A stretch of 64,000 nt of DNA, from the NCBI RefSeq assembly GCF_019880245.1, contig NZ_CP082286.1:434001-498000 (forward strand). The letters run 5' to 3'. Positions within the stretch are counted from its first letter, which is position 1. Each line of letters starts with the position of its first letter. The notes beneath the pieces are model-generated. The model worked only from the letters and a program-made list of their open reading frames with translations, did not search any database and had not been told where the DNA came from. Position numbers and translations under genes: made by a program. Source of the DNA: Halobaculum roseum. GTDB taxonomy: Archaea; Halobacteriota; Halobacteria; Halobacteriales; Haloferacaceae. This document shows positions 1-64,000 of the stretch, piece after piece.

Positions 1-11
1 CACCACGCCGT

Positions 12-758
12 ATGACCGTCGTCGCCGTCCTCGCCGACCCGCCACGTCCCGGACTCGCCCTGCCAGACCTCGTCGAGACGACCCCGCTGTCGGCCGCCGA
101 CGCCGCCGACCTGTACGCGGCGTGCCTGAGGGACGTCTTCCGCGCGGTCGAACGCTCCGGCGGCGACCTCCTCGTCAACTACCGCCCCGACGACCTCCTC
201 CCGGACGAGCACGTGACCGACACGTCGAGCGAGGCACAGCTGCGCGCGCTCGCCGGCGAGGCGCTCGACGACGTGACCGAGGCGCGCTTCGAGCCCCAGG
301 TCGGCTCGACGCTCTCGGCGCGCGCGGGCAACACCGCGACGCACCTCCTGCGCGAGGAGGGCGTCGACTCCGTCGCCGTGACGCGGGGGACCGCCCCGCT
401 GCTCACCCGCACCGTGATCGACTCGGCGGCGATGAAGCTCCGCGGGAACCAGACCGTCCTCGGGCCCTCGACGCGCGGGCGGACCTACTACGCGGGCTTC
501 ACCGCGCCCGTCGACTACGAGGACGCCTTCGGGGGGCCGGAGCTGGAGACGCTCGTCGACCGCGCGAACGACGCCGGCCACCGCGTCGAGTTCCTCCCGA
601 TGCACGTGGGCATCGAGACCGCCGCGGACCTGCGCGACCTGCTGCCGGTGTTGTGGAGCCGGATCGAATCCGAGCGGGTCGTCCCCGAGCACACCGCGAC
701 GTTCGTCCACGAGCACGGCCTGCGCGTGCGCGACGGCGCGGTCGTGCTCGACGGTTGA
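12..758 (+). CDS. DUF2064-like GT-A fold protein
   Basis: A 248-residue protein. Its N-terminus has the PxPG pattern at residues 11-14, followed by an AA-x-LY-x-A-x-L-x-D helix at about 30-45. A GP-ST-RG-x-YYAGF segment lies near residue 155. This order resembles DUF2064 proteins, which have a glycosyltransferase A / nucleotidyltransferase fold. No substrate can be assigned. The ATG at 12 is only 11 nt from the window edge, so an earlier start cannot be excluded, although the motif spacing fits a complete N-terminus. It is followed by a tRNA gene rather than an operon partner. The fold is inferred from pattern only. Confidence 0.6.
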   Translation: MTVVAVLADPPRPGLALPDLVETTPLSAADAADLYAACLRDVFRAVERSGGDLLVNYRPDDLLPDEHVTDTSSEAQLRALAGEALDDVTEARFEPQVGSTLSARAGNTATHLLREEGVDSVAVTRGTAPLLTRTVIDSAAMKLRGNQTVLGPSTRGRTYYAGFTAPVDYEDAFGGPELETLVDRANDAGHRVEFLPMHVGIETAADLRDLLPVLWSRIESERVVPEHTATFVHEHGLRVRDGAVVLDG

Positions 759-841
759 CCGAAGGAAGCCGGCGATCCGCTCGGAACTCGGCACCGACCG
801 GTGATCCGCTCGGACAACGACCCCGGCCTGCGACCGTTAGG

Positions 842-848
842 ACTTAGA
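842..848 (+). promoter_or_regulatory. TATA-like element for tRNA-Ser(UGA)
   Basis: An ACTTAGA-type element lies about 27 nt before the first base of the tRNA, which is the usual archaeal TATA-to-start distance. A second TTAG occurs a few bases upstream. Assigned by position and composition only. Confidence 0.4.
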
Positions 849-873
849 CGCGGACCGCGGAAGGACCGAGTGT

Positions 874-955
874 GGTGGGGTGGCAGAGTGGCCTATTGCG
901 TCTGCCTTGAAAGCAGATGGCGCAAGCCTCCTGGGTTCGAATCCCAGCCCCACCG
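874..955 (+). tRNA. tRNA-Ser (anticodon UGA)
   Basis: The acceptor pairs GGTGGGG with CCCCACC, with discriminator G. The anticodon stem TCTGC/GCAGA encloses loop CTTGAAA, giving anticodon TGA. The long variable arm GGC-GCAA-GCC is typical of class II serine tRNAs. The T arm is CTGGG-TTCGAAT-CCCAG. No intron and no encoded CCA. The same variable arm occurs in tRNA-Ser(GCU) at 37939-38022, which supports the serine identity. Confidence 0.97.
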
Positions 956-1002
956 AACTTCTCGAAAAACAGCGACGCGTGAGCGGTTCGACCGCCCCGA
1001 CC

Positions 1003-1437
1003 CTACAGGAACTGCCCGGCGACGTACCGCCAGACGCCCAGCGACACCGAGCCGACGATCAGCATCACGGCCGCGAAAGTGATCGCGACGCCGCCATCGA
1101 CGACCGGGGTCGCGCGGACGAGCAGTCCGATGACGGCCGCGGGGATCCACGACCGGATCGCCAGCGGCACCGACGCCTTCGCCGACTCGGCGGCGCCGGC
1201 GGAGTACGCGCCGATGAGCGGCGCCGCGACGACCCATCCGAGGAGGAAGGGCGCCGCCACGGTGAGCAGCGCGATCGCGTCGCCCGCGTTCGCGAGCGGG
1301 AACGGCACGCTTCCGTGCTGGATCGTGCCGGCGTAGATGAACGCGACGATGACGAGCAGGTCGCCGACCGCGAGCGGGAGCGCGGCCCTGTCGACCCGGT
1401 TCGCGAGGAACGAGCCCGAGCCAGTGTCCGTTGCCAT
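1003..1437 (-). CDS. DUF3054 family membrane protein
   Basis: A 144-residue hydrophobic protein with about four predicted membrane helices: residues about 20-40, 52-75, 90-110 and 120-140. The segment order and short length match the DUF3054 family of haloarchaeal and actinobacterial integral membrane proteins, whose function is unknown. A GCGTTAAGCC element at 1459-1466 lies about 25 nt upstream of the ATG on this strand, so the transcript is probably leaderless, which supports the start. It is encoded opposite to the neighbouring tRNA-Ser. Family membership is fairly secure; biochemical role is not known. Confidence 0.75.
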   Translation of the reverse strand: MATDTGSGSFLANRVDRAALPLAVGDLLVIVAFIYAGTIQHGSVPFPLANAGDAIALLTVAAPFLLGWVVAAPLIGAYSAGAAESAKASVPLAIRSWIPAAVIGLLVRATPVVDGGVAITFAAVMLIVGSVSLGVWRYVAGQFL

Positions 1438-1458
1438 ACCCGCCCGTTCGTCCGATCC

Positions 1459-1466
1459 GGCTTAAC
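1459..1466 (-). promoter_or_regulatory. TATA-like element of the DUF3054 gene
   Basis: On the minus strand a GTTAAG core lies about 25 nt before the ATG at 1437, the spacing expected for a leaderless haloarchaeal transcript. Confidence 0.4.
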
Positions 1467-1497
1467 GCCCGCGTTCCGCGGTCGGCTTCCACACACG

Positions 1498-2082
1498 TTA
1501 TGGACTCGGCTTCACGCCGGCGACGGTGTACCCGAAGCCGGGCTCGACGACGTGCCCGCGCAGCCCCGCGTCGTCGAGCATGCCGGCCAGCGCCTCCGCG
1601 GCGAAGAACCGCGAGTCCATCCCCGCGACCGACTCCAGCGTCGCGAGCGCTCGTCCGCGGCGAGTCGAGGGGTCGAACTCGCGAACCACGAGCACGCCGC
1701 CGGGCGCCAGCGCGCGGGCGACCTCCCGGATCGCCGCCTCCGGCTCGGGAAAGTGATGGAGCGCGTCGGTGATCACGACCGCGTCGAGGCTCGCGTCGCG
1801 GACCGGCAGCGTCGCGGCGTCGGCGCGGACGCCCTGAAGACCGTCCTCGCGGGCGCGCCGGAGCATCCCCGCGGAGTAGTCGAACACGGTCGCGTCGATC
1901 CGCAGGTCCCGGAGCGTTCGGCTCGCGCGGCCGGTTCCGCCGCCCAGGTCCACGACGCGTTCGAGCGGGCGGTGCGCGAACGCCAGTCCCGCGCGCAGGT
2001 CCTCGGCGCGCGCCGGCGGCATGAACACGTCGTACAGGGGGGCGATCCGGTCGAAGAAGCCCACGTCGCCGTACCCGAACAT
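1498..2082 (-). CDS. class I SAM-dependent methyltransferase
   Basis: A 194-residue protein. Motif I of the Rossmann-like methyltransferase fold (VVDLGGGTGR) is near residues 43-52. An acidic end of strand 2 follows, then a DAVVITDALHHF post-motif typical of the UbiE/Methyltransf_11 group. Substrate is unknown; ubiquinone/menaquinone-type or small-molecule methylation would be typical. The reading frame is open much further upstream, but homology to the fold begins at this ATG. A TATA-like box at 2105-2112 is correctly spaced for a leaderless start here. It diverges from the acetyltransferase gene across 66 bp. Confidence 0.82.
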   Translation of the reverse strand: MFGYGDVGFFDRIAPLYDVFMPPARAEDLRAGLAFAHRPLERVVDLGGGTGRASRTLRDLRIDATVFDYSAGMLRRAREDGLQGVRADAATLPVRDASLDAVVITDALHHFPEPEAAIREVARALAPGGVLVVREFDPSTRRGRALATLESVAGMDSRFFAAEALAGMLDDAGLRGHVVEPGFGYTVAGVKPSP

Positions 2083-2104
2083 GCCCGACCCGACGGGGCG
2101 CGAG

Positions 2105-2112
2105 AGATTAGG
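2105..2112. promoter_or_regulatory. possible bidirectional TATA element
   Basis: AGATTAGG is the only AT-rich stretch in the 66 bp between the divergent methyltransferase (start 2082) and acetyltransferase (start 2149) genes. It lies about 26 nt from the methyltransferase ATG and about 40 nt from the acetyltransferase GTG, so one element may serve both directions. Confidence 0.35.
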
Positions 2113-2148
2113 CGTGGCGCTGAAGTCGCGGCCGCGCGTAGCCGACGC

Positions 2149-2766
2149 GTGGAGTTCCGACTGCTCGGCTGGCCGGAAGACGGGGTCGTCCTCCGACTCG
2201 ACCACCGCGAGTACGCCTACGCGGGGAAGTTCGTCATGTCGAGCACCGGGAAGGCCTTGGCCGTCGATGGCGAAGTCGCCGATACCGCCGACGGCGGCGA
2301 GACCGACGACGACGCCGTGTTCCGGCTCCCGGACGACCCGAAACGGGAGTACGTCGCGCCCGCGGGAGCGGTGGCGTTCAACGATGACCGAAGCGACGCC
2401 GACGCGCTGTGGCTCCGCTACGTGACCGTCCGCCGCGGGCGACGCGGAGAAGGGATCGGCCCGCAGCTGTGCGCTTTCGTCGTCGCCCGCGCCGCCGAGC
2501 GTGGCTACGAGCGCGTCCGCATCGCCGTCAACAACGCCTACAGCTACGAGGCGCTCCACAAGGTCGGGTTCGCGTGGACCGGCCGCGAGACGGGCATCGC
2601 GGAACTCGTGCTGGAACGTCCCGCCCGCGAACCCGCCGTCGTCGACTCGGATACCTACCGAGAGGGGTTGGCGACGATCGTCGCCCGCGACGACGTGGAC
2701 GACGGCGAGCGGACGTTCGCCGAGCGCAAGCGAGAGCGCGGGCCGCCCGCGGTCGATGTCGCCTGA
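2149..2766 (+). CDS. GNAT family N-acetyltransferase
   Basis: A 205-residue protein starting at GTG. The frame is open for more than 1 kb upstream, but that part is non-coding read-through across the tRNA-Ser and other genes. The acetyl-CoA-binding motif of the GNAT fold is present: [13 protein letters not shown], with the R-x-x-G-x-G core, at about residues 90-102. It is followed by a helix and the YEALHKVGF segment typical of motif B. The C-terminal 40 residues are charged and extend past the fold. Substrate (protein N-terminus, lysine or small amine) cannot be told from sequence. Confidence 0.8.
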
Positions 2767-2855
2767 GCGATCGCCGACGGTTGCCGACGGTCGCGGACGG
2801 TCGTCGCCGGCGGCGACTCGGGAGCTTCAAACGCCACGGGCCCCACACGCCGACA

Positions 2856-3833
2856 ATGGGAAACGCGGACCTGCGTGACATCGCGCACATCGAGGCGGTC
2901 GCCTTCGACGACCTTTCCGGGGTGGTCGCCGTGGACGCGCACAACTGGCTGTACCGCTACCTCACGACGACGGTGAAGTTCACCAGCGACCACCGCTACA
3001 CGACCGACGCGGGCGAGGAGGTGGCGAACCTCATCGGCATCGTGCAGGGGCTGCCGAAGTTCGTGGAGAACGACCTCACGCCGGTGTTCGTCTTCGACGG
3101 CGGCGTCACGGACCTGAAGGACGACGAGGTGGCGAAGCGCCGCGAGGCCCGAGAGCAGGCCGAGGAGCGCAGGCAGGCGGCCGAGGAGCGCGGCGACTCC
3201 GTGGAGGCCGCCCGGCTGGAGGCGCGCACGCAGCGACTCACGGACACGATCCACGAGACCTCCCGGGAGCTGCTCCGCCTGCTCGACGTGCCGGTCGTCG
3301 AGGCGCCCGCCGAGGGCGAGGCGCAGTGTGCGTACATGAACCGCGTCGGCGACGCCGACTACACGGGAAGCGAGGACTACGACACGATGCTGTTCGGCGG
3401 GCCCCGGACGCTCCGCCAGCTCACCTCGAAGGGCGACCCGGAGCTGATGGACCTGGAGGCGACGCTCGCCGACCACGACATCACCCTCGAACAGCTCGTC
3501 GACGTGGCGATGCTGTGCGGGACGGACTTCAACGAGGGCGTCACGGGGATCGGCCCGAAGACGGCGCTGAAGGCGGTGAAGGAACACGGCGACCTGTTCG
3601 CGGTTCTGGAGGCACGCGACGCCGAGATCCCGAACGCCGACCGCATCCGGGAGTTCTTCCGCTCGCCGCCGGTGACCGACGACTACGACCTCGACGGGAC
3701 GATCACGCCGGACGTGGACGCCGCCCGCGCGTACGTCGTCGACGAGTGGGAGGTCGACCCCGACGAGGTCGAGCGCGGCTTCGAGCGCATCGAGGAGGCG
3801 CTCACGCAGACCGGGCTCGACGACTGGACGTAG
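2856..3833 (+). CDS. fen: flap endonuclease 1 (FEN1)
   Basis: A 325-residue structure-specific 5' nuclease that removes RNA primers and flaps during Okazaki-fragment maturation and repair. The metal-binding acidic residues of the family are visible: D27, D81, E153 and E155 in EGEAQ, D174 and D176 in SEDYDT, and D224 in GTDFNEG. A helix-hairpin-helix GIGPKTALK follows at 231-239. The last eight residues, QTGLDDWT, form a PCNA-interacting peptide (Q-x-x-L-x-x-W). The family is usually 325-345 residues, so it is full length. The frame is open upstream, but the ATG at 2856 gives the canonical N-terminus. A CTTCAAAC element lies about 29 nt upstream. Confidence 0.96.
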
Positions 3834-3905
3834 GCGGCCCGTATGACGGCCGCTGTTCGGGATCGATGCGGACCACGCTCCGACGCTTTCGGTCGGATCC
3901 GATGG

Positions 3906-3912
3906 GATTAAC
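3906..3912 (+). promoter_or_regulatory. TATA-like element for tRNA-Glu
   Basis: GATTAAC lies about 27-30 nt before the first base of tRNA-Glu, the normal archaeal promoter spacing. Confidence 0.45.
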
Positions 3913-3938
3913 ACTGCCCGCCGGATAGTCGAAGACGC

Positions 3939-4013
3939 GCTCGGTTGGTGTAGTCCGGCCAATCATGTTGGCCTTTCGAGCCGACGACCAGGGTTCAAAT
4001 CCCTGACCGAGCA
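3939..4013 (+). tRNA. tRNA-Glu (anticodon UUC)
   Basis: The acceptor pairs GCTCGGT with ACCGAGC, with discriminator A. The anticodon stem TTGGC/GCCGA holds loop CTTTCGA, giving anticodon TTC. The T arm is CAGGG-TTCAAAT-CCCTG. No intron and no encoded CCA. Its last 22 bases plus two flanking bases are repeated downstream at 4114-4137 (see the repeat entry). Confidence 0.97.
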
Positions 4014-4137
4014 CTACAGCGAGCGTCGAAGACGCGAGCGAAGCGCGCAGCGTCGGGATTTGAAGTAGACGGGACGCAGCGACCGAGCGGAGCGAGGTCG
4101 ACCGTCCCGGCGTGGTTCAAATCCCTGACCGAGCACT
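3992..4137 (+). repeat. 24-bp direct repeat of tRNA-Glu 3' end (att-like)
   Basis: Bases 3992-4015, from the T stem to two bases past the tRNA, are repeated exactly at 4114-4137. The copies enclose a 98-bp spacer, 4016-4113. The second copy lacks the rest of a tRNA, so it is a 3' tRNA fragment. Such fragments are the classic trace left by tyrosine-recombinase integration into tRNA genes (attL/attR). Here no integrase or cargo remains between them. The spacer holds GAGCGAAGCG and GAGCGGAGCGAG and can fold into a nested hairpin (4070-4109). It could equally be a small haloarchaeal tRNA-associated repeat. Confidence 0.8.
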
Positions 4138-4162
4138 TCTCGCGAACGGCTCCCGATCAGCC

Positions 4163-4963
4163 TTACCTCCCTTCACGCGGACCGTCGTAGGCGTCGAGCC
4201 AATCCCCCACCACCGACTGGACCGCCCCTGCGGTGCTCCCCAGATTGAGGATCCGGTAGCCGTCGTCGACCTTCTCGTTCACGTCGTCCATGCCGAAGCC
4301 GAGCCCGCCGACCGGAACGTCCGCCTCCAGCGCCGCGGTGCGGACGCGTTCGACGGCGTCCTGAACCTCCGGGTGGTCGAGTTCGCCCGGGTGGCCGAGG
4401 CCCACCGACAGGTCGAGCGGGCCGATGAACACGAACCCCAGATGGGGGACATCGAGGATCGATTCGACGTTCTCGACGGCCTCGACCGTCTCGACGGTGG
4501 TGCCGACGAGCGTCTCGCGGTCCTCCGCCTCGACGTAGTCCTCCTTGAGCCCCCAGCGACGCGCGCGCGGCGCGGCCAGGCCGCGGTCCCCCGGCTCGCC
4601 GTCGTAGCGAAACCGGGCCGACCTGACGGCCGCCTCCACCTCCGCGGCCGTCTCCACCCGCGGGAGAAACAGCGACCGGACGCCGAGATCCAGCGCCTTC
4701 CGCACGAGCGTCGGCTCCGTGTCCGGGAGGCGCACGAGCGGCTCGATCCCGGTTCGCTCGGCCGCCCGCAGGAGGCCTTCGACGGTCGCGCCGTCCCAGG
4801 GGTCGGGCCCGCCGTGCTCCATGTCGAGCCAGACGAAGTCCAGCCCGAGCTCCCCGTACAGTTCGACCATCGAGGGATCGTACGTCGAGTCGAGCACGCC
4901 CAGCGCGACGCCGCCGTCCTCGATCCGGGCGCGTAGGCCGTTTCGGGGCTCCGAGATCGTCAT
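4163..4963 (-). CDS. HpcH/HpaI family aldolase
   Basis: A 266-residue TIM-barrel class II aldolase of the HpcH/HpaI type, which cleaves or forms 2-keto-3-deoxy acids to give pyruvate plus an aldehyde. Family signatures are the LDMEHGG segment near residue 45, a substrate-binding Arg in LVRLPD near 77, a FLPRVE metal-site strand near 100, and the IGPLDLSVGLG loop near residue 179. The exact acid (dehydro-deoxyglucarate, rhamnonate or hydroxyphenyl derivative) cannot be chosen. It stands alone, with its 3' end 25 bp from the tRNA-Glu fragment and its back to the SpoVR operon. Confidence 0.85.
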   Translation of the reverse strand: MTISEPRNGLRARIEDGGVALGVLDSTYDPSMVELYGELGLDFVWLDMEHGGPDPWDGATVEGLLRAAERTGIEPLVRLPDTEPTLVRKALDLGVRSLFLPRVETAAEVEAAVRSARFRYDGEPGDRGLAAPRARRWGLKEDYVEAEDRETLVGTTVETVEAVENVESILDVPHLGFVFIGPLDLSVGLGHPGELDHPEVQDAVERVRTAALEADVPVGGLGFGMDDVNEKVDDGYRILNLGSTAGAVQSVVGDWLDAYDGPREGR

Positions 4964-5065
4964 GCGTTCGGTTCGACGGCGTGTCGGAAAAGCGCCCCGC
5001 GGATTCCAACCGGGCGGGGGCGAGGTGAGGTGAGATGTAGTGAGGGTGACTGTGTGGCCGGCGGT

Positions 5066-7057
5066 TCAGGCCAGCCACTCCTCGGGCGTGGTGTCGTAGT
5101 CGACGTCGTCGGCCGCGATCTGCTCGGCCAGCTCCGGCTCCAGCGCGTGGCGCTCGACCGCCTCGCCGTCGTAGCGGAGGCGGATCGGCACCTCCTCGCC
5201 CTCCGGCTCGTGCCCGCGACGGCGAGCGATCTCCACCTCGTGGTCGTCGTACTCGGTGACGATCGTCGCGAGGTTCACCGGCCGCCCCCACAGGTCGAAC
5301 ACGCGTTCGAGCGTCTGTTTCGCCTGCCCGATGTCGAGCGCGACGCCGTTGTAGCGGTGGCCCAGGAGGAGCTCCCCGCGGTTGTCGTAGTTGCCGTCGT
5401 ACACCGCGACCGTCGGCTTCCCGAAGTTCGTGAACCGGAGGAGGAGCTTCCGCTTCACGTCGTCGGGGTCCACGCTGGCGACGCGGTACCCCTCGGCGGC
5501 CTCGGAGTACTCGTAGGTGAAGTAGTTCCCCTCGACGACGAACTCCTCGGTGAGGAACTCGTCGATGAACGTCACGTCGTTGTGGCTCTCGCGCACCTCG
5601 CGCATGCGCTCCCAGCCGGCGCCGTAGTCCACGTCCGCCAGCGCCGACGCCACGTCCGGGTACACCTCGTCGTCGAACATGTACCGCGCGACCCGCTCCA
5701 GCTCCGAGCGGCCGATCCGTTCGAGGAAGCCGCGGTTCGCCGGCTTCGACAGCGAGAAGTGCCGCTCGCACAGCCCCTCGTAGGTGAGCACGGCCCACGG
5801 GTACGCGTCCGCGTCGAGCTCGCCCGCCTTCGCCCGCGCGAGCGCGTCGGCGTCGACGCGCGGATCCTCGGGGTCCAGCTCGTCGAGCGTGTCGGCCGTG
5901 ACGCCCGCGATCTCGGGGTCGGGCTCCAGATGGTCGGCGACCTCCTCGAAGTCGATCACGTCGTGGAAGGTACGCCACGTGACCCCCTCGACGCGCAGCA
6001 GCTTGTCGACGACCTCGCGGCGGTTCGCGCCGTTCTCGACGTACCGCCAGATCTCGAAGCCGAGCTTGTAGGGGTTCAGCCCGGACGAGCCGAGCACCCG
6101 CGCCATGTGGTCGGCGTAGGTGACGAACTCGTCGTCGCCGGCGAAGCGCTCGTCGCCCATCATCAGCGACTCCCAGTAGCTGGCCCACCCCTCGTTCATG
6201 ACCTTCGTGAGCCGCTGTGGCGCGAAGTAGTACGCCTCCCGGCGCAGGATCTCGATCACCTCGTCCATCCACGGCTCGCGTTCGACGGCTTTCCCCTCCT
6301 CCTCGTCGTACCGCTTGCCGTGCTCGCGGAGGTACGCGAGCACGTCCGGTCGCGGCTCGGGCAGGCGGTCGCGGTCGCGCTGGGCGTCCACCCAGTCCTG
6401 ATCGAACACCTGATCGCGCACGTCCGCCGACAGGCCGAGCCGGTCGAGCCGCTCCTCGATGTCGGCCAGGTCCTCCTCCAGCTCCTCGTCGCCGCCGCGC
6501 TCGGCAGCGAGCGCGCGGTGCTGATCGATGGTGTCCTCGACGCACAACACGGCGTCGATGAGCCGCTCGACGTCCTCGCGGTCGATCTCCGGGTCGTCGA
6601 CGTGGCTCGCGATCGTCTCGGCGTGGCGCTCCAGCATCGCGGCGGCGTCGGGGTCCTCGCGCTCGCCCGCGAAGCGGCCGAACCACTCGTTGTTGCGGAA
6701 GAAGTCCGCGTGCGCCTCGACGTGGGTGATCACCGCCTTCTGGTCGGCGGGCGCGTTCGACTCCTGCAGGAACGCGTGACAGGGGTTGTCGTTGTTGACG
6801 ATCTCGAACGCCTTTCCCATGCCGAAGGTGTCCTGCTTGCGCTGGCGGTCGTACTTCATCCCCCACCGCCAGTGCGGGTACCGCGTCTGGAACCCGTCGT
6901 AGGCGATGAGTTCGTTCATCTCGTCGTGGGTCACGACCCAGTAGTTCACCGGGTACGGCCGGAGGCCCAGCTTCCGGGCGAGTTCCCTCGCCCGCTCGGC
7001 CGGCTCCTCCAGCTCGGCGGCGACGCGTCGGGTCGCGACTCTGTCGTCGTGGATCAT
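5066..7057 (-). CDS. SpoVR family protein
   Basis: A 663-residue SpoVR-like protein (YcgB family). Characteristic segments are the N-terminal PYPVNYW-VVTHDEMNELIAY region, the YPHWRWGMKYD stretch, the NNDNPCHAF block and the MNEGWASYW motif. The biochemical activity of the family is unknown. In Bacillus SpoVR affects spore cortex; in many non-sporulating organisms it is encoded with PrkA kinase and a DUF444 protein, as here. It is the last gene of that operon, and its ATG begins one base after the DUF444 stop codon, so translation is probably coupled. Confidence 0.92.
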   Translation of the reverse strand: MIHDDRVATRRVAAELEEPAERARELARKLGLRPYPVNYWVVTHDEMNELIAYDGFQTRYPHWRWGMKYDRQRKQDTFGMGKAFEIVNNDNPCHAFLQESNAPADQKAVITHVEAHADFFRNNEWFGRFAGEREDPDAAAMLERHAETIASHVDDPEIDREDVERLIDAVLCVEDTIDQHRALAAERGGDEELEEDLADIEERLDRLGLSADVRDQVFDQDWVDAQRDRDRLPEPRPDVLAYLREHGKRYDEEEGKAVEREPWMDEVIEILRREAYYFAPQRLTKVMNEGWASYWESLMMGDERFAGDDEFVTYADHMARVLGSSGLNPYKLGFEIWRYVENGANRREVVDKLLRVEGVTWRTFHDVIDFEEVADHLEPDPEIAGVTADTLDELDPEDPRVDADALARAKAGELDADAYPWAVLTYEGLCERHFSLSKPANRGFLERIGRSELERVARYMFDDEVYPDVASALADVDYGAGWERMREVRESHNDVTFIDEFLTEEFVVEGNYFTYEYSEAAEGYRVASVDPDDVKRKLLLRFTNFGKPTVAVYDGNYDNRGELLLGHRYNGVALDIGQAKQTLERVFDLWGRPVNLATIVTEYDDHEVEIARRRGHEPEGEEVPIRLRYDGEAVERHALEPELAEQIAADDVDYDTTPEEWLA

Positions 7058-7058
7058 C

Positions 7059-8399
7059 TCAGGTGTCCTCCGTTCCGTCCTCCGTCGAGAGGATCGTCCG
7101 GATCGCGTCGGGTACGTCGTCGCTCCCGGCGACGCGGGCGACGGCGACGTTGTCGCGGTCGGCCAGCTCCCGTTCGATCTCCTCGGCGTGGGTGGCGTTG
7201 ATCGTGTTTCCGCCGGGCTGGGTCTCCACGTACGCGTGGAGGTTCGCGGGGATCTCGCGCATCAGCGGCACGACGTTCTCGACGGTGTCGTTGCTGGAGT
7301 TCTCGGAGTCGCCGGCGGCGAACACGTAGCGGTTCCACTCGCTCCAGGGGTACTCCTCGAGGATCTCGGCGGCCAGCTCGTAGGCGCTGGAGATGCGGGT
7401 CCCACCGCCCGAGCGGATGCCGAAGAACTCCCCGCGCTCGACCTCCCAGGCGTCGGCGTCGTGGGCGACGTAGCGGAACTCCGCCTCGTCGTACTTGCCG
7501 GTGAGATACCAGTCCAGCGGCGTGAACGTGCGCTCGACGAGCTCGCGTTTCGTCTCGCGCATCGACCCGCTCACGTCGCGGATGTTGACGACGACGACGT
7601 TCTTCTGCTTCTTCTCGATCACCTCGGGCTGGCGGTAACGCTCGTCCTCGCGGCGGAACGGCACGTCCCGCAGCCCGTCGCGCCGGATGCGCTCGGTGAC
7701 CGGGTCGCGCTCGACCCGCGCGGCGAAGTCGTCGAAGTCGTCGTACTCGTCCAGCGGGACGCCCTCGGCCTCGAGGTCGCTCATCGCCTCGCGGATCCAC
7801 GCCAGCGAGACGAGCACGTTCCCCTCGCGACAGAACTCGAAGACGTCGCGGGCGTCGGCGCCGGCGACCCGGCACGCCTCCCGGACGTACGACTCGTCGA
7901 AGTCGGTGGCGAGCTTCCGCTTGAGGCCACGCTTGAACAGTTGCTCGAAATCGAGCGTCGAGTTGGGTCCCGCGCGCGTCAGCTCGGTGAAGTCGCCCTC
8001 CACCTCCTCGACGACGCGTTTTCCCTTCGGCTCCAGGTCGAGCCCGAGCTCCTCGTCGAGCTCGCGGGCGAACTCCTCGGGGTCCATCTCGTAGTAGCCG
8101 TGCTCGCCGCCCTCCTCGCCGGGCTCGCCCTCCTCGTCGCCGTCGCCGTCGCCGTCCCCGGGGTCGCCGGGCACGTCGACGGGCTGGCCCGGCTCTGGCG
8201 TGTCGCCGTCGCCCTGACCGACGCCGCCCATGTCCCGGCGGTCGTACTCGAATCCCGGGAGGTCGACGAGCTTCACCGGGATCCGAACCCGATCGCGCGA
8301 GGAGCCCGAGAGGTCGCCCTCGCGGATGAACTCCTCGAGGTCCGGGCGTCGCTCGTCGCCGATCTCCCGGAACCGTTCGAGGTCCTCCCTCAGTCCCAT
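7059..8399 (-). CDS. DUF444 (YeaH/YhbH) VWA-domain protein
   Basis: A 446-residue protein of the YeaH/YhbH family (DUF444). A strongly acidic, Gly/Asp/Glu-rich low-complexity linker spans residues about 60-100. The C-terminal half is a von Willebrand A fold with a MIDAS metal site, DVSGS, at residues 275-279. Members occur with PrkA kinases and SpoVR; their molecular role is not settled. The ATG at 8399 gives the usual N-terminus although the frame is open further upstream. The gene overlaps the end of the preceding kinase gene by 10 bp and abuts the SpoVR gene. Confidence 0.92.
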
Positions 8400-10675
8400 C
8401 GTCCCTTCACCTCGCGCATCACGCGCCTGCTGGCCAGCTCGGCGGACGCCTCGCTGTACCCCTGTTCGGTCGTCATGTGTTCGATCGCCGCCCGCTTCAC
8501 CCGGGCGGTCTCGGTGTTCGCGGGCGGGTCCTCCCACTGGGCGGGGTCGAAGTCGTCGTAGATGCGGCGGACGTCCTCCCACGAGTGCGCCTCCAGCACG
8601 GCGCGGATCACCGGGACCGTCGAGAGGTCCACGTCCTCGACGGCGAACTCGTCGTCGCGGTGCTCCCACGCGTAGCGGTTCAGCGCCGTGATCACCGTCT
8701 CCCTGCGGAACTCCTCGACGGCGTCGCTCGGTTCGTTGCCGGCGTACTCGTCCTCGTCGAACCGGCCCAGGTGCTCGGTCTCGAACACCTTCATCAGCAG
8801 CGGGTCCGGGTCCGCCTGTCCGCGGTCGGTGTCCACCTGCTCGTCGGCGTCCCACGCGAACACGTGCTCGACGTACTCGGCGACCGTCTCCTCCGGGACG
8901 CCCTTGTCCGACAGCACCGCATCGAGCACGTCCGCCTCCTGGAGCTCGAAGGCGTGGTCCTTCACGGTCGCCAGCCGGCTCTCGTACTCGGCGATCTCCG
9001 CGCGCGAGAACACCGGCGCCGTCGAAAGCCCATCGGCCATGGCGTTGAGCACGTCCTCGGGGGTGAGCACGTCCTCGACCGGGAGGTCGGGGTGCGCGCG
9101 GTCGGTCTCGCCGTGCAGCAGGTCCGCGATCGTGTCCCGCGTGTACGTGACAGGGATGCCGTGGGCGCCGTCCTCGCCGTCGAAGTCGAACTCGTCGGCG
9201 TCGATCCGCTCCTCGCCGTCGGCGACCGTCCCCGTGTCGAACAGCTGCGCCTTGTCGATCAGCCCGATCGAGGCGGGGAGGTCCTCGCCGTCGAGCCGAC
9301 TGACGACGGCGTACGTCGCCGCCGCCTCCAGCGCGTGGGGCGCAAGCTCGCGCTCGCGGAGCTGGCCCCGGTCGTCACGCATCCGTACCGACAGCGGCGC
9401 GGCCATCCGCTCGCGCAGCCGCTCGTGTTCGGTCTCGGGGTCCTCCGCGTCGATCTCGGCCGCCCAGACGGTCGTCTCGTCGGTCAACTCTCGGTGAATC
9501 AGCTCCGTCTCCAGCGAGACGCTGGTGAGGTAACGGAACTCGTGGCGGTCGAGGCGACGCTTGAGCGCCTTCAGCGGGTCGCGGTCGTTGCGGTCGGCGA
9601 ACTGCTCCAGCTCCGCGTCCAGGTCGGGGTTCGAGATGACGACCAGCTGAGTGTCCAGATCCATTCCGATGCTCTTGTCGAGCTTCACCCGCTTCTCGTC
9701 GGGGACGTTGAGCAGCTTGCGGAGCAGGTCGGCGTGCTGGCTGGCGTCCTCGACGACGGTGAGTAGGCCGTTTCCCTGCGAGAGCACGCCGTCGTAGCTG
9801 AACGCGCGGGCGTCCTTGCGGCCGCGGGCGCCCAGCTCGCGGAGCATCCCGGGCATCCACGAGCCGACGAGTCGCTCCTTCGGGCTGCCGTCGTCCTCGG
9901 CGTGGAGGACGCCGACGCCGCGACCCACGTCGACGACGTAGTTTTTCACCCGGAGGTGGCGCCGGTCCGTCGCAGACGAGAACAGGTCCCGGCGGCCCTC
10001 CCGACGGTACCGCTCCTCGAGGATGTCGAACGCCTCCCGGCTGAACGGGTCGAGGTCCGACTCCGCCCGGATCGGGACGTGGTCGTCGTGGGCCTCGTTG
10101 AGCGCCGCCACGAGGTCGTCGCGGACCTCCTCGGGGAACACCGACAGCGGGTTCGCCTGCACGGGCGATTCGTACCAGTCGTCCTCGGCGTCGTCGCCGG
10201 CGGCGTAGCTCAGCCCGCGCTCTTCCTCGCGGGCGGCGATGTTCCACTCGATCGTGTAGCGCCGGCCCTCCTCCGTCCGCGAGTACGCCCGCAGGCCGTT
10301 GATCAGACAGCGCTTCAGCTCGGATTTCCCGGTCGCGGTCGGCCCGTCGAACCAGTGGATCTTCTCGTCTTTCCCGCGGCCGGCCGCGACCGTGCGGAGG
10401 TCGTCGACGAAGGCGTTGAGCACGCCCGTGTTGCCGAGCACGGCGTGCTCGCCGTCGTTCGCCGGGTCGTCGAAGAAGCGGTAGCGCTCGCGCTCGACGC
10501 CCTCCTCGACGACGGTTCGGGTGCCCATCGACTCGATCGCCGACAGGAGGTACTTGGCGGCGTGGCTGACGGCGTCGGGGCGCTCGAAGGCGAGGTCGAC
10601 GAACTCCGCGAGCGAGCGCGGCGGCTCGTAGGCGCCCTCCAGCGCCTCGTCGGCGCGCGCGAGGTAATCGGTCAT
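8390..10675 (-). CDS. PrkA-type serine protein kinase, copy B
   Basis: A 761-residue kinase of the PrkA family, which combines an N-terminal AAA-type ATPase domain with a C-terminal PrkA kinase-like domain. The Walker A motif GPTATGKS is at residues 111-118. It is more divergent from bacterial PrkA than the upstream copy. Start chosen at the ATG three bases after the upstream kinase stop; the open frame extends much further upstream only as read-through. In E. coli the PrkA homologue YeaG acts in nutrient-starvation responses. Whether this copy is an active kinase or only an ATPase cannot be judged from sequence. Confidence 0.9.
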
Positions 10676-10677
10676 GC

Positions 10678-12792
10678 TCACTCCTCGAGTTCGCTTTTCG
10701 CGACCTCCGCGCCGGCGAACTCCAGCACCTCGCGGGCGCCCTCCGCGGAGTAGCCCTGCTCGGTCAGGGCGTCGACCCACGCGGCCCGTTCGTCGTCGTC
10801 GAGCTCCCCGGCCGACACCAGCGCGGAGAAGTTGATGTTGTGTTTCTTGTCCTCCCAGAGCTTGCGCTCGAGGGCGCGCCGGAGCCGGTCGTTCTCCTGC
10901 GGGTCGAAGCTCGACCCCTCGCGGGCGCGGCGACTCACCCAGTTTGCGACCTCCTGGCGGAAGTCGTCCTTGCGGTCGCCGGGCACCTCCAGCTTCTCCT
11001 CGACCGACCGGAGGAACGTCTCGTCTGGCTCCTGCTCGCGCCCGGTGAGGTCGTCCTCGACGGTGGTGTCGTCGATGTACGCCATCACGTGGTCCATGTA
11101 CTTCTCGCCCTGGCGGCGGATCTCGTCGACGTCGTACGCCAGCGCGTGGCGCACGTCCTCGATGGCGCGCTCTTTGTACTCCTCGCGGACGAGCTCGAGG
11201 TAGCGGTGGTACGTGTCGAGGTTCTCCTCGGGGATCGACCCGTGGTTCTCGAGGTTCGTCTCGAAGTGTTTGAACACCGCCAGCGGCGAGAGGTAGCCGC
11301 GGCCCCGGTGGCGGGAGTCCATGATCGCCTCGGCGATCTCGTCGCCGATGAACCGCGCGGAGACGCCCTCCATCCCCTCGGCGATGTCGGCGGCGCGGTC
11401 GCCGTTCTCCCTGAGCTTGCGCTCGTCGATCTCGTCGGTCTCGTCGATCTCCCCGTTGTACGCCTTCGCCTTCTGGACCAGCGAGACGGACTCGTCGGTC
11501 GGCTCCTCGATCCGGGTGAGCACGCCGAAGAGACCCGCCATCTCCATCGCGTGGGGCTCGATGTGGATGTCGGGCACGTCGGCGTTGCGGAGCATCTTCC
11601 GGTAGATCTCCGCCTCCTCGTCGTACTCCAGGACGTACGGGTAGTCGATCCGCTTGGTCCGGTCGTTGAACGCCTCCATCTTCTCGTCGCCCTTCTTGTC
11701 GCGGTACTCGGGCATGTTCGTCCGGCCGACGATCACCTGGTCGATGTCGATCCGCGGGTTGTTGCGCGGCTTGATCGTCTGCTCCTGGCTGGCGTGCAGG
11801 AAGTCGTAGAGGAACTCCCGCTGGAGCTTCAACAGCTCCTCGCCCGAGAAGATGCCGCGGTTGGCGTTGCAGAACGCGCCGGCGTAGTCGAACGCCCGCG
11901 GGTCGTTCTCGCCGTACACCGCGAGCTTCGAGTAGTTCACGTCGCCGGTGAGCTCCGTCTCGTCCTGGTTCTTCTTGTCCTTGGGTTCGAACGTCTCGAT
12001 GCAGCGGCGCTGGTTCTCGTCGGCGACGAGCCGCACCACCTCGACGTGGTTCTCCAGCACCGCCTGCAGGTCGTCCTCGTAGTGGGCGAGCAGCTCGTCC
12101 ATGTAGAAGCCAGACGCGGGGTCGAGGCTCTGCTCGTTGCGGACGGTGTACGGGGCGTCGAGGTTCCCGTTCAGCTCCTCGATCACCTCGTCGCGCTGGT
12201 CCTGCGGAAGCAAGACGAGTGGCTCCTGGTTCATCGCCGAGCGAACGGTGTCGTCGGCGGGGTCCTGGTCCTCGATGACCGAACAGAGGTCGGTCCACCT
12301 GAAGGTGTACATGCGCCCCTCGTCGCTGCGGGTGTAGTCCTCGAAGTAGCGCCGGACGAGCCAGTCGAAGTGGCTCTTGCCCGAGCCGACCGGGCCCAAC
12401 AGCAGCTTGATGCGCTTCTCGGGGCCGAGCCCGCGCGCGCCCGATTTCACCTTGTTGACGAACTCGTGGATCGACTCGTGGACCTCCCGGCCGTAGAAGG
12501 CGTTCTCGCCGTCGTGGAGCGGGTCCTCCGAGGCGAGCAGGTACTCCACGACGCCCGCGTCCTCGTCGTAGCGCGTGCCGTAGTGGTCGAACATGTCGGC
12601 GACGCGCTGGTGGGCGTTGCGTGCGACTTTGGGGTCGGTCGTGACCTCCCGGAGATACCACTCGAACGGCTTCGCTTCCCTGAGGTCCTCGGGGACCGAT
12701 CGCTTGTATTCCCGGCTGAGCTCCTCGAGGGTGTGCGTGCTCGATACCTCCCCTGACGCGCGGTCGTTCGCGTTGTCGGTCTGTTCACTCAT
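10678..12792 (-). CDS. PrkA-type serine protein kinase, copy A
   Basis: A 704-residue PrkA family protein and first gene of the four-gene operon. The Walker A motif GPVGSGKS is at residues 133-140, preceded by the EFVNKVKSGARGLGPEKRI stretch typical of the family. The middle region carries the IGRTNMPEYR block and the C-terminus the PrkA kinase-like domain. Length is close to bacterial PrkA (about 640 residues) plus an N-terminal acidic and polar tail of about 25 residues. Its stop is two bases before the next kinase's ATG, so the two kinases are probably made together and may act as a hetero-oligomer (inference). Confidence 0.93.
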   Translation of the reverse strand: MSEQTDNANDRASGEVSSTHTLEELSREYKRSVPEDLREAKPFEWYLREVTTDPKVARNAHQRVADMFDHYGTRYDEDAGVVEYLLASEDPLHDGENAFYGREVHESIHEFVNKVKSGARGLGPEKRIKLLLGPVGSGKSHFDWLVRRYFEDYTRSDEGRMYTFRWTDLCSVIEDQDPADDTVRSAMNQEPLVLLPQDQRDEVIEELNGNLDAPYTVRNEQSLDPASGFYMDELLAHYEDDLQAVLENHVEVVRLVADENQRRCIETFEPKDKKNQDETELTGDVNYSKLAVYGENDPRAFDYAGAFCNANRGIFSGEELLKLQREFLYDFLHASQEQTIKPRNNPRIDIDQVIVGRTNMPEYRDKKGDEKMEAFNDRTKRIDYPYVLEYDEEAEIYRKMLRNADVPDIHIEPHAMEMAGLFGVLTRIEEPTDESVSLVQKAKAYNGEIDETDEIDERKLRENGDRAADIAEGMEGVSARFIGDEIAEAIMDSRHRGRGYLSPLAVFKHFETNLENHGSIPEENLDTYHRYLELVREEYKERAIEDVRHALAYDVDEIRRQGEKYMDHVMAYIDDTTVEDDLTGREQEPDETFLRSVEEKLEVPGDRKDDFRQEVANWVSRRAREGSSFDPQENDRLRRALERKLWEDKKHNINFSALVSAGELDDDERAAWVDALTEQGYSAEGAREVLEFAGAEVAKSELEE

Positions 12793-13220
12793 TGGTAGCC
12801 ACGTGTGCGGGGACGACCGCGACGGTCCCGCTCGTGGGCACCCGGTGTCGACGCCGACGCCCGCTCCGTCGGCTGACCCCGATCCGGGCGCCGCCGGACC
12901 GTCGTGTCCGCTCGTGCCACACGACCGCGCGGGGATCCGGCCTGGGCTGCGTCTCCAACAGAACTCGTCGTGAGGGCGGCCGGTGGGGGTCGTTGCCTCC
13001 GTCCCGTGGTCGGACCGAGACTATATGTTGTGGTGGGTGTTAACACACATAAGCCTGTCGGCAAACGGGGCCGGTACCGTCGCGCCCTCGATCGGTTGTG
13101 TGATCGATGTCTGTCCCGAATACCACCGATAGGGGCTCCGTGCATCGTATTTACCGGAAGAAAGCGTGGTCACGGGGTCGCGAGCGTGGCGCCTAAGCCG
13201 CCGGGGGGGCAAGGGCCGCC
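12793..13220. other. 428-bp intergenic region upstream of the PrkA operon
   Basis: I see no convincing gene here. It is GC-rich next to the kinase gene, then AT-richer at about 13018-13052. That part contains a perfect 10-bp palindrome, GTGTTAACAC, at 13037-13046 beside a TTATGT-like TATA element reading toward the kinase operon. A second TATA-like CGTATTTACC lies at about 13146-13155. If the first is used, the operon has a 5' leader of about 200 nt. The region therefore probably holds the regulated promoter of the stress operon. Confidence 0.5.
13037..13046. promoter_or_regulatory. 10-bp palindrome, possible operator
   Basis: A perfect inverted repeat, GTGTTAACAC, within the only AT-rich part of the PrkA operon upstream region. 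Position next to a TATA-like element suggests a regulator site. No protein can be named. Confidence 0.3.
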
Positions 13221-13748
13221 ATGACCGACGACGGCGACGGGCGGCCCCCGGTCGACGAACCCGGGAGCGACGACGAGAACGGGGGGGCGACCGAGGGCAG
13301 CGCGCTCGATAGCGACGGGCTCGACACGGGCGCGCGCGACACCGACGCGTTCGATCTCGACGCCCTCGACCCCGACACGCTCGCCGACGGCTGGCGGCTG
13401 TGGAACGAGGAGCCGAACGGCCGCGCGATCGTGGTGTTCCGGCCGGACGTGTTCGACGCCGACCGCTTCCCCGCGCCGTGTCTCCCGACGGTGTACCTCA
13501 CGAACGGCTCCCGCCGCGCGCGGCCTGGGTCGGGGCAGCGGCGAACCGACGAGTGGCACGTGACGCTGTTTCTCGAACCGGAAGTGGAGGTCGAGTCGAC
13601 GACGTTCGACGACCGGACGGCCGCGCTCGACGGCGTTCGCGACGTGACCGAGCGGTTCGTCGCCGGCGAGATCGACCACCGCGGCGCCTACCAGGTCCCG
13701 CGGGAGGCGTACCTCGACGCGCTCGACGACCTGCTCGGCGAGGAGTGA
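13221..13748 (+). CDS. haloarchaeal DUF5820-like protein
   Basis: A 175-residue acidic protein. The first about 55 residues are a low-complexity Asp/Gly/Glu-rich tail. The conserved part follows: GWRLWNEEPNGR, FRPDVFDADRFPAPCLPT, then a WHVTLFLEPEV strand and a C-terminal YQVPREAYLDALDDLL helix. This resembles a small haloarchaea-restricted family that I recall as DUF5820. Function is unknown. A weak TATA-like CCTAAG lies about 27 nt upstream of the ATG. No signal peptide, no membrane segment and no catalytic motif. Confidence 0.7.
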   Translation: MTDDGDGRPPVDEPGSDDENGGATEGSALDSDGLDTGARDTDAFDLDALDPDTLADGWRLWNEEPNGRAIVVFRPDVFDADRFPAPCLPTVYLTNGSRRARPGSGQRRTDEWHVTLFLEPEVEVESTTFDDRTAALDGVRDVTERFVAGEIDHRGAYQVPREAYLDALDDLLGEE

Positions 13749-13856
13749 CGCGGCGCCGGGTCGCCGCCGCCGGCGACCCCTTCCCGGAACGGCCGGTGGC
13801 GACGCCCGGAGCCCCTCGCCGACGCCGTTATCTGCGGCGCGCGGGATGATCGAGAC

Positions 13857-14312
13857 ATGTCCACCGTCACGCTCATCGGCACGCGACTCGCGACCGAGGG
13901 CACCGAGTTCGTCTACGGAGGGGAGTCGAGCGCCTGCGAGGGCTGTCCCTACCGCGGGCAGTGTCTCAACCTCGTCGAGGGGCGGCGCTACCGGGTGACC
14001 GGCGTCCGCGACGGGACGCAGGCGCTGGACTGCGCCGTCCACGCGGACGCGAGCGTCCGCGCCGTGGAGGTCGAGCCCGCCGAGATCACCGCGAACGTCG
14101 CCTCGCGCGGTGCGTACGCCGGATCGCGCGCGTCGCTGGAGGGGCCGTGTCCGCACGTCGACTGCCCGAGCCACGAGCTGTGCGAACCGCTGGGGGCCGA
14201 TTTCGACGAGGAATATCGTATCGCCGAGGTTCGGGGCGACCCGCCCCACGAGGTGTGTCACCTCGACCGCGACCTGACGACGGTGACGTTCGAGACGACC
14301 GACGGGGGGTAG
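13857..14312 (+). CDS. UPF0179 family cysteine-rich protein
   Basis: A 151-residue archaeal protein of the UPF0179 family. It has two cysteine groups, CEGCPYRGQC at about residues 26-35 and CPHVDCPSHELC at about 98-109, plus two isolated cysteines. The arrangement suggests zinc or Fe-S binding, but no activity is established for the family. Length agrees with family members (about 145-155 residues). It is followed 15 bp downstream by a lipoprotein gene in the same direction, so the two may be cotranscribed. Confidence 0.88.
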   Translation: MSTVTLIGTRLATEGTEFVYGGESSACEGCPYRGQCLNLVEGRRYRVTGVRDGTQALDCAVHADASVRAVEVEPAEITANVASRGAYAGSRASLEGPCPHVDCPSHELCEPLGADFDEEYRIAEVRGDPPHEVCHLDRDLTTVTFETTDGG

Positions 14313-14327
14313 CCGGGTCCCGTCGCG

Positions 14328-15137
14328 ATGCGCCGTCCGGCCGCGGTCCTCGCGTGTCTGTGTCTCGTGCTCGCCGGGTGCGGCACGACGGGGTCGCCCG
14401 GGGGCGACGCGCGCACCGTCGCTCCCGCGCTCGCGGGGACCCCGACCCCCACGGCCACCCCGGAGACGCCGGCCCGGCCGCCCGGCGTGAACGCCAGTGC
14501 ATCCGGGATCGACCGCCGTGCCCTGGTGGCGGCCCACGAGGAGGCGCTCGACGGCCGGCCCGTGACGGTTCGGACGAGCCGCCGCGTCGTCGCGGACGAC
14601 GGGACCGTGATCCTCGACGGGTTCCGGCGCTCCCGGACGGACGGCCTCGCGCAGTTCTTCAGTCGACGGATCACCGAGACGCCGTACCGGCGGGCGGACG
14701 GTCGGACGTTCAACGTCTCCTACTGGCGCAACGACACCGTCACCGTCCGTCGCTGGCCCGACGGGAACCGGTCGGTGACGCTCGACACCGACGTGCCGAC
14801 CCGGCAGTTGTTCGACCGAACGGGCGCCGCCGCCGTCGAGACCATCCTCTCCGGATACGAACTCCAGTATGCGGGGACGACGACGCGCGACGGGGAGACG
14901 CTCCACGTGCTGACGGAGGCGTCCGCCGAACAACGGTACCGACCGCTTCGGACGAACGTGAGCCTGCGCGTGCTCGTCACCGGGGAGGGCTTCGTCCGGT
15001 CGATCACGGCGACCTACCGGACCGACGAGTACGGCCGGCCGGCGCGTGTGACCGTCGAGTTCCGCGTCACGAACGTCTCGAATACCGAGGTCCCCCGACC
15101 GGAGTGGGTCGACGAGGCGCTCGCGGAGGACGGGTGA
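14328..15137 (+). CDS. predicted secreted lipoprotein
   Basis: A 269-residue protein. The N-terminus MRR plus a hydrophobic stretch ends in the lipobox LAGC, so the mature protein would begin at Cys18 and be lipid-anchored outside the membrane. A Thr/Pro-rich linker follows (about residues 30-60). The globular domain has alternating strands with DGxVILDGFRRSRTDG and YRTDEYGRP segments, resembling the haloarchaeal outer-surface lipoprotein group related to LolA/LppX-like folds. Function is unknown. The gene lies 15 bp after the UPF0179 gene. Confidence 0.75.
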   Translation: MRRPAAVLACLCLVLAGCGTTGSPGGDARTVAPALAGTPTPTATPETPARPPGVNASASGIDRRALVAAHEEALDGRPVTVRTSRRVVADDGTVILDGFRRSRTDGLAQFFSRRITETPYRRADGRTFNVSYWRNDTVTVRRWPDGNRSVTLDTDVPTRQLFDRTGAAAVETILSGYELQYAGTTTRDGETLHVLTEASAEQRYRPLRTNVSLRVLVTGEGFVRSITATYRTDEYGRPARVTVEFRVTNVSNTEVPRPEWVDEALAEDG

Positions 15138-15205
15138 CGGATGAGCCGTATCCCCAGCAGGCCCGGCCCCCGGATCCCGAACCCGCCGGGTTCCCCCGCT
15201 CGCCG

Positions 15206-15907
15206 CTACTGGTCGCTCCCCGGCGTTCGGGTACCGCTGGCGTTGACCGCCGCCAGCTCCTCGCTGTCGAGTTCACGCATCGGGTCGGGGAGGTGGTCGG
15301 CCGCGGCGTCGAGGGCGGCCATCGCCTCGCGGACGGCGTCCGACTGCGGCCCCTCGCCGAGGTTGAGCTGCCGGAGGTATCCCCTGGCGAGGGCGGTGTA
15401 GACGCCCGCCTCCGCGAGATACGAGCAGCCGAGCATGTTCGCCCAGACGTGGCCCGGACGGTTCACGGTCCGGTGGAACGCGTACGACCCGCCCAGCTCG
15501 CCCTCGATCGCCGCGACCGCGAGCGTCGACAGCCGCGACTTCGCCTCGACCCACGTGTCGAGAGAGCCGCCCCAGTAGCCGCGCAGCCGCTCGGCGTCGT
15601 ACCCGAGGTCGACATCGTAGGCGTCGTCGGGGACCCCCCGCGCCGCCAGCGCGTCGGCGGCGTCCGCGCCGGCGACCGCCGGGTCGACACCCTCCTCGAC
15701 GCCGCAGACGACCCGCAGCGTCGGCACCTCATAGCGGCCGGCGGCGTCCCAGAAGGAGTGAAACCACAGCGCCACCGCACCCTCCGCCGCGGCCTCCCGC
15801 ATCGCCGGCGCGACCGTCCGCGTGAGCACGCGGTGTTTGCCCGCCAGCGCGCCGTCGGAGTCGGCCGCGAGCTCGCGCCAGCGCACCGCGACCGCGAGAT
15901 AGTCCAT
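15206..15907 (-). CDS. uncharacterised protein, weak Lant_dehydr_C-like pattern
   Basis: A 233-residue soluble protein that I do not recognise with certainty. The frame is open upstream, but the ATG at 15907 begins the conserved-looking part. A Y-D-A-E-R-x-R-x-Y-W-G-G segment near residue 118 and an NRPGHVWANMLG segment near 160 recall the C-terminal (thiopeptide-type) domain of lantibiotic dehydratases. That would be unusual without other RiPP genes nearby, and none are present. It is flanked by a lipoprotein and a sensor kinase, neither of which clarifies its job. Treat the resemblance as a hypothesis. Confidence 0.5.
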   Translation of the reverse strand: MDYLAVAVRWRELAADSDGALAGKHRVLTRTVAPAMREAAAEGAVALWFHSFWDAAGRYEVPTLRVVCGVEEGVDPAVAGADAADALAARGVPDDAYDVDLGYDAERLRGYWGGSLDTWVEAKSRLSTLAVAAIEGELGGSYAFHRTVNRPGHVWANMLGCSYLAEAGVYTALARGYLRQLNLGEGPQSDAVREAMAALDAAADHLPDPMRELDSEELAAVNASGTRTPGSDQ

Positions 15908-16055
15908 ACCGCGTGATCCGCGGTCCCGCCGGATAAACACCGATGGGTACGGTGTCGGGGCCCGACTGTCCGCTGACGTTCCGCGGTGATCCCGTCGCGC
16001 GATGATCGCGGCGCCTCGATCGTCGTAGACGGTACAGTTTTGCCACGATAGTCCG

Positions 16056-17129
16056 ATGGACGGCCGAGACGCGCCGATGACCGACACCCAGGATCCGCCC
16101 ACCGACGGCGACTGCCGCGACCGAGAGCTGCGGCTGTATGAAACCGTCCTCGACGACCTCGACGACGGGGTGTACGCCCTCGACCCGGACGGCCAGATCG
16201 TCTACGTCAACCGGCGCTACGCGGAGATGAAGGGCGTCGATGTCGAGACGCTGATCGGGACCCACATCTACGACTGGGCCACCGACGAGGCGGCCGACCG
16301 GGCACAGACGGCGCTGGCGGAGATCGCCGCCGGCGAGCGCGACGTCGGGGTCGTCGAGTACGACTTCCTCACGGCCGACGGCGACCGGTTCCCCGCGGAA
16401 CTCCGGTTCAGGCGGGTGACGAGCGGCGATATCGAGCTCGGTCGGGTCGGCGTCATCCGCGACATCTCCGAACGCAAGCGGCGCGAGGACGCGCTGCGCC
16501 GGAAGAACGAACGGCTCGAATCGTTCGCGAGCGTCGTCTCCCACGACCTGCGAAACCCGCTGAACGTCCTCTCGGGCTCGCTCGAGCTGGCGCGAGAGAC
16601 CGGCGACGAGGAGCACCTCGAACGCGCCGAGCGGGCGGTTGAGGACATGACGACGCTCGTCGACGACCTGCTGATGCTCGCGCGCGAGGGCGCCGTGATC
16701 GACGAGACCGAACCGGTCGACCTCGCGCAGATCGCCGAGTCGGCGTGGGAGACCGCGACTGAGGGGTCGAACGCGAGCGCGTCGATCGGGGCGACGGGGC
16801 GCGTCGTCGCCGACCCCGACCGCCTCGCACAGTTGCTCGAGAACCTGTTTCGCAACGCGGTCGACCACGCCGGCACCGACGTAGCCGTCACCGTCGAGGA
16901 CCTCGAGGACGGGTTCCGCGTCGCGGACGACGGGCCGGGGATGCCCGCGGCCGTCCGCGATCGGGCGCTCGAAAGCGGGTACTCGACGGCCGCGAACGGC
17001 ACCGGCTTCGGGCTCGCGATCGTCGCCGAGATCGCCGACGCTCACGGGTGGACCGTCTCCGTCGACGACGCGGCGGACGGCGGAGCGACGATCGAGGTCC
17101 GCGGCGTCGAGTTCTCCCCGCGGGAGTGA
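16056..17129 (+). CDS. PAS-domain sensor histidine kinase
   Basis: A 357-residue soluble sensor kinase. The PAS domain spans about residues 25-140 (DGVYALDPDGQIVYVNRRY). The HisKA phosphoacceptor segment VVSHDLRNPLN is near residue 165. The HATPase domain shows an N-box LLENLFRNAVDHA, a G1 box DDGPGMP and a G2 box GTGFGLAIV. No membrane helices, so it likely senses a cytoplasmic cue such as redox or a ligand. A second ATG at 16077 is an equally good start. No response regulator is adjacent, as is common for haloarchaeal orphan kinases. Confidence 0.9.
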   Translation: MDGRDAPMTDTQDPPTDGDCRDRELRLYETVLDDLDDGVYALDPDGQIVYVNRRYAEMKGVDVETLIGTHIYDWATDEAADRAQTALAEIAAGERDVGVVEYDFLTADGDRFPAELRFRRVTSGDIELGRVGVIRDISERKRREDALRRKNERLESFASVVSHDLRNPLNVLSGSLELARETGDEEHLERAERAVEDMTTLVDDLLMLAREGAVIDETEPVDLAQIAESAWETATEGSNASASIGATGRVVADPDRLAQLLENLFRNAVDHAGTDVAVTVEDLEDGFRVADDGPGMPAAVRDRALESGYSTAANGTGFGLAIVAEIADAHGWTVSVDDAADGGATIEVRGVEFSPRE

Positions 17130-17235
17130 CGACGCACCGCGACCAGCCAGTTCGACCTGTTCCGGCCCGGTCCCCCCATTTCGGTCAGTCGCCGTCGGCG
17201 AGCGAGTGCGAGGGTGTACCGACGGCACCGACACC

Positions 17236-17241
17236 GTTTTT
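17236..17241 (+). promoter_or_regulatory. TATA-like element deciding the Dna2-like GTG start
   Basis: GTTTTT lies about 27 nt before the GTG at 17266. This is the spacing for a leaderless transcript and supports GTG 17266 rather than the ATG at 17206. Confidence 0.4.
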
Positions 17242-17265
17242 CCCGAGCGCCCGCCCCCTCCGGTA

Positions 17266-20064
17266 GTGAACGTTCGCGGTCCCCTCTCGGAAGTCGGCGA
17301 GGTCCGGCAGGTGAGCACGCGCTACGGCGAGCGGGACCTCGCCGAGTTGACGGTCCGACCGGATGGGGGTGCCTCGGATCCGGTCACCGTCACCCTCTGG
17401 GGGAAGTGGACCCACACCGCCGAGCACGCCGAGCCGGGCATGGAACTGCTCGTCACCGACGCCGAGCGCGACGACTACGGCGACCGCGAGGGGTACACCA
17501 CCTCGAAGGAGTCGTACGTCGTGCTCGAACCCGACTTCCTCGTCGACGTGACCGACATCCGCTCGTGGGTGCAGTGCCCGCGGATGTACTACCTGAACAA
17601 GCTCTCGGGCATCCCGCTGAACTACCCCGTGGTGAAGGGGACGGTCGTCCACGAGGTGTTCGGCGACCTGCTTCGCGGGGTCGAGTTGGAGGAGTCCATC
17701 GAGGACCGCGTCGCGGAGGCCGGGCTCGAGCTCGGCCTGCTCGGGATGGAACGCGAGGAGGTCGCCGACGAGGTGCGCCGCAACGCCGCCGCGATCGAGG
17801 GGTGGCTCAACCAGGGGACGCTCGCGACCGACGGCGACGCGTCCGCGGGCGCGGATAGCGGATCCACCGGCGCCGGCGACGACGCGTCCGAAGACGCCGG
17901 CGGCGACACGTCGGAAGGCGCCGACGACGCCTCGAACGCCTCCCTCTCGGAGTGGGACGGCGGCCCCGACGAGTCGGAGTGGCGCTCGGAGTACACGCTC
18001 ATCTCGCCGACCTTCGGCGTGAAGGGGCGCGCCGACGCCCTGCGGCGGGGCCAGCCCGTCGAGCTCAAGACGGGCAAGAACACCAACCGCGAGCCGCGGT
18101 TCCAGGACAAGATCCAGGCGGCCTGCTACGCGCTCCTCCTGCGCGAACGCGGCGTCGACGCCGACACCGGCACCCTGCTGTACACGAAAAACACCGCCCT
18201 GGACCGCGGCGAGGAGTCGGGCGACCTCTCGCCGGCCAAGGAGTTCTCCGTCGGGAAGGGGCTGCTGGAGTTCGTCGTCCGCCAGCGCAACGAGATCGCA
18301 GCGACGGAGTTCGACATGAGCGTTCCGTCGGGCTACGAGGCCGACGCGAAATGCGAGTACTGTTTCGAGCAGGACACCTGCATGGTCGTCTCGGGCCGTC
18401 TCGACCAGGAGTCGAAGGCCGGGCAGATCGGGACGGCGCTCCCCGAGGAGGAACGCGAGTACTTCGATGAGACCTATCGCGCGCTGGAGGAGGAACGCCG
18501 CGAGACACACGCCGAGTACCGGAAACTGTGGGAGCAGACTGCCGAGGAGCGCGCGGCCGACGACCGCGCGCTGATCGACCTGGAGCCGGTCTCGGAGGAG
18601 CCGCTCGGCGACGGCCGGTGGCGACTCACCGCCCGCAAGGAGTCCGACGCCGTCTCGAAGCTCCGCGAGGGCGACGTGGCGCTCGCCTCGGACGGCGATC
18701 CCGCGTCGGGCCACTCCGAGTTGGGCCGGATCCAGAAACTGGGCGACGAGGTCGTCGTCGAGACGGACGAGCCCGTGAAGCTGTGCCGTCTCGACGTATA
18801 CCCCTCGGAACTGTCCGTCTCGCGGATGCATACCGCCGTCCACGACTTCGTGCTCAAGGGCGACCCCGACCGGAAGGACGTGCTGTTCGGCCGCCGGGAC
18901 CCCGCCTTCGGCGCTCGCGAGGCCGACGCGACGCCGTTCATCGACAACAACGAGGCGCAGAACGCCGCCGTCGAGCGAGCGGTCACCGCCGAGGACTTCG
19001 CGCTCGTCCACGGGCCGCCGGGGACGGGCAAGACGTACACCATCGCCCGCATCGTCCGCGCGCTCGTCGAGCGCGGCGACAGGGTCCTCCTGTCGGCGTT
19101 CACGAACCGCGCGGTCGACAACGCCGTCGAGGCGCTGCGGGCGCAGGGATTCACCGATGTCCTCCGCGTGGGCACCGAGACGGGCGTCCGCGGCGACATG
19201 CAGGACATCCGCCTGGTCACGCGCGGGGATCCGAACGACCGCGCGGCGAAGCTGAACTCGGCGTCGGTCGTCGCCGCCACCACCTCCTCCTGTGGGTCGC
19301 GGACGATGCGCGAGCAGGAGTTCGACGTTGCGCTCGTCGACGAGGCCTCCCAGCTCACCGAGCCGGGGACCCTCGCCGCGATCAACCTCGCCGACCGGTT
19401 CGTCCTCGTCGGCGACCACGAGCAGCTTCCGCCGGTCGTGCGCGCCCAGAACCGCCTGCGCGAGTCGCTGTTCCAGCGCCTCATCGAGGAGCACCCCGAC
19501 GCGGGCGTCATGCTCGACCGCCAGTACCGCATGAGCCAGCGCATTCAGGCGTTCTCCTCTCGGGAGTTCTACGACGGGGACCTCCGACCGGCGACGCCCG
19601 AGGTGGCGGGCCAGACGCTCGCGGATCTCGGCGTCGACACCGCGGACCTCCCTGCGGAGCTGCGGGATCCCGTCTCGTTCGTCGACCCCGACGGCGACCG
19701 CGAGGGCAACGCCAACCCCCTGGAGGCCGACCGCGTCGCCGAGGTGGTCGACGGGTACGTCGCCGCCGGCGTCGATCCCGAGGACATCGGCGTCATCGCG
19801 CCGTTCCGCGCGCAGGTCGCGGAGATCGGTCGCCGGACGGACGTGACCGTCGACACGGTCGACCGCTTCCAGGGGTCGAGCGAGGAGGTGATCGTCGTCT
19901 CGTTCGTCGCGACGGGCGACCTCGACGGCCCGATCTTCGAGGACACCCGCCGCGTCAACGTCGCGCTGACGCGGGCGAAGAAGGCGCTGTGTCTCGTCGG
20001 GGACGCCGAGGCGCTCGCGTCCGAGCCGTTCTACGCGCGGATGCTCGATTGGGCGCGGCGATGA
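17266..20064 (+). CDS. Dna2-like Fe-S nuclease / SF1 helicase
   Basis: A 932-residue enzyme joining an N-terminal OB-like region (1-95), a RecB/Cas4-type nuclease and a superfamily 1 helicase. Four cysteines frame the nuclease (C104, then C363, C366, C372), the pattern of an Fe-S cluster. The nuclease residues are H129/E130, D257 and the E-x-K pair E266/K268. Helicase motifs: Walker A GPPGTGKT at 583-590, motif II VDEASQ near 691-696, and QYRMS downstream. An acidic low-complexity stretch at about 188-228 interrupts the nuclease. This layout matches archaeal Dna2-like proteins acting in replication or end processing. Confidence 0.9.
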   Translation: MNVRGPLSEVGEVRQVSTRYGERDLAELTVRPDGGASDPVTVTLWGKWTHTAEHAEPGMELLVTDAERDDYGDREGYTTSKESYVVLEPDFLVDVTDIRSWVQCPRMYYLNKLSGIPLNYPVVKGTVVHEVFGDLLRGVELEESIEDRVAEAGLELGLLGMEREEVADEVRRNAAAIEGWLNQGTLATDGDASAGADSGSTGAGDDASEDAGGDTSEGADDASNASLSEWDGGPDESEWRSEYTLISPTFGVKGRADALRRGQPVELKTGKNTNREPRFQDKIQAACYALLLRERGVDADTGTLLYTKNTALDRGEESGDLSPAKEFSVGKGLLEFVVRQRNEIAATEFDMSVPSGYEADAKCEYCFEQDTCMVVSGRLDQESKAGQIGTALPEEEREYFDETYRALEEERRETHAEYRKLWEQTAEERAADDRALIDLEPVSEEPLGDGRWRLTARKESDAVSKLREGDVALASDGDPASGHSELGRIQKLGDEVVVETDEPVKLCRLDVYPSELSVSRMHTAVHDFVLKGDPDRKDVLFGRRDPAFGAREADATPFIDNNEAQNAAVERAVTAEDFALVHGPPGTGKTYTIARIVRALVERGDRVLLSAFTNRAVDNAVEALRAQGFTDVLRVGTETGVRGDMQDIRLVTRGDPNDRAAKLNSASVVAATTSSCGSRTMREQEFDVALVDEASQLTEPGTLAAINLADRFVLVGDHEQLPPVVRAQNRLRESLFQRLIEEHPDAGVMLDRQYRMSQRIQAFSSREFYDGDLRPATPEVAGQTLADLGVDTADLPAELRDPVSFVDPDGDREGNANPLEADRVAEVVDGYVAAGVDPEDIGVIAPFRAQVAEIGRRTDVTVDTVDRFQGSSEEVIVVSFVATGDLDGPIFEDTRRVNVALTRAKKALCLVGDAEALASEPFYARMLDWARR

Positions 20065-20106
20065 TCGGTCGGCGACACCGCCGGCGGCGTCCGCATCGCC
20101 GGCGAC

Positions 20107-22035
20107 TCAGCCGTCCCGTTCCCCGTCGCGGTCCGGTCGTCGATCGCCGCCGTCCTCCCCGTCCTCGGTGTCGCCCCCCTCGTCGTCGTCGGCGTCCCCT
20201 CCGTCGCCGCCGTCGGCCCCTCGACCGTTGGTCGCGACCGAGTCGGGTCTGTGCCGCGGACCGGCGGCGTCCGCCCCCGCGTCCGGTTCCACGTCGCCTC
20301 CGAGGCGACGCCGCCGTTCTACGCGCGCTCGTCGCCGGACGGCGAGGTCGTCCTCCAGCCGGTCGAGCAGCTCCTCGCGGAGCGCGTCGGCGTCCGCGGC
20401 GTCGAGGTCGTAGGCGACCGCGTCGCCGCCGAGCAGTCCCGAGGAGGACGCCGAGTCGCCGACGACGGACGCGAGGTTCCGCCGGCGCTGGAAGACGGTC
20501 CGGGAGACGAACACCGTCTGGAGCCGGAAGTACGGCACCAACCGGGTGTGTCGACGCAGCACCCCGGTCCGGGTGACGAACCCGTCGTCGACGGTCGCGT
20601 GTCCGCGGTTCGCCCACGTCAGGTGTCCCGCGATCGGCGCCAGCGCGACGCCGACCAGCGGGAGCAGGGGGAGGGCCCCCGGGAGGTCGAACACGAGCCG
20701 ATCGATACCGACCGCGACGGCCGTCGCCGCGAGCGCCGCGAGCGCGTAGCGGGCGACGTACCGCCGTCTGGCGCGCGTCGGCGGGCGTTGGACGGCATCG
20801 ACGCCGAAGGCGTCGTCCGGGTCGCCCGAGCCGCCCGAGGGGCCTCCATCATCCGCCTCCACCTCGGCGTCTGTGCCCAGTTCGGCCCGCACGTCGTCGG
20901 CGAGCGCGACGACCCGAGACCGGGTGTCCAGCGGAACCGCCGTCTCGGCGCCGCCGTCGCCGCCGCCCCCACCCCCCGAACCCGGGGCGTACCCGGCCGT
21001 CTCGATCGCGAGGCTCGCGTAGCCGAGCCGGCGCATGACGGCGTTCTCTGAGACGGTGACGGTCTGGACCTTCGAGAGGGGAACCGTCCCGCTGTAGCGG
21101 CCGAGGAGGCCGCGCTCGTACCGGAGCTCGTCGCCGACGCGCTCGAGCCGGAACCCGTAGTAGCGGACGAACGTGAGCGCGGCGCTGACGACCCACACGA
21201 CCAGCAGGAAGCCGACTGCGCCGAGCAGACCCAGCGACAGCAGGTCGCCCGTCCCGAGGGACGGCACGTCGCCGGGGCCGACCTCGACGTCGATGATCCC
21301 GTAGCGCACGAGCAGCCGGCCGCCGTCGAACAGCAGGTCGTCGAAGAGGCTCGCGCCGACGAACGGCGCGATCACCGCGCCGGGGCGGAACGACACCGCA
21401 CACAGCGTCGCGAATCGTCGGCCCGTGAGTTCGTACAGCGTCTCCGACTCGGCGGCGACCCCGCCCGACTCAGCGGAACCCGCGGATCCCGTCGCCGCGG
21501 GCGTGCCGGCGGCCGTTGCCGACTGTCGTGTTCCGGCGCGTTCCGCCTCGGAGGCGTCATCGGACGCCGACTCGCGGTCGTCGCGTGACTCGTCACCCCG
21601 GCCGCGGCGACCCAGTTCCGCCCGGAGCCGGTCGGCCTCGTCGCTCCCGACGGCGTCGAGGGTCGCCTCGGTGGCGCCGCCGCCGGCCGTCTCGACGGTC
21701 ACGGTGGCGAGCCCGAGCGCCCGCTGGAGGATGCTGCGGCGCACGTCCACGTTCTGAACGCGGTGGAGGGGGATCTCCCGGTCCTGTCGGGAGACGACGC
21801 CGGATCTGACGACCAGCCGGTCGGACAGCACCTCGTACTCGAACCGGTACCAGCGGGCGAGCGCGGCGCCGGCGCCGACGAGGAACGCCCCCGGGACCGC
21901 GAGAAACGCCACCGGTCCGGGGCCGTCGCCGCCCATCCCGGCGAAGGCGGTGCTCGCGAACAGCGCGAACAGCGCCAGTTGGCCGCCCGAGCGGAGCGCG
22001 CTGACGGCGGCCGAGGCGGGATGCAGTCGGGTCAT
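20107..22035 (-). CDS. PH-domain membrane protein, large (YdbT-like)
   Basis: A 642-residue membrane protein with three bacterial-type PH (bPH2/YdbS-YdbT) repeats. Each repeat is a pair of hydrophobic helices followed by a beta-rich segment with an R-V-Q-N-V / L-x-V-Q-T-V core and the G-L-A-T/S-x-x-V-E-T-A-G motif. Acidic, Ser/Ala-rich linkers separate the repeats (about residues 145-200) and form the C-terminal tail. The family is found in small/large pairs; a role in membrane or envelope stress is suspected but not established. It overlaps the small partner's stop codon by one base (ATGA), so the two form an operon. Confidence 0.85.
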   Translation of the reverse strand: MTRLHPASAAVSALRSGGQLALFALFASTAFAGMGGDGPGPVAFLAVPGAFLVGAGAALARWYRFEYEVLSDRLVVRSGVVSRQDREIPLHRVQNVDVRRSILQRALGLATVTVETAGGGATEATLDAVGSDEADRLRAELGRRGRGDESRDDRESASDDASEAERAGTRQSATAAGTPAATGSAGSAESGGVAAESETLYELTGRRFATLCAVSFRPGAVIAPFVGASLFDDLLFDGGRLLVRYGIIDVEVGPGDVPSLGTGDLLSLGLLGAVGFLLVVWVVSAALTFVRYYGFRLERVGDELRYERGLLGRYSGTVPLSKVQTVTVSENAVMRRLGYASLAIETAGYAPGSGGGGGGDGGAETAVPLDTRSRVVALADDVRAELGTDAEVEADDGGPSGGSGDPDDAFGVDAVQRPPTRARRRYVARYALAALAATAVAVGIDRLVFDLPGALPLLPLVGVALAPIAGHLTWANRGHATVDDGFVTRTGVLRRHTRLVPYFRLQTVFVSRTVFQRRRNLASVVGDSASSSGLLGGDAVAYDLDAADADALREELLDRLEDDLAVRRRARVERRRRLGGDVEPDAGADAAGPRHRPDSVATNGRGADGGDGGDADDDEGGDTEDGEDGGDRRPDRDGERDG

Positions 22036-22493
22036 CAGACGGCGTCGAACTCCGATTCGGTCGCGAGCTCGCGCAGGCGCTCGCGGAGCTCGCTCGCCCG
22101 CGCCGGCGTCAGCCCGGGGATCGTGATGTCGGCGCCGCGGGAGCCGGCCGTGTAGACGACGACCGAGGCGAGCCCGAGCGCGCGCTCGACGGGTCCGCGC
22201 CGGGTGTCGACGTGCTGGACGCGCACGTACGGCACCGACGTGTCGACCCGGGTGAGGACGCCGCGAACGAGATACAGCGAGTCCTCGCGCACCTCAAACC
22301 GCCACACGCGATAGCGAACGACGGCGGCCACGAGACCGAGCACGACGACGCCGAGCGCGACCGCCGCGGCCCACGCCGGCGACACCGGAGCGCCGATCCG
22401 TTCGGCGACCACTCCGGCGGCGAGTATCACGCCGCCCGGGACGAGCGCGCCGACGACCCACGCGAGGCGGACCCGCGGATCCAGCGATTCCAT
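22035..22493 (-). CDS. PH-domain membrane protein, small (YdbS-like)
   Basis: A 152-residue protein with two membrane helices (about residues 10-32 and 40-62) followed by a single bPH2 domain. The domain contains [21 protein letters not shown] and VVVYTAG. It is the small partner of the large PH-domain protein encoded just downstream; translation is likely coupled through the shared ATGA. Such pairs occur widely in bacteria and haloarchaea and may assemble together in the membrane (inference). Confidence 0.87.
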
Positions 22494-22575
22494 ACCCGGC
22501 GTTCGGTCGCCTCCGGTAAACGCTGTGGGGTTGGCCGCCGGACGTGGTCGCGGCCGCGGTCAGGCCGCGGGCCGA

Positions 22576-25479
22576 TCAGTCGCGATCGGGGTCGGTCGCC
22601 GTCTCCGAGTCGGCGAGCACGCCCCCGAGGTCGACGCCGTCGTACCCGTCGCCCCCGTCGTCGACCCCGCCGGCCTCGTCCGCCCCGTCGTCCAACTCCT
22701 CCATCACGCGGGCGTGGAACTCCGCCAGCGCCGCGTCCTCGTCCTCGGCGAGCACCGTGTCGCTGGCCGACAGCGTCGCCAGCCCGAACGCCCGCGGCGA
22801 GGGCGCGTCGACCTCGTGGCGGACCACATCGATCTCGCCGGCCCGGATCGCCGCGAGCACCTCGCGGATCCCGTCGAGGTTCAGCTTGTCCTCGACGATC
22901 TCGCGGTACGTCTCCTCCAGCACCGCGAACGAGTCGAGGCCCTCTGCGAAGGAGACGAGCATCTCCGCGGACACCTGCTGTTGGGCTGCGGACTTCTCGT
23001 ACCCCTTGTACCGCTTCAGGATCATCAGCGACCGCGTCGCGTTGATGCGGAAGTAGCGCTTCAGCAGGTCGGTGCCCCGCAGCGCCGACCGGAAGTCCGG
23101 ATACGCCTCCTCGGGGTCGATGGAGGCGATCACGTCCGCCACGTCCACCTTCCGGTTGAGCGGCATCGTGACGGTGAAGCCGTTGTCGGCGACGGCGACC
23201 TGGACGTTCGCGTTCGCCCGCCGCGAGCAGCGGTACGCGACGAGCCGGGAGAGCCCGTCGTTGAACTCGCGGCCGTAGGCGCTGTGGACGTGGTAGTGGC
23301 GGCGGTACTCGGTGCGGTCGAGCACCTGCTCGACGACGAGCCGGTCGGGCGTCGACACCCCCTCCGGGCCGAGGTACCGGCGCTGCTCGTCGAACATCCG
23401 GGTGATCGCGCGCACGGCGTTCTCGTCGAGCGGGAGCCGCCTGAGCCACCGCCGGGCGTCCGCCGGCCCGCCGGCGGCGAGCCGGTCCGTCACCTCCGCT
23501 TGGAACGACAGGATCTCCCGGCCGAGGTCGTAGCTGAGCGGGAGCCGCTCGGAGAACCACGAGGGAACCGTCGGCCGCTGGCTCGACGGATCGACGTACA
23601 CCTTCGAGCCCCGGCGGTAGCTGTACTGGTACGTCGACCCGCCGAGCTGGAACACGTCGCCCGGCTCCAGCGTGTCGAGGTAGCCCTCGTCGAGTTGCCC
23701 GACCCACTCGTCGCCGCCGCGCACGAACACGTCGATCGTGAACGAGTCCGGGATCGTGCCGATGTTCGTCATGTAGATGACGCGCGCCAGCCGGCCTCGC
23801 TTTCCGATCAGCGGCTCGCCAACGTCGAACTCCTCGTAGTGGTGCTCGCCGTCCGGCGGGTCGTTGGTGTCGCGCCACACCTTCGCGTACGCGTTCCGTT
23901 CCTCCATCCCCTCGTAGTCGGCCGTGAGATACCGCAGGAGCTGCTCCCACTCGGCGTCGGAGTAGTTCCGGTACGGGTACGCCGACCGGAGCGTGTCGCG
24001 CACGTCCGCCTCCCGCTTCACGCCGTTTATCGCCATCCCGTACACCTGCTGGACGGCCACGTCCTGGGCGTTCTCGGGGACGAACACGCGATCGACGAAC
24101 CCCTCCTCGGCCTTCCGGAGCATCACCGCACACTCGACCAGTTCGTCGCGGTCGAGCGCGATCACCCGGCCCTCGACGGTCCGCCCGAGGCGGTGGCCCG
24201 CGCGGCCGACCCGCTGGAGCAGCGAGGCGACCGATTTCGGGGATCCGACCTGCACCACGAGGTCGACGTGCGGCATGTCGATCCCCAGCTCCAGCGACGT
24301 GGAGGTGGTGACCACGTCCACGTCGCCGGACTTCAGCTTCTCCTCGACCGCCTCGCGGTGCTCCTTCGACATCGACCCGTGGTGACAGCCCGAGTCGGCC
24401 TCGTCGTAGCCGTAGCGCTCGCGGAGGTTCGTCAGCACGCGCTCGGCCCCCGAGCGCGTGTTCGTGAACACGAGCGTGTTCTCGTGGCCGTCGATCAGCT
24501 CGCGGAGGCGGTCATAGAACCGCTCGTTGACCACGTCGCGGGGAGTGTCGATCAGATCGTCGGCCGGGCACTCCAGCCGGAGGTCGAAGTCGCGGACGAA
24601 CCGCGTGTCGACGATCTCGCAGTCGCGCGGCGTCCACGGCTCCACGCCGTCGTCGGTTCCGTCTGCCGCGTCGATCGTGCCGTCGCCGGCGGCGTCGACC
24701 TCGCCGTCCCCCGCCTGCCCGCCCACCAGGAACTTCGCCATCGTCGACAGCGGCTCGATCGTCGCCGAGCAGCCGATCCGCGTCGGCGACCCCTCACACA
24801 GCCGTTCGAGCCGCTCCAGCGAGACCGCGAGGTGCGTGCCGCGCTTGTTGTCCGCGAGCGAGTGGATCTCGTCGACGACGACGTACTCGACGCTGCGGAG
24901 CGTCTCCTTGAACTTCGGGGAGTTCAGCAGGATGGCGAGCGTCTCCGGCGTCGTGTTGAGGACGTGCGGCGGCGACTCCAGCATCGCCCGGCGCTCCCCG
25001 TCGGGGGTGTCGCCGTGGCGGATCGCCTGTCGGATCTCGGTGTCGTGGCCGCGGGCGGCGAGGTTCGCCGTGATCCCCTCGATCGGCTCCGCGAGGTTGC
25101 GGGTGATGTCGTTCGCGAGCGACTTCAGCGGCGAGACGTACAGGCAGTAGACGCCGTCGTCGAGGCCGCCCTCCGCCTCCCGCTCGCGGCGGAAGAGGTC
25201 GTTGAGGATCGCGGTGAACGCGGAGAGGGTCTTTCCGGACCCCGTCGGCGACGCGACCAGACAGTTCTCGCGGTCGTCGATGAGCGGGATCGCCTCCCGC
25301 TGTGGCGGCGTGAAGAACCCGCCGTTGCCCCCGACGTACGGGCCGAACTGGTCGACCCACCACTCGCGGACGCTCGGTTCCAGCCGCTCGAGCACGTCGC
25401 CGTCGGCGATCTCGACGGTTTCGGGATCGAAGTCGTAGTCGGCGTCGGTCGCGGCGAGCAGCTCCCGACCGTCGGTCAT
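22576..25479 (-). CDS. lhr: Lhr-type ATP-dependent helicase
   Basis: A 967-residue superfamily 2 helicase. Walker A SPTGSGKT is at residues 77-84 and the DEIH box at 203-206. The helicase C domain carries the VFTNTRSGAERVL and QRVGRAGHRLGR segments. The Lhr-specific winged-helix and C-terminal domains follow. An acidic insertion of about 25 residues lies at about 253-278. Lhr proteins unwind DNA:RNA hybrids and branched DNA in repair. Length fits Lhr-core plus a C-terminal extension. Start chosen at the ATG at 25479, just before the conserved N-terminus. A second Lhr-like protein is partly encoded at the right edge. Confidence 0.92.
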   Translation of the reverse strand: MTDGRELLAATDADYDFDPETVEIADGDVLERLEPSVREWWVDQFGPYVGGNGGFFTPPQREAIPLIDDRENCLVASPTGSGKTLSAFTAILNDLFRREREAEGGLDDGVYCLYVSPLKSLANDITRNLAEPIEGITANLAARGHDTEIRQAIRHGDTPDGERRAMLESPPHVLNTTPETLAILLNSPKFKETLRSVEYVVVDEIHSLADNKRGTHLAVSLERLERLCEGSPTRIGCSATIEPLSTMAKFLVGGQAGDGEVDAAGDGTIDAADGTDDGVEPWTPRDCEIVDTRFVRDFDLRLECPADDLIDTPRDVVNERFYDRLRELIDGHENTLVFTNTRSGAERVLTNLRERYGYDEADSGCHHGSMSKEHREAVEEKLKSGDVDVVTTSTSLELGIDMPHVDLVVQVGSPKSVASLLQRVGRAGHRLGRTVEGRVIALDRDELVECAVMLRKAEEGFVDRVFVPENAQDVAVQQVYGMAINGVKREADVRDTLRSAYPYRNYSDAEWEQLLRYLTADYEGMEERNAYAKVWRDTNDPPDGEHHYEEFDVGEPLIGKRGRLARVIYMTNIGTIPDSFTIDVFVRGGDEWVGQLDEGYLDTLEPGDVFQLGGSTYQYSYRRGSKVYVDPSSQRPTVPSWFSERLPLSYDLGREILSFQAEVTDRLAAGGPADARRWLRRLPLDENAVRAITRMFDEQRRYLGPEGVSTPDRLVVEQVLDRTEYRRHYHVHSAYGREFNDGLSRLVAYRCSRRANANVQVAVADNGFTVTMPLNRKVDVADVIASIDPEEAYPDFRSALRGTDLLKRYFRINATRSLMILKRYKGYEKSAAQQQVSAEMLVSFAEGLDSFAVLEETYREIVEDKLNLDGIREVLAAIRAGEIDVVRHEVDAPSPRAFGLATLSASDTVLAEDEDAALAEFHARVMEELDDGADEAGGVDDGGDGYDGVDLGGVLADSETATDPDRD

Positions 25480-25657
25480 TGCGATCGCCAGGTGCCGCGG
25501 CGGTAAGTGGGTTGTGGGGGTCAGGGGGTCGCGAGCCACGCCACCCGGGCGATACGGTACGTCGTCCGTCCGAGCGCACGGTGGATCGTCTCCGATCGCA
25601 CGGTGGATCGTCCGCCCGAACCGCAACCCCTTCCCCGACCGACGCGGACGCACGACC

Positions 25658-26515
25658 ATGCGCGTCACGTTCCTCGGGACCGGCTCGGCGATGCCCGTCG
25701 CCGACCGCGTCCAGACCGGCCTGCTCGTGGAGTCCGCGCCGGGCGACCGACGCCCGCTGCTGGTCGACTGCGGCGCCGGGATCGTCCACCGGCTCTCCCA
25801 GACCGACCCCGGCTACGAGGCCGTCTCGACGGTCCTGTTGACGCATCACCACCTCGATCACGTCTCCGACCTCCTCGCGCTCCTGAAGGCGCGCTGGCTC
25901 GCCGGCGAGGAGCGCCTCCACGTCGTCGGTCCGCCCGGCACGAAGGCGCTGCTCGACGACCTGCTGTCGGTCGGCGCCTACGAGTACCTCGACGGCCGGG
26001 CCGACCTGAGCGTCCGCGAGGTCCACCCCGGCGCCGAGTTCTCGCTGGCCGGCCTGGAGATCGAGGCGTTCGAGACCCGCCACTCCAAACAGTGTCTCGC
26101 CTACCGGTTCGCCGACCGGGGCGGCGAAGCGGACACCGCTGACGACGGGGGCGACGACGAGGCGACGGACGACGACACGGACCCGGACGCGGCGGAAGGC
26201 AGGGCAGACGACGCCGCCGGCGGCGACTTCGTCTTCTCGGGCGACTCCGAGGCGTTCGCGGGGCTCGCGAACTTCGCCGAGGGCGCTCGCGTGCTGGCGC
26301 ACGACTGTTCGTTCCCCGACGAGGTCGACGTGGACAACCATCCGACGCCGACGCAGTTGGGCGAGGCGCTCGCCGGCCGCGACATCGACCGCGTCTACCT
26401 CACGCACCTGTACCCCCACACCGAGGGTCGCCACGAGGAGATGCTCGAATCGATCGGCCGCCACTTCGACGGCGACGTGCGGGTCGCACGCGACGGGCTC
26501 CGGTTCGAGCTGTGA
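25658..26515 (+). CDS. RNase Z-like MBL-fold hydrolase
   Basis: A 285-residue metallo-beta-lactamase fold protein. The N-terminal strand FLGTGSAMP is typical of the RNase Z / arylsulfatase-like branch. The metal motif THHHLDH is near residue 64, with further ligands in HSKQC, SGD, HDC and THLYPH. A 36-residue acidic Asp/Ala/Gly-rich insertion (DNA 26118-26225) interrupts the protein before the conserved FSGDSEAF strand. It could process tRNA 3' ends or hydrolyse a small ester; the sequence does not decide. A DMT transporter gene begins 14 bp downstream. Confidence 0.82.
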   Translation: MRVTFLGTGSAMPVADRVQTGLLVESAPGDRRPLLVDCGAGIVHRLSQTDPGYEAVSTVLLTHHHLDHVSDLLALLKARWLAGEERLHVVGPPGTKALLDDLLSVGAYEYLDGRADLSVREVHPGAEFSLAGLEIEAFETRHSKQCLAYRFADRGGEADTADDGGDDEATDDDTDPDAAEGRADDAAGGDFVFSGDSEAFAGLANFAEGARVLAHDCSFPDEVDVDNHPTPTQLGEALAGRDIDRVYLTHLYPHTEGRHEEMLESIGRHFDGDVRVARDGLRFEL

Positions 26516-26528
26516 GCGAGGGCACGCG

Positions 26529-27512
26529 GTGAACCGCGACGCGCTGGGCTTCCTCACGCTCGCGGCGTTGTGGGGAACGGCGTTCGTCGCGACGAAGGCG
26601 GCCCTCGCGGAGTTCCCGCCGGTGTTGCTCGCCGCGCTGCGCTTCGATATCGCCGCAGCGGTGCTCGTCGCCGTCGCGGTCGCCGCGGGCGGGCGGTTCA
26701 GGCCGACGGGGTGGGGAGATCTCGCGCCGATCCTCGCCGGAGGGACGTTCAGCATCGGCCTCCACCACGCGCTGTTGTTCACCGGACAGCAGTACGTCCC
26801 CAGCGCCGTCGCGGCGACGCTGCTCGGGCTGATCCCCGTGCTCACGCCCGTCGCCGCCCGCGCGGTCCGGCCGGACGAGCGGATCGACGCCGTCGGCGCC
26901 GTCGGCCTGCTCGTCGGTTTCGCCGGGCTCCTCCTGATCGCCGACCCGGACGCCGGTCGACTCGCGGTCGATGGGGTGCTCGCACGCGGCGACGGGCTGC
27001 TCGCAGGCAGAGCAGGTACGGGGCTGGGCGCGGCCCTCGCCGGCGGGTCGGCCGCGAACCTCGGCGCGCTGTTCGTGTTCGGGTCGGCCGTCGCGTGGGT
27101 CGCGGGCGCGGTGACGACCCGCGAGGACGACGCGACGCTGGGGCCGCTCGCGTTGCAGGCATGGATGGCCGTCGTCGGCGCGGTGTTGCTCCACGTCGCC
27201 GCCGCACTCGTCGGCCAGTCGCCCGCCGCGCTCGACCCGTCGACGACCGGGCTGGCGTGGCTCGCGTACCTCGCGGTCGTTCCCGGCGCCGGCGGGTTCC
27301 TGCTGTACTTCCGACTGCTCGACCGGCTCGGCCCGATCCGGGCGGGGCTGTTGGAGTACGCCATCCCGCCCTTCGCCGCGCTGTTCGGGTTCCTCGTGCT
27401 CGGCGAGACGCTCGCGGCGAGCACCGCGTGGGGATTCGGCTGTATCTTCGCCGCGTTCGTCCTGGTCCAGCGCGCGCCGATCCGGGGGGCGCTCCGGCGA
27501 CAGTTCGGGTGA
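26529..27512 (+). CDS. EamA/DMT family transporter
   Basis: A 327-residue integral membrane protein with about ten predicted helices and two EamA repeats. Typical starts of the repeats are LAALWGTAFVATKAAL and LAYLAVVPGAGGFLLYF, with the E-x-x-x-P-F-x-A-x-x-G-F segment near the end. The start is GTG at 26529. Members export amino acids, metabolites or nucleotide sugars; the substrate is unknown. It lies 14 bp after the MBL hydrolase gene and may be cotranscribed. A hydrophilic loop of about 20 residues between helices 5 and 6 is longer than usual. Confidence 0.88.
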   Translation: MNRDALGFLTLAALWGTAFVATKAALAEFPPVLLAALRFDIAAAVLVAVAVAAGGRFRPTGWGDLAPILAGGTFSIGLHHALLFTGQQYVPSAVAATLLGLIPVLTPVAARAVRPDERIDAVGAVGLLVGFAGLLLIADPDAGRLAVDGVLARGDGLLAGRAGTGLGAALAGGSAANLGALFVFGSAVAWVAGAVTTREDDATLGPLALQAWMAVVGAVLLHVAAALVGQSPAALDPSTTGLAWLAYLAVVPGAGGFLLYFRLLDRLGPIRAGLLEYAIPPFAALFGFLVLGETLAASTAWGFGCIFAAFVLVQRAPIRGALRRQFG

Positions 27513-27577
27513 GTTCCCCGGCTGGGATCCCCGGACGCGGCGCCGTCTGTGACTTGTTGGCTGAGTGAGGACTCATG

Positions 27578-27595
27578 CGAAACGGAGGGTTAATC
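27578..27595 (+). promoter_or_regulatory. BRE/TATA-like promoter of the frameshifted kinase
   Basis: CGAAAC followed by GGTTAATC (27588-27595) lies about 27 nt before the ATG at 27619. It is consistent with a leaderless transcript and supports that start rather than the ATG-like codon at 27565. Confidence 0.45.
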
Positions 27596-27618
27596 CGTCC
27601 GTACTGTCAGTTCTCGGT

Positions 27619-29159
27619 ATGTACGGGACGCCCGCCGACCGCGCGCTCGCGGTCCTCGCGGTCGGAGCGGACGGAGGCCGGCCGGATCCGCCGTCGGCTC
27701 TCGAACGTGCCCTCCCCGAGTCGTCGTCGGTCGCGACCGTCGACTCGATCGCCGCCGCTCTCGATCGCGATCTCGACGCGATCGATTGCATCGTCACCGC
27801 GTTCACGCTCGCCGACGGCACCGCGGTCGACCTCCATCGGCGGCTGTCCACGCTGACGGCCCCGCCGCCCGTCGTGCTCGTCGTCGACGCGAGCGACGGA
27901 TCGGTGCCCGCGGGCGCCGTCTCGACCCCGTTCGCCGATGTCGTCGCCGCCGACCGCGACGGGGACGACCGCGCCGACGGGGACCGGTCCGTCCCCGCGC
28001 GCGTCGCGGCGGCGGTCACCTCCGTCGTCCCCGGCGACGACGGCCCGACGGTCGCCGGCGGGCTTCCGCGGGACAGGCGTTCGCTCGACGCCCTGAAGGC
28101 GACCCTGTTCGACCGGCTCTTCACCGAGATCCCGATGCACTCGTACGTCAAGGACGGCGAGGCACGACACGTGATGGTGAGCGAGGCGCCCGTCGACAGA
28201 CGGATCCACCGATTCGGCGACGAGTATCTCGGCCGACGCGACGTCGACGGCGTCGTCCCGGAATCGGACGCGCGCGAGCCGTACGAGGACGACCTGCGCG
28301 TGATCGAGACCGGAACGCCGATCGTGAACAAGGAGGAGCACTACGCGTCGGCCGACCGGTGGTTCCGGACCTCGAAGGTGCCGTGGACCGACGGCGACGG
28401 CGAGGTCGCCGGCCTGATCGGCATCTCCCAGGAGATAACCGCCCGGAAGGACCGCGAGCGGCAACTGGAGATCACCCACCACGTCGTCCGGCACACGCTC
28501 CGAAACAAGCTGAACGTGATACTCGGTCGGTGCGACCGCATCCGTCGGGCGGCCGCGTCGCGAACAACGTCGAGCGGATCGCCGAGGCCGCGGCGGCGCT
28601 GACCGACACCGTCGACAACCAGCAGACGATCCTCGGGATGATGCTCGGGGACCCGGACCCGACGCCGACGGACCTCACCTGCCTCGTTCGCCACCGCATC
28701 GAGGCGGCCCGGACACGGCGACCGGACGCCGTCATCGACGCCACCCTCGACGACGGTGTCGTCGGGCTCGCTACCGAGAGCGTCGACCGGGCGGTCGACC
28801 AGCTCCTCGGCAACGCGTTCGACCACGCCGACGGCACCCCACGGGTGACCGTCTCGCTCGAAGCCGGTGACGACGAAGCGCGGCTGTGCGTCCGCGACGG
28901 GGCGCCGGAGATCCCGGCGTTCGAGGTCGAGGTGCTGACCGGTCGCCGGTCGATCGACCACCTCAACCACACGGCCGGCCTGGGGCTGTGGATCGTTCAG
29001 TGGGCGATGAAACACTCGGGCGGGGAGGTCACGTTCGACCGGACCGACGACGGCGGCAACGAGGTCACGCTGACGTTCCAGTATCCCGACGCGGAGCGCG
29101 ACGCCGTCCCGGACGACGCCACCGAGAGGGTCGGGTCTAACGGCGCGGACGACGACTGA
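27619..29159 (+). pseudogene. PAS sensor histidine kinase, broken by one frameshift
   Basis: The first 5' part (27619 to about 28550) encodes an N-terminal receiver-like region, a PAS domain (LFTEIPMHSYVKDG, ISQEITARKDRERQ) and the HisKA H-box HVVRHTLRNKLN. The rest of the kinase continues in the -1 frame from about 28551 (GRVANNVERIAEAA), with N-box LLGNAFDHA and ATP lid HTAGLGLWIVQWA, to the stop at 29157-29159. A single missing base near 28546-28554 explains both halves, because rejoining gives one complete kinase of about 512 residues. It could be a real mutation, a sequencing error or, less likely, programmed frameshifting. Codon use is normal on both sides, so loss is recent. Confidence 0.85.
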
Positions 29160-29203
29160 CTCACCCGATCCGCGTCCCGCTGACTCACCCGATCCGCGTC
29201 CCG
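29156..29203. repeat. 24-bp perfect tandem duplication
   Basis: The unit at 29156-29179 is repeated exactly at 29180-29203. The first copy contains the stop codon of the broken kinase (plus strand). The second contains the last codons and stop of isopentenyl phosphate kinase (minus strand). The duplication copied the 3' end of the minus-strand gene, so either copy could supply its terminus. Confidence 0.95.
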
Positions 29204-29931
29204 GCGTCCCCGCCCGCGAGGAACGTCCCGACGGCGTCGGGACCGAACACGTACGCCGGCGAGCCGAGCGCGAGCAGCTCCCGCACCTTCGCGGCCATCC
29301 CGCCGGTCACGTCCGTCGAATCGCTGGCCCCGAGCGCGTCGGCGACCTCGTCGAAGTCGTCGATGTGGGGGATCACCTCGTCGTCGCCGTCGAGGACGCC
29401 CGGCACCGTCGAGCAGAGGCCCACGCGGTCGGCCTCGAGCGCGCCCGCCAGTTCCGTGACGAGTTCGTCGCCCGAGAGGACGGTGACGGCCTCGCCGGCG
29501 TGGACGACGCCGTCGCCGTGGAGCACCGGCACGAACCCCTCGTCGACCATCGTCGCGACCTGCTCGGTCATCAGCGTGAGGTCGCCGTCGGCGTCGCGGG
29601 CGGCCGCCGAGAACGGGTGCACCGGGACCGCGGGCACGTCCACGGCGTGTAGCCGCGAGAGGACGAACTGGTTCAGGGTCTTCATCGCGCCGTGGACGGC
29701 CATGATGCCGCCCACGTCGCGGATTCCCTCGCTCGCGCTCACGCCGTGTTCGGCGGCGTGGTGGTGGCCGAAGGAGCCGCCGCCGTGGACGATCACGAGG
29801 TCCTCGACGGCACCGTCGTCGAGGGCGGCCGCGATGGCCTCCGCCAGCGCCGCGAGCGCCTCGCCGTCGAGCGTCTCCGGGCGGTCCTTCTCGGTGATGA
29901 CCGAGCCGCCGAGCTTCAGGACCGTGACCAT
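29185..29931 (-). CDS. isopentenyl phosphate kinase
   Basis: A 248-residue amino-acid-kinase-fold enzyme that phosphorylates isopentenyl phosphate to isopentenyl diphosphate in the archaeal variant mevalonate pathway. Family marks: the N-terminal VLKLGGSVIT, the glycine-rich VHGGGSFGHHHA near residue 48 with the catalytic His in the GHHHA segment, and TDVTGGMAAKV near residue 207 with the nucleotide-binding Lys. It follows mevalonate kinase directly (stop and start abut), so the two pathway enzymes are coproduced. The last codons lie inside the 24-bp tandem repeat. Confidence 0.93.
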   Translation of the reverse strand: MVTVLKLGGSVITEKDRPETLDGEALAALAEAIAAALDDGAVEDLVIVHGGGSFGHHHAAEHGVSASEGIRDVGGIMAVHGAMKTLNQFVLSRLHAVDVPAVPVHPFSAAARDADGDLTLMTEQVATMVDEGFVPVLHGDGVVHAGEAVTVLSGDELVTELAGALEADRVGLCSTVPGVLDGDDEVIPHIDDFDEVADALGASDSTDVTGGMAAKVRELLALGSPAYVFGPDAVGTFLAGGDAGTRIG

Positions 29932-30948
29932 CTACGCCGCCTCCACGCGGACGCCCTCGGTCGCCAACTCGGCGCGGAACGACTGCTCGCACTCGGCGGT
30001 GTAGCCGAGCGCGTGCTGCGTCTCGTCGGTCGGATCGAGCGCGACGATGCAGCCGCCGCCGCCCGCGCCGGTGAGCTTCGCGCCGGCGGCGCCCGCGTCC
30101 CGGGCGGCCCACACCATCGCGTCCAGCGAGCGGGCGGAGACGCCAAGCGCCTCCAGCAGCCCGTGGTTGAAGTTCATCAGCTCGCCCAGATCGGCGAGCA
30201 GTTCGTCGCCGGGTTCGCGTTCGGGGTCGGCATCCGCCAGAAGCCGCTCGCCCTCCCGGGTGAGGTCGCCGACCGTCTCGACGGTGTCGGCGGCGAACGC
30301 GTGCTCCTCCCGGAGCGCGCGAACCCCCGCGACGAGTTCGCCGGTGTCGCCGGCGCCGCCGTCGTAGCCGACGACGAACGGCAGCGGCGGGGCGTCGATC
30401 GTCCGCGTGTCGTCGCCCTCGACGCGGACGGCCCCGCCCATGGCGGAACAGAACGTGTCCGCGCGGGAGGCCTGGCCCTCCTGCACCTCGTACTCCGCCT
30501 CGTAGGCGCGCCGGGCGACCTCCTCGGGGTCGAGTTCGGTCCCGAGCGCGCGCGTCGCCGCGTCGATGCCGGCGACGACGACTGCCGCCGAGGAGCCCAG
30601 TCCCGCGCCCAACGGGATCGCCGACTCGACGGTGATGTCGAAGCCGGCGTCGGGACGGTCCGCGGCCTCGCGTGCCTGTCGGACCGCCGCCTCGATGTAC
30701 TCCATCGCCGCCTCGACCAGCGGGGCCGGCGCGTCGATGTCGGGTCGGTCGTCGATGCTCCCGCCCCAGGTGACGGTGAAGCCGTCCAGCGAGAGGTCCG
30801 CCGCGTCGACGCGGACGCGGCCGTCCTCGCGCGGCTCGACGGTCACCCGCGCGCGACGCTCGACCGCACACGGCACCGCCGGCTCGCCGTACACGACCGC
30901 GTGCTCGCCGAAGAGGTACACCTTCCCCGGCGCGCTGCAGGTTGTCAT
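29932..30948 (-). CDS. mvk: mevalonate kinase
   Basis: A 338-residue GHMP kinase that phosphorylates mevalonate, an early step of isoprenoid and archaeal lipid synthesis. The start APGKVYLFGEHAVVYG, the ATP-binding PLGAGLGSSAA motif near residue 106 and the C-terminal GAKLTGAGGGGC motif are all canonical. The ATG at 30948 is preferred to an in-frame codon five residues upstream because it gives the standard N-terminus. It heads a two-gene unit with isopentenyl phosphate kinase. A TATA-like element on this strand at 31034-31042 would give a leader of about 60 nt. Confidence 0.95.
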   Translation of the reverse strand: MTTCSAPGKVYLFGEHAVVYGEPAVPCAVERRARVTVEPREDGRVRVDAADLSLDGFTVTWGGSIDDRPDIDAPAPLVEAAMEYIEAAVRQAREAADRPDAGFDITVESAIPLGAGLGSSAAVVVAGIDAATRALGTELDPEEVARRAYEAEYEVQEGQASRADTFCSAMGGAVRVEGDDTRTIDAPPLPFVVGYDGGAGDTGELVAGVRALREEHAFAADTVETVGDLTREGERLLADADPEREPGDELLADLGELMNFNHGLLEALGVSARSLDAMVWAARDAGAAGAKLTGAGGGGCIVALDPTDETQHALGYTAECEQSFRAELATEGVRVEAA

Positions 30949-31307
30949 ACCCGCGACCAACACCCCCCGCCTAACAGCCGTTTCGACTCCCGCCGGCGAG
31001 CCCCCCTCTCGACTTCGATACGCGCTGCGGTACGATTATATGAGACGGCGCCCCGTGTCGAATCGTGGTGCGGGGGAGCCGCCCCGTCGGCGGCGCCCGT
31101 CCGCCCACGCTCGAAACCGCGGACACGCGACCCGGGGAAAGAGGGAACGCACGCCGTCGCGACCGGGATCCGGTCCGATCGGCTCCGCGGTGGCGACTTC
31201 GCCACGACGGCCGTTCCGACCCGAACGGCCGCACGCGGGTCGGCCCGATTATCTCGTTCGATACTATGGGCGCTGGAATTATGTGGGCGGCAGGGCCAGC
31301 GGATCTC
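30949..31307. other. intergenic region between mvk and the small STAS-like gene
   Basis: No gene is convincing here. It contains a TATA-like GATTATATG at 31034-31042 facing mvk (minus strand) and two AT-rich elements, GATTATCTC (31247-31255) and GATACTAT (31258-31265), facing the plus-strand gene. A hairpin, GTGGCGA-CT-TCGCCAC, occurs near 31190. In-frame ATGs at 31266 and 31281 leave the start of the next gene uncertain. Confidence 0.5.
31034..31042 (-). promoter_or_regulatory. TATA-like element of the mvk-ipk unit
   Basis: CATATAATC on the minus strand, about 85 nt before the mevalonate kinase ATG, in otherwise GC-rich DNA. Predicted leader is about 60 nt. Confidence 0.45.
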
Positions 31308-31655
31308 ATGAGTTCGACGACGCCGAACGCCGCCCCGAACGTGGATCGAAGTCGGGACGGCACGTGCTTGCGGGTCGAGCTCTCGGGGGAGTTCGAGGCC
31401 GCGGACGTCGTCACCGCGATGGCGCGTGCGCGCCACGTCGCCGAGGACTGCGACGCCGAGTTCGGGGTCGTCGTCGACGTGCGCGAGTTCACCGCCCGCG
31501 GAACCGCCCTCGCCGCGCTCGGCGAGTGGGAGACGTTCCTCCGCATGGCCGGCGCCACAGCGGTCGTCCGCGTCGGCGACGACGACGACGCCGTCGGCGG
31601 CGCCGACCGTCGCGCCTCCTCGATCGAGGAGGCCGAACGGATGATCTCCCAGTAG
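31308..31655 (+). CDS. small uncharacterised protein, STAS-like pattern
   Basis: A 115-residue acidic protein if started at ATG 31308; ATGs at 31281 and 31266 are possible. The pattern is strand (LRVELSGEF), helix, strand (FGVVVDVREF), helix (LGEWETFLRMAG), strand (TAVVRVG). This resembles STAS/anti-sigma antagonist-type folds, but no phosphorylatable Ser is clear. I do not recognise the family. It lies on the strand opposite to the flanking uS2 and mevalonate kinase genes, between two conserved blocks. Two TATA-like elements lie at 31247-31265. Confidence 0.65.
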   Translation: MSSTTPNAAPNVDRSRDGTCLRVELSGEFEAADVVTAMARARHVAEDCDAEFGVVVDVREFTARGTALAALGEWETFLRMAGATAVVRVGDDDDAVGGADRRASSIEEAERMISQ

Positions 31656-31832
31656 GCGCCGCGCTCGCTCGTTTCGATCCCGAGTTCAACCCGTAAGCGA
31701 CGGCGTCGGTCGACATCGCACGACGCCAGGTCCAGGACGGGGAGCGACGACGCCAGTCGACGCACCGGCGGGACGGCGCCGCCGCTGGCGGGCGTGAGGA
31801 CAAAGGAGTGATCGCGAAATCCAGCGGCCGGC

Positions 31833-32612
31833 TTACAGTTCGGCCTCGAAGTCCTCGAGGGCGTAGCCGGGCTCGGCGCCGCGGTTGTCGAGCGTCTCGT
31901 TGGCGAGCAGCCAGTAGATGACCGACAGGGCGCGGCGACCCTTGTTGTTCGTCGGGATGACGAGGTCGACGTTGGAGACCTGGTTGTTCGAGTCGCACAT
32001 CGCGATGACGGGGATGCCGACCGTGATGGCCTCCTTGACCGCCTGCGCGTCCCCGATCGGGTCGGTGACAACCACGACGTCCGGCTCGATGTAGCCGGCG
32101 TACTCGGGGTTCGTCAGCGTCCCCGGGATGAAGCGCCCGGTGCGGGCGCGCGCGCCGATCGCGTCGGCGAACTTCTCGGCCGGGAAGCGACCGTACTGGC
32201 GCGAGGAGGTGACGAGCACCTGCTCGGGGTCGTAGTTCGCCAGGAACGAGGCCGCGGTACGGATACGGCCGTCCGTCTTGCTCACGTCGAGCACGTACAG
32301 GCCGTCGTCGCGGACGCGGTGGATGAACCGCTCCATGTCCTTGGTCTTCTGCTGGGTCCCGATGTGGACGCCAGCGGAGAGGTAGTCCTCGACGGGGATG
32401 AGGAGGTCCGCCTCGTCGTCGGGCATGACGTCCTCGTCGAAGCGCGGACCCGCGTCCGCCTCCTCGTCGGCGGCCCCCTCGGCCGCCGCCTCCGTCTCCT
32501 CGGGCTGTGCGTCTGTCTCGTCGGGCGACTCCTCGGCCGCGGCGGTCTCTGCGACCTCCTCCTCGGCGTCGGGCGCCTCTTCGGTGTCTGCGTCGTTCTC
32601 GGATTCGCTCAT
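31833..32612 (-). CDS. rps2: 30S ribosomal protein uS2
   Basis: A 259-residue ribosomal protein S2 and last gene of the large ribosomal/RNA polymerase operon. The conserved core begins at about residue 75 ([11 protein letters not shown]) and includes [11 protein letters not shown] and [12 protein letters not shown]. The first about 70 residues are an acidic Glu/Asp/Ala-rich extension absent from bacterial S2. The ATG at 32612 overlaps the enolase stop by four bases (32609-32612), so translation is coupled. Confidence 0.97.
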
Positions 32613-33820
32613 ACTGCCTCCTCCGCGATGCGGATGAGTTCGTTCAGCTTTGCGGTGCGCTCGCCGCCGACGGTCCCCGTCTTGATGTACGAGGCGTCGG
32701 TCGCGACGGCGAGGTGTGCGATGGTGGTGTCCTCGGTCTCGCCCGAGCGGTGGGAGACGACCGCGTCCAGCCCGTTTCGCTGGGCCAGCTCGACGGCGTC
32801 GAACGCGTCCGACAGCGTCCCGATCTGGTTCGGCTTGATCAGGATGCTGTTGGCCGCGCCCTCGTCGATGCCCCGCGAGAGGCGCTCGACGTTCGTCACG
32901 AACAGGTCGTCGCCGCAGATCAGCGTGCGGTCGCCCACTCTGTCGGTCAGGTCGGCGAACCCGTCGTAGTCGTCCTCGTCGAGGGGGTCCTCGACGTACG
33001 CGAGGTCGTACTCGTCGACCAGCTCGGCCATGTACTCGACCTGCTCGGCCGAGGTGCGCTCGGTGTCGCCGTAGCGGTAGACGCCGGCGTCGGCGTCGTA
33101 CAGCTCCGAGGCGGCAACGTCGAGGCCGAACCGGATCCCGAAGCCGAGCGCGTCCTCCACGCGGGAGGTCGCCTCGTCGACGATCTCGAACGCCTCGGCG
33201 TCGGAGACTGCGGGCGCCCACGCGCCCTCGTCGCCCTTGGCGGCGGCGACGCCGCGGTCGTCGAGGATGTCGGCGACCGCGGCGTGGACGTCCGCGTTCG
33301 CGAACACCGCCTCCGCGACGGAGGGGGCGCCGACGGGCGCCGAGAGGAACTCCTGGATGTGCGTCGCGTCGGCGGCGTGCTCGCCGCCACCCACGACGTT
33401 CCCCAGCGGAACCGGGAACGACCGGTCGGCGTCGCGGAAGGTGCCACCGAGGTGCTGGAACAGCGGCGCGCCCAGCACGTCGGCGCCGGCCTTCGACGCC
33501 GCCATGCTGATCGCGACGGCGCTGTTGGCGCCGATCTCCGAGAAGTCCTCGGTGCCGTCGGCGGCGTGCAGCGCCGCGTCCACGTCGCGCTGGTTGCCCG
33601 CGTGGACCGAGCCGACGAGCCGCGGGACCGCGTGCTCGCGGGCCCTGGCGATCGCCTCCTTGGGCGGGAGCTCGATCGCCTCGTACTCGCCCGTCGACGC
33701 CCCGGAGGGCGCCGCCGCGCGGCCGAAGCCGCCCGACTGGGTGAGCACGTCCGCCTCGACGGTGGGGTTGCCCCGCGAGTCGAGCACGCGACGCAGCGAC
33801 ACCGACTCGATCAGCGTCAC
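32609..33820 (-). CDS. eno: enolase
   Basis: A 403-residue phosphopyruvate hydratase converting 2-phosphoglycerate to phosphoenolpyruvate in glycolysis and gluconeogenesis. Start [23 protein letters not shown], substrate-loop GASTGEYEA, metal-binding ends [13 protein letters not shown] and the [10 protein letters not shown] strand, and catalytic Lys in [10 protein letters not shown] are all present. Its place between rpoK and rps2 in the ribosomal operon is the conserved haloarchaeal order. It overlaps rps2 by four bases and abuts rpoK. Confidence 0.97.
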
Positions 33821-33821
33821 G

Positions 33822-34004
33822 TCACTTCCCCTCCCGCCGGACCGTGAACGGCAACACGCCGGCGTCGTACTCCTCGGCCGCGATGAGGATCGGCTCGGAC
33901 TGGTCGCTGTCGATCAGCGCCGGCGCGCCGTACGCCAGCTGGAGCGACCGTGCGCCGAGGATGCGGGCCTTCTCGTACCGGTTGTACTCGAGGTTCCCGC
34001 TCAT
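33822..34004 (-). CDS. rpoK: RNA polymerase subunit K (Rpb6-like)
   Basis: A 60-residue archaeal Rpb6 homologue of the RNA polymerase core, which helps assemble the large subunits. The N-terminal [21 protein letters not shown] is the family signature. Length is normal for haloarchaeal RpoK. The gene overlaps the end of rpoN by four bases and is followed one base later by enolase. Confidence 0.95.
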
Positions 34005-34192
34005 TGGTAGGGGGAGACGACGTCGACCAGGTCTGTGTGACTCACCATCATCCGCCGGCAGCAGTGGCGGTCCACGCCGAGCTCGTCGAGGACCGCCGCG
34101 GGGTCCTCGTCGCCCTCCTTGGCACGGGCTTTGAACTCCTCCCAGTGTTCACCGATGACGGTTCCGCACGTGAAACACCGGACAGGGATCAT
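34001..34192 (-). CDS. rpoN: RNA polymerase subunit N (Rpb10-like)
   Basis: A 63-residue zinc-binding Rpb10 homologue. The atypical CX2CGX(n)CC zinc motif is intact: CFTCG near the start and HCCRR near residue 45. The second of two adjacent ATGs (34192) gives the family N-terminus [10 protein letters not shown]; the ATG at 34195 would add one Met. It overlaps rpoK by four bases. Confidence 0.96.
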
Positions 34193-34207
34193 CATGGGTG
34201 GATCACC

Positions 34208-34606
34208 TCAGCGGTACGACTTCTGGTAGCGGGCGCGTGCGCCGGGCCCGCCCCACTTCTTCGGTTCGCTCTGCCGGGAGTCGTTCACCAGCAGGGAGCG
34301 GTCGAACTCCATGAACGCGTCGCGCAGCTCCGCGTCGTTGCGGTGCTGCACGAGGCCGCGCGCGATGGCCGTGCGGACCGCGTCCGCCTGGCCGGCGAAG
34401 CCGCCGCCGTTGACCGACACCTCGATGTCGACCTCCGAGCGGAGGTCCTCGCCGGCGACGCGGAACGGCTCCAGCATCTTCAGCCGGGCCATCTCGGGTT
34501 CGACCAGCTCGACGGGCTGGGAGTCGATACGCACTCGCCCCTCGCCGTCCGTGACGGTGGCGCGGGCGACGGCGGTCTTCTTCTTACCGGACGTGTTCGT
34601 TACCAT
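34208..34606 (-). CDS. rps9: 30S ribosomal protein uS9
   Basis: A 132-residue S9 with the conserved [12 protein letters not shown] start, [21 protein letters not shown] core and the C-terminal Arg/Lys-rich [10 protein letters not shown] tail that reaches the ribosomal P site. The start overlaps the end of the uL13 gene by seven bases. Confidence 0.97.
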
Positions 34607-35067
34607 GTGACGTTAGCCCCCAGGTCCTCGGAGATCGCGCCGAGGGTGGTGAACTTGATGTTCGACAGGCGATCGAGGGAGGTGCCGTCGAGCACCTCCG
34701 GTTCCGGCGCGTCCTCGTCGGGCGAGGTCGTCTCGGAGTCGAACGGGTTGCCGACGTACACGCGGACGTTCTCGAACGCCTCGCGACCCTTCGTGGTCTT
34801 GTACGGCAGCATGCCGCGGACCGACCGCTTGAAGATGCGGTCGGGCCGCTTCGGGTAGTACGGACCCGAGTCGGAGCCGAGGTTCGCGCGGGTGCGGTAC
34901 TTCTCGAGCGTCGCCTCGGTGTTGCCCGTGATGACCGCGCGCTCGGCGTTGACGATCGCGACGCGCTCGCCGTCGAGCGCCTTCTGTGCGACCTGCGACG
35001 CGACGCGACCCATGATGGCGTCGCGTCCGTCGACGACCACGTCGGCCTCGAACTCTGCGAGACTCAT
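34600..35067 (-). CDS. rpl13: 50S ribosomal protein uL13
   Basis: A 155-residue L13 with the N-terminal [18 protein letters not shown] and [15 protein letters not shown] segments of the family. A short acidic insertion lies near residue 112-125. It overlaps eL18 at its start by four bases and uS9 at its end by seven bases, so these genes are read as one coupled unit. Confidence 0.97.
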
Positions 35068-35420
35068 CGGATCACCCGGACGTCGGTCCCTTCGGGGTTG
35101 TTCGACAGCGCTTCCTCCAGCCGGACGGCCTCGCCGGCCTGGTCGATCTTCGTCTCGGCGGTGCCGGAGAAGTCGACGGCGGCGACGGTGACGTCCTTAC
35201 GGAGCACGCCCGAGCCGAGCACCTTGCCCGGCACGACGACGGTCTCGTCCTCGTTCGCGTACCGCTCGATGCGGCCGAGGTTGACCTCCGCGTGCGTGCG
35301 CCGCGGCTTTTCGAGCCGGTCGGCGACGTCCTGCCAGACGGTGGCATCGGACGAGCGCGCGACCGACTTCAGTTCGGCGATGAGGTTCTGAAGTCTCGGA
35401 TTAGTCTTGCTACTACTCAT
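35064..35420 (-). CDS. rpl18e: 50S ribosomal protein eL18
   Basis: A 118-residue archaeal L18e with typical [25 protein letters not shown] and [10 protein letters not shown] segments. It is the first protein gene after tRNA-Leu(CAG), from which the messenger must be cut by tRNA processing. Unlike most genes here it has a strong Shine-Dalgarno sequence, AGGAGGT, at 35427-35433, about six bases before the ATG. Confidence 0.97.
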
Positions 35421-35426
35421 AACGTA

Positions 35427-35433
35427 ACCTCCT
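35427..35433 (-). promoter_or_regulatory. strong Shine-Dalgarno site of eL18
   Basis: AGGAGGT on the minus strand, six bases before the eL18 ATG. It stands out because most starts in the window are leaderless or overlap the previous gene. It fits a messenger 5' end produced by release of tRNA-Leu. Confidence 0.8.
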
Positions 35434-35483
35434 GAGTGGGAGTCGGTGACTCGGTAGCGACCGAGTCGATGTGAGAACGGGAG

Positions 35484-35568
35484 TGCAGGGGGCAGGATTT
35501 GAACCTGCGAACCTCTACAGGACAGCGCCCTGAACGCTGCGCCGTTGGCCAGACTGGGCTACCCCTGC
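35484..35568 (-). tRNA. tRNA-Leu (anticodon CAG)
   Basis: Acceptor GCAGGGG/CCCCTGC with discriminator A. Anticodon stem CAGCG/CGCTG with loop TTCAGGG, giving CAG. Long variable arm with CCT-GTAG-AGG stem, as in class II leucine tRNAs. T arm GCAGG-TTCAAAT-CCTGC. No intron. It is embedded between rpoD and eL18 in the ribosomal operon, a conserved haloarchaeal position. Confidence 0.97.
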
Positions 35569-35712
35569 TCGCGTCCCGTCGTTTGCCGTCCCACCGGATA
35601 ACCCCTTCGGTCCACCCCGTCCGTGCGAGACGGTGACGGCGGGTCCGCTGGCCGGTCGAACCCGACGCGGGGGCGGACGTTCGGTGGGTGTGGTGAGACG
35701 ACATGTGTTCGG

Positions 35713-36462
35713 TTAGACTGCGACCTTGTCTGCGAGTTCGTCCGCGCGGTCGCGAAGCGACCGGACCGCACGGAGAGTCAGTTCATCGACGGACATCGAC
35801 CCGTCCGTCTCGATGTGGAAGACGAACGCGCCGGGAACGTCCTCGATATCCAGCTCCTTGCCGGGGTATCGGTTGGTGAGGTCGGAATCGAACTCCTCGG
35901 TGTGGACGAGCTCGCCGTCCTCGGTCTCGATGACGCCGCGGAGGATGTTCGGCTCCTCCTCGTCGAACTCGTCGGCGTCGCCGACGACGGTCACGCGCTG
36001 CAGGTGGCGGTAGCCAACGGCCACGCCGCCCTGGTGTTTCGCGTGTTCCTTGCCGGAGTCGAGCACCGCGTCGGCCTCGAACTCCAGGCGCTGTCCCTCC
36101 TTCAGCTCGATGATAGGGACGTTCTCGTCGGCGGGCTGGACGAGGTCGTCGGACGTCTCGATGTCGCCCGAGTACGCCGTCGCCGGCCCCTCGACGTCGA
36201 GCGCGAGGGTGACGGTGTCGCCGACCTCGTAGTCGTCGAGCGGCGTCGTCAGCGGGACGAGCCCCAGGCGGAGCCCGACCATCTCGTCGAACATCACCGA
36301 CGAGTTCTCGACGAACCGGACGGTGTCGATCGAGAACGTCGGGACTTCCGAGAGGATCGTCCGGCGCAGACCGTTCGCTACCGCGGGGGTGAGCCCGCGG
36401 ACGAGCAGCCGCGCGGATCGGTCGTCTCGGGTAACTACCTCGACGTCGAAGTCGTCCGCCAT
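35713..36462 (-). CDS. rpoD: RNA polymerase subunit D (Rpb3-like)
   Basis: A 249-residue alpha/Rpb3-like assembly subunit of archaeal RNA polymerase. The N-terminal half shows the assembly motif [18 protein letters not shown] and the [16 protein letters not shown] stretch. A large middle region has acidic character (DEFDEEEPN). The four-cysteine 3Fe-4S insertion of some archaeal subunits is absent, as in other haloarchaea. Stop and start are spaced three bases from uS11. Confidence 0.96.
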
Positions 36463-36465
36463 GGG

Positions 36466-36861
36466 TTACAGGCGGTTCTTCTTGGGCGCACGAGTGCCGT
36501 CGTGCGGGATCGGGGTCACGTCCTCGATGCGACCGATCTCGATCCCGGCGCGGGCGAGCGCGCGGATGGTCGGCTGCGCGCCCGGCCCGGGGGACTTCTG
36601 GGCGTTTCCACCGGGACCGCGGATGCGGACGTGGACGCCCTCGATACCCTGCGCCTTGAGCTGCTCGGCGACGCCCTCGGCCATCTGCATGGCCGCGTAC
36701 GGCGACGCCTCGTCTCGGTTCTGCTTCACCACGGCGCCGCCCGAGGACTTGATCAGCGTCTCGGCCCCGGTGATGTCGGTCACCGTGATGAGGGTGTTGT
36801 TGAACGACGCGAACACGTTCGCGATCGCCCAGCGACTCTCGGTGTTCTCGGATTCGCTCAT
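36466..36861 (-). CDS. rps11: 30S ribosomal protein uS11
   Basis: A 131-residue S11 with the conserved [30 protein letters not shown] and [26 protein letters not shown] segments. Its ATG abuts the stop of the uS4 gene. Confidence 0.97.
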
Positions 36862-37386
36862 TTACTGACCCTCCGCGCGTTCGGGGTGGAGTTCGTCGGC
36901 GAGCGGGGAGATCTCGTCGAAGTCGACGAGGTCCTCCTCGACCGTCTCGACCTTGTACGACGGGCGCGTGACGCGGGCGTCCCCGACGACCACGTGGCCG
37001 TGGAGGATGAACTGCCGCGCCTGCTTCGTCGAGTTACCGACGCCGTTGCGGTACGCGACCGTCTGGAGCCGGCGTTCGAGCACGTCGGTCACGTCGAGCG
37101 ACAGGACGTCGGTGATGGCGTCCGTGTCGTCGAGGATCCCGAGGCGCTGGAGTCGCGCGACGAAGTCGGCGCCGGCCTCGTTGGCGGCCTCGACGTCGCC
37201 CTGCGACTCGCCGATGAGGCTCCGCGCCTCGCGGCGGTAGCGACGCAGCTCCGACTGCGCTCGCCACAGCTCCTCCTTGTTCTTCAGGCCGTAGCGGGAG
37301 AGCAGGTCCGACTCCTCGTCGATCCGCTCGCCCTGGTACGGGTGGTTCGGCGTCTCGTATCGCTTGGTGGAGGTCCCGGTGCTCAT
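36862..37386 (-). CDS. rps4: 30S ribosomal protein uS4
   Basis: A 174-residue S4, one of the primary 16S rRNA-binding proteins. It has the archaeal N-terminus (TPNHPYQGERIDEE), the S4 RNA-binding domain (ERRLQTVAYRNG, ARQFILHGHVVV) and an acidic C-terminus. The start overlaps the end of uS13 by four bases. Confidence 0.97.
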   Translation of the reverse strand: MSTGTSTKRYETPNHPYQGERIDEESDLLSRYGLKNKEELWRAQSELRRYRREARSLIGESQGDVEAANEAGADFVARLQRLGILDDTDAITDVLSLDVTDVLERRLQTVAYRNGVGNSTKQARQFILHGHVVVGDARVTRPSYKVETVEEDLVDFDEISPLADELHPERAEGQ

Positions 37387-37919
37387 TCGCCTTCATCCTC
37401 CGCGGCCGCTTCCTCCTCGGCCTGTTCTTCGCGGATCTCCTCGACGTTGACTCCGATGGTGCCCTCGGTCCGGCCCGTGGACTTGGTCCGCTGTCCGCGG
37501 ACCTTCTGCCCGCGCTTGTGGCGGACGCCCTTGTAGGAGTCGATCATCTTCATCCGGTTGATGTCGTGGCGGCGCTTCTCGTTGAGGTCAGAGCCCACGA
37601 TGTGGTCGGTCTCGCCGGTGAAGAAGTCCTTCTGCCGGTTGACCATCCACTCGGGCACGTGCTCCGAGAAGTTCTGGACGACGTCGACGACGGCGTCGAT
37701 GTCGTCCTGATCGAGTCGGCCGAACGTGGCGGTTCGGTCCACGCCGGCCTCCTCGGCCACCAGGCGCGCCGTGCGCTGGCCGATGCCTTTCATGTCGCTG
37801 AGGCTGCGCTCGACGGACTTCGTCCCGTCCAGGTCCGTCTGACCGATCCGGACGAAGTACTGGAGGTCCTCGTCGTCCTCCTCCGCGTCGGGCGCGTTCT
37901 CTGGTTCTTCTGCACTCAT
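37383..37919 (-). CDS. rps13: 30S ribosomal protein uS13
   Basis: A 178-residue S13 and first protein gene of the operon. The YFVRIGQTDLDGTKSVERSL start, KGIGQRTARLV helix-hairpin-helix and the C-terminal VRHKRGQKVRGQRTKSTGR motif are present. Acidic Glu/Asp-rich extensions at both ends are typical of halophiles. It lies 19 bp after tRNA-Ser(GCU). Confidence 0.97.
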   Translation of the reverse strand: MSAEEPENAPDAEEDDEDLQYFVRIGQTDLDGTKSVERSLSDMKGIGQRTARLVAEEAGVDRTATFGRLDQDDIDAVVDVVQNFSEHVPEWMVNRQKDFFTGETDHIVGSDLNEKRRHDINRMKMIDSYKGVRHKRGQKVRGQRTKSTGRTEGTIGVNVEEIREEQAEEEAAAEDEGE

Positions 37920-37938
37920 GTCTTGGGTGTGTGGTCAG

Positions 37939-38022
37939 CGTTGCGGCGGGGATTCGAACCCCGGAGGCTTGCGCCACTGAGTTAGCAACCCAGCGCCTTG
38001 GGCCAGGCTTGGCTACCGCAAC
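37939..38022 (-). tRNA. tRNA-Ser (anticodon GCU)
   Basis: Acceptor GTTGCGG/CCGCAAC with discriminator G. Anticodon stem CTGGG/CTCAG with loop TTGCTAA, giving GCT. Variable arm GGC-GCAA-GCC is identical to tRNA-Ser(UGA) at 874-955. T arm CGGGG-TTCGAAT-CCCCG. No intron. It leads the ribosomal operon and is probably cut from the same primary transcript. Confidence 0.97.
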
Positions 38023-38121
38023 ACCGTGTGCTGTGTTATCGTCGCCTCGCGAGCCGCCGCGGCTCCGGACTCGGGACCCGATGCCCCTACAGTGTCTGCG
38101 TTCGGTGTAACTCGGAGCCCG

Positions 38122-38130
38122 CACTTAAGC
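38122..38130 (-). promoter_or_regulatory. TATA-like element of the tRNA-Ser/ribosomal operon
   Basis: GCTTAAGTG on the minus strand is the only clear AT-rich core in the about 200 bp upstream. Start would fall near 38100, giving a leader of about 75 nt before tRNA-Ser(GCU). Confidence 0.45.
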
Positions 38131-38224
38131 ATCACGAAACCCCCGGTCGCCGTGCGAGGGCGTCACGACCGTGTGAACGACCGGCACGGGCCGGTCCGGT
38201 CGGCCCCGGCGACGCCCGGACGGG

Positions 38225-39760
38225 TCAGTTCGTCTCGGCGAACTCGAAGCGCGCCCCGCCCGACTCGGCGTCGGTCAGCGAGACCGTCCAGCCGTGCGCC
38301 TCGGCGATGGTCCGGACGATGTTCAGCCCGAAGCCGGTGCCGTCATCGCGTGTGGAGAACCCGTGGTCGAACGCCTCCTCGCGGTGCTCCGGCGGGACCC
38401 CCGGGCCGTCGTCGGCGACGGCGAACCCTCCGGGGATCGACTCCACGACGACGTGGACGTCCCCGCCGCCGTGTTCGACCGCGTTGCGAAAGAGGTTCTC
38501 CAGGAGTTGGAGCAGCCGGCTCTCGTCGGCCGTGACGGTGGGCGCCCCCGACGCGTCGAGGGTCGCCTCGCCGGTGTCGACCGTGGCCCACGCTTCCCGC
38601 GCGGCCGCCGTCAGGTCGACCGGTTCCGGGTCCTCGACGGCGGTCCCCGTCTGCGCCATCGTCAGCACGTCGGAGACGATCCGTTCCATCCGTTCGTGGG
38701 CGTTCCGCGCCTTCACTAGGTGCTCGCTGTCGCACTCCTCGGCGGCCAACTCCGTCTGGCCCTTCGCGATCGCCAGCGGGTTGCGGAGGTCGTGGCTCAC
38801 GATCGCCGCGAACTCCTCCAGCCGGTCGTTCTGCCGGCGCAGGTTCTCCTCGACGACCTGCCGCTCCAGCGCCGCCGACACCCACTCGGCCATCAGCTCG
38901 ACGGTCGTCACCTCCCACTCCCTGAACGGCTCCTCGCGCGCGTCGCGGTCGTAGAAGCAGAAGGTCCCGTACACCGATCCGTTCACCCGGACCGGCACGC
39001 CGAGGTAACAGGAGATCCCCCAGTCTGTGTAGCCCGCGCGTTCGGCCAGGTCCGGCTCCTCGCCCACGTCGCTGAGCGCGAGCGACTCCTCGGTGACGAC
39101 GACCCGCTCACAGTTGGTCGTCGACAGGTCGACCTCGTCGCCGGCGACGACGCTGTCGTCGGGGGCGTGGACGACCTCGAAGACGTACCGGTCGTCGCGG
39201 ATCCGCGAGAGGGTCCCGTACTCGGTGCCCAGCATCTCGGCGCCGATCCGCAGGAGCCGCGACACCCGGTCCTCGAAGGAGAGGTCGGCGTCGGCGATGG
39301 TCGCGGTGACCCCGCGCAGCACTTCACCCCGTGCCCGCAGGTCCTCGCGTCTGACCCGCTGCTCGGTGACGTCGCGGAAGAACACCGAGAGTCCGGACTC
39401 GGAGGGGTACGCCCGGATCTCGAACCACGTATCGAGCGGCTCGTAGTACTCCTCGAACTCCGTCGGCTCCTGGCTCTCCATCGCCTCGTGGTACCGGTCG
39501 TAGATCTCGGTTCCGACCGCCTCCGGCACCACCTCCCAGACGTTCCGACCGACGATCTCCTCCGTCGAGAGATCCACGCCCGCCGCCTCGGAGACGATCC
39601 GACGGGCCCGCTCGTTGAGGTACGTCGTGTTCCACTCGTCGTCGTACGCGTGGAACCCGTCGGTCATCCGGTCGAGGAGAGCGGGGTCGATCACCTCCTC
39701 CGTGCCCCATCCGCCCGGTGTCACATCCGGTTCGGTTCGCTCCCCGGAATCTCCCATCAC
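38225..39760 (-). CDS. PAS-GAF sensor histidine kinase
   Basis: A 511-residue soluble kinase. A PAS domain spans about residues 25-140 (DGFHAYDDEWNTTYLNERARRI, VFFRDVTEQR). A GAF domain follows at about 160-305 (YLGVPVRVNGSVYGTFCFYD). The HisKA H-box VSHDLRNPL is near 335, and the HATPase has N-box LLENLFRNAVEHGGG, DDGPGVP and GTGFGLNIV. Two adjacent ATGs (39760, 39757) are possible starts. It reads away from the ribosomal operon with no adjacent response regulator. A soluble signal sensed by PAS or GAF is likely. Confidence 0.93.
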   Translation of the reverse strand: MMGDSGERTEPDVTPGGWGTEEVIDPALLDRMTDGFHAYDDEWNTTYLNERARRIVSEAAGVDLSTEEIVGRNVWEVVPEAVGTEIYDRYHEAMESQEPTEFEEYYEPLDTWFEIRAYPSESGLSVFFRDVTEQRVRREDLRARGEVLRGVTATIADADLSFEDRVSRLLRIGAEMLGTEYGTLSRIRDDRYVFEVVHAPDDSVVAGDEVDLSTTNCERVVVTEESLALSDVGEEPDLAERAGYTDWGISCYLGVPVRVNGSVYGTFCFYDRDAREEPFREWEVTTVELMAEWVSAALERQVVEENLRRQNDRLEEFAAIVSHDLRNPLAIAKGQTELAAEECDSEHLVKARNAHERMERIVSDVLTMAQTGTAVEDPEPVDLTAAAREAWATVDTGEATLDASGAPTVTADESRLLQLLENLFRNAVEHGGGDVHVVVESIPGGFAVADDGPGVPPEHREEAFDHGFSTRDDGTGFGLNIVRTIAEAHGWTVSLTDAESGGARFEFAETN

Positions 39761-39835
39761 TGTATGGCGTCGGTCTACGGACTAAAGGTGTTCGCTGTCG
39801 GGTGCCGCCAACGTCCACCGCCCGCGACGGCACCG

Positions 39836-41305
39836 TCAGTTATCGGGCCAGCGCTCGATGTACACCGTCTCGTCGGTGTAGAAGCGCACCGCGTCGTCGC
39901 CCTGGGCGTGGAGGTCGCCGAAGAACGAGTCCTTGTCGCCGCCGAAGTGGAAGAACGCCATCGCGGCGGCGGTGCCGACGTTGACGCCGACGTTGCCGGC
40001 GTCGATCTCCAGGCGGAACCGCCGCGCCTCGCCGCCGTCGCTGGTGAACAGCGACGCGGCGTTGCCGAACTGCGAGCGGTTCACCAGCGAGAGGGCGTCG
40101 TCGAAGTCCTCCGCGCGGATCAGCGCCAGCACCGGGCCGAAGATCTCCTCGCGGGCGATCGTCGCGTCGGGGTCCACGTCGCCGAAGACGGTCGCCCCGA
40201 GGTGATACCCCGACTCGGGCACGTCCTGCTCGCGACCGTCGAGCAGCACCTCCGCGCCCTCCTCGACGCCGGTCTCGACGTACTCCAGCACGGACTCGCG
40301 ATGCGGGCCGGACACGAGCGGACCCATGTCGGTCCCCTCCTCCAGGCCGGGACCGATCTCCATCGACTCGGCCTCCTCGACCAGTCGCTCGGCGAACTCG
40401 TCGTACACCTCGTCCTCCACAACAGCGACGGGATTTGCGAGACAGCGCTGGCCGGCGTTGGCGAACGCGGACGAACAGGTCTGCTCGGCCGCGAACTGCA
40501 GGTCCGCGTTCGCGCTCACGACGACGTGGTTCTTCGCGCCGCCCTGCGCCTGCACGCGCTTGCCGGCGCCGGCTGCCGTCTCGTAGACGTGCTTCGCGAT
40601 CGGCGTCGACCCCACGAACGAGACCGCCTCGATCCCGTCGTGGGTGATGAGGCGGTTCACCGTGTCGGGGCCGCCGTGGACGACGTTGACGACGCCGTCG
40701 GGGAAGCCCGCCTCGTCGACGAGGCTGGCGATCCGATTCGCCGTGAACGGGTCGCGCTCGCTCGGCTTGAGGACGAACGTGTTGCCCGTCGCGACCGCGT
40801 ACGGCAGGAACCACAGCGGGATCATCGCGGGGAAGTTGAACGGCGTCACCGCCACCACGGTGCCGAGCGGCTGTCGGACGGCCGTCTCGTCGATGTCCGG
40901 CGCCGCGTGCGGGAGGTGGCCCGCCTGCATCATGGTCGGGATGCCGCAGGCGACCTCGACGTTCTCGATCCCCCGCCGTATCTCGCCCATCGCCTCCGCC
41001 TTCGTCTTGCCGTGCTCGGTGACGAGCACCTCCGCGAGCGACTCCTGGTGCTCCTCGAGGAGCGCCTTCAGTCGGAACAGCGGCTGGATCCGCTCCTCGA
41101 CGGCCGTCGTCGACCACTCCTCGAACGCCTCGTTCGCCAGCGCGACCGCCTCGTCCTCGTCGTCGGCCGACGAGAACGCGACCGATCCGACCCGCTCGCC
41201 GGTCGCGGGGTTTTCAACGTCCAACGACTCGCCGCCGGTCGCCTCGCGCCACTCGCCGCCGACGTAGTTGTGAGCCACTTCGCCGTCCCCGATAGGGCCT
41301 ACCAT
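39836..41305 (-). CDS. mmsA: methylmalonate-semialdehyde dehydrogenase (CoA-acylating)
   Basis: A 489-residue aldehyde dehydrogenase that oxidises methylmalonate semialdehyde (or malonate semialdehyde) with CoA and NAD to propionyl-CoA (or acetyl-CoA). It acts in valine and propanoate metabolism. Catalytic Cys288 lies in NAGQRC. The general-base Glu of ordinary aldehyde dehydrogenases is replaced in the GGAKNH segment (255-260), the diagnostic feature of this CoA-acylating subfamily. The NAD site has TPFNFPAMIPLW (154-165). It is not in an obvious operon; the GluRS gene ends 107 bp away. Confidence 0.9.
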   Translation of the reverse strand: MVGPIGDGEVAHNYVGGEWREATGGESLDVENPATGERVGSVAFSSADDEDEAVALANEAFEEWSTTAVEERIQPLFRLKALLEEHQESLAEVLVTEHGKTKAEAMGEIRRGIENVEVACGIPTMMQAGHLPHAAPDIDETAVRQPLGTVVAVTPFNFPAMIPLWFLPYAVATGNTFVLKPSERDPFTANRIASLVDEAGFPDGVVNVVHGGPDTVNRLITHDGIEAVSFVGSTPIAKHVYETAAGAGKRVQAQGGAKNHVVVSANADLQFAAEQTCSSAFANAGQRCLANPVAVVEDEVYDEFAERLVEEAESMEIGPGLEEGTDMGPLVSGPHRESVLEYVETGVEEGAEVLLDGREQDVPESGYHLGATVFGDVDPDATIAREEIFGPVLALIRAEDFDDALSLVNRSQFGNAASLFTSDGGEARRFRLEIDAGNVGVNVGTAAAMAFFHFGGDKDSFFGDLHAQGDDAVRFYTDETVYIERWPDN

Positions 41306-41412
41306 GACGATCGATCACGCACCTCGCGGGAAAGAGCTACCGTTGCCGGTAGTGTTGTGCGGGATCTCGGTCGGGGGACGGGAACCGAACAGGGCGGGGA
41401 CTGATTCGCCAG

Positions 41413-43206
41413 TTACGGGTGCGCGTAAAAGGCGAGGTACTCGCCGGCGTCGGCCTCCTCGGCGTCCCCCGGGGCGGCGTCGAACCGGGCGAAGCCCACG
41501 CGCTCGAACTGCACCAGGTCGTCCACGTCGTAGTCCGCGTAGCCGGGCTCGGCGTAGCCGACCACGTCGCCGTCCATCGTTCGGAGTCGCACGCGGACGT
41601 GCTCGTCGTCGCCGGCGCCGACCCAGTGGACCACCGGGACGCCCTCCTCGCGCACGAGGTCGATGTCGGTGCCGACCCACGCGAGTTCGTCGCCGTCGCG
41701 GCGCAGACAGCCGAGCCCCTTGAGCCAGACGCGCTCGCCGTCGACCGGCACGTCCTCGGACTCAAGCAGCACGCCCTCGCTCGCGGGCACGTCGCGGTCG
41801 CCGCGGTCCTCGTGGTTGGGGTGCAACGGCGGGTGGCCCGCGTCGGGCACGTCGCCGGCGAGCGCCAGCTCCTCGACGGCGCCCGCGGGGAGCCGGTCGC
41901 GGTCGGTCGCGTCGGAGGCGTCGCCGTCGCGGACGAGGAACCGGCGGTCGGTGTCGTCGTCGATCAGGTCGCGGTTGTTCGCGTAGATGCTCGACATCGC
42001 CAGGTCGACGTTGCTCGTGGAGACGCCCAGCTCGACCATCGCGTCGACGATGGCCTGCCCCCGGATGCCGCGGCGCTTCACCGACGCCAGCGTCGGCGCG
42101 CGCGGGTCGTCCCAGCCGGTCAACTCGCCGGCGTCGACCTTCTCCTTGATCGTCGAGGTGGACATCGGCACGTCGTAGGCGTCGATCTGGACGTGCCCCC
42201 AGTGGACGACCTCGGGGTACTCCCAGTCGAAGTAGTCGTAGACGAACCGCTGGCGCTTGGCGGAGTCCTGGAGGTCGATGCCGCGGATGATGTGCGTGAC
42301 GCCCGTGAGGTGGTCGTCGATCCCCGACTGGAAGTCGAGCATCGGCCACGCGCGGTAGTCGGCCGCCTCCTCGCGCGGGTGGGGCGTGTCGACCATGCGG
42401 AAGGCGACGAAGTCGCGCAGCGCGGGGTTCTTGTGGTGGATGTCGGTCTTCACGCGGAGGACCATCTCGCCGTCCGAGTACTCGCCGTCGACCATCGCCT
42501 CGAACTCCTCGCGCACCGTCTCGACGGACTTGTCGCGGTGCTCACAGGCCTCGGCGTCGGCCTTCAGGCTCCGGAAGTGCTCGGCCGGGCACGAACAGGT
42601 GTATGCGCCGCCCTTCTCGATGAGTTCGCGCGCGTGGTCGTAGTACGTCTCGACGCGGTCGCTCGCCTTCAGCACCTCGTCGGGCTCGAAGCCGAGGTAG
42701 CCGATGGCGTCGAGGATCTGGTCGTAGGCGTCGAGATCCGGACGTTTTGTCTCGGGGTCGGTGTCGTCGAAGCGGCAGAGCATCCAGCCGTCGTAGATCT
42801 CCTTGTACGTCCCGATGACCGCGGGCATGCGCGCGGACCCGAGGTGCCACGGGCCGTTGGGGTTCGGCGCGAGGCGCATCCGGATCTCGTCGTACTCGTC
42901 GGCGTTCGGGAGGTCCGGGAGCACCTGGTCGTCCTCCTCGTCCTCGGCTTCCAGCTCCTCGACCAGTTCGGGCGCGAGTTCGAGCAGTCGCTCGCGGCGC
43001 TCGTCGTCGCTCATCCCCGAGACCTCAGCGACCACCGGCGCGACGACGCCGGGCACCTCGTCGCCGTGGGGTCGGAAGTCGGGGTTCTCCCCCATCAGCG
43101 GGCCCATGATGGCGCCCACCTCCGGGTCGGAGCCGTGCTTCAGGGCGTTGTAGAGCGCGTGTGTCTCCGCCTCGGCGCGCACGCGCTCCTCGAGATCGTC
43201 GTCCAT
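41413..43206 (-). CDS. gltX: glutamyl-tRNA synthetase (archaeal, probably non-discriminating)
   Basis: A 597-residue class I synthetase of the archaeal GlnRS-like type. An N-terminal region of about 100 residues precedes the catalytic core. The HIGH-type motif is PNPNGPWHLGSARMP, and the KMSKS equivalent is MSTSTIKEK. Cys-containing segments (SCPAEHF) sit in the acceptor-binding part. Archaea usually charge both tRNA-Glu and tRNA-Gln with this enzyme and then amidate Glu-tRNA-Gln (family knowledge, not shown here). The ATG at 43206 is chosen; the open frame upstream is non-coding. A 22-bp palindrome lies 41 bp upstream. Confidence 0.95.
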   Translation of the reverse strand: MDDDLEERVRAEAETHALYNALKHGSDPEVGAIMGPLMGENPDFRPHGDEVPGVVAPVVAEVSGMSDDERRERLLELAPELVEELEAEDEEDDQVLPDLPNADEYDEIRMRLAPNPNGPWHLGSARMPAVIGTYKEIYDGWMLCRFDDTDPETKRPDLDAYDQILDAIGYLGFEPDEVLKASDRVETYYDHARELIEKGGAYTCSCPAEHFRSLKADAEACEHRDKSVETVREEFEAMVDGEYSDGEMVLRVKTDIHHKNPALRDFVAFRMVDTPHPREEAADYRAWPMLDFQSGIDDHLTGVTHIIRGIDLQDSAKRQRFVYDYFDWEYPEVVHWGHVQIDAYDVPMSTSTIKEKVDAGELTGWDDPRAPTLASVKRRGIRGQAIVDAMVELGVSTSNVDLAMSSIYANNRDLIDDDTDRRFLVRDGDASDATDRDRLPAGAVEELALAGDVPDAGHPPLHPNHEDRGDRDVPASEGVLLESEDVPVDGERVWLKGLGCLRRDGDELAWVGTDIDLVREEGVPVVHWVGAGDDEHVRVRLRTMDGDVVGYAEPGYADYDVDDLVQFERVGFARFDAAPGDAEEADAGEYLAFYAHP

Positions 43207-43541
43207 TACGCCGGCGTTCTCCCCGCGCGCCCAAAACCGGTCCGGATCGGACCCGGATCCGGGTCCGAACCGCGACTCGCGTGCCCCGGGCTCGGGAGCG
43301 GTGAGAAACGGGTCGCGCCGGCGGGCCACCCCACCATGGGTCCGTTCCCGTCGACGCGACCGAGTGGTGTGCGTCGTGGCACACGCGGGTAGGGGCGTTC
43401 GAAGCCAGGGGACTCGCCGATATATGGGCGTCGACCGTTCACGTCGTTTCACGCCGGCGTCGACGTGCGAGCGACCGGTAGTCAACGCGTACCGCCGCCG
43501 CCCACACCGGGTTTCATGTGCTCGCGAGTGGACTCCCGGCC
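43207..43541. other. 335-bp divergent intergenic region (gltX / maoC-like)
   Basis: No gene seen. It contains the 22-bp palindrome at 43247-43268, close to the gltX start, and a TATA-like GATATATG at 43419-43426. The latter reads acceptably in either direction and would give a leader of about 90 nt for the MaoC gene or about 190 nt for gltX. Confidence 0.5.
43247..43268. promoter_or_regulatory. 22-bp perfect palindrome upstream of gltX
   Basis: A perfect inverted repeat centred on GGATCC. The left arm reads TCGGACCCGGA and the right arm mirrors it. It lies 41-62 bp before the gltX ATG, where it could act as an operator or form a hairpin in the leader RNA. Confidence 0.5.
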
Positions 43542-43988
43542 ATGCCAGTCTACTACGAGGACGTCGAGGTCGGCGATGTCGAGACGCACGGCGACTACGA
43601 GGTGACCCGCGAGGAGGTGCTGTCGTTCGCCGAGCGGTACGACCCGCAGTGGTTCCACACCGACCCCGACCGGGCGGCCGAGGAGTCGCCCTACGGCGGC
43701 CTCATCGCCTCCGGGTGGCACACCGCCGCGATGACGATGCGCCTGCTCGTGGAGGGGACGCTCGCCGAGGCCGCGACCGTCGGCGCGAAGGGCGTCGACG
43801 AGCTCCGGTGGCCGACGCCGGTGCGGCCGGGCGACACCCTCCGGATCGAGAACGAGGTGCTGGAGAAGGTGCCAGAACGCCCGGAACGGGGGGTGATCCG
43901 GGCGCGAACGCGGACGTACAACGGGGACGACGAGGCCGTGTTCTCGATGATCGGGAACGTGATGTACCTCCGGCGAGGCGACGACTAG
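43542..43988 (+). CDS. MaoC-like hot-dog dehydratase
   Basis: A 148-residue hot-dog-fold protein of the MaoC / (R)-specific enoyl-CoA hydratase type. The hydratase signature FAERYDPQWFHTDPD (residues about 28-42) with catalytic Asp and His, followed by YGGLIASGWHTAAM, is intact. It probably hydrates a short-chain enoyl-CoA, in polyhydroxyalkanoate or fatty-acid metabolism, but the substrate is not shown. An ATG eight codons upstream is in frame; MPVYYED is preferred because it matches the family N-terminus. Confidence 0.88.
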   Translation: MPVYYEDVEVGDVETHGDYEVTREEVLSFAERYDPQWFHTDPDRAAEESPYGGLIASGWHTAAMTMRLLVEGTLAEAATVGAKGVDELRWPTPVRPGDTLRIENEVLEKVPERPERGVIRARTRTYNGDDEAVFSMIGNVMYLRRGDD

Positions 43989-44050
43989 GCCGCGATTACC
44001 GCCGGATGGGGCCCGATGGGTCGGACGACTCGTCGTCGTCGGGGGCGACC

Positions 44051-44887
44051 TCAGCGCGCCCGCGGTTCGTCGTCGCGCTCGCGGTCGCCGTGGTCGGCGT
44101 GCTCCATGAGGTCGGTCGCCCGCCGGAACACGCCCGTCAGCGTCGTCACCTCCTTGCTCGTCGGGTGCGCGCGGCCGACGAGCCGGCGGATCAGCCGCTC
44201 GCTGCGCTCGCGCTTGTGGTCGCGCGACTCGGCCTCGTCGAGGAACGCGCCGAACTGTTCGTAGAAGCGTTCGATCTCCGGCTCGGCGGCGCGCTCGTGT
44301 TCCACGTCCGGAAGCTGGTACTCGTCGAGGAACAGCGAACGGAGCTCGTACAGCGTCACCGTCGCCGCCTGCCCGAGGTTCATCACCGGGTAGTCGGGGT
44401 TGGCGGGGACGGAGATGACCTCGTCCAGTCGCGCCAACTCCTCGTTGTTCAGCCCGGTCCCCTCGCGACCGAACACCAGCGCCGTGTCCGTGTCGACGGT
44501 CGAAAGCGACTCGCGGAGCTCGGTGGGCGTCTTGAACGGGAACCGGACGTGTCTGCGGGCGTCCTCGCCGGTGATCGCGGTGGTGCCGACGGTGTGATAG
44601 TCCTCGACGATCTCGTCGAGGGTCACCGTGTCCGCGTTCGGGAGCACGTCCTCGCGGGCGTGGCCCGCGAAGCCGTACGCCTCGCTGTCGCGATCGATCT
44701 CCGGCGGGTCGACCAGCTTCAGGTCGGCGAGGCCGAAGTTCTTCATCGCCCGCGCGATGGTGCCGACGTTGCCCGGCGTCTCCGGCTCGACCACGACGAC
44801 GACGAACTCGCGGTCGGCATGCGCCGAGTCTCCGGCGGTGGCCACGGTCGCGTCGTCGCCGTCGGCGGCGCCCGTGTCGTCGCTCAT
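44051..44887 (-). CDS. TrmJ-like tRNA 2'-O-methyltransferase (SPOUT)
   Basis: A 278-residue SPOUT-fold RNA methyltransferase. The knotted SAM site is visible: VEPETPGNVGTIARAMKNFG near residue 33, ALVFGREGTGLNNEEL near 140 and PVMNLGQAATVTLYEL near 166. This is the TrmJ branch, which methylates the 2'-hydroxyl of tRNA position 32. A C-terminal helical extension of about 80 residues, also typical, follows. The start overlaps the end of the upstream cysteine-cluster gene by four bases, so they are translated together. Confidence 0.88.
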   Translation of the reverse strand: MSDDTGAADGDDATVATAGDSAHADREFVVVVVEPETPGNVGTIARAMKNFGLADLKLVDPPEIDRDSEAYGFAGHAREDVLPNADTVTLDEIVEDYHTVGTTAITGEDARRHVRFPFKTPTELRESLSTVDTDTALVFGREGTGLNNEELARLDEVISVPANPDYPVMNLGQAATVTLYELRSLFLDEYQLPDVEHERAAEPEIERFYEQFGAFLDEAESRDHKRERSERLIRRLVGRAHPTSKEVTTLTGVFRRATDLMEHADHGDRERDDEPRAR

Positions 44888-45456
44888 GTCGGGTACTCCC
44901 GATCGAGATCGAGGTCGAAATCGTCCTCGGCGTCGGCATCGTCGTCATCCTCGTTCCCCTCCTCGCCCTCGTCGAAATCCGGGCGCTCGTCCGCGAGGAG
45001 GTCGTCGTCCTCGTACAGGTCCTCCGGGTCGCGCAGGTCCGGCAGCTCCTCGGGGGCCTCCTCCACGTGCTCCATGCCGCCGTAGCCGTCGGGGGCGCGA
45101 CCGCCGTCGTCGAACCACTCGTGGAACGCGTCGCGGAACGTCTCCTCGCCGGCGATCGAGGAGCCGCCGCGCTCGCGGAACCAGTAGAGGAAGTCCGCCT
45201 CGTGTTCGTCACACAGCAGCACCTCGTCGAGCGGCTCGCCGTAGACGATGCTCGCGACCCTGCACTGCCGTTTGTTCTCCTCGCCGTGGATCAGATAGCA
45301 GGCGTCGCAGGGCTTGTTCATCACGACCTGAAGCCGCACGAGCCGGTGGCGGGGCTCCTTCGGGATCTCCTCCAGCGGCCTCCAGCCGCCGGCGTCGGTG
45401 AAGACGTCGTCCTCGTCGAAGCGCCAGCCGCGCAGGCCGATGCTCACCTTACCCAT
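44884..45456 (-). CDS. uncharacterised Cys-cluster protein coupled to TrmJ
   Basis: A 190-residue protein that I do not recognise beyond a haloarchaeal hypothetical. The N-terminal half has a basic VRLQVVMNKPCDAC segment, then C-x14-C spacing and a CDEHEADFLYWF stretch, suggesting a zinc site. The C-terminal 60 residues are extremely acidic. The ATG at 45456 begins the conserved part. Its last four bases overlap the TrmJ start, so it may assist the RNA methyltransferase (inference). No catalytic motif is evident. Confidence 0.75.
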   Translation of the reverse strand: MGKVSIGLRGWRFDEDDVFTDAGGWRPLEEIPKEPRHRLVRLQVVMNKPCDACYLIHGEENKRQCRVASIVYGEPLDEVLLCDEHEADFLYWFRERGGSSIAGEETFRDAFHEWFDDGGRAPDGYGGMEHVEEAPEELPDLRDPEDLYEDDDLLADERPDFDEGEEGNEDDDDADAEDDFDLDLDREYPT

Positions 45457-45616
45457 TTGCCCCGTCTTGCCGCGCGCAGGGGATAAGCGGCGCGCTCTCG
45501 GGGCCGGCGACGAGCGACGCGCTCGCGGCGCCGGCGGGCGGCGACGCTCGGTCCCATCGGACGCCGCCGGCTCCGCGATCACAACACCGAAGCGCGACCC
45601 GCCCCTGCAACGGTTC

Positions 45617-46762
45617 ATGCGAACTGTCGACGCCGCCGGCCTCCCGATCGGCGACGATCACCCGCCGCGGATCATGGGCGTGTTGAACGTCTCGAAGGAG
45701 TCCCCCTACGACCCCAGCGTGTACGACGACGCCGGCGAGGCCGCCCGCTACGTCGACGAGGAGCTGATCGACGAGGGCGCCGACATCGTCGACGTGGGTC
45801 TCGAATCCGCGAACAAGCGGTTCGAGGTGCTGTCGGCCGAGGAGGAGCTGGAGCGACTCGACACCGCGATCGAGACGATCGAGAGCGTCTCCGGCGACGC
45901 CGTCTTCTCCATCGAGACCCGATACCACGAGGTCGCCGACGAGGCCCTCGCGCGCGGCTTCGACATGGTGAACGACATCTGCGGCTTCGGCGATCCGGAG
46001 ATGCCCCGCGTGTGCGAGGAACACGACGCCGCGGTGGCGAAGATGGCGTCGCCGCCGGACCTGGAGCGACCGGGCGCCGTCGAGGAGGTGGACGACATCT
46101 ACGAGGCGCTGTCGCTGAACGGCTTCACCGACAAGACCATCGTCGACCCGGCGTTCGGCGGCTGGTCCGAGGAGAAGACCCTGGCGGACGACCGCGAGAC
46201 GTTCCGCCGCCTCCGGGAGTTCCGCGGCTACGGTCGCCCGATCCTGGTGTCGATCAACCGGAAGAACTTCCTCCGGAGCGTCGCCGACCGCGACACCGAG
46301 GAGGCGCTGCCCGTCTCGCTGGCGGCGACCTCGATGGCCGTCGAGCGCGGCGCCCACATCGTCCGCACGCACGACGTGGCCGAGACCCGGGACGCCGCGC
46401 TCATCGGGAAGGAGTTCGCCCGCGATCGCGTCCGGACCCGGGGCGAGGTATCCGTCGAGGAGCTCGACGTGGCGACGACCGGCGACGCCCGCCGGCACGT
46501 GGACCGGTTCGGCGGCGACCCCGCAGTCGCCGACGACGCCGTGGCACGGGTGTACGAGTTCGAGGGGCTCGACTCCGAAGAGATCGGCTCGTTGCGCGCC
46601 GCTACCGCCGGTTCGTCGGCGGTTCTCGTCGCCGACGGGACGGGATCGTCGGCCCTGCTGATCGGCACCGTCGCCGAAACTGTGGCGGCCGCACAGGCCG
46701 CGAGCGGGGCTACGGAGGCGTTGGACGCCGCGCTGTCGTGCGTCGCGCGTCCGACAGAGTAA
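45617..46762 (+). CDS. folP: dihydropteroate synthase
   Basis: A 381-residue TIM-barrel enzyme joining pterin pyrophosphate and p-aminobenzoate to form dihydropteroate in folate synthesis. The MGVLNVSKESPYD motif (residues about 17-29) corresponds to the bacterial MGILNVTPDSF, and VDVGLESANKRF matches the second signature. From about residue 275 there is a C-terminal extension of about 100 residues absent from bacterial enzymes. The downstream gene, mptE, makes the pterin pyrophosphate substrate precursor, so the pair is functionally linked. Confidence 0.88.
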   Translation: MRTVDAAGLPIGDDHPPRIMGVLNVSKESPYDPSVYDDAGEAARYVDEELIDEGADIVDVGLESANKRFEVLSAEEELERLDTAIETIESVSGDAVFSIETRYHEVADEALARGFDMVNDICGFGDPEMPRVCEEHDAAVAKMASPPDLERPGAVEEVDDIYEALSLNGFTDKTIVDPAFGGWSEEKTLADDRETFRRLREFRGYGRPILVSINRKNFLRSVADRDTEEALPVSLAATSMAVERGAHIVRTHDVAETRDAALIGKEFARDRVRTRGEVSVEELDVATTGDARRHVDRFGGDPAVADDAVARVYEFEGLDSEEIGSLRAATAGSSAVLVADGTGSSALLIGTVAETVAAAQAASGATEALDAALSCVARPTE

Positions 46763-46765
46763 GAA

Positions 46766-46774
46766 AACTTATAC
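46766..46774 (+). promoter_or_regulatory. strong TATA-like element after folP
   Basis: AACTTATAC preceded by GAAAA is among the best BRE/TATA-like sequences in the window. The predicted start falls at about 46796-46800, where a small open frame begins. Confidence 0.5.
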
Positions 46775-46795
46775 CCGATCGGTCGATAGCAGACG

Positions 46796-46882
46796 ATGGA
46801 AGCCGGAAGGGCACCGCGGGTAGGGGTACTCTGGTGCGCTTTCGGCCCGATCCCGTATTACTGCGAGCCGTCACGCCGGTAG
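46796..46882 (+). CDS. possible leaderless 28-residue micro-ORF
   Basis: A 28-codon open frame whose ATG coincides with the start site predicted from the TATA element at 46766-46774. The product would have a hydrophobic centre and two cysteines. GC at third positions is clearly lower than in neighbouring genes, which argues against a conserved protein. A regulatory leader or small RNA for mptE is an alternative. Confidence 0.3.
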   Translation: MEAGRAPRVGVLWCAFGPIPYYCEPSRR

Positions 46883-46890
46883 TCACCACC

Positions 46891-47565
46891 ATGGAGTTCA
46901 CCGACTGGGAGCCGATCTACGCGGCGATCCTCGCCGACTTCGGGTTCGACCGCGCCGCCGACGAGGCGGTCAGGGACCGCGCCGCAGCGTTCGCCGAGCC
47001 GTTCGACCTCGACCGGCTGGACTGTTCGGGCGCGACCGTCGCCGTCGCCGGCGCGGGGCCGTCGCTGGAGGCGGAGGCCGACCTCGCTCGCGACGCTGAT
47101 CTGGTGTTCGCGGCCTCGACCGCCACGGACCGCCTCGTCGCCGAGGGCGTCGCGGTCGACGCGATGGTGACGGACCTGGACAAGAACCCCGGGACCGGAC
47201 TCGCGCGGACCGAGCGCGGCGCCGCCGTCGTCGCCCACGCCCACGGCGACAACGGCGATCTGGTCGAGGAGTGGCTCCCCCGCTACGACGCCGCGCACAC
47301 GCTCGTCACGACGCAGGCGGCGCCGGTCGACGCCGTCGCCAACTACGGCGGCTTCACCGACGGTGATCGCGCGGCGTTCCTCGCCGACCACTGCGGCGCC
47401 GAGCGGCTCGTCTTCCCCGGCTGGGATCTCGACGACCCCGAGGTAGACGGCATGAAGGCACGCAAACTGGACTGGGCCGAACGCCTGCTCCACCTTCTGG
47501 AGCGCCGCCGCGGCGAGCGCTTCGCCGTCCTCGACGGCCGGCGCGACGGGATCGATCCGCTGTGA
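46891..47565 (+). CDS. mptE: 6-hydroxymethyl-7,8-dihydropterin pyrophosphokinase (MptE-like)
   Basis: A 224-residue DUF115 family enzyme, the archaeal pterin pyrophosphokinase that replaces FolK. The nucleotide site AGAGPSLE is near residue 54 and the metal-binding TDLDKNPG near residue 92. The ATG at 46891 starts the conserved part. A TATA-like CGTATTAC at 46854-46861 would give a nearly leaderless messenger. It acts just before dihydropteroate synthase (folP, immediately upstream) in folate synthesis. Confidence 0.88.
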   Translation: MEFTDWEPIYAAILADFGFDRAADEAVRDRAAAFAEPFDLDRLDCSGATVAVAGAGPSLEAEADLARDADLVFAASTATDRLVAEGVAVDAMVTDLDKNPGTGLARTERGAAVVAHAHGDNGDLVEEWLPRYDAAHTLVTTQAAPVDAVANYGGFTDGDRAAFLADHCGAERLVFPGWDLDDPEVDGMKARKLDWAERLLHLLERRRGERFAVLDGRRDGIDPL

Positions 47566-47624
47566 CTGTTCCACATCGCTTGTCCACCTCGGTTCCGCTC
47601 GCCCGCTAAAGGATATTTTAGCTG

Positions 47625-47634
47625 ATACTTATTC
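47625..47634 (+). promoter_or_regulatory. TATA-like element of the proteasome beta-like gene
   Basis: ATACTTATTC lies about 27 nt before the ATG at 47657 in an AT-rich stretch (47606-47635), consistent with a leaderless transcript. Confidence 0.5.
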
Positions 47635-47656
47635 GCCGCGGGCGACACGGGACGGT

Positions 47657-48382
47657 ATGGACGACACGGACACCGGCGCGGCGTCGCTCGGGACGACCAT
47701 CGTCGGGATAGTCGCGCACGGGGACACGAACCGCGAGGGAGAGCCGACGAACGATACCGCCGATGCCGACGGCGGCGACCGCGACGAGCACGCCGGCGAC
47801 AGCGGCGACCACGGTGATCGCGGCAACGCGGTTGTACTCGCCTCTGATCGTCGCGCGAGCCTCGGGCGGATGGTATCGAGCAAGGACGCCCGGAAGGTCC
47901 ACCCCATCGGCGACGCGGCGGCGCTGGCGTTCACCGGCTCGGTCTCGGGGGCGCAGGCGCTCGTCGCCGACCTGGACGCCGAGCGCCGGCTCTACGAACT
48001 CCGCCGGGGAACCGAGATGTCGACCACGGCGCTCGCGGGCTACGCCGCCACCGCGATGCGCAAGCAGCGGTACGGCGTCCAGCACCTCCTCGGCGGCGTC
48101 GACGGCGACGGGGCCCACCTCTACACCTTCGACGGGGGCGGGTCGGTCCTCGAACAGCCCTACGCCGCCGACGGGTCCGGGGGGCAGTTCGCCTACGGGA
48201 CTCTGGAGGACGGCTACCGGGAGGGGGTCGGCGTCGCCGACGCGGAGACGCTGGCCGCGCGCGCCGTCGCCGCCGCCAGCGAGCGCGACACCGCCTCTGG
48301 AAACGGGCTCCACCTGGTGACGATCACCGATGACGGGGTCGAGGAGGCCGTCTACGACGACCCGGCGGCGGTCGCCGCCTGA
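47657..48382 (+). CDS. divergent proteasome beta-type subunit with acidic insertion
   Basis: A 241-residue Ntn hydrolase of the proteasome beta type. A 12-residue propeptide would be removed to expose Thr13 in LG-TTIVGI. Catalytic partners are present: Asp64 in ASDRRAS and Lys80 in SKDARKV (spacing D to K of 16 as in Thermoplasma), and Asp/Ser in the ERDTASG segment. Between strands S1 and S2 there is an insertion of about 35 acidic, Gly/Asp-rich residues (about 22-56). The short propeptide differs from the long one typical of haloarchaeal PsmB. It could form an alternative 20S particle or a separate HslV-like peptidase. Confidence 0.85.
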   Translation: MDDTDTGAASLGTTIVGIVAHGDTNREGEPTNDTADADGGDRDEHAGDSGDHGDRGNAVVLASDRRASLGRMVSSKDARKVHPIGDAAALAFTGSVSGAQALVADLDAERRLYELRRGTEMSTTALAGYAATAMRKQRYGVQHLLGGVDGDGAHLYTFDGGGSVLEQPYAADGSGGQFAYGTLEDGYREGVGVADAETLAARAVAAASERDTASGNGLHLVTITDDGVEEAVYDDPAAVAA

Positions 48383-49476
48383 TCGTCGGCGTCGTCTCCC
48401 TCCGGGCCGCCCTCCGTCGACCGCTCGGTCGGTCCCGTTCCCCCTCGGTCGTCGTCCGCCGCGGTCACGCGTTCGGTCTCGACCACGGTCGGCCCGTCGC
48501 CCACGAGGAGCCGGAGCGTCTCCCCGTCGCCGGCGACGGAGACGCGGACGGCCGGCGGATCGGTCGACAGCACGCCCTCGGCCCACTCCGACCCGAGGTT
48601 CCAGATCGGCCGCTCGCGCACGTCGATCCCGTGGTCGTCGCAGAAGGCGACCACCGCCGGGTGCTCCGCGAGCGCGACCGACACCGGAACCCGGACGCGG
48701 AAGTCGCAGTCGGCGCACGCGCCGGCGACGACCGGACGCGCCGGCGCGTCCTCGGTCCCGTCTCCCGCCTCGGCGGCGTCCGGAAGCTCCGCCGGTTCGA
48801 CGAACGCGATCTTCCCCTCGGCGCGGCCCGCGCAGTCAGGACAGACGCCGTCGGCGAGCTGCCGGAGGCGCGCGCGGTGGTAGGCGTCGAACGCCGGGAG
48901 CACCTCGTCGGTGTCGCGGTCGCGGACGCCGCCCGGCGGGAACGGGAGCGCGAGGAGTTCGGTCGCGCAGTCGGTGCAGGCGACGGCGACGTGGTTGTCG
49001 GCGATCCGCGCCTCCAACGCCGACGCGCCGCACACCGGGCAGTCGCCGGCGACCGGCTCGGGGTCGCGGTCCACGCGTTCGGTGTAGACGCCGGCGTCGA
49101 GCGCGCGGGCGGCCTGCCGGCCGGCGAACGTCGGCCGGTAGCGCCCGTCGTCGTCGGTTCTCACGTACCGGTCCGTCAGCTGTCGCAGGTGGTAGGCGAA
49201 CCCCGCCGACGGGCCGTCGGGGTCGTCGGCGACGCGCTCGAACAGCTCGGTGAACCCGAGGGGACGGTCGGCGGACGCGAGCGTCCGGACCGTCCGGAGG
49301 CGCGTCTCGTCGGCCAGGGCGGCGAAGGCGTCGTCGGGCGCGACAGCGGACGCCCCCGCGTCGTCGACCTCGTCGGGGCTCGCGGCGTCCGCGTCGCTCG
49401 CGGGGTCGTCCGCGTCGTTGGCGGCGACGCCCCCGTCGGCTTCGGGACCGGGCGACGCGTCGTGACCGTCGTTCAT
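48352..49476 (-). CDS. winged-helix protein with zinc-ribbon clusters
   Basis: A 374-residue protein. An acidic N-terminal tail (about 1-50) leads to an ArsR-type winged helix (FAALADETRLRTVRTL, SAGFAYHLRQLTDRYV). Then come zinc-type CxxC pairs: CPVCG, CTDC, CPDC and CADC, suggesting two ribbon domains. The C-terminal 30 residues are acidic and low-complexity. Likely a haloarchaeal transcriptional regulator (DUF7351-like); the target is unknown. Its 3' end overlaps the convergent proteasome-like gene by 31 bp. Confidence 0.85.
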   Translation of the reverse strand: MNDGHDASPGPEADGGVAANDADDPASDADAASPDEVDDAGASAVAPDDAFAALADETRLRTVRTLASADRPLGFTELFERVADDPDGPSAGFAYHLRQLTDRYVRTDDDGRYRPTFAGRQAARALDAGVYTERVDRDPEPVAGDCPVCGASALEARIADNHVAVACTDCATELLALPFPPGGVRDRDTDEVLPAFDAYHRARLRQLADGVCPDCAGRAEGKIAFVEPAELPDAAEAGDGTEDAPARPVVAGACADCDFRVRVPVSVALAEHPAVVAFCDDHGIDVRERPIWNLGSEWAEGVLSTDPPAVRVSVAGDGETLRLLVGDGPTVVETERVTAADDDRGGTGPTERSTEGGPEGDDADDQAATAAGSS

Positions 49477-49578
49477 ACCCCGCAGGATCACCGGCGGGGA
49501 CAAGAAGCTGTCCCGGCCGGCGGACCGGCGCGCGGACGCATCGGCGCGGCGGCGTGTCGCCTCGCCGTCGCCCCCTGC

Positions 49579-49586
49579 GCTTACTA
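49579..49586 (+). promoter_or_regulatory. TATA-like element of the photolyase gene
   Basis: GCTTACTA lies about 27 nt before ATG 49610, supporting that start over the GTG at 49598. Confidence 0.4.
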
Positions 49587-49609
49587 CCGTCGCGCCCGTG
49601 TCCGGTCTC

Positions 49610-51130
49610 ATGCGACTGTTCTGGCACCGGCGGGATCTGCGCGTCGCCGACAACCGCGGCCTCGCCGCCGCGGCCGACGCGACCGGGAACGACGGGGCGG
49701 TCGTGCCAGTGTTCGTCTTCGACGACGACGTGCTGGCTCACGGTGCGCCGCCCCGCGTCCGGTTCATGCTCGACGCGCTCGCGGCGCTTCGGGACGACTA
49801 CCGCGAGCGCGGCTCGGACCTGGTCGTCGCCCGCGGCGACCCGGCCGAGGTGCTCCCGGAGCTGGCCGACGAGTTCGGCGCCGAGGCGGTCGTCTGGAAC
49901 GAGGACTACTCCGGGCTGGCCCGCGAGCGCGACGCCCGCGTCCGGGTGGCGCTGGATGCCGCCGGCGTCGCTCGCGAGACCCACCACGACGCGGTGCACC
50001 ACGAGCCGGGCACGATCACGACCAACCAGGGCGACCCCTACGCCGTGTTCACCTATTTCTGGAAGAAGTGGCGCGACCGCGAGAAGGCAGACCCGTTCGA
50101 CGTCCCCGCCGGCGACGACCTCGTCGACGCCGACGCCGCCGATCTCGTCAATGTCGACGCCGTCGCCGGCGACGCTCTCCCGAGTATCACGGATCTCGGG
50201 TTCGTGGAACCGGACGCCGACGTGCAGGCCGCCGGCACCGACGCCGCCCGCGACCGGCTCGCCGCGTTCTGCGAGGACGCCGTCTACCGCTACGGCGAGG
50301 ACCGCGACTACCCGGCGAGGGAGGCGACCTCCCGGCTCTCGACGGATCTCAAGTGGGGCACGATCGGCGTCCGCGAGGTGTACGCCGCGACCGAGGAGGC
50401 GAACGCCGAGGCGGCGGCGATGGCCGACGACACCGTGGACGACGACGGGGAGGGCCCCGTCGCGTCCGTCGAGGAGTTCCAGTCCCAGCTCGCGTGGCGG
50501 GAGTTCTACACGCAGGTGCTGTGGGCGAACCCCGAGGTGGTGACACAGAACTACAAGGACTACGAACGCCCGATCGAGTGGCGCAACGATGACACGGCGA
50601 TGGAGCACCTGGCGGCGTGGAAGGAGGGGAGAACCGGCTATCCGATCGTCGACGCGGGGATGCGCCAACTGACCGAGGAGGCGTACATGCACAACCGCGT
50701 TCGGATGATCGTCGCGTCGTTCCTCACGAAGGACCTGCTGCTCGACTGGCGCCACGGCTACGAGCACTTCAAGCGGCACCTCGCTGACCACGACACCGCC
50801 AACGACAACGGCGGCTGGCAGTGGGCCGCCTCGACCGGGACCGACGCCCAGCCGTACTTCCGCATCTTCAACCCCATGACGCAGGGCGAGCGCTACGACC
50901 CCGACGCCGAGTACGTCGCGGAGTACGTCCCCGAACTCGCGTCCGTCTCCCCCGACAACGTTCACTCCTGGCACGAGCTGTCGGTGGGTCGCCGCCGACA
51001 GCTCGCCCCGGAGTATCCCGACCCGATCGTCGACCACTCCGAGATGCGCGAGCGGGCGCTCTCGATGTTCAAGCGCGCCCGCGGCGAGGAAGAGGGGGAT
51101 GAGGAAGGGGAGGAGGCGAGCGCCGACTGA
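49610..51130 (+). CDS. phr: deoxyribodipyrimidine photolyase
   Basis: A 506-residue class I photolyase/cryptochrome family protein that repairs UV-induced cyclobutane dimers using blue light. The N-terminal antenna domain begins LFWHRRDLRVADN. The FAD-binding domain shows LAWREFYTQVLW, GYPIVDAGMRQL, HNRVRMIVASFLTKDL and the WQWAASTGTDAQPYFRIFNP stretch. Length is normal (about 450-500). It diverges from the zinc-ribbon wHTH gene across 133 bp. Confidence 0.95.
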   Translation: MRLFWHRRDLRVADNRGLAAAADATGNDGAVVPVFVFDDDVLAHGAPPRVRFMLDALAALRDDYRERGSDLVVARGDPAEVLPELADEFGAEAVVWNEDYSGLARERDARVRVALDAAGVARETHHDAVHHEPGTITTNQGDPYAVFTYFWKKWRDREKADPFDVPAGDDLVDADAADLVNVDAVAGDALPSITDLGFVEPDADVQAAGTDAARDRLAAFCEDAVYRYGEDRDYPAREATSRLSTDLKWGTIGVREVYAATEEANAEAAAMADDTVDDDGEGPVASVEEFQSQLAWREFYTQVLWANPEVVTQNYKDYERPIEWRNDDTAMEHLAAWKEGRTGYPIVDAGMRQLTEEAYMHNRVRMIVASFLTKDLLLDWRHGYEHFKRHLADHDTANDNGGWQWAASTGTDAQPYFRIFNPMTQGERYDPDAEYVAEYVPELASVSPDNVHSWHELSVGRRRQLAPEYPDPIVDHSEMRERALSMFKRARGEEEGDEEGEEASAD

Positions 51131-51148
51131 CCCCGACGGCCCGTCGGA

Positions 51149-51289
51149 TCACACGCCGATCTCGCTCACGCCGAGGATCGCCCCGCAGGCGGCACACTCC
51201 CAGACCGTCGCGTCTCCGGTGAACCGGGCGTCGGTCTCGCTCTCGACGACCTCGCGGACGTCCGTGTCGCAGTGGGGACAGTGACCCAT
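51149..51289 (-). CDS. small zinc-finger protein (two CxxC)
   Basis: A 46-residue protein with two zinc-knuckle pairs, CPHC near the start and CAAC near residue 33. It belongs to the class of haloarchaeal micro-proteins with CPxCG-related motifs; several such proteins affect biofilm or motility in other haloarchaea, but this one is uncharacterised. The ATG at 51289 begins MGHCPHC; a longer open frame upstream overlaps the neighbouring gene's promoter and is not likely. It is convergent with photolyase, 18 bp away. Confidence 0.8.
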   Translation of the reverse strand: MGHCPHCDTDVREVVESETDARFTGDATVWECAACGAILGVSEIGV

Positions 51290-51396
51290 GCGCCCTTCGA
51301 GCGGCCGGCCGCACATGAACCTGATCGCCGCGCCGTCGCTCCTCGTGACGGCACGGCTCACGGTACGACTATGCCGCCGGAGTCCCTCCACGGAGT

Positions 51397-52020
51397 ATGG
51401 ACATCGCCGTGCTGCTGTACGAGGGATTCGACGAGTTGGACGCGGTCGGCCCGTTCGAGGTGTTCCGCAACGCCGAGGCCGCCGGCGCCGACTTCCACAC
51501 GGAACTCGTCGCGCTCGACGGTCCCGGAACGGTCACCGCGAGCCACGGGATGCGCGTCGAGGCCGAGGGCGACCTCCCCGATCCGGGCGACCTCGACCTG
51601 CTCGTCGTCCCCGGCGGCGGCTGGAACGACCGCAGCGAGGCCGGCGCGTGGGCGGAGTACGAGCGCGGCGCGATCCCGGAGGTCGTCGCCGCCCACCACG
51701 ACGCCGGCGCGACCGTCGCGTCCGTCTGCACCGGCGGGATGTTGCTCTCGAAGGCGGGCCTGTTCGACGGTCGTCCCGCGGTCACTCACGCCTCAGCCCT
51801 CGAGGACCTCCGCGACACCGACGCCGACGTCCGCGAGGAGCGCGTCGTCGACGACGGGGACGTGCTCTCGGCGGGCGGCGTCACCTCGGGGATCGACTTG
51901 GCGCTCCACATCGTCGAACGCGAGGCGGGCGCCGAGATCGCCGAGTCGGTGGCGACGACGATGGAGTACACCCGCCAGCACGACGCCTACGAGCCGGGCG
52001 CGATCGCGCGATCGGAGTGA
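51397..52020 (+). CDS. DJ-1/PfpI family protein
   Basis: A 207-residue class I glutamine amidotransferase-like fold. The nucleophile elbow ASVCTGGMLL (Cys near residue 110) and a Glu in the N-terminal GPFEVF (near residue 21) are the family's catalytic pair. Members act as stress chaperones, glyoxalases or peptidase-like hydrolases; which applies is unclear. It is followed by a T-rich tract (52037-52045) that may end transcription. Confidence 0.9.
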   Translation: MDIAVLLYEGFDELDAVGPFEVFRNAEAAGADFHTELVALDGPGTVTASHGMRVEAEGDLPDPGDLDLLVVPGGGWNDRSEAGAWAEYERGAIPEVVAAHHDAGATVASVCTGGMLLSKAGLFDGRPAVTHASALEDLRDTDADVREERVVDDGDVLSAGGVTSGIDLALHIVEREAGAEIAESVATTMEYTRQHDAYEPGAIARSE

Positions 52021-52036
52021 CGCGCCGGACGGAACG

Positions 52037-52045
52037 TCTCTTTTC
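52037..52045 (+). terminator. T-rich tract after the DJ-1/PfpI gene
   Basis: TCTCTTTTC lies 17 bp after the stop codon between convergent genes, in DNA otherwise poor in T. This fits the T-rich archaeal terminator type. No hairpin is evident. Confidence 0.35.
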
Positions 52046-52056
52046 GTCGCCGGCGC

Positions 52057-53052
52057 TCAGTCGTCGGTCGCCGGCGCCGCCGCGGGCTCCGGGGAGCCGT
52101 CGACCGCGTCGTCGCGCCAGGTGAAGAAGCTCGCGAGCGCGGGGCCGGAGACGTTGTGCCAAACGCTGAACAGCGCGGGAACGAGCGCCGCCGCCGGCGA
52201 GAACAGCGAGGTCGCGAGCGCCACCGCGAGGCCGCTGTTCTGGAGACCGACCTCGAACGCGCAGGTCCGCCGCCGGTCCGCGGACATCCCCGCCGCGCGG
52301 CCGACGCCGTAGCCGGCGCCCAGCCCGATCGCGTTGTGGACCACGACGGCGAGCAGTACCAGGGCGCCCGCGGTCAGGATGTTGTCGACGTTCGCGCCGA
52401 CCACGCCGGCGACGATGGCGACGATGGCGACGACGCTGACCAGCGGGAACACGTCGACGCCCGCCTCGGCGGCCTCGGGCGCTCGCCGGTCGAGGACGTA
52501 CCGGATCGCGAACCCGAGCACGACCGGAACGATGACGATCTGGACGATGCTGCCGAACATCTGCGCGAACGTCACGTCGACCGTCTCCCCGAGCGCGAAC
52601 AGCGTCCACGCGGGCATGACGATCGGCGCCGCGAGCGTCGTGAGCGTCGTGACGGCCACCGACAGCGCCACGTCGCCGCGGCCCAGGAACGTCATCACGT
52701 TCGAGGCGGTGCCGCCGGGGGCGGCGCCGACGAGGATCAGCCCGACGCCGATGGCGTCCGGGAGGTCGAGCAGGATGTACAGCCCGTAGGCCGCCAGCGG
52801 CATCACGAGCCACTGCGCGGCCGCGGCGATCCCGACGTCGACGGGGCGCTCGACCAGTCGCTCGAAGTCCTCGGGTTGGAGCGTCAGCCCCATCCCGAGC
52901 ATGATCACCCCGAGCAGCGGCGTGACGTAGTCGAGGACCGGGATGAACGGGTCCGGGCGCACGAGCGCCGCGCCGGCGGCCGCGAGGACCCACACGACGA
53001 AGTACTTGCTGGCGATCCGACCCACCGCAGCGAGCTGATCGATCAGGGACAC
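52057..53052 (-). CDS. bile acid:sodium symporter (BASS) family transporter
   Basis: A 331-residue membrane protein with about nine to ten helices. Typical features are the GLTLQPEDF segment near residue 62, the GAAPGGTASNVMTFL motif near residue 107 and the EVGLQNSGLAVALA motif near residue 267. These fit the BASS/ACR3-like sodium-coupled transport family for organic anions such as pantoate, pyruvate or bile-acid-like molecules. The GTG at 53052 is chosen because it gives a normal N-terminus; the longer open frame includes non-conserved residues. It diverges from superoxide dismutase. Confidence 0.87.
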   Translation of the reverse strand: MSLIDQLAAVGRIASKYFVVWVLAAAGAALVRPDPFIPVLDYVTPLLGVIMLGMGLTLQPEDFERLVERPVDVGIAAAAQWLVMPLAAYGLYILLDLPDAIGVGLILVGAAPGGTASNVMTFLGRGDVALSVAVTTLTTLAAPIVMPAWTLFALGETVDVTFAQMFGSIVQIVIVPVVLGFAIRYVLDRRAPEAAEAGVDVFPLVSVVAIVAIVAGVVGANVDNILTAGALVLLAVVVHNAIGLGAGYGVGRAAGMSADRRRTCAFEVGLQNSGLAVALATSLFSPAAALVPALFSVWHNVSGPALASFFTWRDDAVDGSPEPAAAPATDD

Positions 53053-53222
53053 GACGTGACCGACGACCCCTCGCGCGTGAAAACGTGTCGCAGTGTACAA
53101 TTCTCGCGAACCTGAGGTAAGCGCCCGCCCGACCGAGAACCGAACGGGCGAGGGCGGATCGCAAGCCTGCGTCGGTTTCGGAGCGAAACGCTCTTGTGAA
53201 GTGCTAGCAGTCAACTTCTCAA

Positions 53223-53230
53223 TCTTTAAC
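53223..53230 (+). promoter_or_regulatory. TATA-like element of superoxide dismutase
   Basis: TCTTTAAC is followed about 25 nt later by the predicted start. A GGAGG Shine-Dalgarno sequence at 53255-53259 lies nine bases before the ATG at 53269. Confidence 0.5.
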
Positions 53231-53268
53231 AGCTATCCCGCCGTTGGTACGGCCGGAGGCATACAATC

Positions 53269-53868
53269 ATGAGCTACGAACTCGATCCGTTGCCGTACGA
53301 CTACGACGCGTTGGAACCCCACATTTCCGAGCAGGTGCTGACGTGGCATCACGACACCCATCACCAGGGCTATGTCAACGGCTGGAACTCGGCCGAGGAG
53401 ACGCTCGCGGAGAACCGCGAGGCTGGCGAGTTCGGCTCCTCGCCCGGTGCCATTCGGAACGTGACCCACAACTCCTCGGGACACATTCTGCACGACCTGT
53501 TCTGGCAGAACATGAGCCCGGAGGGCGGCGACGAGCCGTCGGGCGCGCTCGCCGACCGGATCGAGGAGGACTTCGGCTCCTACGAGGCGTGGAAGGGCGA
53601 GTTCGAGGCCGCCGCCGGCAACGCCAGCGGCTGGGCCCTGCTCGTGTACGACACGTTCTCGAACCAGCTACGCAACGTCGTGGTCGACAAGCACGACCAG
53701 GGCGCGATCTGGGGCGGCCACCCGATCCTCGCGCTGGACGTGTGGGAGCACTCCTACTACTACGACTACGGCCCCGCCCGCGGCGACTTCATCAGCGCGT
53801 TCTTCGAGGTCGTCGACTGGGACGAACCCTCGACCCGCTACGAACAGGCCGTCCAGCTCTTCGAGTAA
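53269..53868 (+). CDS. sod: Fe/Mn superoxide dismutase
   Basis: A 199-residue SOD converting superoxide to oxygen and peroxide. The metal ligands are visible: His in LTWHHDTHH (residues about 25-32), His in SGHILHDLFW (near 74), and Asp and His in LDVWEHSYYYDYG (near 157-161). The pattern fits the manganese-type enzyme of haloarchaea. It has both a TATA-like box and a Shine-Dalgarno sequence and lies 216 bp from the divergent transporter gene. Confidence 0.96.
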   Translation: MSYELDPLPYDYDALEPHISEQVLTWHHDTHHQGYVNGWNSAEETLAENREAGEFGSSPGAIRNVTHNSSGHILHDLFWQNMSPEGGDEPSGALADRIEEDFGSYEAWKGEFEAAAGNASGWALLVYDTFSNQLRNVVVDKHDQGAIWGGHPILALDVWEHSYYYDYGPARGDFISAFFEVVDWDEPSTRYEQAVQLFE

Positions 53869-54026
53869 GTCGGGGACGACGAACGGATCCGGAGGGATCC
53901 GAGCCGAACGTTCGACTTCTTTGACGCACCGCTCGTGAGGGACGGCTCCGCGCCGCCGTGTACTCCCGCGTCGGGGGCGAGACGCCGACACCCACAGTTA
54001 CGGCTCTCGCGACCGAGACGCCGCCC

Positions 54027-54728
54027 ATGGAACTCGCCGACGGCGTGTACGCCCTGGAGTTGACGATGGAACGGGATGACGGCACGGCCACCTTCCACCC
54101 GGCGGCCGTGGAGACGCCGAAGGGACCCGTGCTGATCGACGCCGGGCTTCCGGGGCAGACCGACCAACTGGCTGACGCGCTCGCGACCCACGGGCTGGAT
54201 CTGGCCGATGTTCGCGCGGTCCTCCTCACCCACCACGACGGCGATCACGCGGGCGGCCTGGCGGCGGCGCTTGAACGCGCCGCCGACCCCGTCGTGTACG
54301 CCCACGAGGCTGCGGCGCCGTACGTCGACGGTCGGGAGTTCCCGATCAAAAGCGATCCCGAGGGCGAGCGCTACGAGCCCGTTCCGGTCGACGTGGCGTT
54401 GCAGGACGGCGTAACGTTCCGGACGGACGCGGGGCCGATGCGCGCGGTGTTCACGCCGGGTCACGCGCCCGGACACCTCGCGTTTCACTTCCCCGAGTCC
54501 GGCGTGGTGCTCGCGGCCGACGCGCTTCGCGGGGAGGGCGGCGACCTGGTCGGCCCCGCGGAGCACTTCACGCCGGACATGGCCGAGGCGACCCGGTCGG
54601 TGGGTCGGCTCGCCGAACTGGGGGCGGACGTGGGGACGATCCACTGCTATCACGGCGGGGACGTCGACGCCGGAATCCCCGAGATCGAAGCGATATACGA
54701 GTCGCTGGCGGCCGAGCACCTGGAGTAG
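54027..54728 (+). CDS. MBL-fold hydrolase
   Basis: A 233-residue metallo-beta-lactamase fold protein. The metal motif is THHDGDHAGG near residue 67, a common HxDxDH variant. A second His site is FTPGHAPGHLAFH, and Asp in VLAADAL and His in HCYHGGD complete the set. Start ATG 54027 (MELADGVYAL) matches the family N-terminus; the ATG at 53958 would add an unconserved tail. Substrate unknown; esterase, lactonase and glyoxalase-II-like activities all occur in the family. Confidence 0.83.
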   Translation: MELADGVYALELTMERDDGTATFHPAAVETPKGPVLIDAGLPGQTDQLADALATHGLDLADVRAVLLTHHDGDHAGGLAAALERAADPVVYAHEAAAPYVDGREFPIKSDPEGERYEPVPVDVALQDGVTFRTDAGPMRAVFTPGHAPGHLAFHFPESGVVLAADALRGEGGDLVGPAEHFTPDMAEATRSVGRLAELGADVGTIHCYHGGDVDAGIPEIEAIYESLAAEHLE

Positions 54729-54829
54729 AACGCGAGGGCGAAGGCGGGGGGTGGGCAAAGGCGGAATCGAGAGCGGAGGCGAAGGCGGGGTCGGGAGCGA
54801 TCGGCTACTCGGTCTGCCGCCGCCGGACG

Positions 54830-54837
54830 ATTCATAT
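54830..54837 (+). promoter_or_regulatory. TATA-like element of the cupin gene
   Basis: ATTCATAT lies about 28 nt before the ATG at 54862, consistent with a leaderless transcript and with that start. Confidence 0.45.
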
Positions 54838-54861
54838 CGCCCCCGGCCGAGACGGCGACCG

Positions 54862-55323
54862 ATGGAACACGTCGACATCGACGAGGCAGAGACGGGCGGG
54901 TTCGGCAGGGACGTGGAGATGCGCCGGCTCACCGACGCGCTCGGCGCCGAGGACATGGCGATCAACCACTACCGGCTCGACCCGGGCGAGGGGTTCTCCG
55001 GCGGGATGCACACCCACCTCGACCAGGAGGAAGTGTTCGTGATCCTTTCTGGAACCGCGACGTTCGAGACGGAGGACGGCGCCGTCGAGGTCGACGAGGG
55101 CGAGGCGGTCCGGTTCGCCCCCGGCGAGTACCAGACCGGGAACAACGAGGGCGACGAGGCCGTCGAGGCGCTCGCGCTCGGCGCGCCGGGCGACTCGACG
55201 GAGGTGCGCGTTCCGGTCACGTGTCGCGAGTGCGGGCACGAGGCGCTCGCGGCGGTCCCCGGCGACGACGGCATGGGGTTCGTCTGCCCCGAGTGCGGCA
55301 CCGAGGCGGACCTCCCGACGTAG
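54862..55323 (+). CDS. cupin fused to a zinc ribbon
   Basis: A 153-residue protein. Residues about 40-105 form a cupin barrel: GGMHTHLDQEEVFVILSG supplies the first metal-binding motif, and a second, weaker set ends at GNNEGDE. A C-terminal zinc ribbon with CRECG and CPECG pairs occupies about 118-148. The combination suggests a metal-binding sensor or small-molecule isomerase rather than a classical oxygenase. Function unknown. Confidence 0.83.
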   Translation: MEHVDIDEAETGGFGRDVEMRRLTDALGAEDMAINHYRLDPGEGFSGGMHTHLDQEEVFVILSGTATFETEDGAVEVDEGEAVRFAPGEYQTGNNEGDEAVEALALGAPGDSTEVRVPVTCRECGHEALAAVPGDDGMGFVCPECGTEADLPT

Positions 55324-55410
55324 TCCGACTGGCCGACGGAGGCAGACCGGCCGACGTGGCCGGTCCGTCACGCGTCGCCGACGATGGGGACGCCTCCAGC
55401 AACCCGCCGC

Positions 55411-55417
55411 GTTTTAG
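55411..55417 (+). promoter_or_regulatory. TATA-like element of the DUF5827 gene
   Basis: GTTTTAG lies about 28 nt before the ATG at 55442, consistent with a leaderless transcript. Confidence 0.4.
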
Positions 55418-55441
55418 CGACGGGCGGGGCTACGGTCGGGT

Positions 55442-55801
55442 ATGCCGATCGAGAAAGCCGAGTTCCCCGGGCTGTACCCGTGCGACTTCTACACCCCCGC
55501 GGAGCTGTTCGAGCCGGACCGGATGTACACCGTCTACGAGATCGCGCGGCTCCTGCAGGGGCTGGAGCCCGACGCCGAGATCGACGAGGGGACCGAGGAG
55601 GTGCTGCTCGACTGGGCGATCCCGTGGATCATGACGAACGCGGCGGAACTCGTCGTCGCGGAGCCGCGCGGGGACGACGAGCCCGGGTACTACGGCCTGC
55701 GGCGACCCGAGGATCTCGACGGGGCCGATGGCAACGACGACGGCTCGGCCGCCGGCGACGCCCCCGGACACCCGGACGACCCGTCGCCGGACGAGCAGTG
55801 A
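55442..55801 (+). CDS. haloarchaeal DUF5827-like protein
   Basis: A 119-residue protein. The conserved part is EFPGLYPCDFYTPAELF near residues 6-24, MYTVYEIARLLQGL (28-41), DAEIDEGTEEVLLDWAIPWIMTNA (44-67). The C-terminus is acidic and low-complexity. I recall this as the haloarchaeal DUF5827 family; function is unknown. Its stop overlaps the GTG start of the next ATPase gene (GTGA, 55798-55801), so the two are translationally coupled. Confidence 0.8.
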   Translation: MPIEKAEFPGLYPCDFYTPAELFEPDRMYTVYEIARLLQGLEPDAEIDEGTEEVLLDWAIPWIMTNAAELVVAEPRGDDEPGYYGLRRPEDLDGADGNDDGSAAGDAPGHPDDPSPDEQ

Positions 55802-56637
55802 GGCTCCTCGTCGCCGGCGCGGACCCGGTGGACGCCGGCAAGACGACGTTCGCCGTCGGGCTCGCGGCCCGCCTCCGCGCCGACGGCGAGGGGACGCGCG
55901 TGTTCAAGCCCCGCGCCGGCAACGACCGCTGGTTCGACCACGACGACGTGCGCCGGGCGGCGGGCGACGGCCGCCTCTACGGGAAGGACATCGACCGACT
56001 GCTCCGGGCCGCCGACAGCGACGCGAGCCACGAGACCCGGAACCCGATACACCGGCTCTGGCGACCGACGCCCGGCGAGACCGGGCTGCTCGGCGAGTCC
56101 GACCGGACGTTCCTCGTCGACCGCGTCCGGACCGCCGACGGCGACGAGTGGGTGGTGAACGATACCGTCGAGATCCCGTCTCGGCTCCGCGAGGACCTCC
56201 CGCTCGCGGACGCCCGCCAGGTCGACTCGGTTCGGGCGGTCAACGACGCGATGGCTGACCTCCACCTGCCAGCGCTCGACCGACTGTCTGAGGACGTTCG
56301 GTCCGCCGGCGACGCGGGCGTCGCGCTCGTGGAGTCGTACGGCGACGTGGCGACCCCGCTGCGCGAGGTCTCCTTCGACGCCGTCGCCGTCGTCGACCCC
56401 GGCCGGTGTCGGGTGTACGGCGGCGACCGTTGGGCGCTCGCCCGAGAGGCCGCGACCGGCGGCCGCGACGAGGGAACGCTGGAGGTCCGCGTCGAGCGCG
56501 TCACCGAGATGCTCGATCCGCTCTCGACGCACGATCTCCGCCCGCTGACGGACGAGGAACGGGCCGACCCGGACGCCGTCGCCTCGGCCTACTCGGCGGC
56601 GTACGATGACCTTCTCGGGGCGGCCGGCGGCCGGTAG
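55798..56637 (+). CDS. P-loop ATPase (dethiobiotin synthetase/CobQ-like fold)
   Basis: A 279-residue protein beginning at GTG. The P-loop GADPVDAGKTTFA is at residues about 6-18, and a VFKPRAGND segment is near residue 37. Later a VALVESYGD strand and an AVVDPGRCRVY stretch follow. The Walker A form resembles MinD/CobQ/dethiobiotin-synthetase-like enzymes, but no substrate motif identifies which. It overlaps the DUF5827 gene by four bases, so the two small haloarchaeal proteins probably act together. Confidence 0.78.
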   Translation: MRLLVAGADPVDAGKTTFAVGLAARLRADGEGTRVFKPRAGNDRWFDHDDVRRAAGDGRLYGKDIDRLLRAADSDASHETRNPIHRLWRPTPGETGLLGESDRTFLVDRVRTADGDEWVVNDTVEIPSRLREDLPLADARQVDSVRAVNDAMADLHLPALDRLSEDVRSAGDAGVALVESYGDVATPLREVSFDAVAVVDPGRCRVYGGDRWALAREAATGGRDEGTLEVRVERVTEMLDPLSTHDLRPLTDEERADPDAVASAYSAAYDDLLGAAGGR

Positions 56638-56713
56638 CTCAGGTCCGGTCCGGCCGATAGCCCGGGTTCGATCCGGCCGGCACGACTTCCCTCCGACCGA
56701 ACCGATCCGGGAG

Positions 56714-57340
56714 CTAGCGCGTTCGCGCCGCCCGCCCGGCGAGTTCCACGTGCTCGAACGGCGAATCCAGCACGCTCGGCCCGTGGCCGACGTGGAGTTC
56801 CCGGAGGCCGTCGCCGTCGACGCGCTCGCGCACGCGGTCGATGCTACGGATCAGCGCGTCGCGGTCGCCCTCCTCCAGGTCCGTCCGCCCGAAGCCGCCG
56901 TTCTGGAAGATCAGGTCGCCCGCGAACAGCACGCCCGCGTCCTCGTCGTAGAAGCAGAGGTGGTCGTCCTTGTGCCCGGGCGTGTGCAGCGCCTCGTAGC
57001 TGCCGAGCCCCATATCGACACGTCCGCCGTCGGGGATCTCGTTGTCCACGCTCGGCTGGCTCGTGTCGAAGCCCCACGTCTCGACGCCGAAGGCGTTGCG
57101 GACGGCCTCGACGTTGCCGACGTGGTCGTGGTGCGTGTGGGTGAGGACGATCGCGTCGAGGTCGTCGACGCGTTCGCGGACGAGCGGGAGGATATCGAAG
57201 TTCGACCCGGTGTCGACGAGGACGCGCCGGCCGTGGTCACCGTCGTCGGCCGTCGCGGGCGCGTCGGCGCCCGCGGGGCCGGAGACGAGGAACGCGTTGC
57301 TCGTGAACGCCTGCACGCCGGCGGCGAGGTTGTGGATCAT
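56714..57340 (-). CDS. MBL-fold hydrolase (glyoxalase II-like)
   Basis: A 208-residue metallo-beta-lactamase fold protein with complete metal motif THTHHDH (near residue 67), HTPGHKDDH (near 119), AGDLIF (near 141) and a C-terminal HVGHGPS. This full set resembles hydroxyacylglutathione hydrolase-like enzymes. An acidic insertion, DAPATADDGDHG, lies near residue 30. The open frame extends far upstream because of GC-rich composition; the ATG at 57340 begins the conserved part. It diverges from thymidylate synthase. Confidence 0.85.
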   Translation of the reverse strand: MIHNLAAGVQAFTSNAFLVSGPAGADAPATADDGDHGRRVLVDTGSNFDILPLVRERVDDLDAIVLTHTHHDHVGNVEAVRNAFGVETWGFDTSQPSVDNEIPDGGRVDMGLGSYEALHTPGHKDDHLCFYDEDAGVLFAGDLIFQNGGFGRTDLEEGDRDALIRSIDRVRERVDGDGLRELHVGHGPSVLDSPFEHVELAGRAARTR

Positions 57341-57436
57341 GGACGACGATAAGCGACGGCGGGTCTTGGGGGTTGGCGTTCCGGACGGGTGGCCGGGTCC
57401 GGTAGGTCTATCACGGACGCCCCGCCCTTCTCGCGT

Positions 57437-58444
57437 ATGCAGCAGTACCTCTCGACCGTCGAGGACGTGATCCGGGACGGCACCCACAAGCCGAACCGGA
57501 CCGGCGTCGACACGCTCTCGTCCTTCTCGGCGCACTACGAGGCCGACCTCGCCGACGGCTTCCCCCTGCTCACGACGAAGGACCTCTCGGGCTTCCGTTG
57601 GAAATCGCTCATCCACGAGCTCCTGTGGTACCTCTCGGGCGAGGAGCACATCCGCGACCTCCGCGAGAAGACGGGGATCTGGGACGCGTGGGCCGACGAG
57701 GAGGGCCGCCTCGACACCGCCTACGGCCGCTTCTGGCGGCGCTACCCCGTCCCCGAGGAGGGGCTGGAGGGCGAGACGTGGCCCGACGACAGCCACCGCT
57801 GGATGAACGACGACGAGCGCACGTTCGACCAACTGGCGTACGTCCTCGCCACGCTGCGGGAGAACCCCCAATCGCGACGTATCGTCGTCAACGCCTGGCA
57901 CCCCGCGAACGCGACCGTCTCGACGCTCCCGCCGTGTCACTACACCTTCGTGTTCAACGTCCAGGGCGATCGCCTGAACCTGCACCTCACCCAGCGCTCG
58001 GGCGACCTGGCGCTCGGCATCCCGTTCAACATCGCCGCCTACTCGATCCTGCTGACGGCCGTCGCCCAGCGCACCGGCTTCGAGCCCGGCACGTTCGCCC
58101 ACAGCGTCGTCGACGCCCACGTCTACTGCGGCACCGGCGACCGTGGCGACTGGTACGGCGACGCCGACGCCCGCGCGATGCTCCGTGACGGCCTCGCGGA
58201 CGCCGAGTCGCGCGAGGAGTACGAGCGGCTGGCCGACTGGGTCGAGGAGACCGCGCCCGCGGAGGCCGAAGGCGACGAGAAGAAAGACCACGTCCCCGGC
58301 CTGCTGCGACAGCTCGGCCGCGAGCCGCGCGAGAAGCCGACGCTGCGCGTCGCCGACAAGCCGCTCGACGAGTTGGCGTTCGACGACATCGAGCTGCTGG
58401 AGTACGACCCGGGGCCGGGCATCGAGTTCGCGGTCGCCGAGTGA
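57437..58444 (+). CDS. thyA: thymidylate synthase
   Basis: A 335-residue ThyA-type synthase that methylates dUMP using methylene-tetrahydrofolate. Catalytic Cys167 lies in LPPCHY. Phosphate-binding arginines are in NPQSRRIV near 143-150, and the folate/dUMP site has QRSGDLALGIPFN. The family is usually about 264 residues; here acidic insertions lie at about 104-130 and 235-280 (charged, Glu/Lys-rich). It overlaps the dihydrofolate reductase start by one base, linking synthesis to recycling of dihydrofolate. No thyX is needed. Confidence 0.95.
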   Translation: MQQYLSTVEDVIRDGTHKPNRTGVDTLSSFSAHYEADLADGFPLLTTKDLSGFRWKSLIHELLWYLSGEEHIRDLREKTGIWDAWADEEGRLDTAYGRFWRRYPVPEEGLEGETWPDDSHRWMNDDERTFDQLAYVLATLRENPQSRRIVVNAWHPANATVSTLPPCHYTFVFNVQGDRLNLHLTQRSGDLALGIPFNIAAYSILLTAVAQRTGFEPGTFAHSVVDAHVYCGTGDRGDWYGDADARAMLRDGLADAESREEYERLADWVEETAPAEAEGDEKKDHVPGLLRQLGREPREKPTLRVADKPLDELAFDDIELLEYDPGPGIEFAVAE

Positions 58445-59022
58445 TGCCGGACGGTCCCGGCTCGACCGACGGGTCCCCTTCGACCGGCGCCGACACGGAC
58501 GGTGAGGGCGGAGGCGGCGGCGATATTCGCGTCTCGCTCATCGCCGCCGTCGCCGCCAACGGCGTCATCGGCGCCGAGGGCGGGATGCCGTGGCACTTCC
58601 CCGCGGACATGCGCCACTTCAAGGAGACCACAACGGGACACCCCGTGATCATGGGCCGGCGGACGTACGAGTCGATCGCGAGCGACATCGGCGGCCCGCT
58701 GCCCGACCGGACGAACGTCGTCCTCTCGCGGTCGGACCCGGACCTCCCGGAGGAGGTGATCGTCACCGGGTCCGTCGAGGAGGCGCTCGCGGCCGCCCGC
58801 GCCGACGCCGCCGAACGGGGCGTCGACACCGTCTACGTCGCCGGCGGCGGCGCCGTTTACGGGCAGTTCCTCCCGCTTGCCGACGAGCTAGTCCTCACCG
58901 AGATCCACGACTCACACGAGGGGGACACCGAATTTCCCGAGTTCGATCGGGGTGAGTGGGTCGAGGTCGACCGGGAGGAACACGACGCGTTCGACTTCGT
59001 CGTCTACGAGCGCCGGAGATAG
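58444..59022 (+). CDS. folA: dihydrofolate reductase
   Basis: A 192-residue DHFR reducing dihydrofolate to tetrahydrofolate with NADPH. The core begins at about residue 30 (VSLIAAVAANGVIG), with GGMPWHFPADMRHFK containing the catalytic Asp, PVIMGRRTYESI, and VAGGGAVYGQFL. An acidic, Gly-rich N-terminal tail of about 28 residues precedes it. ATG 58444 shares one base with the thyA stop (TGATG). It regenerates the folate oxidised by thymidylate synthase. Confidence 0.95.
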   Translation: MPDGPGSTDGSPSTGADTDGEGGGGGDIRVSLIAAVAANGVIGAEGGMPWHFPADMRHFKETTTGHPVIMGRRTYESIASDIGGPLPDRTNVVLSRSDPDLPEEVIVTGSVEEALAAARADAAERGVDTVYVAGGGAVYGQFLPLADELVLTEIHDSHEGDTEFPEFDRGEWVEVDREEHDAFDFVVYERRR

Positions 59023-59092
59023 CGCGCGCGGTCGAGGACAGCCGCACCATGCAGAACGGCTTTCCGCCCGCCGCGCCATCCGTCGAGCGAAC

Positions 59093-60103
59093 ATGGCTCG
59101 CCCTCGCCTCGTCGCGCTCGCCTGCTGCCTCCTGCTCGTGCTCGCGGGTTGTGTCGTCGGGCCGGCGGGCAGCGACGCGACCGTCGGCGGCGGGGACACC
59201 GCGACCGCGCCGCCCGGCTCGGACGGAACGCCGGCCACCGCCGCCCCGCCGGCGGACGGCATCCGCGTGACCGTCGTCGAGATCGTCGACGGCGACACGT
59301 TCCGGTTCGAATACGAGAACGGCACGACCGACACGGCCCGGCTGCTGGGCGTCGACACGCCGGAGGTGTACGGCGAGAACTCCCCGGACGAGTTCGAGGG
59401 CGTCCCCGACACGGAGGCCGGCCGGTCGTGTCTCCGCGAGTACGGCGATCGCGCCAGCGCCTACGCGAAGAACCGCCTGCTCGGCGAGGAGGTGACGCTC
59501 GCCTTCGACTCGAACGAGCCCCGTCGCGGCTACTACGACCGGCTGCTCGTGTACGTCCACCACGACGGCGGGTCGTTCAACTACGCGCTGATCGACCGCG
59601 GGCTGGCCCGCGTGTACGACTCGTCCTTCGAACGCGGCGACCGCTTCTACGCCGCCGAGGAGCGGGCGATGGCCGCCGACCGCGGGCTGTGGACCTGCCG
59701 CGACGGCACGCCCGGCCCCGCCGGCGAGGACGAGACGATCGCCACCGCGTCCGCGACGGCGACGCCCGCCGGCGACGGGGTCGTCGTCTCGCGGATCCAC
59801 GCCGACGCCGAGGGCGAGGACGGCGAGAACCTCAACGACGAGTACGTCGTCCTCACGAACCGCGGCGACGAGCCGGTCGACCTCTCGGGGTGGACGCTGT
59901 CGGACGAGGCTGGCTTCACCTACGAGTTCCCCGACGGCGTGACGCTCCCCGCGGACGCGTCGCTCACGCTCCACGTCGGCAGCGGCGAGGACACCGAGAC
60001 GGACCTGTACTGGGGCCGGGAACGACCGACGCTCAACAACGACGGCGAGACGGTGACCCTGCGCGACGAGGACGGGAACCTCGTCGCCGAGCGGTCGACC
60101 TGA
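59093..60103 (+). CDS. secreted lipoprotein nuclease (SNase + lamin-tail domain)
   Basis: A 336-residue lipoprotein. The signal peptide ends in lipobox LAGC near residue 20. A Ser/Thr/Pro linker follows. A thermonuclease-like domain (residues about 55-205) has VDGDTFRFE, ARLLGVDTPE and YYDRLLVYV, supplying the calcium and phosphate-binding residues of staphylococcal nuclease. The C-terminal 100 residues form a lamin-tail domain (DEYVVLTNRGDEPVDLSGW, TLNNDGETVTLRD). It probably degrades external DNA or RNA, perhaps for nutrient use. ATG at 59093 is chosen for the signal peptide. Confidence 0.9.
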   Translation: MARPRLVALACCLLLVLAGCVVGPAGSDATVGGGDTATAPPGSDGTPATAAPPADGIRVTVVEIVDGDTFRFEYENGTTDTARLLGVDTPEVYGENSPDEFEGVPDTEAGRSCLREYGDRASAYAKNRLLGEEVTLAFDSNEPRRGYYDRLLVYVHHDGGSFNYALIDRGLARVYDSSFERGDRFYAAEERAMAADRGLWTCRDGTPGPAGEDETIATASATATPAGDGVVVSRIHADAEGEDGENLNDEYVVLTNRGDEPVDLSGWTLSDEAGFTYEFPDGVTLPADASLTLHVGSGEDTETDLYWGRERPTLNNDGETVTLRDEDGNLVAERST

Positions 60104-60155
60104 GGCGTCCCGCCTCCGGCGACACAGCTATCCGTCGCACGTGGATCGTTCGCAT

Positions 60156-60569
60156 GTGCCACATCTTCGCTTCGACCTCTCGGTCGCCGTCACCGACGAC
60201 GAGCGCGCGTCGTTCGCCGAGTGGGTCGCCGAGACCTACGCCGAGGTCATGGACACCGGAACCGACCACGTCGGCGTGGCGGTCGTCGAGAGCGACCCGC
60301 AGTTGGGCGGGGCCGGGGAGGACGACCCGGTCGCGCTCGTGAACGCGGACGTGCGCGTCGGCCGAACCGTCGACCAGCGACACGCGCTCGCCCGCCGCCT
60401 CACCACGGAACTCGGCGACCGGTTCGGGATTCCCGAGCGGACGGTGTACGTCGTCGTCACGGAGCATGAGGGCGCCGACTTCGTGCTCGGCGGGGAGCCG
60501 CTCGACGCGTGGGAGCCCGCCGAGCGCGACGGTTCGAGCGTCGGCCGCGACGGCGATGCCGGGTCGTAG
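60156..60569 (+). CDS. tautomerase-family protein (Pro-1)
   Basis: A 137-residue protein starting at GTG. After removal of the initiator the N-terminal residue is Pro, the catalytic base of 4-oxalocrotonate tautomerase/MIF-type enzymes (PHLRFDLSV). The DDERASFAEWVAETYAEV and TVYVVVTEH segments fit the fold. Choosing the ATG five codons upstream would bury the proline, so GTG 60156 is preferred. Substrate is unknown. The C-terminal about 30 residues are acidic. Confidence 0.8.
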   Translation: MPHLRFDLSVAVTDDERASFAEWVAETYAEVMDTGTDHVGVAVVESDPQLGGAGEDDPVALVNADVRVGRTVDQRHALARRLTTELGDRFGIPERTVYVVVTEHEGADFVLGGEPLDAWEPAERDGSSVGRDGDAGS

Positions 60570-60580
60570 GGGTCCCGGAC

Positions 60581-61336
60581 TCAGGGTTTCCGCAGCACCG
60601 CCTCGTAGTGGTGGTCGTTCGAGTACCGGACCGTCGCGACCGACCACTCCGAGCCGACGCACGCCTCCCGGAGCACGTCGGGCGCGAACGGCCGGAACAG
60701 CAGGGTGTCGCCCACGTCCCCCTCGTACTCGAAGTGCATCACGCGGTAGCCCATCCCCGGCGTGGGGTCCGGCCGCCAGCCGAGGAGGTCGCGCGCCCCG
60801 TCCGCCTCGGGGTCGTAGTTGTCGACGACGGCGACTGCGTCGTCGGTCGTCACGAACGCGAGGTCGGCGAGGAACTCCCGGAGGCGGTGCGGCGGTCGCG
60901 CCAGTCCGAGTTGGGTGCCGTGGGCGTACACCCCGCGGAAGCGGTCGCGGTCGAACGACTCCCGTAGCGCGAACATGTCGCCCCGAACCGCCGAGTCGAC
61001 GCCGCGCTCGCGCATCGTCGCGACGAGGTGGGCGGACGGCTCCAGCCCCACCACCTCCCCCTCGTAGCGTTCCTGAAACCGGAGCACGTCGCGACCGGCG
61101 CCGGCGCCCAGATCGAGCAGCGGCGCCGCCAGTCCGTCGGAATCGAGCGTCTCGTAGGCCGACTCGTCGCGCTCGGCGAAATAGAACCCCTCGATCGGGT
61201 GTTCCACGCGCTCGGCGCCGTCGACGCACCACAGCGGCTCGGTCTGCTCGTCGCGCGCGAACTCGCGGATCGCGCGGCCGAACGGGTCCGTTCCGTCGCC
61301 CTCGACGGCGTCACCTCCGGGATCGGCGGTCGACAT
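60581..61336 (-). CDS. class I SAM-dependent methyltransferase
   Basis: A 251-residue methyltransferase with motif I DLGAGAGRDVLRF near residue 79. An acidic loop (GVDSAVRGDMFAL) and a YNPxAxG-like VDNYDPEADG strand end follow. No substrate can be named. The ATG at 61336 is supported by a TATA-like CACATATCG about 32 nt upstream on this strand and is preferred to an in-frame codon 33 residues upstream. An 8-bp-arm inverted repeat (61338-61360) lies right at the predicted start, between TATA and ATG. Confidence 0.82.
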   Translation of the reverse strand: MSTADPGGDAVEGDGTDPFGRAIREFARDEQTEPLWCVDGAERVEHPIEGFYFAERDESAYETLDSDGLAAPLLDLGAGAGRDVLRFQERYEGEVVGLEPSAHLVATMRERGVDSAVRGDMFALRESFDRDRFRGVYAHGTQLGLARPPHRLREFLADLAFVTTDDAVAVVDNYDPEADGARDLLGWRPDPTPGMGYRVMHFEYEGDVGDTLLFRPFAPDVLREACVGSEWSVATVRYSNDHHYEAVLRKP

Positions 61337-61337
61337 A

Positions 61338-61360
61338 CCGACCACGACGGAAGTGGTCGG
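61338..61360. promoter_or_regulatory. inverted repeat at the methyltransferase start
   Basis: Arms CCGACCAC and GTGGTCGG, eight perfect base pairs with a seven-base loop. It sits between the TATA-like element (61366-61374, minus strand) and the ATG at 61336, where a regulator could block the polymerase. Confidence 0.45.
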
Positions 61361-61365
61361 GAAAA

Positions 61366-61374
61366 CGATATGTG
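61366..61374 (-). promoter_or_regulatory. TATA-like element of the methyltransferase gene
   Basis: CACATATCG on the minus strand, about 32 nt before the ATG at 61336. A second AT-rich CATATGACAT at 61386-61395 may serve the divergent plus-strand gene. Confidence 0.45.
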
Positions 61375-61484
61375 AATGATGGTAGCATATGACATAGTGA
61401 GTGGGCACGGACAACGAGGGCGCAGAAACCGGCAAGGTTGGCAGCTACCACACCGACTACCGACGCGGCCGGCAGTCGGGTGGT

Positions 61485-61874
61485 ATGTCCCAACTGCTGC
61501 CCGACGAGGCCGCGGACCGACTCGTGTCGACGTGCCGGACGACGGTCGGCGACAACGCCCGCTCGGTGACGTTCTTCACGCGGACCGACCACGAGCAGCT
61601 GTACCTGCGCGACGACCTGGAGCAGGACGCCGACCTGATGGCCTTCATCGGCACAGAGCGCCAGGACTTCGCGATGGCCAGCGACGGCTACTCGGGGACT
61701 GAGTTGGGCGAGTACCGCTACACCCTTCGGGTGTTCGAGAACGGCTACGCCGTCCGTATCGACGGACGCGACAAGGGCGTCCTCGTCACCAGCGACGGCA
61801 TGGAGCTTCGCGACTTCAACCACCTCGCCAGCGCCGTCTCCGCGACGCTGGAGGAGTGGGAAGGCGAGGACTGA
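61485..61874 (+). CDS. small haloarchaeal protein of unknown function
   Basis: A 129-residue acidic protein beginning MSQLLPDEAADRL. It has a mixed alpha/beta pattern with SVTFFTRTDHEQLYLRDDL, YRYTLRVFENGYAVRI and DKGVLVTSDGMEL segments. It resembles a haloarchaea-restricted family of hypothetical proteins; no motif suggests an activity. A GTG at 61401 in the same frame is possible, but the residues it adds are not conserved-looking. It is followed 45 bp later by the DUF2071 gene. Confidence 0.75.
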   Translation: MSQLLPDEAADRLVSTCRTTVGDNARSVTFFTRTDHEQLYLRDDLEQDADLMAFIGTERQDFAMASDGYSGTELGEYRYTLRVFENGYAVRIDGRDKGVLVTSDGMELRDFNHLASAVSATLEEWEGED

Positions 61875-61919
61875 GGAGACCGCCCCAAGACGTTTCTCGT
61901 CCCCCCACCGAGTTCGAGT

Positions 61920-62612
61920 ATGGTCCTCCCGTTGGAGATGGGCTGGCGACACCTCCTGTTCGAGAACTGGCCCGTCGACCCCGACGTGATGGACGCGCAC
62001 CTGCCCGACGGGCTGGTGCCCGACACCTACGACGGCTCGGCGTGGCTCTCGGTCGTCCCGTTCACCAACGTCGCCGTTCGGCCGAAGGGGATGCCGGAGG
62101 GCGCCGGCATCCGCCTCCCGGAGCTCAACGTCCGCACGTACGTCACCCGCGACGGCGTCCCGAGCGTCTACTTCTTCAGCCTCGACGCGCAGGGAGTCGC
62201 CAGCGTCGTCGGGGCCCGGGTGTTCCACCGCCTCCCGTACTACTACGCGCGGATCTCGCTCGGCTCGGACGGCCGCGGCGGCGTCCGCTTCCGGAGCCGT
62301 CGCCTCCACCCCGGCAGCCGGCCGGCGCGCTACGAGGCGACGTACCGCCCGACCGGCGAGGGGTTCCGCGCCCCCGACGACCCGATGGCCGAGTTCCTCG
62401 TCGAGCGGTACCGCTTCTACACGGAGGCGCAGGACGGGTCGATCCGCTACACGGACGTGGACCACGAGCCGTGGACGCTGCACCCCGCCGAGGCCGACGT
62501 GACGGCGAACACACTCCTGAGATCCCACGGCTTCACGACGCCGGACGCCGACCCTGTGTACCACTACAGCCCCGGGTTGGACGTGGTAACGTCGCGGAGC
62601 AAGCGGCTGTAA
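61920..62612 (+). CDS. DUF2071 (YqjF) family protein
   Basis: A 230-residue protein of the YqjF/DUF2071 family, related to acetoacetate decarboxylase-like folds. The N-terminus WRHLLFENWPVDPDVMDAHLPDGL, the WLSVVPF strand, the ELNVRTYV strand and the GVYFFSLDA-like SVYFFSLDAQ segment are typical. Function of the family is unknown. Length is normal for the family. It is preceded by a small hypothetical protein and followed by the convergent Lhr-like helicase gene. Confidence 0.85.
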   Translation: MVLPLEMGWRHLLFENWPVDPDVMDAHLPDGLVPDTYDGSAWLSVVPFTNVAVRPKGMPEGAGIRLPELNVRTYVTRDGVPSVYFFSLDAQGVASVVGARVFHRLPYYYARISLGSDGRGGVRFRSRRLHPGSRPARYEATYRPTGEGFRAPDDPMAEFLVERYRFYTEAQDGSIRYTDVDHEPWTLHPAEADVTANTLLRSHGFTTPDADPVYHYSPGLDVVTSRSKRL

Positions 62613-62671
62613 GCGGGACCGCGGACGGACGTGAGGCGTCGCGGGCGACGACTACTTCCAGAGGGCGAGGA

Positions 62672-64000
62672 CTACTCCCAGAAGCTCTTCGTCCGCGCGT
62701 ACTGGCGCTCCTGTTTCAGGATGTCGCGGTAGAAGTCGTCCTCGTCCTCGCGCAGCTTCCCGATGATCCGCGCGGCGTTGTGCGGGCCGACGCCGCGGGC
62801 GGCCAACGCGATCACCGCCTGCTTGCCGTGCGCCTGCACGAGGTTCGCGGCGCGGTTCGCCTTCCGGGTCAGTTTCTCCTGTTCGTCGTCCTTGTCGCTC
62901 GTGCGGACCGCCTTCACGACCTCGTCGGCCCAGGGGTTGAGCGCGGCGATGCGGGTGGAGCCGCACTCGGGACACTCCGGCGTGTCGCGGACGCGACGGA
63001 CCTTCGTCCGCTGCTTCCACTCGCCGCAGTGGACGCACAGCTGGATCACGTGGTCGTCCATGATGCGGTCGCGGATCGTCTCGATCACGGAGGCGTCGGC
63101 GTTCTCGGGGACGAGGAACTCCCGGCCCGAGGAGCGGCCGTCCGTCCCCAGCGGCGTGCGCTCGCGGGCTGCGACGACCTCGACCCTGCCCTCGTCGATG
63201 TCCCCGAGCAGTTCGGCGGTCTCCTCGACCGCGAGTTCCGTGTGGAACACCTCCCGAACCGCCTCGTCGAAGACCGGCGTGTCCTCCAGCGCGGCCATGA
63301 GGCGGTCGCCGCCGAACCGTTTGTTCCCCTGATAGCGCTTGAGCGCGCCGAACTTCGCGGCGACGTGCGCGAGGGTGAACTTCAGCGTGTCCGAGTGCTT
63401 CAACGCGAGTTCGAGGAGCGCCTCGACGTGCTTCGGGTCGGTCTCCTCCAGCACCTCGATGACGGTTCCGGGGGTGACGCCGTTGGGAACCTCCAGCTCG
63501 ACGCGGTAGGGGTCGGCCTCCATCCCGACCGACGAGCCCGTTCGCTGGCCGATCAGCGCCGAGAGGAGGCGTCCGAGGGTTCGGTTCACCTCGTGGCCGA
63601 AGGCGGCGTTGACGGCGATGCTTCGCCCGTGGCCCTCCACGACGATCCGGTCGTCCGTCGGCATCGGGTGGCCGGCGTCGACGTGGCGCCCGACCGTGTC
63701 GAGGCCGACCGAGACGGTGTCGGCATCGGCGGGATAGCGGCCGGCGAACTCGCGGGCGACCGCGTCGGCGTCGGCGCCGCCGGCGAACTGCGGCTCGGCG
63801 ACGCCGCGCATCTCCCCGACCTCCGCGGCGACGGCGCGGGGGACGGGGATCTCCTGGCCGGTCCAGGAGGGCACCTCGCCGGCGGGGTCCTCGATGGGCG
63901 CCACGTTCACCTCCGCCTCCTCGTCGTCGATGTCGTTGATGCGCCACAGCTCCCCGCGCTGGATGAACGCCTCCCCCGGCGCCGCGAAGTTGACGACGAA
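62672..64000 (-). CDS. Lhr-like helicase, 3' part (5' end beyond window)
   Basis: The last 442 codons of a superfamily 2 helicase of the Lhr type; the frame stays open to the window edge, so its start lies to the right. The segment FAAPGEAFIQRGELWR begins in the edge region. A zinc ribbon (CVHCGEWK, then CPECGS) lies about 120-80 residues from the end, and the C-terminus has a helix-hairpin-helix-like GVGPHNAARIIGKL. This domain order differs from the Lhr at 22576-25479, so two Lhr-type helicases are present. Confidence 0.85.
   Translation of the reverse strand, partial: FVVNFAAPGEAFIQRGELWRINDIDDEEAEVNVAPIEDPAGEVPSWTGQEIPVPRAVAAEVGEMRGVAEPQFAGGADADAVAREFAGRYPADADTVSVGLDTVGRHVDAGHPMPTDDRIVVEGHGRSIAVNAAFGHEVNRTLGRLLSALIGQRTGSSVGMEADPYRVELEVPNGVTPGTVIEVLEETDPKHVEALLELALKHSDTLKFTLAHVAAKFGALKRYQGNKRFGGDRLMAALEDTPVFDEAVREVFHTELAVEETAELLGDIDEGRVEVVAARERTPLGTDGRSSGREFLVPENADASVIETIRDRIMDDHVIQLCVHCGEWKQRTKVRRVRDTPECPECGSTRIAALNPWADEVVKAVRTSDKDDEQEKLTRKANRAANLVQAHGKQAVIALAARGVGPHNAARIIGKLREDEDDFYRDILKQERQYARTKSFWE

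Follow-up and report, generated by a model that had tools for sequence, protein, structure and literature searches.

Gene-less hairpin cassettes at tRNA 3' ends of Halobacteria and their probable representative behind tRNA-Glu(TTC) of Halobaculum roseum

Introduction

The 3' ends of tRNA genes are classic docking sites of archaeal mobile DNA, and integron attC sites form arrays of units whose hairpin stems vary while the pairing and the flanking motifs stay. Archaeal tyrosine integrases of the SNJ2, SSV and pT26-2 types have att sites at which insertion occurs in the 3' part of a tRNA gene and a direct repeat leaves the tRNA whole (PMC8371274). SMR-A of Haloquadratum walsbyi is an element of about 110 bp with inverted repeats, no transposase gene and a preference for palindromes, whose mobilisation was described as "enigmatic"; it inserts into palindromes at the ends of PATE and IS605 elements, is more than 95% homogeneous internally and has been reported without target duplication (PMC3119063). 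REP palindromes are short extragenic sequences whose variable stem has GTAG at its foot and which RAYT (TnpA_REP) mobilises in trans, and the survey of REP and RAYT mentions no haloarchaea (PMC3733652).

Here we report on a duplicated tRNA end of Halobaculum roseum and on the hairpin units, hereafter cassettes, to which we compared it. SMR-A is the nearest described element in size, absence of genes and palindrome targeting: like SMR-A, the cassettes are haloarchaeal and have a median period of 119 bp, no coding capacity and inverted arms (A'/A); unlike SMR-A, which we compared by its description only, they stand at tRNA T-arms, their ends copy the host tRNA and their cores belong to many families. 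With REP and BIME sequences they share cores that start with G(T/C)AG at the foot of a stem, but they always lie behind tRNA genes, with tRNA-derived arms and a conserved CGTGG on the other side. Mobilisation by RAYT was provisionally set aside because the Y1 transposase (PF01797), detected in six of eleven congeners including the host, is not consistently present in cassette carriers, being absent from four of ten cassette-bearing congeners (G002, G003, G008 and G009). Arrays of hairpin units with a variable paired stem and reassorting modules are analogous to integron attC arrays, although the cassettes contain no gene, their arms match the tRNA gene, not attI, and no attI was seen. Entry into the 3' part of the tRNA gene, with a tRNA-preserving direct repeat, is likewise common to the cassettes and the SNJ2, SSV and pT26-2 att sites, but the cassettes come without integrase or element body, start at T54 and hold an inverted T-arm copy and a hairpin. 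Precise empty sites are shared with integrase islands and their scars, from which the cassettes differ in that no integrase gene lies between or beside their repeats. The cassettes were filed under none of SMR-A, REP or integron attC. No description of these units was found in the open-access literature searched, and as far as found this gene-less family of roughly 120 bases is previously unreported.

Results

Structure of the duplicated tRNA-Glu(TTC) end

The window, that is, the whole stretch of 64,000 nucleotides that was analysed (positions 434,001 to 498,000 of contig NZ_CP082286.1), holds these features at the locus:

3939..4014, + strand: tRNA-Glu(TTC) gene, host of the cassette (ARAGORN; Rfam RF00005, 56.7 bits)
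3992..4015, + strand: proximal copy of the 24-bp direct repeat (exact sequence match)
4016..4054, + strand: hairpin 1 or linker (fold prediction; comparison with congener G005)
4055..4064, + strand: A', the inverted T-arm half GGGATTTGAA, left arm of hairpin 2 (follows the local tRNA over a set of 163 units)
4065..4115, + strand: palindromic core, GTAG-stem-CGTGG (pattern matches; covariation in sister classes)
4114..4137, + strand: distal copy of the direct repeat (sequence match; congener flank comparison)

The direct repeat GGTTCAAATCCCTGACCGAGCACT is exact over exactly 24 bp (3992-4015 = 4114-4137), with 98 bp separating its copies; the sequence-only reading had noticed this second tRNA-Glu end at 4114-4137, and both the sequence match and the tRNA call bear it out. 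The proximal copy spans the 3' half of the T-arm, the acceptor 3' strand, the discriminator and two more bases, and in the distal one the tRNA part TTCAAATCCCTGACCGAGCA (4116-4135) gives way to CTTCTCGC, the native flank of the tRNA. Midway between both copies of TTCAAATCCC, 51 nt from either, lies GGGATTTGAA (4055-4064), which as A' pairs with the right copy in a strong hairpin (4055-4125; DNA z -6.4). The region 4016-4137 folds as RNA with a z of -4.1, the smaller hairpin 1 standing directly 3' of the tRNA, and the core belongs to the 69-nt class, a count that includes the 9-bp arms. The interval had been judged too short for an integrase, and indeed it contains no gene, nor was any fitting ORF found in the cassette; it is not blank, however, but holds a hairpin, A' and the palindromic core. 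Three things had escaped the first reading: the inverted copy in the interval, the recurrence behind other tRNAs and the native flank after the right copy.

In an Rfam search of the cassette the tRNA itself was the sole match above the gathering score; lines for CRISPR-DR29 and mascRNA scored below the cut-off and were taken as chance, and a kink-turn or BHB splice motif was discarded because the hairpin, judged by eye, does not conform to either consensus. The three other tRNA genes of the window, Ser-TGA (873-956), Leu-CAG (35483-35568) and Ser-GCT (37938-38022), have no downstream cassette. Separately, an intergenic motif of the form GTGGGACTGAAAGGGGCCG...GAGCGAGCG...GGGGGCTTTC recurs in the host genome (G000:C1:2962491 and 2672651), away from tRNAs and without an Rfam match, and its middle looks like hairpin 1 of the window cassette.

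Recurrence behind other tRNA genes of the host

The last 20 bases of each of 41 tRNA genes examined in the host genome were sought downstream of the same gene. Such a copy of the own tail follows 18 of them (15 exact) and precedes none, against a mean of 0.09 expected with shuffled tRNA identities; the close congener G005 has one downstream of 17 of its 44 tRNA genes. A looser hairpin pattern, consisting of two 9-bp arms only, matched nine sites of the host genome and no control, and all nine lie behind different tRNA genes (Leu, Glu, Leu, Lys, Ser, Asp, Val, Gln and Gly). Units also occur as tandem arrays, with three downstream copies at Ser(GGA) and Arg(GCG) and two at Gly(TCC), Lys(CTT), Val(TAC), Tyr and Leu(TAA). 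Unusual T-loops are reproduced in the copies (TTCAACT in Lys(CTT), TTCGGAG in a Met tRNA), left motifs other than GYAG occur among the cassettes, and decayed units stand at Asp, Ser(CGA), Val(GAC), Thr(CGT) and several Arg tRNAs. When GYAGA...GCGTGG cores off tRNAs were sought with a loose pattern, 116 matches were obtained against 168 for the reversed control, those recognisable by eye as palindromic cores being all at tRNAs.

On a 240-kb replicon of the host (G000:C2:103386-105421), about nine tRNA genes whose ends are atypical lie densely clustered and carry no cassettes; a similar cluster, also cassette-free, is found on the main contig of G005 (G005:C1:722172-724011).

Empty, filled and decayed sites in congeners

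Comparison of the locus in related genomes, as the sequence-only reading had proposed, was carried out for tRNA-Glu(TTC) across ten congeners and uncovered empty, filled and decayed states. The site is empty in G002, G004 and G006, where the flank ACTTCT is that of the right copy in the window; thus ACTTCTCGC behind the right copy equals the native tRNA flank at the empty sites. G005 carries a near-identical core with a different hairpin 1, G008 a different core, and G001, G009 and G010 degraded remnants. An insertion of about 1.6 kb between tRNA-Glu and the aldolase gene in G007 is unrelated: it contains an ATPase-like ORF and lacks a second copy of the tRNA end. Among relatives the site may thus be empty, intact, decayed or occupied by a different core, which excludes the fixed structural repeat that had been named as the outcome refuting integration. 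The idea of an integration footprint divides accordingly: insertion as such is supported by the empty congener sites, but the footprint of an ordinary integrase is not, the structure being too uniform.

Other loci agree with this picture. The sites at Leu(GAG) and at a Met(CAT) tRNA are filled in the host and cleanly empty in G005, and the two genomes differ in arrays or modules at Tyr, Ser(GGA), Lys(CTT), Gly(TCC) and Arg(GCG). At Tyr, Ser(GGA) and Lys(CTT) hairpin 1 and core are combined differently in the two, as expected from recombination within A', and at Gly(TCC) the breakpoint falls within hairpin 1; the hairpin 1 region of the window cassette varies between close relatives while the core stays near-identical. 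The order within a unit is hairpin 1, A', a palindromic core from one of few families and a direct copy of the T54-to-discriminator part of the host tRNA. Insertion keeps the tRNA intact, the native flank standing after the last copy; units are gained and lost precisely and build tandem arrays, and recombination within A', within the tRNA-end copies and within hairpin 1 reshuffles the hairpin 1 and core modules.

Cores, arms and fold

Pairs of near-identical cores (1-3 differences) were more often behind different tRNAs (35 pairs) than behind the same one (13), and they also occur behind different tRNAs of different genera. No identical core was found behind two tRNA types among the 163 units and 29 isoacceptor types studied; hence direct recent transposition between tRNAs was not caught. 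The pair counts imply that cores are common to several tRNA genes and that arms are specific to the local tRNA. Compensatory changes keep the core stems paired: in the 61-nt class 98.2% of the cells pair and 27 cells have changed on both sides, the 54-nt class agrees with 10 such cells, and this covariation was reached by none of 500 shuffles, with the signal in the 61-nt class destroyed by sliding the partner. GTAG or GCAG stands beside the conserved stem in all 109 cores, GYAG being fixed by the search pattern, and the arms are coupled, the left Y matching the right R in 99 of 109.

A' follows the tRNA behind which it lies. Agreement with the host tRNA is seen at position 57 for 155 of the 163 units (93 when permuted), at position 63 for 123 (72), at position 64 for 93 (44) and at position 65 for 75 (49), and falls to chance at positions 66 and 67, where the acceptor stem starts. 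Where the 5' strand of the T-stem differs from the complement of the 3' strand, A' agrees with the complement in 32 cases, with the 5' strand in 19 and with neither in 16; with regard to a direct duplication of the whole T-arm (49-65) with an inserted core, which we set aside, these counts lean to pairing but are not decisive.

The apical loops are mostly of 3 nt, GNA being the commonest, and GCGNAGC is found in 51 of 109 cores. Haloarchaeal DNA in general contains many GC-rich GCGNAGC motifs, and this abundance weakens the argument for a DNA fold that can be drawn from them. In published work GCGAAGC is described as an extraordinarily stable DNA mini-hairpin (PMC4686876). The window hairpin is predicted to fold better as DNA on the tRNA-sense strand (z -6.4) than on its complement (z -4.0). 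Apical loops and strand asymmetry point to folded DNA, RNA being also compatible.

Distribution across Halobacteria

The strict hairpin pattern (9-bp arms, GYAG and GTGG) is present in 101 of 392 Halobacteria genomes and in 52 of 86 genera, with no control match, and was found in none of 132 genomes from other classes of the phylum. Among 84,980 bacterial and archaeal species scanned, at least 80 loci were recorded, and among the matches listed all informative titles are haloarchaeal. In named genomes, again among the matches listed, a tRNA gene lies just upstream of 81 of 83 hairpins, 27-73 nt away in 61 of these 81 cases, and all 30 class-level loci inspected likewise have a tRNA gene just upstream. 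The units studied number 163, behind 29 tRNA isoacceptor types, with a median period of about 119 bp. The suspicion of a recurrent haloarchaeal tRNA-linked repeat thus holds in a much stronger form, class-wide and with at least 29 isoacceptor types involved. Three or four identical hairpins follow each other in tandem at G048:C1:2656898-2657280, G142:C1:2016721-2016974 and G179:C1:2360174-2360425 (periods of 111, 102 and 97 bp), which from their sequences suggests recent array amplification. A viral origin was rejected, since the strict pattern is absent from 2.9 million viral contigs of IMG/VR. None of 113 hairpins checked, partly among the matches listed, was the end of a larger element.

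A genuine integrase island at tRNA-Gly(CCC)

The host genome also offers a true island for comparison, 3.4 kb inserted in tRNA-Gly(CCC) (G000:C1:1500239-1503797) and encoding a 436-aa tyrosine recombinase (PF00589). Its duplication is longer than those of the cassettes and starts at the anticodon loop, whereas the cassettes repeat from G52/T54; it carries no cassette-type hairpin of its own, and it sits between the tRNA and an older hairpin cassette that G005 possesses without the island. The different start of the duplication and the insertion before the older cassette indicate that cassette and island arise by different processes. An excision scar or a minimal att tandem of an ordinary island, both considered in the sequence-only reading, is disfavoured by this contrast and by the distribution of the units; taken together, hairpin uniformity, the contrast with the Gly(CCC) island and the variability among relatives argue against both an excision scar and a fixed repeat. 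A casposon-like staggered insertion that leaves a long target duplication was also considered and not retained.

Discussion

On balance, and with confidence somewhat better than even, we regard the feature of the window as one unit of a class-wide family of T-arm hairpin cassettes at tRNA 3' ends, which are ORF-less, non-autonomous and modular. New cassettes would enter the T-loop between positions 53 and 54 as folded single-stranded DNA, an intermediate whose A' arm may pair with the T-arm of the target, and catalysis would be provided in trans by a putative enzyme. The tRNA end would be regenerated on entry, after which the array would evolve by recombination; because of this regeneration, insertion at the tRNA end would be harmless, and the cassettes are probably selfish or neutral passengers. 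Gene conversion over the short homologies of the shared GGATTYGAA and TTCRAATCC arms may also carry cores from one existing cassette to another. Simple transposition does not explain that A' tracks the host tRNA, which requires copying of the target, later correction or selection. It is tempting, though decidedly more tentative, to speculate on a dedicated haloarchaeal system that inserts hairpins into T-arms via folded single-stranded DNA, the inverted arm being copied from or paired with the target, so that integron-like gene-less arrays would arise at up to half of the tRNA genes; this would be a new class of mobile element with a putative recombinase.

A function at the RNA level is compatible with the data, the sense strand being also the possible transcript, and the cassette may instead be a structured RNA in the pre-tRNA trailer, transcribed behind the tRNA and serving end sequestration, RNase Z processing or regulation; in one variant, hairpin 2 would hide the T-arm half of the second copy and leave the acceptor strand free, thereby preventing misfolding of the tRNA. 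The complementarity of A' covers exactly the T-arm from 54 to 65 and ends at the acceptor stem, a sensible boundary for a tRNA-like RNA, the stems covary and every unit lies in sense orientation behind its tRNA. We nevertheless consider this explanation unlikely, because occurrence at any given tRNA is sporadic, with orthologues empty or decayed and no tRNA type exclusively favoured, the apical loops are more often DNA-type triloops than RNA tetraloops and no Rfam family matches; moreover, several units are preceded by oligo-T, at which transcription may already stop (TTTT before 30 of 163 units against 3 of 771 control windows).

The A-hairpin-A'-core-A geometry could also be a pure product of replication or repair, in which fold-back template switching at the palindromic T-arm would generate A-A'-A zigzags and slippage would resize the arrays, no mobile element being needed. 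In keeping with such a process, the repeat sometimes runs into the flank (about 24 nt past the tRNA at Lys(CTT), similarly at a Met(CAT) tRNA), and the breakpoints of array changes fall in microhomology of A' and hairpin 1. A local process, however, cannot supply class-wide GYAG...CGTGG cores, nor near-identical ones across tRNAs and genera, and it would be expected in other archaeal classes too, where the pattern is absent among those sampled, all of which makes it quite improbable.

Lastly, scars of ordinary tRNA-integrating elements, with attL and attR arms remaining after loss of the body, would account for a tRNA 3'-end position with direct repeats, and integrase islands such as the PF00589 one at tRNA-Gly(CCC) do use these tRNAs, but we hold this very improbable given that the latter duplicates from the anticodon loop and not from T54 and entered between the tRNA and a pre-existing cassette seen also in the island-less G005, that dozens of independent deletions all leaving about 120 bp behind every kind of tRNA are implausible, and that the hairpin neither occurs in the viral contigs nor ends a larger element among the 113 hairpins checked, partly among the matches listed.

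Read as a family of T-arm hairpin cassettes, the finding concerns a recurrent unit at up to about 40% of the tRNA genes of a genome and in most genera of the class, which has apparently gone unnoticed. Such cassettes would account for many seemingly partial tRNA copies that are currently interpreted as att scars or pseudo-tRNAs, and they confound the prediction of islands from tRNA repeats. They offer a natural example of a DNA (or RNA) hairpin with ends that follow the host gene, and the family may give a second and far more widespread handle on the mobilisation of SMR elements, enigmatic since 2011.

What the first reader, a model, noticed from the sequence alone, without database searches (positions are those of the whole stretch)
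47657..48382. Catalytically complete proteasome beta-like subunit with a 35-residue acidic insertion
Thr13, Asp64, Lys80 and the D-x-x-S-G segment are all in place, and the Asp-Lys spacing equals that of the Thermoplasma subunit. The propeptide is only 12 residues and an acidic, Gly-rich loop is inserted between S1 and S2. It stands alone, without an alpha subunit nearby. It could define a second proteolytic particle with different gating or assembly.
Basis: partly seen in the sequence, partly recalled or inferred. Interest (0 to 1): 0.55.

Follow-up and report, generated by a model that had tools for sequence, protein, structure and literature searches.

The report
Switchable second archaeal proteasome subunit
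A salt-loving archaeon carries a spare, catalytically intact proteasome subunit that travels with its own candidate regulator gene and a matching DNA switch, which suggests that these cells turn on a specialised protein-shredding machine.

Summary
The 241-aa gene is real. It encodes a second proteasome beta subunit (PsmB2), 51% identical to the canonical PsmB that lies elsewhere in the same Halobaculum genome. All catalytic residues are kept and the core is under purifying selection. The acidic insertion is a variable, probably disordered loop found only in the five Halobaculum PsmB2 proteins, so it is not the key feature. The key feature is the setting. PsmB2 belongs to an old haloarchaeal accessory-proteasome module: a palindrome, CTAAA-N6-TTTAG, about 36 nt before the start codon; beta2; usually an alpha gene; and a convergent winged-helix/zinc-ribbon gene (DUF7347/DUF7351). 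In the whole 3.7-Mb genome the exact palindrome occurs twice, before psmB2 and before psmA2, at nearly the same spacing. A search by motif alone across 391 genomes hit 59, at most once each; 29 of the 30 sites examined sat directly before a beta gene. Six Halobaculum species lack both psmB2 and the regulator at this site. Best reading: a regulated alternative core particle, alpha2 with beta2, with a changed S1 pocket (Phe45). Binding of the regulator, induction and particle make-up are inferred.

The parts
47657..48382 (+). psmB2, accessory proteasome beta subunit (241 aa, stop included)
47657..47692 (+). 12-residue propeptide, ending Gly12 before the presumed catalytic Thr13
   Evidence: the canonical PsmB of the same genome has a much longer one
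47717..47827 (+). S1-S2 loop residues 21-57 (37 residues, net insertion 35, acidic); Halobaculum-specific, low AlphaFold2 confidence
47606..47621 (.). palindrome CTAAA-N6-TTTAG, candidate operator, 35 nt before the ATG
47622..47633 (+). AT-rich stretch just downstream of the palindrome, possible TATA element (inference)
   Evidence: inference
48352..49476 (-). convergent DUF7347 (wHTH) + DUF7351 (zinc-ribbon) gene, 374 aa, candidate regulator of psmB2
48352..48382 (.). 31-nt tail-to-tail overlap of psmB2 and the regulator gene, the same length in 8 of 12 further genomes measured

Best explanation
PsmB2 is an active, alternative 20S proteasome beta subunit. It descends from a haloarchaeal accessory-proteasome module made of a palindromic site, beta2, an alpha gene and a convergent wHTH/zinc-ribbon regulator. 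In the Halobaculum lineage the module's own alpha gene is gone, and the palindrome is shared with psmA2. Under a signal not known here, the regulator acts at the palindrome next to the core promoter and switches psmB2 and psmA2 together. That makes a specialised core particle rich in alpha2 and beta2, whose S1 pocket (Phe45, non-acidic residue 35) gives different cleavage products. Shown: intact catalytic residues, purifying selection, separate ancestry from PsmB, gene linkage, and the restriction of the exact palindrome to psmB2 and psmA2 in this genome. Inferred: regulator binding, induction, co-assembly and altered specificity.
For: Canonical psmB, psmA1 and psmA2 are present elsewhere. The PsmB2 clade has 100/100 support apart from canonical PsmB and groups with regulator-linked operon betas. 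Core dN/dS is 0.025-0.215 in 10 of 10 Halobaculum pairs. The regulator hit beside psmB2 scores 326-816 bits in 13 of 14 PsmB2 genomes; in 170 family genomes the next hit is 250 bits, beside the alpha-beta operon of G085, then 186. Both genes are absent at this site in 6 of 6 Halobaculum without psmB2, where mptE abuts the photolyase gene. Proteasome-linked regulators (46) separate from 10 unlinked paralogues, 100/100. Among 108 beta loci, exact palindrome and regulator are both present in 40, regulator only in 6, palindrome only in 2, neither in 60; five of the six have a 1-2 mismatch version. In the whole own genome the exact palindrome occurs only before psmB2 and psmA2; allowing one mismatch adds three sites, all on contig C4. 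The psmA2 site has at most 1 mismatch and lies 37 nt from the first ATG in 14 of 14 PsmB2 genomes. Motif-first: 29 of 30 sites precede a beta gene. Phe45 is in 14 of 14 PsmB2 and 0 of 50 betas labelled canonical.
Against: No binding, expression or assembly data exist here. G115 keeps psmB2 and the palindrome, but only a C-terminal piece of the regulator was found. The psmA2 palindrome stays (at most 1 mismatch) in 4 of the 7 examined genomes without PsmB2: G001, G002, G005, G006, so it has some other use or is a relic. In Halobacteriaceae-type operons (9 of 19 motif-first loci) the convergent gene shows only a weak wHTH match of 64-82 bits, no clearer to linked than to unlinked paralogues. G188 has psmA2 and psmB2 far apart. 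Phe45 is also in 11 of 35 operon betas and absent in 24, so a changed pocket does not define the module.
Confidence: 0.7

Rival explanations
1. PsmB2 enters ordinary core particles beside canonical PsmB on alpha1 rings (mixed beta rings, as immuno-subunits replace constitutive ones), rather than forming an alpha2/beta2 particle.
For: 51% identity to PsmB and the same predicted fold. H. [quoted passage not shown]
Against: The exact palindrome is shared with psmA2 and with no other site in the genome; accessory betas of other families have their own alpha in the operon.
Confidence: 0.35
2. PsmB2 forms a fully separate homotypic alpha2/beta2 particle.
For: Shared palindrome and spacing with psmA2; psmA2 within about 20 kb in 10 of 14 PsmB2 genomes.
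Against: psmA2 also occurs in Halobaculum without psmB2, so alpha2 must work with PsmB there.
Confidence: 0.3
3. The palindrome is a core-promoter element read by a general transcription factor or another regulator, and the DUF7351 gene is a neighbour with a different job.
For: It sits close upstream of an AT-rich stretch at a fixed distance from the start; the psmA2 copy survives without psmB2 and its regulator in 4 genomes.
Against: A general element would be common, but this one occurs twice in the genome; it tracks the regulator gene across 108 loci; linked regulators form their own group.
Confidence: 0.2
4. PsmB2 is a decaying duplicate.
For: Long branch, absent from most of the family.
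Against: Catalytic residues kept; core dN/dS 0.025-0.215; promoter palindrome and 31-nt overlap conserved.
Confidence: 0.04
5. PsmB2 is not a protease but a peptide ligase or other Ntn enzyme, as connectases are (recalled).
For: Proteasome relatives with such roles are known (recalled).
Against: Catalytic and Ser129/Asp166/Ser169 residues of true betas are kept; it matches the archaeal beta model best.
Confidence: 0.03

Closest known systems
Canonical archaeal 20S beta subunit (PsmB, TIGR03634)
   Same: Fold, Thr1/Asp17/Lys33/Asp166, Gly-Thr processing site
   Different: Below the equivalog cut-off (181.8 of 224 bits); separate clade; 12-aa propeptide; Phe45; long S1-S2 loop; own palindrome and candidate regulator
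Accessory alpha-beta operon of haloarchaea, described for Natrialba magadii as Nmag_0515-0514 beside separate alpha and beta genes (passages of PMC3403918)
   Same: Second beta with palindrome and convergent DUF7347/DUF7351 gene, as seen here in other Natrialba species; nearest relatives in the tree
   Different: No alpha between beta2 and the regulator; palindrome shared with the distant psmA2 instead. The passages seen mention neither palindrome nor regulator
Growth-phase-dependent proteasome subtypes of Haloferax volcanii (alpha2 and PAN-B protein rise several-fold entering stationary phase; passages of PMC2910475)
   Same: alpha2 as the regulated alternative subunit
   Different: H. volcanii has a single beta (same passages); no psmB2
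Vertebrate immunoproteasome (recalled)
   Same: Works alike in the proposed reading: a second catalytic beta with a changed S1 pocket, under its own control
   Different: No common origin implied; induction and mixed assembly not shown here

Membership tests
20S proteasome beta subunit (T1 Ntn hydrolase) | Proteasome domain and fold | tested here: met
   PF00227 128 bits; model best matches 1j2q_H, E 6.8e-18
20S proteasome beta subunit (T1 Ntn hydrolase) | Thr1, Asp17, Lys33, Ser129, Asp166, Ser169 equivalents | tested here: met
   Ser129-equivalent is Thr in 1 of 14 clade members
20S proteasome beta subunit (T1 Ntn hydrolase) | Propeptide ending in Gly before the catalytic Thr, removed autocatalytically | tested here: inconclusive
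   Gly12-Thr13 present; processing not testable
20S proteasome beta subunit (T1 Ntn hydrolase) | Assembly into a four-ring core particle | not testable with these tools
   No assembly data at hand
Canonical archaeal PsmB (NCBIfam TIGR03634 equivalog) | Score above the curated cut-off of 224 bits | tested here: not met
   181.8 bits
Canonical archaeal PsmB (NCBIfam TIGR03634 equivalog) | Groups with canonical PsmB in a tree | tested here: not met
   Separate clade 100/100
Haloarchaeal accessory beta-alpha operon with regulator | Palindrome about 36 nt before beta | tested here: met
   Exact, 35 nt
Haloarchaeal accessory beta-alpha operon with regulator | Convergent DUF7347/DUF7351 gene | tested here: met
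Haloarchaeal accessory beta-alpha operon with regulator | alpha gene directly after beta | tested here: not met
   None in the window; psmB2 and the regulator gene overlap by 31 nt
HslV | NCBIfam HslV models above cut-off | tested here: not met
   28.0 of 137 and 26.5 of 157.75 bits

The most novel reading that the evidence does not exclude
Haloarchaea carry a transcriptionally switched second proteasome: a dedicated thiol- or metal-sensing wHTH/zinc-ribbon protein reads CTAAA-N6-TTTAG and turns on a homotypic alpha2/beta2 core particle with its own cleavage preference, an archaeal counterpart of the immunoproteasome.
Probability: 0.3. Interest if true: 0.78.

Novelty: new variant of a known kind. 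Interest (0 to 1): 0.6.

Why it matters
A DNA site that by itself points to accessory proteasome genes (29 of 30 sites examined), together with a linked regulator family, offers a concrete handle on when and why archaea change their proteasome. It can be tested directly in culturable haloarchaea. It also gives Pfam's DUF7347/DUF7351, for at least one subfamily, a likely role.

Tried and rejected
Rejected: the insertion as defining feature; the gene as the only beta; a displaced operon alpha as the origin of psmA2 (the two are separate in the tree and G085 has both); a conserved protein upstream of the ATG (the in-frame LKDILADTY is the palindrome and promoter read as codons). Tried without result: first genome-contig scan with P0001 alone; the regulator model in PDB (no match with E under 0.001), so its wHTH assignment rests on Pfam; a search for an overlap between contigs G189:C438 and C97 to account for the missing G189 palindrome (no exact overlap). 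Where the S1-S2 loop lies in the assembled particle was not determined: no coordinates were at hand. Connectase and Anbu were not compared by search.

Only 30 of the 59 class-wide motif genomes were examined downstream, and 20 motif sites with wider flanks (19 have a beta). The 10 unlinked regulators are a hand-picked sample of the hits. The 121-row tree is a quick one without bootstrap; L185 there has an aberrant branch, and its 'canonical' label means only that no alpha, palindrome or regulator was found beside the beta. In one search, 7 repeat contigs and L199 (no core match) were left out. Literature: searches seen as listings only; passages read of PMC3403918, PMC2910475, PMC7601130; DUF7351 gave 0 papers.

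Full report
WHAT IS THERE. The ORF at 47657-48382 (+) encodes a 241-aa proteasome-family protein. The genome that holds the window (3.72 Mb, 4 contigs) has four PF00227 genes: two alpha, one canonical beta with a long propeptide, and this one. The window protein is 51% identical to the canonical beta over 178 residues and falls below NCBI's cut-off for archaeal PsmB, 181.8 of 224 bits. The genus is Halobaculum, inferred because same-genus genome G008 has the contig length and locus of Halobaculum litoreum. I call the protein PsmB2.

Thr13, Asp64, Lys80 and the ERDTASG segment are present. Over the clade, T1, D17, K33, D166 and S169 equivalents are kept in 14 of 14 and the S129 equivalent in 13 of 14, Thr in the other. 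AlphaFold2 gives the usual fold (mean pLDDT 85.3), best matched by the Archaeoglobus beta and by many betas at Z 28-30. The loop between S1 and S2 is modelled without structure and with low confidence.

THE INSERTION. Against the two-residue turn of its nearest relatives, PsmB2 has a net insertion of 35 residues in G000, 30 in G009, 26 in G008, 35 in G007 and 17 in G004, all Halobaculum; the nine PsmB2 proteins of other genera have none. Between G000 and G009 the loop has dN/dS 0.67 and the core 0.025. It is a fast-changing acidic loop; acidic loops are common in halophile proteins (established knowledge).

ANCESTRY. In 170 genomes of the family, two betas were found in 16: 14 carry PsmB2, and G085 and G187 carry an alpha-beta operon. 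The PsmB2 clade has 100/100 support against the canonical betas of the same genomes. In a wider quick tree it is sister to operon betas of Natrialbaceae (SH-aLRT 93) inside a set of regulator-linked betas (82). Phe45 (Ile, Met, Leu or Val in all 50 betas labelled canonical) marks 14 of 14 PsmB2 and 11 of 35 operon betas; residue 35, Glu in 35 of those 50, is never acidic in PsmB2. Positions 35 and 45 line the S1 pocket (established knowledge), so altered specificity is likely but untested.

THE PARTNER GENE. Directly convergent with psmB2 is a 374-aa DUF7347 (wHTH) plus DUF7351 (zinc-ribbon) gene, with eight invariant cysteines among 14 aligned relatives. The two genes overlap tail to tail by 31 nt, the same length in 8 of the 12 other genomes measured; the remaining four show overlaps of 7 and 37 nt and gaps of 9 and 169 nt. 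Halobaculum species split cleanly: 5 of 11 have both genes, 6 have neither at this site, where mptE is followed by the photolyase gene. The best family-wide matches to the regulator (326-816 bits) are the 13 genes beside psmB2; next comes the copy beside the G085 alpha-beta operon (250 bits), then unlinked paralogues from 186 bits down. In a tree, 46 proteasome-linked copies separate from 10 unlinked ones, 100/100. In the fourteenth genome, G115, only a C-terminal piece was found.

THE PALINDROME. Upstream of psmB2 lies CTAAA-N6-TTTAG, 35 nt before the ATG in the window. It is exact in 12 of 14 PsmB2 genomes, with one mismatch in G028 and not seen in G189, whose contig starts just upstream. 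In the window, none is expected by chance. In the own genome the exact pattern occurs twice, before psmB2 and before psmA2. With one mismatch there are three more sites, all on contig C4; the reversed control pattern gives 21 sites. The psmA2 site lies 37 nt before the first ATG and has at most one mismatch in 14 of 14 PsmB2 genomes. Of 7 examined genomes without PsmB2, it is kept (at most one mismatch) in 4 and has 3-5 mismatches in 3. So the link to psmA2 is strong but not exclusive.

THE WIDER MODULE. Among 108 beta loci, exact palindrome and regulator occur together in 40, regulator alone in 6, palindrome alone in 2, neither in 60. Of the 6, five have a 1-2 mismatch version at the usual place (L162, L163, L177, L190; L076 = G028); the sixth is G189. 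In 28 of the 32 operon loci looked at the palindrome or its variant was placed before an in-frame start; most gaps are 34-40 nt. Motif first: the AT-core version occurs in 59 of 391 genomes of the class, at most once in each, while the reversed control occurs in 1. Of the 30 sites examined, 29 stand before a beta and 27 also have an alpha. Of 20 fetched with wider flanks, 19 have the beta and a convergent wHTH-type match: 10 strong (276-603 bits), 9 weak (64-82 bits, all Halobacteriaceae-type f12, subfamily unresolved).

HOW IT MOST LIKELY WORKS. The regulator, probably as a dimer, binds the palindrome beside the core promoter and controls psmB2 and psmA2 together; the cysteine pairs could sense metal or redox state (all inference). 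The products join a core particle with altered S1 pockets. In H. volcanii alpha2 protein rises several-fold on entry into stationary phase (passages of PMC2910475), which fits alpha2 as the regulated partner. Whether PsmB2 makes pure or mixed rings is open.

KNOWN OR NEW. A second alpha-beta operon is on record for Natrialba magadii (passages of PMC3403918). I found no report of the palindrome, of the DUF7351 link or of Halobaculum PsmB2 in the listings, which cover open-access papers only. It is a new variant of a known kind.

Noticed in passing
L002 about 1367-1411 (upstream of psmA2) and relatives: A short upstream ORF of 13-17 codons (MTALATTTHVGGDR* in G000) starts 37 nt after the palindrome in most of the 21 genomes examined, and its stop overlaps the psmA2 start (ATGA): possible translational coupling or leader peptide.
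   Followed up: partly
L086 4714-5220, L101, L102: A third, very divergent PF00227 protein without propeptide (starts MSTVIGIE / MSTIVGIE / MGTVVAVE) in G015 (Halobium salinum), G085 (Halogranum rubrum) and G028 (Cand. Halobonum tyrrellensis), 60-78 bits; not in the window's genome.
   Followed up: no
L089, L060, L063, L066, L068, L070, L058, L131, L122, L123: A second kind of extra alpha-beta pair, alpha first, without palindrome and without the DUF7351 gene.
   Followed up: partly
G040: C3:424142, C3:401854, C7:204968: One genome with three beta genes, of which one (C3:401854, L057) has the palindrome and regulator.
   Followed up: no
G115, L081 5681-6232: psmB2 and palindrome kept while only a C-terminal piece of the regulator was found.
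   Followed up: partly
window 45632-46762 and 46855-47565: Adjacent dihydropteroate-synthase-like (Pterin_bind) and MptE-like genes, a pterin pair that flanks the psmB2 site in several genera.
   Followed up: no
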